From an uncultured Enterobacterales bacterium (GTDB taxonomy: Bacteria; Pseudomonadota; Gammaproteobacteria; Enterobacterales; Psychrobiaceae), in contig CALJMY010000166.1 of NCBI GenBank assembly GCA_937981905.1, positions 1-41,326 on the forward strand: 41,326 bases of DNA, read 5' to 3'. Below, in pieces: positions 1-41,326 of the stretch (positions within the stretch are counted from its first letter, which is position 1; every line of letters begins with the position of its first letter). Both the position numbers and the translations under genes were made by a program. Under the pieces are notes generated by a model, which was not told the origin of the DNA, made no database searches, and saw only the letters and a list, made by a program, of their open reading frames with translations.

Positions 1-297
1 GACTGAGCGTTCATCTGAAGCATTGGTTAATAACTGCATCCCCAAACAAATACCAAGGACGGGCTGAGTTAACGATTGAATAAGCGTAACGAGATCTAAG
101 TCGTTAAGGTTTTTCATCGCCGCGCCAGCTGTGCCTACGCCCGGTAGTACCACATGAGATGCTTGTTTAATTAAATCTACATCACGACTTACCGTGACGT
201 CGTCTGACAAACGTTCAAAAGCACATCGCACTGATGTGATGTTGGCACAACCTGTGTCAATAATGACAACGTTAGTTTTTGTATTCACAGATGACAT
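1..297 (-). CDS. hisH: Imidazole glycerol phosphate synthase, glutaminase subunit HisH (partial, N-terminal part)
   Basis: Reverse-strand translation starts MSSVNTKTNVVIIDTGCANITSVRCAFERL and includes VVLPGVGTAGAAM and PVLGICLGMQLL, typical of a class I glutamine amidotransferase HisH. It runs off the window edge and abuts hisB. Confidence 0.93.
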   Translation of the reverse strand, partial: MSSVNTKTNVVIIDTGCANITSVRCAFERLSDDVTVSRDVDLIKQASHVVLPGVGTAGAAMKNLNDLDLVTLIQSLTQPVLGICLGMQLLTNASDERSV

Positions 298-1365
298 TTA
301 CAAAACACCTTTACTACTTGGCATTGCATTGCCTTCAACTTTAATCGCTTGACGTAGCGTACGGCCAAATGATTTGAATATACCTTCCACTAAGTGATGG
401 TTATTTTTGCCTTCAGCTTTTATATGCAGGGTTGCAGCCATTGCACTTGATAGTGAGTGGAAGAAATGATGAACCATTTCTGTCGCTAATTCACCAACAC
501 GTTCGTTACTAAATTTAGCCTCAAATTCTAACCAACCGCGACCTGATAAATCAAGGGCACAAGTACATAAGCACTCATCCATTGGTAGAGTAAAACCAAA
601 GCGGCCAATGCCACGTTTGTCACCTAATGCTTCTTTTAACGCACTGCCGATAGCAATCGCTGTATCTTCAACGGTGTGGTGATCATCAATATGTAAATCA
701 CCGCTTACTTGTGCGTTAAGCACAAAACCGCCGTGAGTAGCTATTTGATCAAGCATGTGATCGAAAAAGCCAATACCTGTGTCAATAACGCTGCCACCTT
801 GTTTATCAAGGTTAACGTCAATGCTAATTTGTGTTTCATTAGTATTACGAACAACGGTTGCTTTACGTTCTTTAACGGTTAAAGCGCGTGCAATGTCATC
901 CCAGTTTAATGTTTCAGGATGGTATTTAAATGATTGTAAGCCCATGTTGTTAGCAAGACCGATGTCGGTATCTCTATCGCCAATAACATAACTGTTTTTG
1001 AAATCAACACGACCTGCTTGTAATAAGTCTTTAACTAAGCCAAGTTTTGGCTTACGACATGAACAATCTTGTTCGTCAAAATGAGGACAAATTAGTACTT
1101 CTGAAAATTTTACGCCTTGAGATGTGAAAATATCCATCATTTTATCGTGTGCTAAATCAAAGTCTGCTTGTGGGAAACTGTCTGTTCCTAAACCATCTTG
1201 ATTAGACACCATGATAAGCTCATAACCAGCATTTTGAAGTTGTAATAATACTGGAATCACATTAGGTTCAAAAACAATCTTCGCTAGTGTGTCTAGTTGT
1301 TTGTCTACGGCTGGTTCTTCAACAAGAGTTCCATCACGATCAATAAATAATATTTTACTTTGCAT
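298..1365 (-). CDS. hisB: Bifunctional histidinol-phosphatase / imidazoleglycerol-phosphate dehydratase HisB
   Basis: HAD N-terminus ([15 protein letters not shown]) plus IGPD domain ([54 protein letters not shown]). Confidence 0.97.
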
Positions 1366-1394
1366 GCTATTGTCTCTGCTATCTATTTTGTCTA

Positions 1395-2450
1395 TTACTT
1401 AAAAGAGTCCGAAATACGAATAAGCGTATCGGTTAATTTTTTCATTTCACTGTCGCTGCCGATACTAAATCGAAGGCAATATTGCAGGGTCTCAACGTGT
1501 GATTGATTGCGAACAACAATGCCAGCATCGCCTAATTTCTTAAACCATGAATCATCGTTAAATCTGACAAGAACGAAGTTTGCACCAGAATGATATACGC
1601 TATTTACACCATGTAATTTACTGATTTCATCAAAAAATGAATAACCTAAAGCGTTAAGTTCTTTAACTTGTGTTTCCATTTGCTTAACACCATCAAGCGT
1701 TAATGCATTTGAAGCAATGTCACCAACAGGTGCTGAAATAGGGTAGGGTGCAATTACTTTTTTAGCTAAATCGATAATGTTGTCATTAGCGAGCATGAAA
1801 CCACAACGTAAACCAGCTAAACCAAAAGCTTTTGATAACGTACGAAGAATAACTAAATTATCATATTTTTCAATTAAGCTTGCCATAGTCAGTTCTGGTG
1901 AGAACTCAATGTAAGCTTCATCTACAACCACAATGCAGTCATCACTTAATGCAGCAATAATTGGCTCAATTTGAGATGGCGTTAGTGTTGATCCTGTTGG
2001 GTTATTTGGATTACAAATAAACAATAATGATGAGCCATTTAACTTGTCAGTTAATTGCGGATCGAGTTGCCAGTCAGGTGTTAACGGCACCTTATTTACA
2101 GCAACATCACAGGTAGCTGCACTAATGGCATACATTCCGTAAGTTGGGGTACAAATAGTAATACTATCTTTACCAGGCACACAAAAAGTACGAATTAATA
2201 ATTCGATGGCTTCATCAGCGCCGCGACTTGCTAATAATTGTGATTCTTTAACGCCGCTATAACGTGCATAATTTTCAACTAACGCCGTTGGTTGAAATTC
2301 AGGGTAGCGATTATAGCCAGGTTCATTATTAGCAAAAGGCGATTCATTAGCGTTAAGCCAAACATCACCTGTACCACCAATACGTCTTGCTGATTGATAA
2401 GGCGTCATGCTTAATAATTCAGGACGCGCTAAACGTTCAATAAGAGTCAT
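1395..2450 (-). CDS. hisC: Histidinol-phosphate aminotransferase HisC (start taken at [11 protein letters not shown], 24 nt inside the ORF-track start)
   Basis: PLP aminotransferase motifs ([40 protein letters not shown]), located between hisB and hisD. Confidence 0.96.
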
Positions 2451-2451
2451 G

Positions 2452-3744
2452 TTATTTATTCGCCTCAGGCGCAAGTCTAATCGTTACAGCATTTGCATGA
2501 GCATCTAACCCTTCAGCCATTGCTAAAGGAACTATTGAGCGCTCTAACCCTGCAAGACCTTCATACGATAATTCTTGAACAGTGAAACGACGTGAAAAGT
2601 CAGCTAAACTCAAACTTGAATAACTGCTACACATGCCGTAAGTCGGTAGTACATGGTTCGTACCGCTAGAATAATCACCTGCAGATTCAGGGCTCCATTT
2701 TCCTAAGAATACAGACCCTGCGGCATAAATATTTGCTAACACGTCACGAGGTGACTCTGTTTGAATAATTAAATGCTCAGGTGCGTAACGATTAGAAATT
2801 TGGATAGCTTCATCAATACTACTACAAACAATTATTTTGCTGTGCTCAAGTGCTGCACGGGCAATGTCGCTACGTGATAATGAATGTAATTGTAATTCAA
2901 GTTGCTCGGTAACCGCTGCCGCTAGTTTATCGCAATTAGTTAACAAAATAGTTTGCGAGTCAACACCATGTTCTGCTTGTGACAATAAATCAGCTGCAAC
3001 AAACGCCGCGTTAGCATTTTCATCAGCAATAACGAGAACTTCAGATGGACCAGCTGGCATATCAATACCAGCACCGCCAATAGCATTAGATACTTGCTTT
3101 TTAGCTTCGGTAACGTATTTATTACCAGGGCCATAAATTTTATCAACACTCGGTACGCTTTCTGTACCAAATGCCATAGCGGCAACTGCTTGCGCGCCGC
3201 CAATTTGAAATATCGTAGAAACGCCGCACAATTTAGCTGTGTATAAAATCACATCAGAAATTGGTGGAGGACTACAAAGCACGACATTTGGGCAACCAGC
3301 AATTTGTGCTGGTATTGCCGTCATTAATACCGTTGACGGTAATGGCGCTGTGCCGCCTGGTGTATATAAACCGACACTGCGCAGTGCTTGCGTGCGCAGT
3401 TCACATTGCACGCCTTTGCTTGTTTCTATTGATAAGTCTTGCTGTATTTGAGCACGATGAAATTTTTCAACATTCGCTTTAGCTTGCTCAATGGCTTGCT
3501 TAAGTTCAGGTGAAATACTGTTAGCTGCCACATCGATTTGCTCAGCAGATACAGCAAGTTCATCAAGGATAATATTGTCGAACTTAGCGCAATAATCTTT
3601 CAAAGCAGCGTCGCCTTGCGATTTCACGTTTTCAATAATATTACTAACTTGTTGTTGCAACATCGCCGAATCATCGAGTGCAGGGCGCTCTAATTGTCGT
3701 TGTTGCTCTTGTTCACTCAGTGATGACCAAATTAACGTGCGCAT
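2452..3744 (-). CDS. hisD: Histidinol dehydrogenase HisD (start taken at MRTLIWSSL)
   Basis: Motifs GLYTPGGTAPLPSTVLMTAIPA, GPGNKYVTEAKKQV, DMPAGPSEVLVIAD, YAPEHLI, GDYSSGTNHVLPTYG. Confidence 0.97.
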   Translation of the reverse strand: MRTLIWSSLSEQEQQRQLERPALDDSAMLQQQVSNIIENVKSQGDAALKDYCAKFDNIILDELAVSAEQIDVAANSISPELKQAIEQAKANVEKFHRAQIQQDLSIETSKGVQCELRTQALRSVGLYTPGGTAPLPSTVLMTAIPAQIAGCPNVVLCSPPPISDVILYTAKLCGVSTIFQIGGAQAVAAMAFGTESVPSVDKIYGPGNKYVTEAKKQVSNAIGGAGIDMPAGPSEVLVIADENANAAFVAADLLSQAEHGVDSQTILLTNCDKLAAAVTEQLELQLHSLSRSDIARAALEHSKIIVCSSIDEAIQISNRYAPEHLIIQTESPRDVLANIYAAGSVFLGKWSPESAGDYSSGTNHVLPTYGMCSSYSSLSLADFSRRFTVQELSYEGLAGLERSIVPLAMAEGLDAHANAVTIRLAPEANK

Positions 3745-3748
3745 AAAC

Positions 3749-4645
3749 TTATCCCAGCATTCTTTCAATTGGCATTACAAGAATTGAACTTGCGTCCAAT
3801 GTTTTTAATTGTTCCATTATTTCCCAGCATAATGTTTCACTGCTTACAGCATGTACAACTACTTTGTCGCTATCGCCTAATGGTAAAATAGTTGGATTTT
3901 CTGCACCTGGTAACAAGCTAAGAATTTTTTCAACGTTCTTTTTAGGTGCATGAAGCATGATGTACTTAGATTCACGTGCTTGAATAACGCCGTTAAAACG
4001 AGTCATTAGCTGATCAAGCAATGCTTGTTTTTCGTCAGATAATTCACTTTTAGTTTTAATTAATACCGCTTGGCTGTTGAAGAATATTTGTGATTCTTTT
4101 AATCCATTAGCTTCTAATGTTGCGCCAGTAGAAACAAGGTCACAAATTGCATCAGCGATACCAGCGCGTGGAGCAACTTCTACAGAACCTTTTAATGTTA
4201 CATTAGTGAAGTTAACATTGTTGCTGTCTAAGTAGCGTTTTAAAAGGTGAGGGTATGAAGTAGCAATGCGTTGACCTTCAAACTGCTGAACACCTGTGTA
4301 TTCAATTTCTGTAGGAATCGCTAGTGATAAACGACAACCACCAAAATCTAAACGTTTTAATACGTCATATTGATTTGGAGCATTTGCTGCAATACGCTCT
4401 AATTCTGTTTCTTCAAGCTCATTTTCACCAATGATGCCTAAATCACATACGCCATCCATTATAAGAGTAGGGATGTCGTCATCACGTACTAATAATAAAT
4501 CGATAGGTAGATTAGTTGCATGAGCAATTAAACGTTGTGAATTAGTGTTAAATTTAACACCACTAGCTTTTAATAATTTTTTTGCTTCGTCTGATAAACG
4601 GCCTTTCTTTTGAATGGCAATTCTTAATCTGTTACTTGTTTGCAT
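3749..4645 (-). CDS. hisG: ATP phosphoribosyltransferase HisG (long form)
   Basis: N-terminus [52 protein letters not shown]-terminal ACT-like regulatory region. Confidence 0.97.
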
Positions 4646-4663
4646 TATTGTAGTACTCCAAAA

Positions 4664-4692
4664 ATAAAAAAACCTCTGTGTTGTCAGAGGTT
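4664..4692 (-). terminator. his attenuator, Rho-independent terminator
   Basis: On the minus strand AACCTCTG-ACAACA-CAGAGGTT is followed by a T-rich tract (TTTTTATTTTTG), between hisL and hisG. Confidence 0.85.
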
Positions 4693-4755
4693 TTTATTAA
4701 TCATTTAACCGCTGGCAGAAACATCATTTTTTTCCAGCAGATAATCTCCTGAAAA

Positions 4756-4803
4756 TTACCGGATAATATGGTGATGGTGATGGTGTCCCAGAGAATTATT
4801 CAT
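4756..4803 (-). CDS. hisL: his operon leader peptide HisL (MNNSLGHHHHHHIIR)
   Basis: Minus strand ATG AAT AAT TCT CTG GGA CAC CAT CAC CAT CAC CAT ATT ATC CGG TAA: six consecutive His codons immediately upstream of a terminator and hisG. Absent from the ORF track because of its length. Confidence 0.93.
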   Translation of the reverse strand: MNNSLGHHHHHHIIR

Positions 4804-4834
4804 ATGTCAGTTAAAAATTAAATTAGTTGTGTAC

Positions 4835-4863
4835 ACAGTATGCTAGAGGACATTTAAATGCAA
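4835..4863 (-). promoter_or_regulatory. Candidate sigma70 promoter of the his operon
   Basis: Minus strand TTGCAT - 17 bp - TACTGT, about 32 bp upstream of the hisL start. Confidence 0.4.
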
Positions 4864-5131
4864 TATTTAATTGGGATATAACGTATTTAAAAAGCTATTA
4901 GTTATCTCATTATTGTATTAATAAAGTGTGGTTTGTATAGAATAGCCAAAATTTTGATAAAAAATGTAATTATCATCTTTTATCTGTTGAAATTTGTTGT
5001 AATCATTTATCATTATTAATGAGTAAATAAATGATTAACAGTGATTTATTTACGTCTGTTAATAGGAAGTTCAGTTTAAATGACTGAAAATTCACTCGTA
5101 AAAAAATCATAATAATCTAAAGGAATAACAA

Positions 5132-5959
5132 ATGGACGAATTTTCATCGGAAAACTTACAAGGTTTAGCAGATAAAGCAATCGAAATGTCGATGCTTTAT
5201 TTACCTAAGCTATTATTAGCGTTACTGACACTTATCATCGGTTTTTGGGTCATCTCAAAAATTGTTAATGGTATAAGTAAAATTTTATCAGTTCGTGCTG
5301 TTGAAGAAACGCTACAACGCTTTTTAGCAAACTTAACTGGTGTCGCTTTAAAAGCAATGCTTATAATTAGTGTTGCATCAATGATTGGTATTGAGACAAC
5401 ATCATTTATTGCTGTTTTAGGTGCAGCTGGTCTTGCGATTGGTTTAGCACTACAAGGGTCATTATCTAATTTTGCAGGTGGTGTATTAATTTTACTATTC
5501 AAACCATTTAAAATTGGTGATGTAGTAGATGCACAAGGCTATGTTGGTGTAATTAAAGAAATTCAAATTTTTAATACAATTATTACTACGCTTGATAACG
5601 AACGTGTAATTATTCCAAATGGTATTCTATCAAACGGTCCTATTAAGAACTTGTTTGCAGAACCTATTCGCCGCGTTGATATGACGTTTGGCATTAGTTA
5701 CGACGATGACGTAATAGGCGCTAAAGAAGCGTTACGTGAAATAGTACTAGCTGATACTCGTTTATTAGAAAGCGATAAAGGTCATGAAATTTATGTATCA
5801 GAACATGCTGATAGTTCAGTGAACTTATTAGTTCGTGTTTGGTGTGATTCAGCTAATTTCTGGCCTGTTTACTTCGGTATGCACGAAAGTGTTAAATTAG
5901 CGTTTGATGCTAAAGGAATTACAATTCCATACCCACAACGCGATGTACATATGAAGTAA
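5132..5959 (+). CDS. mscS: Small-conductance mechanosensitive channel, MscS family
   Basis: GAAGLAIGLALQGSLSNFAGGVLILLFKPFKIGDVV pore/beta-domain signature and full-length MscS architecture. Confidence 0.95.
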   Translation: MDEFSSENLQGLADKAIEMSMLYLPKLLLALLTLIIGFWVISKIVNGISKILSVRAVEETLQRFLANLTGVALKAMLIISVASMIGIETTSFIAVLGAAGLAIGLALQGSLSNFAGGVLILLFKPFKIGDVVDAQGYVGVIKEIQIFNTIITTLDNERVIIPNGILSNGPIKNLFAEPIRRVDMTFGISYDDDVIGAKEALREIVLADTRLLESDKGHEIYVSEHADSSVNLLVRVWCDSANFWPVYFGMHESVKLAFDAKGITIPYPQRDVHMK

Positions 5960-5983
5960 GTATTAATTTATTAATACTAAAAT

Positions 5984-6018
5984 AAAAAAGGGAACACTGT
6001 GAAGTGTTCCCTTTTTTT
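5984..6018. terminator. Bidirectional Rho-independent terminator after mscS
   Basis: AAAAAAGGGAACAC-TGTGAA-GTGTTCCCTTTTTTT; A/T tracts on both sides. Confidence 0.85.
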
Positions 6019-6150
6019 ATTATTTTTGTGAAGTCCTAAGGTAAGTTAATACTTTGGAGACTTATCATTCAAAACATTAAAAAATACACAGGTTAAGCGT
6101 TCTTAACGTGTTTATACAATGGGCTTTAAATTATCTGTTATTACGTACGT

Positions 6151-6366
6151 TAAAAAAGGAGAGTTCACCTACAAACAATCCTAAGACCATTTGGTTATTC
6201 AAGGGCGTAGCACATACTCACATGACTTAGGAAACATGGTAGATTAGACTCAACCCATTTTAAGTACACCGGTGTCTAAATAAATAAAATGCCCACCAAC
6301 AGATAAAACACCTAGAGCGTGAACATCTCCGATGTCAGTAAGGATAAATGACATTCTTAAACAAGA
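6151..6366 (-). ncRNA. Candidate structured small RNA, tentatively 6S-like
   Basis: No credible ORF. Minus strand has a TATAAT -10 hexamer at 6373-6378. Long-range closing stem GGAGA-TG-TTCAC (6330-6319) pairs with GTGAA-C-TCTCC (6168-6158), followed at once by TTTTTT. An internal GTTGGTGGGCAT resembles E. coli 6S GTTGGTGAGCAT, and CCTTGAATAACC..GGTCTTAGG resembles the 3' hairpin of 6S, but the relative spacing differs from E. coli 6S. Confidence 0.33.
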
Positions 6367-6485
6367 GTTTCTATTATACAAATGCAACAGACTTAATTGA
6401 AACAGTTAGTTACAGAATCGATAGACACTCATAACAATCTTTGACCGCAATTAAGTTTGGGAATGAAAACACTTAATGAAATGCA

Positions 6486-6515
6486 TAAAAAAGCCAGTTT
6501 GCAATACAAACTGGC
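6486..6515 (-). terminator. Rho-independent terminator of the DUF3108 gene
   Basis: Minus strand GCCAGTTTG-TATTG-CAAACTGGC-TTTTTT. Confidence 0.85.
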
Positions 6516-6571
6516 TTCATAAAACCGTAAACTTATTTTTAGGACTAGATATTTATAATAATGATTATAAA

Positions 6572-7297
6572 TTAGTCTTCAAAATGTAACCAACTCAATT
6601 GTAAATCTGCTTGTTCAGCGCCATCCTTAAATTGTGTCATTTTTACTACCGTATAATTTAATGAGGGTGCAATCCAAATCAAAGTATTACGTGTTGAATT
6701 TTCACGTACACGTTGTAATTTTATTGCTTCAAAACGGCCCATAGGAGTTTTAATCGTTTCAGTGCCTAATCTTTTAAATGTGTATTGTGTTTCTTTACAG
6801 CGTTTAACCATATGATAAGAAAGTATTTTATTCTCTTTAATTAAATCTCTACGAAGAGCAAGTTGGTAAAGTAATGGATCAAAAGTATGCTGTATCGGTT
6901 TAAAACTTTCTTTATTGTTTTTATAAATTGATTTAATGGCTTCTTTTTCAAACGTTATATGTTCTTCACGGTCTCTGCCAGTACCTGTACGTATATAATG
7001 ATAATTATCAGGGGTAAAAATACCATCTTTAATAGTGAAAGCACTATTTTCTTTTCGTGTGTCTGATAGAAACATCCACTTAATATTACTGCTAGAACTA
7101 AGATGATAACCATCTTCAGTCTTTTCTAATTTTCGTTGTCCTTTGCCTAATTCATTACCTTTACGAAAAAGTGTGTAACTTGCTTGATAAGGAACTAATG
7201 CATTTGCAGTCTCAGGTATATTCATTTCTTGTGTTTGCCCAATCGTGGCATAACTACATAAAACTAATGCTAGAGAAAGTTTAAATATGTTTATCAT
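6572..7297 (-). CDS. DUF3108 domain-containing exported protein
   Basis: Signal-peptide-like N-terminus (MINIFKLSLALVLCSYATIGQTQ) and DUF3108-like features (YQASYTLFRKGNELGKGQRKLE, FDPLLYQLALRRDL, TPMGRFEAIKLQRVRENSTRNTLIWIAPSLNYTVVKM). Confidence 0.78.
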   Translation of the reverse strand: MINIFKLSLALVLCSYATIGQTQEMNIPETANALVPYQASYTLFRKGNELGKGQRKLEKTEDGYHLSSSSNIKWMFLSDTRKENSAFTIKDGIFTPDNYHYIRTGTGRDREEHITFEKEAIKSIYKNNKESFKPIQHTFDPLLYQLALRRDLIKENKILSYHMVKRCKETQYTFKRLGTETIKTPMGRFEAIKLQRVRENSTRNTLIWIAPSLNYTVVKMTQFKDGAEQADLQLSWLHFED

Positions 7298-7392
7298 AAA
7301 ATTGTTGTTCCTAATTTGCGGTAAAGCCTATGGGCCGCTTTGAAAAAACGTTACAATACCTATTACTATTAAAGGTATAATGGTTTGTATAA

Positions 7393-8193
7393 GTGATGCA
7401 ACAGTGGCAAGAAGATTTTTTTAAAATAACACCTATTTTTAATGATTTAGATCATATTTTAGCTAATGTTAGTTGGAATGATTGGCCAAGCTGCCAAGAT
7501 TTGAACAAACTTATCCCAGATCAAGTTGCTAATTATCAAGGTCAACGCTTAACCTTAGTTGAACAAACACCAGAGTTGTTAAGCGATGGTTTGTATTATG
7601 AACAAAGAATTTACCAACAAGCACTTGTACCAACCCGCTCTCATAATTGGCATGATTTTTTTAATTCACTCATTTATTTATTATTTCCGTTAACCAAAAA
7701 AGAAATGAATAGACTTCATGTTGAAGAGATAGAGCGTTTTGGTGACCAAAAACGCTCACGCTGTCGTGATGCGATAACTCTATTAGATGAATGCGGTGTC
7801 ATTATTGCGCATTGCGATGATGACATTGCTGATGACTTAATGAATCATCGTTGGGATGATGCGTTTGTAAATAAACGTCCAGCATGGGGACAAACCGTTA
7901 ATGCTATTATGATCGGACATGCAAATTATGAAAAAGCACTCGACCCTTATATTGGTTTTACAGGTAAAGCATTGTATTTAAAAGTAACACCTAAGTTTTT
8001 TTCAATGGACATATGGGATAAGTATCAATATTTAGATACAATGTTATCTAATCAATTGGAATTACTCTTACAAGATAATAGTAAGCTTTATCCTTTACCT
8101 ATTTTAGGTGTACCGGGATGGTGGGACGCGAATGAAAATACAGAATTCTATGAAAATGGCCAATATTTTAGACCTAAACGTAAATCAAAATAA
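7393..8193 (+). CDS. DUF3025 domain-containing protein
   Basis: NWHDFFNSLIYLLFPLTKKEMNRLH and RDAITLLDECGVIIAH match the DUF3025 family as I recognise it. Confidence 0.75.
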   Translation: MMQQWQEDFFKITPIFNDLDHILANVSWNDWPSCQDLNKLIPDQVANYQGQRLTLVEQTPELLSDGLYYEQRIYQQALVPTRSHNWHDFFNSLIYLLFPLTKKEMNRLHVEEIERFGDQKRSRCRDAITLLDECGVIIAHCDDDIADDLMNHRWDDAFVNKRPAWGQTVNAIMIGHANYEKALDPYIGFTGKALYLKVTPKFFSMDIWDKYQYLDTMLSNQLELLLQDNSKLYPLPILGVPGWWDANENTEFYENGQYFRPKRKSK

Positions 8194-8208
8194 TGAAATG
8201 GATTTTTA

Positions 8209-9162
8209 ATGAGTAGTTTAGATAAATATCTTTATAAAGCGCCATTTAAACTAAGTTTTTTACACCCTAAATATATAGGTACTTGGTTAATGGTTTTACT
8301 GTTAATTATTTGTGCTTACACACCCGTAAAAATGCGTGATTGGTTCGCACAACGATTAACCAAATTAGTATTTAAAATTGCTAAAAAGCCTGTCCATATT
8401 ATTGATTGTAATTTGAAAGTTTGTTTCAAAAACATGAGTAAAGATGAACGTACTGAGCTTATTTATAAAAATATTGAAATGTTTCTATTGTCAGTACTTG
8501 GTCAAGCTGAATTAGCTTTTCGTTCTAAAAAACATATTATGAGTCGCTTTAATGTTCAAGGATTAGAGCATTTAAAAAAGATAACGGACGCTGGCGAACA
8601 AGCTATCTTTGTTGCTAGCCATACTTGGGGACTTGAATACGCAGGTACTTATTTTATGTGCGGAAATGTACCTATTGTTACTTTTATCAATCCACATAAA
8701 AATCCAATTTATAATTGGTTATCGGTTAAGCAACGGACTCGTTTTTGTGACAGTGTGTATGTTCGTGAAGGTGGTATTAGAGTAATGCTTAAAGGAATGA
8801 AAGAAGGAAAACATCTATTCTTTTTACCTGATCAAGATCATGGTGCTGACAAATGTGAATTTGCTCCTTTTTTTGATACTCAAAAAGCGTCTCTTCCTAT
8901 ATTGAATCGCTTATGTAAAGCCAGTAAAGGTCACATTGTCCCACTGCATATTGCTTATGATATTAATTACCATCGTTTTAACTTAACGATTGAACCAGCG
9001 TTTGATTGTACTGGTGCTGAAGGGTGTAAAGAATCTGAAGCGTTATTTTTAAATCATTTATTAGAGGATTTAATTATGCGTGATTTAACACAATATATGT
9101 GGATCTTACGCATTTTAAAAACTCGCCCATTGGGTGAAGAATGTATTTATAAGAAAAAGTAA
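8209..9162 (+). CDS. LpxL/LpxM-type lipid A biosynthesis acyltransferase
   Basis: Size and pattern of the HtrB/MsbB family: GLEHLKKITDAGEQAIFVASHTWGLEYAG, GGIRVMLKGMKEGKHLFFLPDQDHG, VPLHIAYDINYHRFNLTIEPAF. Confidence 0.85.
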   Translation: MSSLDKYLYKAPFKLSFLHPKYIGTWLMVLLLIICAYTPVKMRDWFAQRLTKLVFKIAKKPVHIIDCNLKVCFKNMSKDERTELIYKNIEMFLLSVLGQAELAFRSKKHIMSRFNVQGLEHLKKITDAGEQAIFVASHTWGLEYAGTYFMCGNVPIVTFINPHKNPIYNWLSVKQRTRFCDSVYVREGGIRVMLKGMKEGKHLFFLPDQDHGADKCEFAPFFDTQKASLPILNRLCKASKGHIVPLHIAYDINYHRFNLTIEPAFDCTGAEGCKESEALFLNHLLEDLIMRDLTQYMWILRILKTRPLGEECIYKKK

Positions 9163-9210
9163 AAAATTTATTTATATAGTTATTTCCAATCCTATGAATC
9201 GTGGTTTAGT

Positions 9211-9248
9211 ATTAGATAATCTGTTGTATCACAACATTATTATCTAAT
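9211..9248. promoter_or_regulatory. Large inverted repeat / potential RNA hairpin in the leader of the thiamine operon
   Basis: ATTAGATAAT-CT-GTTGT-ATC-ACAAC-ATT-ATTATCTAAT: outer 10-bp and inner 5-bp perfect arms, ending 15 bp before the TonB receptor ATG. Confidence 0.6.
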
Positions 9249-9263
9249 TAACTGGATCACACA

Positions 9264-11390
9264 ATGAAACCTGCGTTATCACTTATTACCCTTGCTATAT
9301 TAAGCAGTCCATCTTTTGCTGAATCGACGTCTAATGACTTAGAAATCATTGAAGTTACGTCTAATTTTCGACAAGTTAATTTAATGAAAACACAAGGCAG
9401 TATCAGTGTTCTTGATAATAATGACATTGTTGACCGTAATGCATTACACAGTGAAGACTTACTAGGAAAACTAGCTAATGTGAATTTTTCAAGTGGTGCA
9501 AGTCGTGGTAATTTCGTACAAATTCGTGGTATTGGTCTACGTAGTCAATTTGTTGATTCTATTAATCCATCTGTTGGATTATTGATTGATGGCATAAATT
9601 ATTCTGGTTTAGGCGGTGCAGGGGCATTATTTGATGTTGAAGCATTTACCTTATATCGCGGTCCTCAAGGTACTCAATTTGGTAATGACGCATTAGCGGG
9701 TATTATTACGATTGATTCAACTGCTGCAACTGCAGATCAAACTAATCGAGCATTAGTTAGTGTTGGTACATTTGGTAGTTATTCTACAGGTCTTGCCGTT
9801 GGTGGTGCTCTTACAGATAATTTCAATGTTAGATTGTCAGCACAAAAACAAGAAAGTGATGGTTACATCGAAAATGCTTTCCTAAACCGTGATGACACTA
9901 ACAATATCGATGAAAGTAACATTAAACTTAAAACCAACTGGCAAGTGAACAAAGATTTAGTGATTGATACAACGCTTCATTATATTGATGTTGATAATGG
10001 ATATGATGCGTTTAGTTTAGATCAAAATAGAACGACGTTATCTGATGAGCCAGGTGAAGATAAACAACGCACTAAAGCTATTGGTGTGAATGCAAAATAT
10101 ACAGGGTTTGATGGCGTTGAATTACAAGTTATTGCTTCAAGTTTAGACAGTGACTTAACGTATAGTTTCGATGAGGATTGGTCATTTGTTGGTATTCGTC
10201 CTTTTTGGGAATATAGCTACTTTGATTCTTACGATAGAACCCGTGAACAAAATACTGCTGACATTCGTATAGTGTCAGATGGTTTTACGTTATTTAATAA
10301 CACAACATCTTGGGTTGGCGGTGTTTATGTCAGTGAACGAGATAGTGGGTTAGTTAGATCTCGTCGGAAAGACGATACAGATGTTAGTTTTAGCAGTGAA
10401 AATGAACACCTAGATACTGCTATTTATGGTCAGATGACTTATCAGAAATCGGAAAAAACAACGATCACTTTAGGTGTGCGTATTGGTCAATACGATATCG
10501 ACTATACAGACAGCCAACTAATCAGCAAATCGCTTGATGACACATTACTTGGTTTCAATTTTAATATTACTAATGAAGTTAATGAGCAAGCGACAACTTA
10601 CTTTACATTATCAAGTTCAGAAAAAGCGGGTGGTGTGAATAGTGATGCACTCTCTAAAATTAATAGTTTTGCTAACATTGATCAACGTAATCAATTACTA
10701 GAAAATACAACGTTTGATACTGAAACTCTTTACAGCGCTGAATTTGGTGTTAAAGGTCGCAGCCTTGATAATAAATTAACGGTTAAATTAGCCGCATTTT
10801 ATAACTACCGTGAAAATGCGCAGTTGAAAAGTGGTATTACCGGCACTTCAGACAATAACACACCTGAATTTGTTGACTATTTTGATAATGCAGACTCTGG
10901 GCGTGGTTATGGTTTAGAACTTGAAACACGTTACAGCTATACTGACAATTTAGATCTTTATTACAATGTTGGCTACTTAATCACGCGTATTAAAGATTTT
11001 GAAGTTGTAAGAGAAGACCAAGAAAACCTTGATTTAAACAATCGTAATATGGCGCATGCACCTGAATATCAATTTGCTGTGGGTGCTAATTATAGTCACG
11101 ATAATGGTTTCTATGCCAATGTAGAAGTACAGGGTAAAGATTCATTCTTTTTCTCAGACGGTCATAATCAACAATCAGATTTCTACGCACTAACGAATGC
11201 TTCATTAGGCTTCCAAGCTGATAATTGGCGTCTAAATTTAGCGGCAAATAACATATTTGATAGAGATTATGCGACTCGTGGTTTCTTCTTTGGTAACGAC
11301 CCACGTGAAGGTGTTGAATATACGGCAATCAATTATGTTCAGTTAGGTGCACCTGAAACAATTAATTTATCATTAGAAGTTAATTGGTAA
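9264..11390 (+). CDS. TonB-dependent receptor, probable thiamine outer-membrane receptor
   Basis: Signal peptide, plug domain (GNFVQIRGIGLRSQFVD, LYRGPQGTQFGNDALAGIITIDS), C-terminal beta-barrel; substrate inferred from the overlapping downstream thiamine genes. Confidence 0.88.
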   Translation: MKPALSLITLAILSSPSFAESTSNDLEIIEVTSNFRQVNLMKTQGSISVLDNNDIVDRNALHSEDLLGKLANVNFSSGASRGNFVQIRGIGLRSQFVDSINPSVGLLIDGINYSGLGGAGALFDVEAFTLYRGPQGTQFGNDALAGIITIDSTAATADQTNRALVSVGTFGSYSTGLAVGGALTDNFNVRLSAQKQESDGYIENAFLNRDDTNNIDESNIKLKTNWQVNKDLVIDTTLHYIDVDNGYDAFSLDQNRTTLSDEPGEDKQRTKAIGVNAKYTGFDGVELQVIASSLDSDLTYSFDEDWSFVGIRPFWEYSYFDSYDRTREQNTADIRIVSDGFTLFNNTTSWVGGVYVSERDSGLVRSRRKDDTDVSFSSENEHLDTAIYGQMTYQKSEKTTITLGVRIGQYDIDYTDSQLISKSLDDTLLGFNFNITNEVNEQATTYFTLSSSEKAGGVNSDALSKINSFANIDQRNQLLENTTFDTETLYSAEFGVKGRSLDNKLTVKLAAFYNYRENAQLKSGITGTSDNNTPEFVDYFDNADSGRGYGLELETRYSYTDNLDLYYNVGYLITRIKDFEVVREDQENLDLNNRNMAHAPEYQFAVGANYSHDNGFYANVEVQGKDSFFFSDGHNQQSDFYALTNASLGFQADNWRLNLAANNIFDRDYATRGFFFGNDPREGVEYTAINYVQLGAPETINLSLEVNW

Positions 11391-11659
11391 TGAAGTTATC
11401 AGTTGAGATCAGTAATTATCCACTGAATGAAGCGTATATACCGCCTATTAAAGATTTTATTGAGCGTTTACAAGCTAATGAGCTATTACGCATTAGCTGT
11501 AACACCATGAGTACCCAAATTTTTGGTGAATATGATGATGTTATGAATGTGCTTGGTGCCGAGATGAAATCATCATTTGAACGATTTGGTAAAATGATTT
11601 TTGTGTGTAAGTTTATTAATAGCGATTTAGACCCAGCATTAAACCCTCACAATGATTGA
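11390..11659 (+). CDS. YkoF-like / thiamine-binding protein family
   Basis: Short protein (MKLSVEISNYPLNEAYIPPIKDFIERLQ..ISCNTMSTQIFGEYDDVMNVL) of the YkoF/COG0011 type; ATG overlaps the upstream stop (TAATG). Confidence 0.7.
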   Translation: MKLSVEISNYPLNEAYIPPIKDFIERLQANELLRISCNTMSTQIFGEYDDVMNVLGAEMKSSFERFGKMIFVCKFINSDLDPALNPHND

Positions 11660-12272
11660 TTTCCTTCAAAGTGCTATTAATGAATTACTCGCTAGCTCCT
11701 TATGGGAGCTAGCGGCTGTTGTTCTTGCTATTGCTTATTTATTATTAGCGATGAAACAAAGTCAATGGTGTTGGCCTGCTGCTTTTATTAGCACAGCTAT
11801 TTACACTGTCCTTTTTTGGGAAAGTGCATTATTGATGGAATCAGTTCTAAACGCATATTATTTATTAATGGCTGTATATGGTTGGTGGGTCTGGCATCAA
11901 AAAGATGATGTAGGTACTGAACAACCAATTGTTTCTTGGCAATTAATAACCCATGGTAAAGTGATTGGTGGTTTAGCTATTATTAGTACGATGCTTGGTT
12001 ATTTAATGGCAAATTATACCAATGCTGATTACGCTTATTTAGATACCACAACAACTGTTTTTGCTGTTTTTACGACATGGATGGTCATTAAAAAAGTGCT
12101 AGAAAACTGGCTATATTGGATAGTGATAAATTGTGCATCTATTTATCTCTATCTAGTTAAAGACTTTAATTTAACGGTGCTTTTATTCATTGTTTATTGT
12201 GTTATAGCTGTCTGGGGATATAAAGAGTGGCGTTCAAGTTATTTAAAATATAATGAGAAAACCGTTAACTAA
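11652..12272 (+). CDS. pnuT: PnuC-family vitamin transporter, likely thiamine-specific (PnuT)
   Basis: PnuC-like membrane protein (AIAYLLLAMKQSQWCWPAAFISTAIYTVLFWESALLMESVLNAYYLLMAVYGWWVW); operon context with thiamine genes. Confidence 0.85.
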   Translation: MIDFLQSAINELLASSLWELAAVVLAIAYLLLAMKQSQWCWPAAFISTAIYTVLFWESALLMESVLNAYYLLMAVYGWWVWHQKDDVGTEQPIVSWQLITHGKVIGGLAIISTMLGYLMANYTNADYAYLDTTTTVFAVFTTWMVIKKVLENWLYWIVINCASIYLYLVKDFNLTVLLFIVYCVIAVWGYKEWRSSYLKYNEKTVN

Positions 12273-13170
12273 ATCATTCAAACCAAGAGAGTCATTAACA
12301 GTGTTAACGTTAAATCAGTTACAGACATTAACAATATTTACCGACATTAATATTATTAGTATTGCTCCTTTAACAGATGGTTTAAGTCATCAATTATATA
12401 AAATGAGTTATAACAGTCACAATGATGAACTTGAATATTGTGTCTTACGATTTATTAGCGCTGATATAAAACAAACATCACAAGAATATTTAATTATGCA
12501 ACAGACCTATGCACTAGGTTTATCTCCTAAACCTAGTACATTACTTGATGTTACCGATCAAGTAGGGCAATGTTGTACATTAATTGTTATGGACTTTGTC
12601 GAGGGTGATTTAGCAATTAATAAGCCTTTAAATAATAAAGTAATCACTCAATTATCAAACTTTCTAGCCATACTTCATCAAACTTCTATCACCAACTCTA
12701 GTTTGACAAAATCAACCAATACACCCGATTTATTAGATGAATATTGGGCTGTATTTAATATGAAAACATTAAACTGCATCAAACGGTTTGCTGAAATAAA
12801 ACGCGCTGTTCAAACAATGCAGTTTGATAACTCATGTCTTATTCATGGTGATTTAAACCTATCTAATATATTAATAACACCAGATAAAATGACATGGATT
12901 GATTGGGAGTATTCATCGATAGGTGATCCGTATTTTGACTACGCGACCTTATGCGTTGAATCAACAAGTAATATCGAAGAAAAATTGATTACAGCGTTAG
13001 AAGCTAATGAATTAACTGATATAAGAATTGATAGAGAGCGTCTTAGGTTATTTAAATTATATTATGCAGCAACATGTTGGTTATGGTCACCTGCGTTATC
13101 AGGGAAACCATACACCCAACATCGTTACCGTTATGAAGCGATTGTTGATCAGCTACTAATAACTGGCTGA
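12253..13170 (+). CDS. APH/choline kinase-fold phosphotransferase, probable thiamine kinase
   Basis: Kinase motifs CLIHGDLNLSNILITPDKMTWIDWEYSSIGDPYFDYATL; overlaps the pnuT-like gene. Confidence 0.78.
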   Translation: MRKPLTKSFKPRESLTVLTLNQLQTLTIFTDINIISIAPLTDGLSHQLYKMSYNSHNDELEYCVLRFISADIKQTSQEYLIMQQTYALGLSPKPSTLLDVTDQVGQCCTLIVMDFVEGDLAINKPLNNKVITQLSNFLAILHQTSITNSSLTKSTNTPDLLDEYWAVFNMKTLNCIKRFAEIKRAVQTMQFDNSCLIHGDLNLSNILITPDKMTWIDWEYSSIGDPYFDYATLCVESTSNIEEKLITALEANELTDIRIDRERLRLFKLYYAATCWLWSPALSGKPYTQHRYRYEAIVDQLLITG

Positions 13171-14156
13171 TTAATCAATTCGTTATAAACATCAGATATA
13201 GCATTCTGTAATTTAGCTCTATCGTGATACACCGACGTTTCACTTTTGATATCACGGTAATAGTAAACATCTTTTACTTTCGTTGTTTCTGATTGAAGCA
13301 AAATAGCATCAGGCGTCGCTAATTTTGTCATCTCTTGTGACCAACGTAAAAGACCTGATTTAGTAATATTTCCGGCTGGGCTATCTTCGGCAATTAGGTT
13401 TGTAATGAATATTTTCTTTGCTTTGCTGTTTGCGATAGCTTTTTGTAACTCTGGTAATAATAACGGAGGCATAATACTCGTCAGTAAACTTCCAGGGCCA
13501 ATAATTATTAATTGTGCTTGTTCAATTGCTTTAATTGCTTCTGGGGTTGCACTAACTGTCGGTTCAAGTAGTAAGCGTTGCGGCATATCAGGCATTTTAT
13601 CAATTCTAATCTCGCCAAATATACGCTGCTTTTGTTCGCTTACTGCGACTAAATGCGTTGGTTGTTCCGACATTGGAATAATAGCGCTTTTAACTTGGAG
13701 CATTTCTCGAATTAAATTAATCGCATCAAGTGGTCTTACACTCATTTGATCTAAAGCTAACAGCATTAAATTACCAAGGTTATGGTCAGCGATATCACCA
13801 TTACCCGTGAAACGATATTCAAACATTGAGCGAGCGATTGTTGGCGTTGTTGTTAATTGATGGATGCAGTTACGTAAATCACCCCACGCAATACAATCTT
13901 CACTTTCACGTAATCGACCTGTCGATCCACCGTTATCTGTCGTTGTTACTATTCCTGTGAGTTTCTCACCTAAATGACAAAGAGAAGATAAAACACGACC
14001 TAAGCCATGACCGCCGCCAATAGCAACAACATGATCTAGTTTTGAGAAAGGAGAAGAATCATTAGCATCTATAGGATTACATCCTAAGTCACAAAGTGAT
14101 GGGCTAGAAAGTTGAGAGGTAGCCATAAAAAAACCAAATAATACAAGAAACTTCAT
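13149..14156 (-). CDS. YvcK/CofD family protein (gluconeogenesis-factor type); true start may be an internal Met
   Basis: VVAIGGGHGLGRVLSSL, GIVTTTDNGGSTGRLR, GDLRNCI, DHNLGNLMLLAL, IIIGPGSLLTSIMPPLLLPEL. Confidence 0.88.
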   Translation of the reverse strand: MKFLVLFGFFMATSQLSSPSLCDLGCNPIDANDSSPFSKLDHVVAIGGGHGLGRVLSSLCHLGEKLTGIVTTTDNGGSTGRLRESEDCIAWGDLRNCIHQLTTTPTIARSMFEYRFTGNGDIADHNLGNLMLLALDQMSVRPLDAINLIREMLQVKSAIIPMSEQPTHLVAVSEQKQRIFGEIRIDKMPDMPQRLLLEPTVSATPEAIKAIEQAQLIIIGPGSLLTSIMPPLLLPELQKAIANSKAKKIFITNLIAEDSPAGNITKSGLLRWSQEMTKLATPDAILLQSETTKVKDVYYYRDIKSETSVYHDRAKLQNAISDVYNELINQPVISS

Positions 14157-14230
14157 TCTAGTTATTAATGGTCTATTTTACAACTATATCGATGATTTTA
14201 AGCGAAGTTTACCGTTGATGTCACAAAATG

Positions 14231-14497
14231 TTAATAGTTGCAGGTAATATCAATATCCGAAGTTGGTATTGTGCAGCATGTTAATATCTCACCGTCTCTA
14301 ATGTAAGCTAACGGGTCAGTGTTATAAATAACATCTCCACTATTTAGCTTACAACGACAAGCACCACATGTACCATCACGGCAATGATAGTTAACTTTTA
14401 GATTCTGTGACTCAAGGTATTCTAAGGTAGTTAACGTATTATCTTCTGGTATTTTTTCATCCAATAATACGCCATTAAATGTGACACTTTTCATCAT
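14231..14497 (-). CDS. yfaE: 2Fe-2S ferredoxin, YfaE-type (class Ia RNR cofactor maintenance)
   Basis: Plant-type ferredoxin motif CRDGTCGACRCKL plus ILTCC; directly downstream of nrdB. Confidence 0.9.
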   Translation of the reverse strand: MMKSVTFNGVLLDEKIPEDNTLTTLEYLESQNLKVNYHCRDGTCGACRCKLNSGDVIYNTDPLAYIRDGEILTCCTIPTSDIDITCNY

Positions 14498-14506
14498 TTT
14501 ATTATA

Positions 14507-15637
14507 TTACAAGTCAAAGTCATCAAACTCATCGTTATCAAGCTCACTGTCAATTTGTCCTACTAGGTATGAACTAATTTCAGACTCTTGTGGAGCAACT
14601 TGTACATTGTCCGACACCAAGTATGAATTAATCCAAGGTAGAGGATTAGTTTTAGTGGCGAATGGTGGCTCGTGGCCAATAACAATTAGACGTTGGTTAG
14701 CAATATATTCAACATATTGTTTTAATATCTCGCTATTCATTCCAATCATTGAACCGTCTTTAAATAAATAATCAGCCCATGCTTTTTCTTGATCAACAAC
14801 ATCTAAGAAAATTTGCAAACCTTCGTCTTTCATTTGTTCACTAATTTCTTTCATCTCAGGGTCGTCTTTACCTTCCGCCCATAAATTCAAGATATGTTGT
14901 GTACCGGTTAAATGAACTGATTCATCACGTGCAATAAGCTTAATAATTTTTGAATTACCTTCCAATAATTCACGCTCAGCAAATGCAAACGAACAGGCAA
15001 AACTTACATAGAAACGTACTGCTTCTAGTGCATTTACAGAACACATACATAAGAATAAACGCTCTTTAAGCTTACGCATATTTACTTCTATTGAACGACC
15101 TTCAACCTCATAAGTTCCTTCACCTTGCGATTGTAATAATTGCGTAGTAACAATTACATCATCAAAGTATTTTGCAATATCAGTCGCACGATTTAAGATA
15201 TTTTCATTTAATAAAATATCATCAAATACTTCACTTGGATCAGTAAACAGATTACGTAAAATATGTGTGTATGAACGAGAATGAATAGTTTCAAAAAAGC
15301 CCCAAGTCTCAATCCATGTTTCCATTTCTGGTAACGATACGATTGGTAACAAGGTAACGTTTACACTTCGCGCTGCAATTGAATCAAGTAACGTTTGATA
15401 CTTTAAATTACTAATAAATATATGCTGTTCGCTTGGCGTTAATTTCTTCCAATCCATGCTATCTCTAGAAATATCGATTTCTTCGGGACGCCAGAAAAAT
15501 GAAATTTGTTTTTCGATTAGTTTTTCGAAAATAGGCAATTTTTGCTGATCAAAGCGCGATACATTTACCGAATTTCCTAAAAACATAGGTTCGAGTAATG
15601 GATTGTTTTTCGTTTGATTAAACGTTGAGTAGGTCAT
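14507..15637 (-). CDS. nrdB: Class Ia ribonucleoside-diphosphate reductase beta subunit NrdB
   Basis: [55 protein letters not shown]; iron-ligand helices ([15 protein letters not shown]). Confidence 0.97.
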
Positions 15638-15689
15638 TTTGGCCTCTAAACTTGTCTTTGATAAAACAAAGAGTGATTTTATAATTTCA

Positions 15690-15726
15690 TTGAAAAACCC
15701 AATAAGTGATTTAACACTTATTGGGT
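15690..15726 (-). terminator. Strong hairpin with T-tract between nrdA and nrdB
   Basis: ACCCAATAAGTG-ATTTAA-CACTTATTGGGT (15697-15726), perfect 12-bp stem; on the minus strand followed by TTTTTC. Confidence 0.65.
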
Positions 15727-15745
15727 CTATACTTTATTGGGTGCT

Positions 15746-18031
15746 TTATATTTTACACGCGCCGCCTTCACAGCCATCATCTTCTTTTTCGATAACAATA
15801 TCGCCTTGTGCGTCATCAGCACCATCACGTGTATTATGATAATAAAGAGTTTTAACACCAAATTTATAAGCCGTTAATAAGTCTTTAATAATCCCTTTGA
15901 TAGGGACTTTACCGCTTTCAAATTTACTTGGGTCATAATTTGTATTGGCTGAAATTGCTTGGTCAACAAATTTTTGCATGATACCAACAAGGTGGATATA
16001 CCCATCGTTGTTTGGAATAGTCCATAACAGTTCGTAGTTTTCACGTAAGGTTAAATATTCAGGCACAACTTGCTTTAAAATACCATCTTTACTTGATTTA
16101 ACACTGATTAAACCACGTGGTGGCTCAATGCCGTTAGTTGCATTTGATATTTGCGATGACGTTTCTGATGGCATTAATGCAGATACTGTTGAATTACGTA
16201 AACCATGAGTAGTGATTTCAGTACGCAGTGCTTCCCAATCTAGATTTAGTTCGTTTGAACATAACTTATCTAATTCTTTCTTGTAGGTATCAATTGGTAA
16301 GATGCCTTTTGAATAAGTTGTTTCATTAAACCACTCACAAGGACCCAATTCTTTCGCTAAATCATTTGATGCTTTGAGTAAATAATATTGAATCGCTTCG
16401 AATGTTTCGTGGGTTAAGCGGTTTGCACTACCATCTGAATATCTAACACCATTTTTTGCTAAGTAATACGCATAGTTGATTACACCTACGCCTAATGTAC
16501 GACGGTTAATACTTGATTGTTGTGCGGCAATAATAGGGTAGTTTTGATAACTCAATAAGTTATCAAGAGCACGTACCGTTAATTCAGCTAATTCTTCTAA
16601 ATCATCTAATGATTTGATCATGCCTAAGTTAAAAGCTGACAACGTACATAATGCAATTTCACCATTAGGATCATCAAGAGTTTGTAATGGTTTTGTTGGT
16701 AGAGCAATCTCTAAACATAAGTTTGATTGTTTAATCGGTGCAACACTTGGGTCAAATGGACTGTGCGTATTACAGTGATCAACATTTTGCAGGTAAATAC
16801 GACCTGTACTTGCACGCTCTTGTGCAAATAATGAAAACAATTCAGAAGCTTTGATGGTTTCTTTACGAATTGAATCGTCATTCTCATATTGGGTATATAA
16901 CGCGTCAAATTTATCTTGATCGGCAAAGAATGCATCGTATAAACCTGGAACATCATTTGGTGAGAATAATGTAATGTCACCACCTTTAATTAAACGTTGG
17001 TACATCGTTTTATTAAATTGAACACCATAATCCATATGACGCACACGATTTTCTTCAACACCGCGGTTATTTTTAAGTACTAATAACGACTGAACTTCTA
17101 AATGCCATAATGGGTAAAATAAGGTTGCTGCACCGCCTCGAACGCCACCTTGTGAACAACTTTTAACAGCGGTTTGAAAGTGTTTATAAAAAGGAATACA
17201 ACCCGTGTGATTAGCTTCACCGCCGCGAATGGTACTGCCAATAGCGCGAATACGACCAGCATTAATACCAATGCCTGCACGTTGGCTAACGTATTTAACA
17301 ATTGAACTTGATGTGGCATTGATTGAATCAAGACTATCGCCACACTCAATAAGAACACATGAACTAAATTGTCTTGTTGGCGTTCGAACACCCGCCATAA
17401 TTGGCGTTGGTAAAGATATTTTAAATAATGACGTCGCATTATAAAAACGGATAATGTAATCCATGCGTGTTGCAGCTGGGTATTTTGAAAATAATGCGGC
17501 AGCAATCAACATATACAGGAATTGCGCACTCTCAAATATTTCACCGGTACTACGATTTTGTAGTAAATATTTACCTTCAAGCTGTTTAACGGCCGCGTAA
17601 CTAAAGTTTAAATCACGTGAATGTTCAAGTGCATCATTCATTTGTTCAAATTCAGCTTCAGTATAGTCTGTTAATAAATGCGTATCATAACGACCTTCGG
17701 CACACATTTTTACAGTATGAGCATATAGATGCGGTGGCTCAAACTGACCATAGGCTTTCTTACGAAGATGGAAGATAGCTAAACGTGCAGCCATATATTG
17801 ATAATCAGGGGTTGTTTCTGATATTTGATCTGCAGCAGCTTTTATAACTGTTTCATGAATATCCTTTGTTTCAATGCCCATATAAAACTGAATATGTGCT
17901 TTGATCTCTACTTGAGAGACTGAAACATTTTCTAGCCCTTTAGCTGCCCAATCGAGTACTTTATGGATCTTGTCTAGATCAATAGGTTCTTGCTTGCCAC
18001 TGCGTTTAGTAACTAGTAGGTTTTTATTCAT
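15746..18031 (-). CDS. nrdA: Class Ia ribonucleoside-diphosphate reductase alpha subunit NrdA
   Basis: N-terminal ATP-cone (VTKRSGKQEPIDLDKIHKVLDWAA), RAGIGINAGRIRAIGS, KQSNLCLEIALP, ATNGIEPPRGLI, C-terminal CEGGACKI cysteines. Confidence 0.98.
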   Translation of the reverse strand: MNKNLLVTKRSGKQEPIDLDKIHKVLDWAAKGLENVSVSQVEIKAHIQFYMGIETKDIHETVIKAAADQISETTPDYQYMAARLAIFHLRKKAYGQFEPPHLYAHTVKMCAEGRYDTHLLTDYTEAEFEQMNDALEHSRDLNFSYAAVKQLEGKYLLQNRSTGEIFESAQFLYMLIAAALFSKYPAATRMDYIIRFYNATSLFKISLPTPIMAGVRTPTRQFSSCVLIECGDSLDSINATSSSIVKYVSQRAGIGINAGRIRAIGSTIRGGEANHTGCIPFYKHFQTAVKSCSQGGVRGGAATLFYPLWHLEVQSLLVLKNNRGVEENRVRHMDYGVQFNKTMYQRLIKGGDITLFSPNDVPGLYDAFFADQDKFDALYTQYENDDSIRKETIKASELFSLFAQERASTGRIYLQNVDHCNTHSPFDPSVAPIKQSNLCLEIALPTKPLQTLDDPNGEIALCTLSAFNLGMIKSLDDLEELAELTVRALDNLLSYQNYPIIAAQQSSINRRTLGVGVINYAYYLAKNGVRYSDGSANRLTHETFEAIQYYLLKASNDLAKELGPCEWFNETTYSKGILPIDTYKKELDKLCSNELNLDWEALRTEITTHGLRNSTVSALMPSETSSQISNATNGIEPPRGLISVKSSKDGILKQVVPEYLTLRENYELLWTIPNNDGYIHLVGIMQKFVDQAISANTNYDPSKFESGKVPIKGIIKDLLTAYKFGVKTLYYHNTRDGADDAQGDIVIEKEDDGCEGGACKI

Positions 18032-18152
18032 TATTAATGTCCGTTGCCGTTTATGCTGACCAATATGGTAAAAACAGAAGTAAAGGTAGAGTAAATCGTT
18101 TCAATAACATTGAAATATAGGTAACAGTGAGGATAAATCCACTAAAAACTAT

Positions 18153-18200
18153 CCATACTCTCTAGTGTTTACTTAAGCTTAAATACACAATATATAGGTT
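18153..18200. promoter_or_regulatory. Candidate tandem NrdR boxes upstream of nrdA
   Basis: ACACAATATATAGGTT (18185-18200) and CCATACTCTCTAGTGT (18153-18168) match consensus ACACwATATATwGTGT at 14/16 and 11/16, with starts 32 bp apart. Confidence 0.65.
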
Positions 18201-18269
18201 TATAAAATTTATGAGATACAAGATAAGGGGGAACTGACCACAATGCAAGTGTTAAAATATAGAATAAGC

Positions 18270-18278
18270 TGTGGATAA
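18270..18278 (-). promoter_or_regulatory. DnaA box upstream of nrdA
   Basis: TGTGGATAA (reverse complement TTATCCACA), an exact consensus 9-mer. Confidence 0.6.
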
Positions 18279-18463
18279 ATTACTTTTTTTTAAAAAGGTT
18301 AGTGGGAACTATCAGTTTGATGATTATCACTCGTTATTTTTCAAAATTTCAATTTATAATCGATATTTTTTAAATATATTTTTATATTTTTTGATCGCTT
18401 ATTTAATGGCTTATTTCAGTTACTATTTCTTCAAATATATCTTCCAATATAGGGTCGTATATT

Positions 18464-19135
18464 TTACTTGATCGATAACAAAGGTAAAAGATCCTTTGCA
18501 TGATCAATTATATGATCGCTGCCCCAGTCTGAGGTTGGATCGTCAACCGGAATGTAACCGTAATTTGCTGCAATACTAAGCATTCCGGCACTATTAGCCG
18601 ATTGTATATCTGTTCTTGCATCACCAACGTAAGCAATATATTTAGGCGCTATGTTTAACGAGTCAGCGGCTAATAATAACGGAGCAGGATCAGGTTTAGA
18701 GACATTTAACGTATCACCACAAATCACTACAGCGCAATTTTCAAGGCGGCGGTAGTGCTTCAACAACTGTTGTGTGTAAAGCGTTGGTTTGTTAGTAACG
18801 ATACCCCAAACAATATTGTTAGCATCAAGTTGATCTAATAAAAAATTAACTGATTTAAAGTAACTAGTTTGATCATTGATATAGTTGGTATAGTTGCTTA
18901 AAAACTGATCACGTAATGTACTATATTGTTCGTCAGTTAATTGATCGCCATAACCGGCTTTAACTAATGCTAAAGAACCTTGTGACGCTGTTTGGTGTAT
19001 GACCTCATCACTTAACAACGGTAAGTTATCTCTAGCTAATAACATATTAGCCGCGCCGCCAAGGTCGAGCGCGGTATCGAGCAAGGTGCCGTCTAAATCA
19101 AATAATACAGCTTTGATTGGATTGTTAGTGTTCAT
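18464..19135 (-). CDS. gph: Phosphoglycolate phosphatase (HAD family)
   Basis: AVLFDLDGTLLDTALDLGGAANMLL, GIVTNKP, KPDPAPLLLAAD, YVGDARTDIQSANSAGM; adjacent to ubiG. Confidence 0.9.
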   Translation of the reverse strand: MNTNNPIKAVLFDLDGTLLDTALDLGGAANMLLARDNLPLLSDEVIHQTASQGSLALVKAGYGDQLTDEQYSTLRDQFLSNYTNYINDQTSYFKSVNFLLDQLDANNIVWGIVTNKPTLYTQQLLKHYRRLENCAVVICGDTLNVSKPDPAPLLLAADSLNIAPKYIAYVGDARTDIQSANSAGMLSIAANYGYIPVDDPTSDWGSDHIIDHAKDLLPLLSIK

Positions 19136-19235
19136 AGCGGCACATCCTACTTAATTGAAATTATATAGTTCTACTTTTAATAGATAGCTCTAGTAGAAAG
19201 TTCGAGTTCTAAAACGTTACGATTAACAACATACG

Positions 19236-19982
19236 TTATGTGTCGTCATTAAGCTGACAATGAATCAGATAATTAACCGATAAGTCATCATTTGTTTTAA
19301 ATTGTTCAGTTAATGGATTGTAATGAACACCAATCGCATCAATACAACGGGCACCACTGTTATCAACAAAACGAATTAATTCACTCGGACGAATAAATTT
19401 CTTATGATTATGTGTACCTTTGGGTACTAATTTTAACAAATGTTCAGCGCCAATAATGGCTAACAAGTAAGAGCGTGTCGTTCTATTTAACGTAGAAAAG
19501 AATACTTGACCTCCAGGTTTAACTAACTCAAAACAGGCACGAACGATAGATTGTGGGTCGGGCACATGCTCCAACATTTCCATACAAGTGACCACATCAA
19601 ATGATTGGGGTTGCTCTTTAGCTAACGTCTCAACAGGAATTTCTTGATAACTAACGTTCTTAACGCCAGTTTCTAACGCATGTAAAGTCGCAACATTTAA
19701 TGAAGCTGTTGCCATATCGATGCCCAACACATCACCGCCAAGTTTAGCCATCGACTCTGCTAAAATACCGCCACCACAACCAACATCAACAACTTTCTTA
19801 CCAAATAAGCCATCAGACTTATCACTCACATAGTTTAAGCGTGTTGGGTTCATCAAATGAAGTGGTTTAAATTCACCACTTAAATCCCACCATTGTTGTG
19901 CTAGTGCAGAAAATTTTTCGATTTCTTGTGGATCAACATTAACCGACGATTGGTGATCTGATTGAGTCTGTGAGTTAGGCAT
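19236..19982 (-). CDS. ubiG: Ubiquinone biosynthesis O-methyltransferase UbiG
   Basis: [72 protein letters not shown]. Confidence 0.97.
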
Positions 19983-20299
19983 AAAGAGTAATAATGTATA
20001 AACGAAAAGTTGTCATTATTATAAGGGGGTTGTTATAACAAGCACAACCCTCACGCTAGTCAATTTTAACGCGAAATAACGAGTTACATTAATGGTTAAT
20101 AAATGAACGGTAAACTGTCAATTTTATCAAATATGGCCGTTAATGCCCCTAGAAGCCAAAATTAAGCGATATTACCGCTAGCATCAACAAGATACTATGC
20201 TAGAATCAAGCACTATTTTTTGAATTTTACGCCATCTGAATAAGAACAATTATAGCGTGGAATGTTTTATATCTACAAAAACAGGGATTTTAGGGACTT

Positions 20300-22942
20300 A
20301 TGACTGAGTTGGACAAAAATGTATCTCCGATGAATATCGAAGACGAATTAAAGAACTCGTACCTAGATTATGCGATGAGTGTAATCGTAGGCCGTGCATT
20401 ACCTGATGTTCGTGATGGTTTAAAACCCGTACATCGCCGTGTACTTTTTGCAATGAATGTATTGAACAATGATTGGAATAAAGCATACAAGAAATCAGCC
20501 CGTGTGGTTGGTGACGTAATCGGTAAATATCATCCACATGGTGATACTGCTGTTTATGACACTATCGTACGTATGGCACAGCCGTTCTCATTACGTTATC
20601 CACTAGTTGATGGCCAAGGTAACTTTGGTTCTGTTGATGGTGATAGCGCAGCAGCAATGCGTTATACCGAAATTCGCATGAAGAAAATGGCACATTCGTT
20701 ACTTATCGATCTTGAAAAAGAAACGGTAGACTTCGCGCCTAACTATGACGGTACAGAACATATTCCCGTTGTACTACCAACGCGTATTCCTAATCTATTA
20801 GTGAATGGTTCGTCAGGTATTGCTGTAGGGATGGCAACAAACATTCCACCGCATAACTTAAATGAAGTAATATCTGGTTGTTTAGCATTTATTAAAAACG
20901 AAGATATCACCATTGAAGAGCTTCTAGAATTCATCCCTGGTCCTGATTTCCCAACGGCAGGTATCATTAGTGGTCGTCAAGGTATTGTTGATGCGTACAA
21001 AACAGGCCGCGGTAAAGTAAGAATTCGTGCCCGCGCTGAAGTGGAAGTAGCCGACAACGGTAAAGAAACGATTATTGTTCACGAACTTCCTTATCAAGTA
21101 AATAAAGCTCGCCTAATTGAAAAAATGGCTGAGCTTGTTCGTGATAAGAAAGTAGAAGGTATTAGTGCACTACGTGATGAGTCTGATAAAGACGGCATGC
21201 GTATGGTTATTGAAATCAAACGCGGCGAAGTGGGCGAAGTTGTTTTAAATAACTTATATTCACAAACGCAAATGCAAGTGTCTTTCGGTATCAACATGGT
21301 GGCACTTGAGGACAACCGTCCTAAATTGTTTAACCTTAAAGAAATGTTATCTAGTTTTGTACGTCATCGCCGTGAAGTTGTAACACGCCGTACTGTATTT
21401 GAACTGCGTAAAGCCCGCGAACGCGCTCATATTTTAGAATCACTAGCGATTGCGCTAGCAAATATTGAACCTGTTATTGAGCTTATTCGTAATTCACCAA
21501 CACCAGCAGAGGCTAAAGTTGCTTTAGTCGCTAAAGGTTGGGAGTTAGGTAATGTTGCAGCCATGCTTGAAAGTGCTGGTGATGATGCGGCTCGTCCTGA
21601 ATGGTTAGAACCAGAATTTGGTATTCGTGATGGTCTTTACTATTTAACAGAGACTCAAGCACAAGCTATTTTAGAATTACGTCTTCACCGTTTAACTGGT
21701 TTAGAACATGAAAAAATCTTGGGTGAATACAAAGAGATTCTAGAGTTAATCGCTGAATTACTTCACATTTTAGGTTCTCCTGAGCGTCTAATGGAAGTGA
21801 TTGTTGAAGAGCTAGAAGCTGTTCTTGAAGAATTTGGTGATGAGCGCCGCACAGAAATTACTAATGCGTCACATGATTTATCATTAGAAGATCTAATTAC
21901 TGAAGAAGACGTTGTAGTTACTTTATCGCACGAAGGTTATGTTAAGTATCAGCCATTGACTGAATACGAAGCACAGCGCCGTGGTGGTAAAGGTAAAGCA
22001 GCAACGAAGATGAAAGATGAAGATTTCATCGAACGTCTGTTAGTAGCAAATACACATGACACCATGTTGTGTTTCTCTAACCGCGGTAAAATGTACTGGC
22101 TTAAAACTTATCAACTACCATTAGCTTCTCGTCAAGCTCGTGGTAAGCCAATTGTTAACTTACTACCGCTTGAAAAAGATGAACGTATTACTGCTATTCT
22201 ACCAGTTCGTGAATACACAGAAGACAAGTGTATTTTAATGGCAACTGCTGCAGGTACGGTTAAGAAAACTAACCTAACAGCTTACTCTCGTCCACGTGCT
22301 AACGGTATTATTGCTGTTAATCTACGTGATGATGATGAATTAGTTGGCGTAGCGTTAACAGAAGATGACAGCGAAATCATGTTGTTTTCTGATGAAGGTA
22401 AAGTAGTTCGCTTTAGCCAAGAGCAATGTCGTGCAATCGGCCGTACAGGTACGGGTGTTCGCGGTATGAAGCTTAAAGAAGGTCAAAAAGTAGTATCACT
22501 TATCGTTCCTCATGGTGATGGTTGTATTTTAACTGTGACTGAAAATGGTTACGGTAAACGTACAGTGCTAGAAGATTACCCTGCGAAGAGTCGTGCAACA
22601 CAAGGTGTTGTATCGATTAAAGTAAGCGAACGTAATGGCTTAGTAATTGGCGCTGTTCAAGTTGATGAAAATGATGAAATCATGATTATCTCTAACAAAG
22701 GCACGCTAGTTCGTACACCTGTTGAAGGCGTTTCAACGGTTGGTCGTAACACGCAAGGTGTGACGCTAATTCGTACTGTTGAAGGTGAGAAAGTTGTTGC
22801 ACTACAACGCATCGAAGAAATAGATACAACAGAGGTTGTTGAAGGCGATGTTGTTGAAGGTGAAGTGATTGAAGGCGAACAAGCTGCAAATGCTAGCAGT
22901 TCAGAGTCGAGTGATGTAACACCACCGACTGACGCCGAGTAA
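20300..22942 (+). CDS. gyrA: DNA gyrase subunit A
   Basis: Starts in frame as [52 protein letters not shown]; catalytic [25 protein letters not shown] GyrA box; acidic C-terminal tail. Confidence 0.99.
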
Positions 22943-22954
22943 ACTTACATTGTT

Positions 22955-22980
22955 AAAAAGCGCCTAACGGCGCTTTTTTT
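22955..22980 (+). terminator. Rho-independent terminator after gyrA
   Basis: AAAAAGCGCC-TAAC-GGCGCTTTTTTT. Confidence 0.9.
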
Positions 22981-23039
22981 GTTTATGCCCATTGGGGGAT
23001 AAACGTTAAAGATTTTAAAAATTAAATATAGGAAACACC

Positions 23040-24122
23040 ATGACAAAGGTATACAACTTTTGTGCAGGACCAGCAATGCTACCTGCCGCTGTGATGAAAA
23101 AAGCGCAACAAGAATTTATTGACTGGCAAAGTCACGGCATTTCAATTATGGAATTTAGCCACCGTGATAAAAACTACATGGCGGTGGCACAAGAAGCCGA
23201 AGCTAATTTACGTAAATTAATGAACATTCCAGAGAACTACCGCGTGTTATTTTGTCATGGCGGTGGTCGTGGTCAATTCTCTGCTGTACCATTAAACCTT
23301 ATTGGTTTAACGGGTAAAGCTGATTACTTAGTGACTGGCTCATGGTCGAAATCAGCGGTAACTGAAGCGCAAAAATATGGTGAAATCAACGTGGTTGCAC
23401 AACCTGCTAACATTGATGGTTTAAACACTGTAGCACCTCGTTCAACGTGGAATGTAAGCGACGATGCTGCTTATTTCCATTATTGCCCGAACGAAACCGT
23501 TGATGGTATCGAAATGAGCGAAGAGCCAGAAGTTAACGCGCCATTAGTGGCTGACTTATCTTCAACTATTTTATCGCGTGAAATTGATGTGTCTAAATAC
23601 GGCGTAATCTACGCAGGTGCGCAAAAGAACATCGGACCATCAGGCTTATCAATTGTGATTGTGCGTGAAGACTTAATGGGTAATGCACTACCAATGACGC
23701 CATCAATCTTTGATTATCAGCTTACTAGCGATAACGATTCAATGTTTAACACACCGCCTACATTCGCTTGGTATCTAGCAGGTGAAGTCTTCAAATGGTT
23801 GTTAGAGCAGGGCGGCGTTAAAGCGATGGAACAACGCAACATCGAAAAAGCCGAGTTACTATACGATACGATCGACAGCTTAGATTTCTATCAAAATAAA
23901 GTAGAACCTAACCATCGTTCTCGCATGAATGTCACTTTCCAATTAACCGATAGTTCATTAGATGCATTGTTCTTAGAACAATCTAAAGCGGCTGGTTTAA
24001 TGGCGCTTAAAGGTCATCGAAGTGTTGGCGGTATGCGAGCAAGTATTTACAACGCAATGCCATTAGAAGGTGTTCAAGCGCTTGTTTCATTTATGAAACA
24101 ATTCGCAGCAGAAAACGCGTAA
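23040..24122 (+). CDS. serC: Phosphoserine aminotransferase SerC
   Basis: [58 protein letters not shown]. Confidence 0.98.
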
Positions 24123-24140
24123 TTATTACTTACCAATATT

Positions 24141-24173
24141 AAAGTGAGGCAGTTTATTCCTGTCTCACTTTTT
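24141..24173 (+). terminator. Rho-independent terminator after serC
   Basis: AAAGTGAGgCAGtttattCCTGtCTCACTTTTTC: paired arms followed by a T-tract. Confidence 0.75.
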
Positions 24174-24331
24174 CTTTCACTTCCTACCAAATCTTTCCTT
24201 ATGCTTATCTCCACATATTATTCTTAAAATTAACAGCTTGATATAAGATATAGATAAATGTAAGACATATTATGTCGACATGTTTGTTTAATTCTTCTAA
24301 TATATATTTTTTTACTTTTGGATATTATTGA

Positions 24332-25519
24332 ATGAAAACAGTTATAGAAGAATTTATCAAAAAAGAATCTTCAGCGGGCGTGATATTAATCTTTGTTACT
24401 ATCTTTGCTTTATTATTGAAAAATACGGGCTTTTCCGATCTTTATGATTCTTTTCTTGCGACGCCAGTCGAGGTTCGTTTTGGCGCACTTCACATCGATA
24501 AACCGCTATTACTTTGGATCAACGATGGCTTAATGGCTATCTTTTTCTTATTGATTGGACTTGAGGTTAAACGAGAAATATTAGAAGGGCACTTATCTTC
24601 ATTTTCTCAAATAGCTTTGCCAGGCTTTGCTGCTGTCGGCGGTATGGTTGTTCCAGCGGCTGTCTATTTATTCTTTGTAGGTACAGATTCAGTAGGTACA
24701 CAAGGCTGGGCAATACCAACAGCAACAGATATTGCGTTTGCATTAGGTGTTCTCTCATTACTTGGTAAGAGAGTACCCGTGTCTCTTAAGATATTTTTAA
24801 TGGCATTAGCTATTATTGATGATTTAGGCGCTATTGTTATCATCGCGTTATTTTATACCGCAGAATTATCGACATTGTCCATTGCTGTTGCTGCGGCGGC
24901 TATCGCTGTTCTGTTCATTATGAATAGACTTGGTGTAGACCGTAAAGCGGCTTACATCTTAGTAGGTATTGTTTTATGGGTTAGTGTATTAAAATCAGGT
25001 GTACACGCGACGCTTGCTGGCGTTGCATTAGCATTCTCTATTCCATTAACACAACGTAAAGTTATAGCCGGAAATATTAAACGCTCAATGCTTAAATCGA
25101 TGGAACATGACTTACATTATTGGGTTGCCTTCTTTATCTTACCGCTATTTGCATTTGTAAATGCAGGTGTTGATTTTAGAACAATATCAGTTGACCAGAT
25201 ATTAACACCAGTACCGTTAGGTATTGCTGCTGGATTATTTATTGGTAAGCAAGTTGGTGTGTTTGTCTTTAGCTTTATTGCTATCAAACTAGGCTTGGCT
25301 AAATTACCAGAAAATAGTAACTATATGCAGCTATATGGTGTGTCGATACTAACGGGTATTGGTTTTACCATGAGTTTGTTTGTAAACTCACTCGCATTCC
25401 CTGATCCAACTATGTTTATGTTTGCCGATAAACTGGCTATTTTAGTTGGCTCATTTGGTGCTGGTATTTTAGGTTATCTGATTTTACGTTTTACATCAGA
25501 GAATAAAGTACAACATTAA
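24332..25519 (+). CDS. nhaA: Na+/H+ antiporter NhaA
   Basis: IEEFIKKESSAGVILIFVTIFALLLKN, WAIPTATDIAFALGVLSLLG, ALAIIDDLGAIVIIALFYT, HATLAGVALAFSIP. Confidence 0.98.
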   Translation: MKTVIEEFIKKESSAGVILIFVTIFALLLKNTGFSDLYDSFLATPVEVRFGALHIDKPLLLWINDGLMAIFFLLIGLEVKREILEGHLSSFSQIALPGFAAVGGMVVPAAVYLFFVGTDSVGTQGWAIPTATDIAFALGVLSLLGKRVPVSLKIFLMALAIIDDLGAIVIIALFYTAELSTLSIAVAAAAIAVLFIMNRLGVDRKAAYILVGIVLWVSVLKSGVHATLAGVALAFSIPLTQRKVIAGNIKRSMLKSMEHDLHYWVAFFILPLFAFVNAGVDFRTISVDQILTPVPLGIAAGLFIGKQVGVFVFSFIAIKLGLAKLPENSNYMQLYGVSILTGIGFTMSLFVNSLAFPDPTMFMFADKLAILVGSFGAGILGYLILRFTSENKVQH

Positions 25520-25528
25520 TGACTGCTT

Positions 25529-25564
25529 AGCGAAGAAGTGTAGTGATAAGCTCACTTCTTCGCT
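25529..25564. terminator. Hairpin downstream of nhaA (terminator or mRNA 3'-end structure)
   Basis: AGCGAAGAAGTG-TAGTGATAAGCT-CACTTCTTCGCT: perfect 12-bp stem but no clear T-tract. Confidence 0.5.
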
Positions 25565-25598
25565 GATATATAACTTTCCCTTTATTATCAACTTCTTC

Positions 25599-25628
25599 TT
25601 GACTCTAGTACAAAAACATAGATATTCT
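25599..25628 (+). promoter_or_regulatory. Candidate sigma70 promoter of the chemosensory cluster
   Basis: TTGACT - 18 bp - TATTCT, about 35 bp upstream of the STAS gene. Confidence 0.35.
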
Positions 25629-25662
25629 AGCTCCTCTATAAATATAGAATCAAGGATATTGC

Positions 25663-25950
25663 ATGGACGCGATCACATTACCATTACCTCAATCGTTAGA
25701 TATTTCATTAGTTAATGAAACTAAAAATACGATACTTGAACAAATCCAATCCGATAACCCTATTAAACATATATACATTGATGCAATAAAATTAGTCCGT
25801 ATCGACACGGCTGGTTTGCAGTTATTGACTGCACTTGTAACTCATTGTAATGCTAAAAATATAAAATTTTCGTGGAAAAACATAAATAACGAACTCACAC
25901 AAAGTGCATTAAGTTTGGGATTATTTGATGTTCTAAAGCTTAATCAATAG
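25663..25950 (+). CDS. STAS-domain protein
   Basis: IKHIYIDAIKLVRIDTAGLQLLTALVTHC matches the STAS core; first gene of the che cluster. Confidence 0.82.
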   Translation: MDAITLPLPQSLDISLVNETKNTILEQIQSDNPIKHIYIDAIKLVRIDTAGLQLLTALVTHCNAKNIKFSWKNINNELTQSALSLGLFDVLKLNQ

Positions 25951-25972
25951 TCCTAAATTATAGGAAAGTATA

Positions 25973-26335
25973 ATGGCAAAGATCTTAATAGTTGATGACT
26001 CTGTTTCAATTAGAAACATGGTTACATTCACTCTTAAACAGCAAGATTACGAAACAGTAGAAGCCTGTGATGGCCAAGATGGCTTAGAAAAAGCTAAAAA
26101 TGAACGTTTTGATTTAATCATTACTGATGTAAACATGCCCGGCATAGATGGTATTGATTTATGTAAAGAAATTAGACAATTACCAGCGTTTAAATTTACG
26201 CCAATTTTAATGTTAACCACTGAAAGTTCGCCAGAAATGAAACAACGCGGCAAGGAAGCTGGGGCTACTGGATGGCTGGTGAAACCATTTAATCCTGAAA
26301 AATTATTGTTAACCATCAAACGTGTCATAAGGTAA
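25973..26335 (+). CDS. cheY: CheY-type single-domain response regulator
   Basis: KILIVDDSVSIRNMV, LIITDVNMPGIDGIDL, LMLTTESS, GWLVKPFNPE: conserved DD/D/T/K all present. Confidence 0.95.
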   Translation: MAKILIVDDSVSIRNMVTFTLKQQDYETVEACDGQDGLEKAKNERFDLIITDVNMPGIDGIDLCKEIRQLPAFKFTPILMLTTESSPEMKQRGKEAGATGWLVKPFNPEKLLLTIKRVIR

Positions 26336-26344
26336 GCATCGTAT

Positions 26345-28417
26345 ATGAGTATTGACCTGTCGCAATTTATTCCAACATTCTTAGACGAAAGTTTCGAAGG
26401 ATTGGCACTCATGGAATCAAGCTTGCTCAATATTGAACAAGGCGATGTCGATATTATTAATGCTATTTTTCGTACTGCACATTCAATTAAAGGCGGTGCT
26501 GGTACGTTTGGTTTTGTGCACGTAACAGACTTTACTCATGAAGTTGAGACATTACTTGATGAAATGCGAGATGGTCGACGTGATATTAATAAAGATGACA
26601 CAAACCTATTATTACAATCAATAGACTGTATTAAGTTATTGATTGAAGCAGCACGTGATGGGATTGAATGCGATAACCTCAATGTAGTAAACGTTAAAAA
26701 AGCACTTGAAAAGACGCTAAAAATAGAAAGTATTACCAATTCGAATATGGTTGAAAACACTATTGAACCTAAAGGCGTTGGCCAATGGGCAATCAATTTT
26801 AAACCTCATTTAGACATGCTAAAAACAGGTAATGATGCCATTAATATTATTAATGCATTAACTGACTTAGGCACTGTTACTCAAACTATCGATCATACAA
26901 ATATTCCAGAATTATCATCATTAAACGGTGAAGACTGTTATTTGTCATGGCAACTTACACTTAATTCAAATTGTGCACGTTCAGACATCGATGAAATATT
27001 TGAATGGGTAGAGGATGAATGTGATTTAGTAATAACGTTTGTAGAAACATCTAACAACGCTATTAATAATATTACTGAGCAACCAACCAATAGCGACATT
27101 CAAACGGCAACCGAAATAAATAATAAATCACTGCCCAATGTTAAAGCTACTCCAGAAATAGCCACTAATAATACATCAATGTCAGTTTTTGAAAGTGCTT
27201 CTATTCGTGTCGGCATAGATAAAGTTGATACTTTGATGAACCGTGTTGGTGAGCTTGTTATTACTCAAGCAATGTTAAAACAAATTGGTAGTGATTTATT
27301 AAATCATGATCATCAATTAGCCGCTAAGCTCATTGATGGATTAGCACAGTTAGAAAGTAATACCCGAGAATTACAAGAAGATGTCATGCGAATACGCATG
27401 TTACCTGTGAGTTTTGTCTTCAATCGATTTCCTCGTATGGTTTATGATATTAGCGCTAAATTAAATAAGAAAATTGAGTTGAAGTTTTCCGGTGAAAATA
27501 CCGAAATAGATAAAACGGTGATGGAAAAAATAGGTGACCCACTTATTCATTTAGTCAGAAACTCTTTAGATCATGGTATAGAAACTCCCCAAGAGCGTAT
27601 AACAATGGGCAAACCCGAAACAGGGCTCGTTCATTTAAAAGCTTATCATCAAGGCGGTTATATAATTATTGATATTATTGATGATGGTCGTGGATTAAAT
27701 AGTGCTGTTATTAAGCAAAAAGCATTAGAAAAAGGGCTAATCACTAATGAGCAAGAGCTTAGCGAGCAAGATATTAATGAATTAATTTTCACGCCCGGAT
27801 TTTCCACATCTCAAGAAATTAATGATTTATCTGGGCGCGGCGTAGGCATGGACGTTGTTAGGCGAAATATAGAATCACTAGGCGGTCACGTTACCGTTGC
27901 ATCAATATCTGGACAGGGTTCTACATTTTCAGTCAGTCTACCGTTAACACTAGCTATTCTCGATGGTCAATTAATTAAAGTGGCTAATGAAACTTATATC
28001 GTGCCACTTATTTCTATCGTCGAATCGGCTCAAATCAATAATAAACAAGTCAAAGCCGTTGCTGGGCGTTCAAGTGTTTATTTATTTAGAGAAGAATATA
28101 TTCCTATCTACTCAATAAAACGATTATTTTCTTTGCCACAAACAGCAGAAAAGTATGAAGAAGAAATGATAGTCATCGTTGAAAACAATGGTCAAAAATA
28201 CGCATTATTAGTCGATGAATTATTAGACCAACAACAGTTTGTTTTAAAGAACCTCGATACTAATTATATGGCTGTAGATGGCATTGCTGGCGCTACTATT
28301 TTGGGGAACGGTAATGTTGCATTAATTATTGATATCCGAGGTGTCATTCATTTAAATCAATTCATAAAAGATGATGAATTAGATGTTGTTGATTATACCG
28401 CCGAGGGTGCAGCATGA
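26345..28417 (+). CDS. cheA: Chemotaxis histidine kinase CheA
   Basis: Hpt domain (FRTAHSIKGGAGTFGF), P3 (RVGELVITQAML), HATPase (LVRNSLDHGIE, DDGRGLN, LSGRGVGMDVVRRNIESLGG), C-terminal CheW-like domain. Confidence 0.97.
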   Translation: MSIDLSQFIPTFLDESFEGLALMESSLLNIEQGDVDIINAIFRTAHSIKGGAGTFGFVHVTDFTHEVETLLDEMRDGRRDINKDDTNLLLQSIDCIKLLIEAARDGIECDNLNVVNVKKALEKTLKIESITNSNMVENTIEPKGVGQWAINFKPHLDMLKTGNDAINIINALTDLGTVTQTIDHTNIPELSSLNGEDCYLSWQLTLNSNCARSDIDEIFEWVEDECDLVITFVETSNNAINNITEQPTNSDIQTATEINNKSLPNVKATPEIATNNTSMSVFESASIRVGIDKVDTLMNRVGELVITQAMLKQIGSDLLNHDHQLAAKLIDGLAQLESNTRELQEDVMRIRMLPVSFVFNRFPRMVYDISAKLNKKIELKFSGENTEIDKTVMEKIGDPLIHLVRNSLDHGIETPQERITMGKPETGLVHLKAYHQGGYIIIDIIDDGRGLNSAVIKQKALEKGLITNEQELSEQDINELIFTPGFSTSQEINDLSGRGVGMDVVRRNIESLGGHVTVASISGQGSTFSVSLPLTLAILDGQLIKVANETYIVPLISIVESAQINNKQVKAVAGRSSVYLFREEYIPIYSIKRLFSLPQTAEKYEEEMIVIVENNGQKYALLVDELLDQQQFVLKNLDTNYMAVDGIAGATILGNGNVALIIDIRGVIHLNQFIKDDELDVVDYTAEGAA

Positions 28418-28914
28418 TTGATGAAGAGATTATAGATATTGATGAACAAGGCCAGCAATTTTTATCATTTATCTTGGCAGGTGAAGAATATGCAATTGAT
28501 ATTTTAAAGGTTCAAGAACTTAGAGAGTGGAGCCAAACGACGCTCGTCCCTAATAGTCCGAATTATATCGATGGCGTAATGAATTTAAGGGGACAAATAA
28601 TCCCTGTGATTAATCTTAGAAAACGATTTAATTTACCTAATGACCATACTTTGAATAATCGTATTGTCATTGTTCTAAATATTAATGATGGCACACGTTT
28701 CAGATTAATGGGATTGCTGGTGGACTCTTTTTCACAAACTTATGATATTAATGAAAAAGACATCAAACCAGCGCCCAGTAAAATTAGTATTATTGATGAT
28801 GAATTTATAATTGGGTTATCTACTATAGACAATAAAATGCTTATTTTATTAGACGTTAACCAACTATTGTCATCTAAAGAATTGTCACTACAAAAGACAA
28901 ACCATGTCGCTTAA
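28414..28914 (+). CDS. cheW: CheW adaptor protein (first copy)
   Basis: QFLSFILAGEEYAIDILKVQELREWSQTTLVPNSPNYIDGVMNLRGQIIPVINLRKRF. Confidence 0.95.
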   Translation: MIDEEIIDIDEQGQQFLSFILAGEEYAIDILKVQELREWSQTTLVPNSPNYIDGVMNLRGQIIPVINLRKRFNLPNDHTLNNRIVIVLNINDGTRFRLMGLLVDSFSQTYDINEKDIKPAPSKISIIDDEFIIGLSTIDNKMLILLDVNQLLSSKELSLQKTNHVA

Positions 28915-28941
28915 TGGATTAAATGTTCGAGGAGAACAATA

Positions 28942-31227
28942 ATGCGCAACAACATACCAGTAACTGATTGTCGTATTTCATTGAAACCAGGTGAAGACTT
29001 AGTTACTAAAACCGATTTACAGGGACGGATCACATACGTCAACCCTGCTTTCATTGAAGTTAGCGGTTTCTCAGAGAAAGAACTCGTAGGTGAAAATCAC
29101 AATGTTGTTCGCCATCCAGATATGCCAGAAGCAGTCTTTAAAGATCTATGGCAGACATTAGCGCTTGGTCGTCCGTGGGTTGGAGTGATTAAAAATCGAT
29201 GTAAAAATGGAGACTATTATTGGGTGACGGCTAATGTCACGCCATTAATGAAAAATGGTCGTTTGGCTGAGTATATGTCAGTAAGGTCTAATCCTTCTGA
29301 AAAACAAGTAGAAATGACAGAACTATTGTATGAAAAGCTCAAATCTGAAGAAGTTGTATTACCCGGTCCAAATAGTATTTTATCAAATAATTACCAAGCA
29401 CAAATTAACAAATGGTTAATGAGTAGTGTTGTAGTCTCTGTCGTTATTGGCGTGCCTTTATGTTTTTCAGCGATACCAGCGTTAGATGTACTTGGCCCGG
29501 TAGCTGGTTTTGGAGTCTTAGCATTTGGTGTTAATCGTGTCGTAAAACGTACTATTTTATCTGGGATTAATAATTCTATTAATGAATTACAGAAAATTAC
29601 AGAAGGAGACTATACCCGAGATATTTCTGTAACTGAAGAAGGTGAGTCTGGTAAATTACTTCGCATGGTTAAGTCTATTCAAATCAAATTAGGTTTTGAA
29701 GTCAATGACGCAAAACAAATAGCACAACGCTCAGAACGTATTAAAGTGGCGTTAGACAACGTTACCTCTTGTGTGATGATGGCAGACAATAATGGCAATA
29801 TTATTTACGTCAATAATGCCATTAATAAGATGTTACTAGACGCTGAAAGCGACATTAAACAAGACCTACCTGAATTTAGTGTGAAGCAATTAATAGGAAT
29901 GAAAATTGAATCTTTTTATAAAGATTTAACTGACCAACCAGATTTAATTGAATCATTGAAACATCCTTTTAATACACAATTAGTGATTGGGCCAAGGTCT
30001 TTTAATGTATCTGCTGCGCCCGTTATCGACGAATCTAATAATAGATTAGGGGTTGTTTTAGAATGGAGCGATGTTACTCAGCAATTAGCTGCAGAAGCTG
30101 ATGTTGAAAAACTAATTCAAAATGCAGCCGTTGGTATCTTAAATTCACGCCTTAACGCTAAAGAATATAGCGGCTTTACTGGTAATGTGGCTCGCGGCAT
30201 GAACGAAATGCTTGATTCAATTGTTACTCCCATTGAAGAAGTTAAACGTGTCGTATCGGATTTAGCTAATGGAAAATTAAGCTCTAGAATGGAAGGCCAT
30301 TTTAAAGGCACATTCAACGACTTAGATAATTCATTGCAAATAGCCATGAAAAAACTTGAAGAAACGGTAGGTGAAATACGCACCAACAGTGGAACAATTG
30401 CTTCTGGTGCTGAAGAAATATCTAAAGGTAATAATACATTAAGTACTCGAACTGAATCACAAGCAGCCAGCCTTGAGGAAACTGCCGCAAGTATGGAAGA
30501 AATGACAGCCACTGTTAAACAAAACGCTGACAATGCTTCACAAGCTAATTTACTCGCTGAAAATGCAAAAATACTCGCTGAAAATGGCGGCATCATTTCA
30601 GAAAAAGTTGTACGTTCGATGAGTGAAATAAGCCGTTCGAGCAAAAAAATTGCTGAAATCATTAGTGTTATTGATGAGATAGCATTTCAAACAAATTTAT
30701 TAGCACTTAACGCCGCTGTTGAGGCAGCACGTGCCGGTGATCAAGGACGCGGTTTTGCCGTTGTTGCAGCCGAGGTAAGAAATTTAGCTCAGCGAAGTGC
30801 TAGTTCAGCCAAAGAAATTAAAGGCTTGATTAGTGACAGTGTCGACAAAGTTGACGAAGGTGGTCGTTTTGTTGATGAATCAGGTAAAGCATTAACCGAA
30901 ATAGTAACAGCCATTCATGAAGTATCTAGTATTGTAAATAAAATTTCGTTAGCTAGTACTGAGCAATCAATAGGTATTAATCAAGTTAATGTTGCGATTA
31001 CCAATATGGATAAAGGCACACAACAAAATGCTGAATTGGTTGAAGAAGTGGCTGCCGCATCAGAAAGTATGGAAGAGCAAGCGGTTCAATTAAGACAACT
31101 AATGCGCTTCTTTTCAACTGACAACAATGACATTCACAATCAATCGACTAACTCGCCACAAGCGAATAAAAATCTCAAAAACAATCAAGAAAATACCACT
31201 CATGATACTCACTGGGAAGAGTTCTAA
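28942..31227 (+). CDS. Aer-like methyl-accepting chemotaxis protein (PAS - TM - HAMP - PAS - MCP signaling domain) ending in HWEEF
   Basis: N-terminal PAS ([38 protein letters not shown]), hydrophobic segment, second PAS-like region ([23 protein letters not shown]), MCP hairpin ([40 protein letters not shown]), C-terminal THWEEF. Confidence 0.93.
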
Positions 31228-31236
31228 GGCACTATC

Positions 31237-32106
31237 ATGAGTCAAGACAAGCGAGCTTCAGAACAACTTAAACTAACGATTGAAAGTTATCATCGAGAGT
31301 TCGTTTACAATGATCACGATTTTGAACAAGTGAAGACACGAATTTATAATTATGCAGGTATAGATTTAGCTGATCATAAAAAAGACCTTGTTTACAACAG
31401 ATTGATAAAGCGCGTTAGAGACTTAGCGCTAAATTCTTTTGATGAGTATTTAACAGTACTTGATAATTCGTCAGAAGAAATTGCGTACTTTATAAATGCC
31501 ATGACGACGAATCTAACGTCGTTTTATAGAGAACCTCATCATTTTGAATTTTTAAGTGAGACATATATACCATCGCTTTTTCAACAAGGGCAACGCAGCT
31601 TACGAATATGGTCTTCAGCTTGTTCCGTAGGAGAAGAAGCTTACAGTATTGCTATTAGCTTATTAGAAGCAAATATCGATATTAATGAATGGGATATAAA
31701 AATATTAGCGACAGACATTAATACTGATGTTTTAAAGACCGCTAAAACAGGTATCTATTCATTAGAACGTATTGAGAACTTGAGTTTAATCCGTAAAAAA
31801 CTTGGCTTTATGCGCGGTAAAAATGAAAATATTAATAAGGTAATAGTTAAAGAAAATTTGAAAAAACTCATCGACTTTCAACACTCTAATCTTATTGATA
31901 TATGGAATATTGACGAGCCGTTAGATGTTATTTTTTGCCGAAACGTCATGATCTATTTTGACAAAGAAACGCAACACACTTTATTAGATCGAATGGCTAA
32001 ATTATTAAAACCAGGCGGTATTTTATTTATTGGACATTCAGAATCACCGACACAGGCAATGAAATATTTTAAATCCTTAGGTCGTACGACGTATCAAAAA
32101 CTATAA
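31237..32106 (+). CDS. cheR: Chemotaxis methyltransferase CheR
   Basis: AMTTNLTSFYREPHHFEFL, RIWSSACSVGEEAYSIAI, DVIFCRNVMIYFDKETQ, GGILFIGHSES. Confidence 0.96.
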   Translation: MSQDKRASEQLKLTIESYHREFVYNDHDFEQVKTRIYNYAGIDLADHKKDLVYNRLIKRVRDLALNSFDEYLTVLDNSSEEIAYFINAMTTNLTSFYREPHHFEFLSETYIPSLFQQGQRSLRIWSSACSVGEEAYSIAISLLEANIDINEWDIKILATDINTDVLKTAKTGIYSLERIENLSLIRKKLGFMRGKNENINKVIVKENLKKLIDFQHSNLIDIWNIDEPLDVIFCRNVMIYFDKETQHTLLDRMAKLLKPGGILFIGHSESPTQAMKYFKSLGRTTYQKL

Positions 32107-32131
32107 ATTTTGTTCATGAACTTAATGCGTA

Positions 32132-33232
32132 ATGCTAAGAAATAAAGATGTTAATTACTATGACAAGGAAGATATGACGTTAATCAAAGTACTCATTGTT
32201 GATGACTCAAAATTAATTCGTGATATTTTAAGTGAAATAATAACCAGTTTCTCTGACCTTACCGTCGTAGGAACAGCTAAGGATGCTTATGAAGCTCGTT
32301 CACTCATTAAAGAATTTTCTCCTGATGTCATAACACTTGATGTAGAAATGCCAAAAATGGATGGTATTACTTTTTTGAAAAATTTGATGAGGTTAAGGCC
32401 AATGCCAGTCATTATGTTATCAACATTGACATCTCAAGGAGAAAAAACAACGTTAGAGGCACTTGAACAAGGCGCTATTGATTTTATCTCAAAGCCGCGT
32501 TCTAGAGATTTATTGGACGATTTATCTGAATTTAGCGAATTATTACATCAAAAAATAAAACTCGCCGCAATGATTCAACTGCCAATGAAACCTATTATAA
32601 GCAATAGTAATGTTGAGTTATTTAACTCGAGTGAATTAGATCTAACTCATCAAATTCTTGCGTTAGGCGCATCGACTGGCGGGACGGCAGCATTAAAGGA
32701 TATTTTGTGTTCATTCCCCATTAATTCACCACCAATTGTGATTACGCAGCATATTCCAGCAAGCTTTAGTCAGCGATTTGCAAAGCGTTTAAATACACAT
32801 TGTGAACTAAGAGTACATGAAGCAAAAGAAGGGCAAGTATTAAAACCGGGCAATGTATATATAGCGCCCGGAGGGTTTCACTTAACTATTATTTATCTGA
32901 ACAGTCAATATGTGTGTCAATTATCAGATGAATTAGCCCATAACGGCCACAAACCATCGGTTGATATAATGTTTGATTCTTTAAATAAATTATCAAAAGC
33001 TAATGTTCACGCAGGGTTATTAACAGGAATGGGTAACGATGGTGCTAATGGACTATTAGCATTAAAACACAATGGCCATTACACGATAGTTCAAGATGAA
33101 CAATCGAGTTTAATTTGGGGAATGCCGGGTTCTGCTTACAAGCTTGGTGCACATGTAGACGATGTGCCATTGAATAAAATAGCTAAAAAATTACTTAATA
33201 ATATTAGCAAAACAGCTCATCAAATAAAATAA
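32132..33232 (+). CDS. cheB: Chemotaxis methylesterase CheB (REC + methylesterase); start probably at 32174 (MTLIKVLIVDDSK)
   Basis: REC motifs plus LGASTGGTAALKDIL, ITQHIPASFSQRFAKRL, YIAPGGFHL, LTGMGNDGANGLLALK. Confidence 0.96.
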   Translation: MLRNKDVNYYDKEDMTLIKVLIVDDSKLIRDILSEIITSFSDLTVVGTAKDAYEARSLIKEFSPDVITLDVEMPKMDGITFLKNLMRLRPMPVIMLSTLTSQGEKTTLEALEQGAIDFISKPRSRDLLDDLSEFSELLHQKIKLAAMIQLPMKPIISNSNVELFNSSELDLTHQILALGASTGGTAALKDILCSFPINSPPIVITQHIPASFSQRFAKRLNTHCELRVHEAKEGQVLKPGNVYIAPGGFHLTIIYLNSQYVCQLSDELAHNGHKPSVDIMFDSLNKLSKANVHAGLLTGMGNDGANGLLALKHNGHYTIVQDEQSSLIWGMPGSAYKLGAHVDDVPLNKIAKKLLNNISKTAHQIK

Positions 33233-33241
33233 GGACGTTAT

Positions 33242-34012
33242 ATGAACCAATTACATAAATGGTATTTCTCAGCTCAAATGTCGCTTTTATTCCTCATTAT
33301 GTCGGCGGCTTACCTTCATTGGCCTGTCGCTATTATTATCACTAGCTGTACCACTTTAATTGTTATTTCTATTACTGGCTATATCACTAAGAACAGTGAT
33401 ACTTTTGAAACTAGTGTTCAGGGAAATTACACTCATATCAATAAAAAGCATAAAAACGCGGTTAAAGAACCTAATAAAGAGTCTAATAACGAGATGGAAA
33501 AATCATTATCTGACATGTTTTTTACGTTAGAAAAAACATTCAATAATGAACGTTCCATTATTAATAATGAAATAAATAGAACAAAAAAATTATTAAATGA
33601 AGCCGTAATTGGGATGAACGAATCGTTTTATAAAATCAAAAAAATTAATGATAAGCAATCTAGTATTTTATTTAATTTAGTGCAGGGCACTAGCGATTCG
33701 GTAGAAGAAAACCTTAACAATTTATCTGAAATGAGTAATGAAATGGACAATGCGGTATACCATATTGTTATGTCATTGCAGTTTGAAGATATTACATCGC
33801 AAGCATTAGACTCTATATCTGCTAATATCGATCAGTTTGATATCATTAGCCAGAAAATCAATAGTGCGAGTTATAGTGATGAATCGATGTTGTCTAAATT
33901 TAATAAAATTAAAGATATTTGTGAATTAGTTAATGAAAAAACTAACAATATTAATCAGCAACGAACGGTGTCGCAAATGTCGATGAAAGAAGGTGAAATA
34001 GAGTTATTTTAA
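33242..34012 (+). CDS. Membrane-anchored coiled-coil protein with a CheZ-like FEDITSQ motif
   Basis: Two hydrophobic N-terminal segments (MSLLFLIMSAAYLHWPVAIIITSCTTLIVISITGYI), helical cytoplasmic region, VYHIVMSLQFEDITSQALDSI resembling the CheZ active-site helix, C-terminus EGEIELF. Immediately follows cheB. Confidence 0.6.
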   Translation: MNQLHKWYFSAQMSLLFLIMSAAYLHWPVAIIITSCTTLIVISITGYITKNSDTFETSVQGNYTHINKKHKNAVKEPNKESNNEMEKSLSDMFFTLEKTFNNERSIINNEINRTKKLLNEAVIGMNESFYKIKKINDKQSSILFNLVQGTSDSVEENLNNLSEMSNEMDNAVYHIVMSLQFEDITSQALDSISANIDQFDIISQKINSASYSDESMLSKFNKIKDICELVNEKTNNINQQRTVSQMSMKEGEIELF

Positions 34013-34030
34013 GTATTAATACATTAACCG

Positions 34031-34078
34031 ATAGCACTACCTATAAATAGAACTACCTATCAATAGCGCTACTTTATA
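34031..34078. repeat. Three tandem 16-bp units
   Basis: ATAGCACTACCTATAA / ATAGAACTACCTATCA / ATAGCGCTACTTTATA, exact 16-bp period, between convergent genes. Confidence 0.8.
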
Positions 34079-34081
34079 AGG

Positions 34082-34588
34082 TTATATCGCTTGAGTAATT
34101 AGCTCAATGTGTTGTTCACTGAGCAACTTATTAACATCTAATAATAAGACTAATCGTTGATCTACCTCAACCAGTCCATTTATATATTCACTATCTATAA
34201 AGCCACCAATGGTCGGTTTTTCTCTCAAATTCTCTTCATCAATAGCATGTGTATCTGATACTGAATCAACCACAATACCAATAATATTAGTAACGCCATT
34301 TTTATGTATATTAAGTAATATGACGACTGTCGTTGGGCCATAATTAAGAGGCGCTAAGGAGAAACGAATACGTAAATCTATAATGGGAATAATACGACCA
34401 CGTAAATTTAAAACACCCTTAACATAATCGGGAACACCGGGAATAGTGGTTGCGTTTGACCATCCTCGGATTTCATTCACTGTTAGAATATCAACACCAA
34501 ATTCTTCATTATTTAATGAAAAAGTCAGAATTTGTTTAGTGTCAGATATTGTCCATGTATCTTGTGAACTATCTATTTGCGATTGCAT
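34082..34588 (-). CDS. cheW: CheW adaptor protein (second copy)
   Basis: KQILTFSLNNEEFGVDILTVNEIRGWSNATTIPGVPDYVKGVLNLRGRIIPIIDLRIRF. Confidence 0.95.
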   Translation of the reverse strand: MQSQIDSSQDTWTISDTKQILTFSLNNEEFGVDILTVNEIRGWSNATTIPGVPDYVKGVLNLRGRIIPIIDLRIRFSLAPLNYGPTTVVILLNIHKNGVTNIIGIVVDSVSDTHAIDEENLREKPTIGGFIDSEYINGLVEVDQRLVLLLDVNKLLSEQHIELITQAI

Positions 34589-34724
34589 AATTTCTTCCCT
34601 GTAAATTCATAATCTATTGAATCATAAAAATAGGATAAATCTCAATATTTAGTATTGTTTTTATTAAATAAACCTGTCTATTATATTAATTAATAAGTTA
34701 ATGTTCATCTACAAGGATAGAGAT

Positions 34725-35717
34725 ATGGCGGAGATAAAGTCAGTTTTAATCGTGGACGATAGTCGATTAACACGAATGATCATTATCAAAATAATAAAAA
34801 CGTATTTTGAAAACTGGACTATTACTGAAGCCGCTAATATTTCACAAGCGTTAGAGGGCGCACAAAACACAACATTTGACTTCATTTCATTAGATCATAA
34901 TATGCCAGATGGTACAGGTTATGACATTCTCCCTACACTCAAAAAATTACAACCTTCTGCTCATATAGGTATTTTTACCGCTAATATGCAAACGGTAGTC
35001 AAACAACGCTTTGAAAAACTCGGTGCTACTTTTTATGGTAAGCCTATTAACGAAGCAATGATCCTCAATTTTCTTAACCAAGAACAAACAAACAATCCAT
35101 CGACCATTTTTACTCAAGAACATTGCGATACATTAAGTGAGTTATTCAATATTGGTATGGGCCGAGCAGCAGTATCATTAAGCGAAATGGTTGATGCTGA
35201 AGTTGAGCTAACTATTCCATCATTACAAGCCGTCGATTTTAATGCAGCGCTGTCCATTTTAAACAATTTATCGCCCGGAAGTGTAAATGCTGTTGAACAA
35301 TGTTTTCATGGAAAATTCTCTGGTAATGCTTTTCTACTTTTCAACAACGAATCAAGCTTAGCGCTTATTCATAGTATTTTGGGGGAAGAAGGTTGGAGCA
35401 ATGAATTAGGCGAAATGGAACAAGAAGCGCTAAAAGAAATTTCTAATATTATTCTCAACACGTGTTTTGGTTGTATTTCTGATGTTTTAGAGTGTGAACT
35501 CGAAAGTAGCATTCCCGACCTTATTACAGGAAATATCAATGATGTATTTGATATTGAACGAATGAACGTTGGCACAGATCCACTTGTGCTCACACTATCT
35601 ATGACATTTAGTTTACCGAGTAAAGAAATTAGAGGGCAGGTAAGTTTAATTATGACAAGTGAATCGATTAAGCGGTTAATCAATGAACTTGAACGCTTCA
35701 CCAAACAAAGTATTTAA
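34725..35717 (+). CDS. Response regulator fused to a CheC-like phosphatase domain (REC-CheC)
   Basis: REC: VLIVDDSRLTRM, FISLDHNMPDGTGYD, IFTAN, FYGKPI. CheC-like: two ExxN helices, TLSELFNIGMGRAAVSLSEM and EALKEISNIILNTCFG. AAGGA Shine-Dalgarno precedes the 34725 ATG. Confidence 0.88.
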   Translation: MAEIKSVLIVDDSRLTRMIIIKIIKTYFENWTITEAANISQALEGAQNTTFDFISLDHNMPDGTGYDILPTLKKLQPSAHIGIFTANMQTVVKQRFEKLGATFYGKPINEAMILNFLNQEQTNNPSTIFTQEHCDTLSELFNIGMGRAAVSLSEMVDAEVELTIPSLQAVDFNAALSILNNLSPGSVNAVEQCFHGKFSGNAFLLFNNESSLALIHSILGEEGWSNELGEMEQEALKEISNIILNTCFGCISDVLECELESSIPDLITGNINDVFDIERMNVGTDPLVLTLSMTFSLPSKEIRGQVSLIMTSESIKRLINELERFTKQSI

Positions 35718-35735
35718 ATAAAGGATTATTAATAC

Positions 35736-37823
35736 ATGCAAAACTTCTTGTCAGACATCGTATTTGATAACACAGATTGTGGATTACTCGTCACCGATTA
35801 TACAGGGACAATTATTGGCATAAATCAATGGTTTTTGAGCCATAGCCGTTTACACAAAGCCGACTTAATTTCTAAATCCATTTTTGATTGTTTTGCTTTT
35901 AGTAATACCCAACCTATAGAAAGAACACTAGAACATGCTACAAAATATGGCATGTCATCATTTTTATCAAGCGCGTTACATCCCAAACTTTTCCCTCTAT
36001 ACACACGTATTAACCGTTCCAGTGTCTATATGGCGCAATCATGCTATGTAAAATCAATTACATTCAAAGGCGAAAGGTATGCACTGTTTCAAATACAAGA
36101 TGTGACAGACTCAACCAATAGAGAACATTTATTACATGATCGTTCAAAAGAATTATCCATCTTTTCATTAGCGGTTAACCACAGCCCTAATGCCGTTGTC
36201 ATCATAGATTCTGAAGGGATAGTTGAATATATAAACCCCAAATATTCTGAAATATCAAACTATGAATCTGACGACTGCATCGGGCACTCCTATTTTAGCT
36301 TAGGTTATTGTAAAGAAAATCATAAAAATTTAGAGTCTGATATTTGGAGTGCCTTAGCACAATTTAATGTATGGACAGGAGAGCGCTGTAGCTTAACCAA
36401 AGAAGGAGATATTTATTGGATAAAAGAACATATTTATCCAATATTCGATAGCGAGAATCAAATTAGTCATTATGTAGCCATGCAAGATGATGTCACAAAA
36501 TTTAGAAGTATTACTCAAAAAATTGATTACCAAGCTAGTCACGATTCATTAACTGGACTTATTAATAGACAAGAATTTGAAGCGATATTACGAAGCGTAG
36601 TAGATGAAAAAATACAAGAAACAGACATTCATACCTTATGTTTTGTAGACATCGATCAGTTTAAAATTATTAATGAGACTTGTGGTCATATCGCCGGTGA
36701 TGAATTACTCAGACAAATATCACAACGGCTTAACCAACAGTTTAATCACGGTGAACTGGTCGCTAGATTAGGCGGAGATGAATTTGCAATATTACTTTAT
36801 GGACATAACTTGTCTGAAGGAATATCAGTGTGTGAAAAATTAATTAACCTCACAGAGTGCTTTAAATTTCGTAGGAATGAAGACGTTTTTAACATAAGTA
36901 TTAGCATTGGTATTGCTGAAATAGACCAGTCATCGAACAGTTACGTAGAAGTCTTAAAACAAGCTGATATAGCATGCTATGCAGCAAAAAATGCAGGAAG
37001 AAATCGTTATCATGTTTATAAAGAAAACGATAAGGCATTAGCACAACGTAAAGACGATACCTACTGGGCGACAAAGATTAATGAAGCGCTCGAATTCAAC
37101 CGTTTCGTACTTTATGCACAACCAATAGTGCCATTGAATAAACGTCATAAAATAAGTTATGAAGTATTAATTAGAATGAAAGACGAAGAAGGAAAAATCA
37201 TTCCACCAGGAATGTTTTTACCTACCGCAGAGCGATTTCATTTGTCATATTACATTGACCAGTGGGTGATAGATAATACGCTAGCGTGGATGAATCATCA
37301 TGTCGATGACATCGAACATATCGACCACATATCGATTAATCTTTCTGGCTTATCATTAAGCAATGAAATCTTACTAGAACACATTATTAACGCCGTTAAA
37401 AATAGTAAAGTTGAAGCGTCTAAAATCTCATTTGAAATAACTGAAACCGCTGCCATTGCAAACTTAACGCATGCTCAGTTCTTTATTAGTGCGCTAAATT
37501 CATGTGGCTGCAAATTTTCGCTTGATGATTTTGGTAGTGGATTGTCATCGTTTGCTTATTTGAAAAACTTACAAGTAGATATATTAAAAATTGACGGAAT
37601 GTTTGTTAAAGACATGTTGGACGACCCTATTGACGAAGCAATGGTGAAATCGATTAATGATGTTGGTCATGTAATGGGTATGGAAACCGTTGCGGAATTT
37701 GTTGAAAACGATGATATACGCAAAAAATTAGAAGAAATGGGTATAGACCATGGTCAAGGTTATGGCCTAGGAAAGCCTGCACCTATTAATAACATATTAA
37801 AAGAGAGTGTGATGGGCGTATAA
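35736..37823 (+). CDS. PAS-PAS-GGDEF-EAL c-di-GMP turnover protein
   Basis: PAS (NHSPNAVVIIDSEGIVEYINPKYSEISNYE) with PAC; GGDEF (SHDSLTGLINRQEFE, ARLGGDEFAILLY); EAL-type domain (YEVLIRMKDEEGKIIPPGMFLPTAE, ISINLSG, FEITETAA, LDDFGSGLSSFAYLKNLQVDILKIDG). Confidence 0.95.
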   Translation: MQNFLSDIVFDNTDCGLLVTDYTGTIIGINQWFLSHSRLHKADLISKSIFDCFAFSNTQPIERTLEHATKYGMSSFLSSALHPKLFPLYTRINRSSVYMAQSCYVKSITFKGERYALFQIQDVTDSTNREHLLHDRSKELSIFSLAVNHSPNAVVIIDSEGIVEYINPKYSEISNYESDDCIGHSYFSLGYCKENHKNLESDIWSALAQFNVWTGERCSLTKEGDIYWIKEHIYPIFDSENQISHYVAMQDDVTKFRSITQKIDYQASHDSLTGLINRQEFEAILRSVVDEKIQETDIHTLCFVDIDQFKIINETCGHIAGDELLRQISQRLNQQFNHGELVARLGGDEFAILLYGHNLSEGISVCEKLINLTECFKFRRNEDVFNISISIGIAEIDQSSNSYVEVLKQADIACYAAKNAGRNRYHVYKENDKALAQRKDDTYWATKINEALEFNRFVLYAQPIVPLNKRHKISYEVLIRMKDEEGKIIPPGMFLPTAERFHLSYYIDQWVIDNTLAWMNHHVDDIEHIDHISINLSGLSLSNEILLEHIINAVKNSKVEASKISFEITETAAIANLTHAQFFISALNSCGCKFSLDDFGSGLSSFAYLKNLQVDILKIDGMFVKDMLDDPIDEAMVKSINDVGHVMGMETVAEFVENDDIRKKLEEMGIDHGQGYGLGKPAPINNILKESVMGV

Positions 37824-37911
37824 ACAATGAACAAGTAACAGTCTTTAAGTTTCATAACGTTCAACACGTATTACCTCACACTATTTTTTGAGCTAATTAC
37901 TTGGGCTAATT

Positions 37912-37943
37912 AATAGCGGAAGCAATAAATAGTAGAGGCAATA
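37912..37943. repeat. Two degenerate 16-bp tandem units
   Basis: AATAGCGGAAGCAATA / AATAGTAGAGGCAATA in the gap after the GGDEF-EAL gene. Confidence 0.65.
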
Positions 37944-37974
37944 AATGTTACGAACAAATGTTATTAAGTAGAAA

Positions 37975-38901
37975 TTAACCGCGACGTTTCTTCTTCGGCT
38001 TTTTCTTTTTCACTTTACCTTCAAGGGCTTCTTGCTCAAGTTTTGCATCAACAATTAATTGCTCAGCTATTGCCATCTCTGGTGTTTCTAAACAAATCTT
38101 ACCAATAGTTCCTTGTCTAAACTCATGCAACAAAATCTCACAGGTTTTATGCATATCAACACGGCCACCAGCACGTTTAAAGCCGCGCACATTACCAATA
38201 GCTTCCACTAATTCCCAATCATTCTCAGGCATTTCTTTAATCTTATAACGCGCTTGAATCATGTCAGGATAAGCTTTTAAGAAATACTCAGACGCATAGC
38301 TCGCAATATCTTCATACTCAAACGCCGTATCTTTGATCGCGCCCGTAATCGCTAAACGATAACCACTGTTTTCGTTATGCACTTTTGGCCATAAAACACC
38401 GGGTGTATCACAAAGCACAATACCGTTTTTCAAGTTAATACGTTGCTGACGCTTAGTTACCGCAGGCTCATTACCTGTTTTAGCAATAATACGGCCTGCC
38501 AAAATATTAATAATGGTAGATTTACCTACATTAGGAATCCCCATAATAAGCGCGCGGATATCTTTACCCGGTTGATCACGATGCGGCACCAACTTACGAC
38601 ACAATTCTAAAATTTTAGCCACTTGCGACGGTTCATTCGCCGTAATTGCTAATGATGAAATACCTTGTTGTTGATCAAGATATTCTTGCCACTGCGCAAC
38701 AACAGCGTTGTCGGCTAAATCACATTTGTTAAGTACTTTAATTAACGGCTTACCGTCACGCAATTTACTCGCAAAAGGATTTTCACTTGAATAGGGGATA
38801 CGTGCATCAACCACTTCAATAACAATATCGATTTGCCCCATGACTTCCATCATTTCAAGACGGGCTTTATGCATGTGACCGGGGAACCATTGTATAGACA
38901 T
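37975..38901 (-). CDS. ylqF: Ribosome biogenesis GTPase YlqF/RbgA
   Basis: IQWFPGHMHKARLEM, VEVVDARIPYSSENP, VLNKCDLAD, ALIMGIPNVGKSTIINILAGR, LCDTPGVLWPK: circularly permuted GTPase motif order. Confidence 0.93.
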   Translation of the reverse strand: MSIQWFPGHMHKARLEMMEVMGQIDIVIEVVDARIPYSSENPFASKLRDGKPLIKVLNKCDLADNAVVAQWQEYLDQQQGISSLAITANEPSQVAKILELCRKLVPHRDQPGKDIRALIMGIPNVGKSTIINILAGRIIAKTGNEPAVTKRQQRINLKNGIVLCDTPGVLWPKVHNENSGYRLAITGAIKDTAFEYEDIASYASEYFLKAYPDMIQARYKIKEMPENDWELVEAIGNVRGFKRAGGRVDMHKTCEILLHEFRQGTIGKICLETPEMAIAEQLIVDAKLEQEALEGKVKKKKPKKKRRG

Positions 38902-39331
38902 GTGGGTGACTCATTTTTAAAAAACGCAATTGTAACGGCAAATGGAGGATTTGGTAAGAGATTGATGGAATTATTTGTAATATACCCGTAATCAATGAAG
39001 ATGCAGGTTTTATGTTGGTCTAAAAAGTGAGTTACTCCATTGTACTCAATCTCAATAGTAAGCTATTACTCAATCACACGTCTTGTTTCTAATATTCTAT
39101 TTGACTAAACAACCGCCAACTTAGCTGTATCATGCCACAAATACGCAGGCATGGAATGTTTTAACTTCTACGTAATATTCATCGGCTGGCTTTTTTTATA
39201 TTTTAAAAAATCGATTGGTCCAAAATTTAAAAATCCCATTGATCTGCAGTTTCATCTTTCGCTTGTTCACGCACTTAGCGCTATTTTACGTTTTCTAATA
39301 AAACAGCGTGAGCTGATGATGAGCAATGAAT

Positions 39332-40909
39332 TTAAGGTAAAAGTTTTTTTAAACACAGGCCTAATTTAAACCCTAAGAACGGAGGAACAGCATTTCCAAC
39401 TTGTGTATATTGAGGTACTTCAAATTTTCTCATTTGCCCCCCCGTAGTGATTTTTGAGCGAAAAACGAAATTATCAGGAAAAGATTGTATTCTTGCCATT
39501 TCACGCACCGTTAGTACTCGAAGTTCATGTTCGTCATAGTGGCAAGCGTCATCAGGTATTGATAATGCTGCTGGTGCAGGGGCGTCAGCGTTTAATGCTT
39601 TTTGTGTTTGTTTTTTCGTTGGATGCGCTTTTAGGTAGTCAACAAACGTGTTTTTGCTTGTAAAACCTAATAATTTCCCATCAAGCTGTAGGTAACTATA
39701 TGCTTTACAAGCAGCCCATACATCTTCAGCTAAATCATCAGTATTACCTTTGAGAATATCAAAAACGGCTTGTGTTATTTTACGCTCATTTATTGTTTGT
39801 AATACTTGGTATAACCGAAAACGACGTTGAACTAAGGCACTATTATTCCGTAAATCATGATTAGTTAAAGAACTACGCAGAGGTAAATAGTCAAATGTGG
39901 TATTTAACGTTTTTATAAATTCTGAAGGTTCAGCTGGGTTATTCATTTTTAAGTCATCTAGAGCATCACGAACAGTTACTTGCTTACCATTGACTAAATG
40001 GTTTAAAAAGGAATCTTCAAACAATTTATGATTACTAGGCTTGGTGGCGTCCAAATAATCTAAATGCCCGAATGGCAATTCATCACCTTGTTCTTGTACT
40101 AAATGATAAAACGCTAATGACGGCGCAAACACTTGTGAATCAGCACTATTAGCATCAAAGTCTTGTGATATTAAATTATAGTGATCAAACCTGACGGCAA
40201 TCATAATAAACCTAGGGCGGTTTTGTGCAATACCTGCCAACTTAGCATTAATGTGTAAACAAACTGGAACGTAACCAATAGAGGCGAATACTTTGGCTAC
40301 TTCATACCAAGCATGAAAACTGTTACCTTCATCGTCTTTAAATGCTCGTAATATACCGCTGACATTCTCAAGCATCGCAATTTTTGGTTGGGTGTGCTTT
40401 ACAAATTTAGCAAACTCCCAGGGTAATGTGTTTTTATCACAATCAAGCTTACGAAGGCCTGCCATACTAAAACTTTGACAAGGTGGTCCGCCAGAAACGA
40501 GATCAAGCCCTCGTGTTGAACCAAATGACGTTTTTAATTGGTTTATTAATTCGTCATTGCTTTCTAACAATCGATTTAATTCTATAATGCTGCCAACGAC
40601 TAACTTACCTTGTAATTCTGATATGTTTTTAGGTATGTCGCATGTGCCTTTTTCATCAAAAGCGGGGAATGTAAATGGATTTTCTCGTAAGCGTGGTTTC
40701 AGTTCAGCGAAGTTACTATTAAGCCAAAATGTATTTTTAGCTTTCTGCTCTTTATTCGCGAGTTCTTCCAAGTTTTCATTAAAGAAGTTGTAGGCAAATG
40801 ATTCAGCCGCCATTGGCGAAAGCTCATTGGCCATTGTCAATTCAAAACCTGTTTGCTTTAAGCCTAAAGATAAGCCCCCACAGCCAGAAAACAACTCAAT
40901 ATGATTCAC
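39332..40909 (-). CDS. C5-cytosine-specific DNA methyltransferase (Dcm-like)
   Basis: Motif I IELFSGCGGLSLGLKQTGFE, motif IV SGGPPCQSFSMAG, motif VI MLENVSGIL, motif VIII IAQNRPRFIMIAVR, motifs IX/X LTVREMARIQSFPDNF and QVGNAVPPFLG. Confidence 0.96.
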   Translation of the reverse strand: MNHIELFSGCGGLSLGLKQTGFELTMANELSPMAAESFAYNFFNENLEELANKEQKAKNTFWLNSNFAELKPRLRENPFTFPAFDEKGTCDIPKNISELQGKLVVGSIIELNRLLESNDELINQLKTSFGSTRGLDLVSGGPPCQSFSMAGLRKLDCDKNTLPWEFAKFVKHTQPKIAMLENVSGILRAFKDDEGNSFHAWYEVAKVFASIGYVPVCLHINAKLAGIAQNRPRFIMIAVRFDHYNLISQDFDANSADSQVFAPSLAFYHLVQEQGDELPFGHLDYLDATKPSNHKLFEDSFLNHLVNGKQVTVRDALDDLKMNNPAEPSEFIKTLNTTFDYLPLRSSLTNHDLRNNSALVQRRFRLYQVLQTINERKITQAVFDILKGNTDDLAEDVWAACKAYSYLQLDGKLLGFTSKNTFVDYLKAHPTKKQTQKALNADAPAPAALSIPDDACHYDEHELRVLTVREMARIQSFPDNFVFRSKITTGGQMRKFEVPQYTQVGNAVPPFLGFKLGLCLKKLLP

Positions 40910-41301
40910 GTATATTCCACTACTTTAAAATTAATGAAAGGATTCTATTCAATAAATATAAAAAAGTCCAGGCTTATTTTCAGTTAAATAAGTAAATTGT
41001 ATTTATAGTTAAGGTAAGGTATTGTTCTGGTTGGCTAATTGAGAGCAGCCTGCCTTATGTAAAGACCCCTTCCGGTCCTCTCTGTAGATAATTCAACGCA
41101 CCAGTTGGGTTTATTTGCAGTTGAGATCAACTCAAATAATCCGTATTCGTTACTTATCTACCTAAACATACATTTAGGTGATTTTATTTCTGTGATCCCT
41201 ATTTTCATGTTGTATTTGGCTTGAAGGGGAGCCTCACGTTAAAGCGCCTATGCGTACCCTACGTTTCTAATATATTACACAGAAAATTAAGGTCTAACGC
41301 A

Positions 41302-41326
41302 ATGAACAACAAAACTAATCTACCCA
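41302..41326 (+). CDS. Possible start of an ORF running off the window (MNNKTNLP...)
   Basis: ATGAACAACAAAACTAATCTACCC with purine-rich AAGG about 10 nt upstream; too short to identify. Confidence 0.3.

Follow-up and report, generated by a model that had tools for sequence, protein, structure and literature searches.

A McpA-like receptor without its signalling hairpin

The window, that is the whole stretch of 41,326 nucleotides that was analysed, encodes on its forward strand (33242–34012) a 256-residue McpA-like (F7) chemoreceptor of the CttP/PA0180, VCA1088 and SO_2117 kind, in which the MCP signalling hairpin has been deleted in frame. From its sequence we consider it somewhat probable that this membrane-tethered protein docks CheY~P through its C-terminal tail and dephosphorylates it at the membrane with an aspartate/glutamine pair (D183/Q187).

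The reading frame starts with an ATG located 9 nucleotides after the stop codon of cheB, with an AAGGA ribosome site about 8 nucleotides upstream. Pfam assignments gave the gene order cheY-cheA-cheW-aer2-cheR-cheB-ORF 33242–34012, all on the forward strand. The products are CheY, the presumed substrate (25973–26335; Response_reg, 6e-32), CheA (26345–28417; Hpt, H-kinase_dim, HATPase_c and CheW domains), CheW (28414–28914), an Aer2-like soluble receptor with a PAS-PAS-HAMP-MCP arrangement (28942–31227), CheR (31237–32106) and CheB (32132–33232). Downstream of the ORF are a reverse-strand CheW gene, a gene encoding a fusion of a REC domain with a CheC/CheX-type phosphatase domain carrying two E-x2-N sites (34701–35717, forward strand; Response_reg, CheX 1e-9, CheC 6e-5), and a gene encoding a PAS-GGDEF-EAL protein. 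The REC-CheC/CheX gene is also found in F7 clusters of the same genus. Near the window end, a reverse-strand ORF with a GPPCQSFS motif (39332–40909) resembles DNA cytosine methyltransferases.

The cheD gene, usually placed between cheR and cheB, is absent from this cluster, and no CheD was detected in the genome (82.7% complete). The STAS and PP2C genes present in most relatives' clusters are also absent from the window F7 cluster. The places concerned are 32106–32132 and 34012–34082. With CheD gone from the genome and STAS and PP2C gone from the cluster, the window F7 cluster is a reduced one.

Pfam and NCBIfam scans returned no model that names the window protein and no CheZ match at E ≤1, and a plasmid search gave no match. 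The earlier note had indeed expected the protein to be hard to find by simple similarity search. Among 296 genomes of the order, 23 gave matches, the strongest being in the same genus, where they often came in two pieces. The homologs are open frames of about 390–440 residues; those of the same genus, with about 400–440 residues, have retained the MCP hairpin. Their alignment shows an N-terminal membrane segment, a helix, the MCP signalling hairpin, LQFED-x3-Q, a linker and an SQxxMDEGE[VI]ELF tail. CheR and CheB are encoded upstream in nearly all of the 80 named loci, and 53 of the 80 also have cheD, STAS and PP2C genes. In the published order of stage-1 F7 clusters, the McpA-like receptor (CttP/PA0180, VCA1088) comes after cheB (PMC7184735), and the window gene lies directly 3′ of cheB. 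Its EIELF end fits the x-[VI]-x2-F C-terminus described for these receptors, with family tails reading GE[VI]ELF, and contains no CheR pentapeptide. The C-terminus of McpA-like receptors was described as strikingly conserved, lacking the CheR pentapeptide and having V at the second position as in EVELF (PMC7184735). The window protein thus shares with McpA-like F7 receptors the post-cheB position, the N-terminal membrane helices, the tail and the D-x3-Q helix. It differs from them by the MCP hairpin (PF00015), for which it gave no match whereas 47 of 52 relatives did, and by a cluster devoid of cheD, STAS and PP2C. The earlier note had read the gene as a membrane-anchored CheZ; the membrane anchor and the CheZ-type D-x3-Q helix are retained from that reading, while the identity becomes that of a hairpin-deleted McpA-like receptor. 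It follows that the conserved D and Q and the tail belong to the whole receptor family.

No heptad class fits the McpA-like receptors, the F7 array forms without them, and their role was left unclear, the conserved tail nevertheless being presented as important (PMC7184735). Published localisation places the McpA-like receptor in the F6 array (PMC7184735). In Shewanella, McpA clusters and forms complexes with the F6 CheA3, and when overproduced it increases swimming as ordinary receptors do (PMC9855816). No experiments on VCA1088 are reported in PMC7534058.

Extent and recurrence of the hairpin deletion

AlphaFold2 predicted two N-terminal helices (3–24 and 29–59, pLDDT mostly above 90) which include the two hydrophobic membrane segments (residues ~3–48; 33248–33385). 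In the monomer model, the cytoplasmic part forms a single hairpin (pLDDT mostly 85–93) made of an N-terminal arm, residues 79–148 (33476–33685), and a C-terminal arm, residues 151–210 (33692–33871), which bears the D-x3-Q site. Alignment with full-length relatives places the junction, at which about 150 residues corresponding to the MCP signalling hairpin are missing, at 33680–33691. Measured against the full-length relative L032, the missing part begins 84 residues ahead of the MCP turn and ends 68 residues beyond it; if a non-helical insert preceding the tip is left aside, it is nearly symmetric about this turn. Because of this near symmetry the two leftover arms are able to pair into a shorter hairpin, as AlphaFold2 predicts.

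Forms without an intact hairpin were also found in L047 (identical to L027), in Neptunomonas japonica (L080) and in Colwellia (L066 and L075, the latter retaining part of the post-tip arm), as well as among shorter and more distant relatives (L142–L145, L148). The aspartate, the glutamine and the tail are present in all of them. A tree of CheB placed the window sequence as the sister group of a clade of full-length forms (support 99/97), with the other hairpin-less cases at different positions. Such a scattered distribution is most simply explained by separate losses. A shared origin of the loss in the window and in L047 was rejected, since the window branches with full-length relatives. In one genome bin, ERR2094174 bin.37, a full-length McpA-like gene (L035) coexists with a hairpin-less gene that lies in another F7 cluster (L047).

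Conservation of the D-x3-Q site and of the tail

The window protein contains VYHIVMSLQFEDITSQALDSI, in which the stretch LQFEDITSQ (33776–33802) carries D183 (codon 33788–33790) and Q187 (codon 33800–33802), at the positions equivalent to D143 and Q147 of CheZ according to family conservation and to the hhalign register with CheZ. The DITSQ helix, the two N-terminal hydrophobic segments and the EGEIELF C-terminal end described in the earlier note are all present in the sequence and, for the helices, in the AlphaFold2 model.

A search over the collected loci with a C-terminal profile gave 142 distinct members. D and Q are both kept in 141 of them, the exception (L146) having R for Q, and the tail shows the same degree of conservation. 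Because this profile includes the motif itself and the filter is therefore circular, the collection was repeated with an alignment (A3) ending before the motif. In this motif-free set, D, Q and a C-terminal LF were found in 29/29 readable members, one further locus being excluded. D and Q are thus conserved across homologs, whereas a lack of such conservation would have refuted the reading of the note. The T of the D-x-T-x-Q arrangement it had singled out is not part of the signature, since EDIISQ, EDIVRQ and GDINHQ also occur, and what the members share is LQ[FV]x-D-x3-Q. Neither LQFxD nor a comparable post-tip site was present in any of the 18 MCP frames of the same genome. A lone D-x-T-x-Q in a helical protein of 256 residues would mean little, so that it is the family-wide conservation of D and Q that points to more than chance.

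Mean column identity reaches 0.82 at residues 177–189 and 0.73 at residues 241–256, the conserved tail (33962–34009). It is 0.32–0.33 in the linker before the tail and 0.32–0.40 in the remaining cytoplasmic part. These two conserved stretches are exactly the ones that resemble the working parts of CheZ. On the N-terminal arm, all members have E110 and F129, and R113 is nearly invariant; by the antiparallel register of the model, E110/R113 would face approximately Q187/D183. The window protein matches 21 of the 23 highly conserved positions as compared to 47 of the 155 others.

Relationship with CheZ

The E. coli CheZ structure (PDB 1KMI) carries KIMMAQDFQDLTGQVI, with D143 and Q147 counted on an alignment with the genome's own CheZ; the CheZ helix given in the earlier note was nearly right. 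Using hhalign, the McpA C-terminal profile was aligned with a diverse CheZ set at P=2.3e-4 with a probability of 44%, D and Q being in register with D143 and Q147. Control alignments gave P=0.08 for canonical MCP C-terminal helices and P=0.004 for the McpA tip. With an HMM built from the diverse CheZ set, the window protein scored only E=0.076, the best control MCP being at 0.59. Pfam CheZ matched three MCP-like relatives (L213, 4e-5; L152, 8e-4; L211, 1.7e-3), the best of which, L213, reached 24 bits as compared to a cut-off of 30.7. In the alignment of L213 with our CheZ HMM, FQDLTGQ lies over FQDRTSQ. The profile comparison suggested in the note placed D and Q in the CheZ register, though at a modest probability and below the Pfam cut-off. 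Searches of the PDB gave no support: with the window model, Foldseek retrieved from the PDB generic coiled coils, none at E ≤0.001 and without 1KMI among the best 50, and the family C-terminal profile retrieved from PDB sequences repeat and coiled-coil noise without 1KMI.

Spacings were also compared. The distance from D to the C-terminus has a family median of 74 residues (IQR 73–78) as compared to 76 (72–80) in CheZ. The hairpin of E. coli CheZ spans residues 35–168 (PMC7750401), so that its helix ends at D143+25. In the hairpin-deleted models, D is 33–39 residues from the turn and the helix ends 24–27 residues past D (window, D183 at 33.5 residues and end at D+27; L080, also a single hairpin, D175 at 38.5 residues and end at D+24), turn positions being crude guesses except in these two models.

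The window protein resembles CheZ (PF04344) by an F-x-D-x3-Q site on the C-terminal arm of a helical hairpin, followed by a linker and an acidic/hydrophobic C-terminal peptide, with D about 71–76 residues from the C-terminus. In contrast to CheZ, it is membrane anchored, belongs to an F7 and not to an F6 cluster, ends with GEIELF and not LGF, and stays below the Pfam and NCBIfam CheZ cut-offs. In CheZ, two hairpins make up a four-helix bundle; the monomer model of the window protein shows one helical hairpin. The CheZ of alpha-proteobacteria (Azorhizobium type) come closer in having a shorter hairpin and a tail, SQDDIDxLF, close to SQxxMxEGEIELF, but they are soluble and recognised by PF04344. 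The note had already seen a resemblance of the C-terminus to the CheZ docking peptide, and an acidic/hydrophobic tail is conserved across the family. CheC, CheX and FliY phosphatases catalyse the reaction proposed here for the window protein with an unrelated fold and E-x2-N sites. Overall, common ancestry of the C-terminal half with CheZ appears likely from these comparisons, whereas the case for full CheZ homology of the window protein is suggestive only. No paper linking McpA-like receptors to CheZ was found in the open-access literature. The window protein was not retained as the organism's true CheZ, because an ordinary, full CheZ is encoded on another contig of the same genome (PF04344, E=1.4e-64).

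Proposed function and alternatives

In the mechanism that we favour, the membrane hairpin would anchor a cytoplasmic helical hairpin, presumably dimeric. D183 and Q187 on the C-terminal arm would form a CheZ-type catalytic pair, Q187 placing the attacking water and D183 helping to position CheY~P. The GEIELF peptide, a putative response-regulator docking peptide carried by a flexible linker, would bind the regulator of the same cluster in the manner of the CheZ C-terminal helix. An F7-type system would thereby have a CheY~P phosphatase tethered to the membrane. In full-length relatives, the same module would lie under the MCP hairpin, which, in view of the published localisation, would keep the protein at the pole, within the F6 array. 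With the MCP hairpin gone, array coupling should be lost in the window protein while the module stays.

In favour of such a phosphatase, published F7 stage 1–2 clusters contain cheY and no cheZ (PMC7184735), and V. cholerae CheY4, from the F7 che cluster III, shows no binding to FliM, its binding to CheZ being predicted to be inefficient (PMC3774744). Against it, Shewanella McpA behaves like an ordinary receptor in its F6 CheA3 complexes and in its effect on swimming, and the McpA tip control already reached P=0.004 in the comparison that gave CheZ its 44%. Moreover, given the CheZ of the genome and the REC-CheC/CheX protein of the cluster, a further phosphatase is not strictly needed. The REC-CheC/CheX protein, possibly a second CheY~P phosphatase or a self-regulating regulator, also makes it harder to claim that the window protein acts as the sole phosphatase. 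Dependence on CheD was judged unlikely, since the tail is still conserved although CheD is absent from the genome, at 82.7% completeness.

The tail and the helix might instead hold the phosphorylated response regulator at the membrane as a sink or scaffold, with no dephosphorylation. This we regard as unlikely. Conservation of the tail and motif requires a partner but not catalysis, and the R that replaces Q in L146 fits this idea; however, binding alone is hard to reconcile with D and Q being invariant at the CheZ spacing, because the three intervening residues vary freely. An improbable alternative, to which we give similar weight, is that the C-terminal part docks another partner, such as CheB, CheA/CheW, the STAS/PP2C branch or the REC-CheC/CheX protein, and that the CheZ likeness is that of a convergent coiled coil. 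Receptor C-terminal peptides usually bind CheR or CheB (PMC7698151), and STAS and PP2C genes usually lie 3′ of the family gene. Yet the P. aeruginosa McpA tail binds none of four CheRs (cited in PMC7184735), and the tail, D and Q persist in the window protein though cheD, STAS and PP2C are gone from its cluster. Docking elsewhere also leaves the D-x3-Q register with CheZ and the matching spacing unexplained.

The protein could also be a decaying receptor, left without function while its F7 cluster shrinks, or the deletion could stem from misassembly of the metagenome bin. The missing CheD, STAS and PP2C genes and the long CheB branch (0.67) would agree with decay. We nevertheless hold this to be quite improbable. 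The frame is open, in phase and provided with a ribosome site, conserved positions have been kept far better than the others (21/23 versus 47/155), other lineages show the same loss with the same parts retained, and the deletion re-closes a clean hairpin. The reading of the window protein as a probable membrane-tethered CheY~P phosphatase is the one that we favour.

A possible superfamily of CheZ-like proteins

Two further types of proteins were observed. Soluble proteins of about 185–190 residues (L106:3891–4454, L147:2938–3516 and L159:2431–2979) carry FQFYD[RK]xxQ and a C-terminal VELF or IELF, and no family model names them; the L106 gene is directly 5′ of cheR in an F7 cluster. MCP-like proteins with LQFQDRTSQ, an EITFF or DITFF tail and weak Pfam CheZ matches are encoded next to cheA (L211:1497–2663, L212:1567–2730 and L213:1490–2623). 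The latter are possible counterparts of VC1394, a receptor of F9 systems.

F7 systems, from which the E. coli chemotaxis system descends, are widespread in gammaproteobacteria. We tentatively propose, as a possibility that we would not yet put at even chances, that McpA-like receptors, their hairpin-deleted forms, VC1394-like receptors and the small soluble FQFYDxxxQ...VELF proteins make up a widespread CheZ-like CheY~P phosphatase superfamily. Its members would take the place of the phosphatase that is missing from F7, and perhaps F9, systems; most would be built into a chemoreceptor, with the receptor array controlling where the phosphatase sits or how active it is, and the window protein would have been freed from this array. 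If true, a CheZ-like phosphatase and docking module would explain the conserved tail, the absence of cheZ from F7 clusters and how F6 and F7 systems are physically connected. As natural deletion experiments, the window protein and the comparable forms of other lineages separate the phosphatase-like half from the receptor half, and offer a small protein for testing it.
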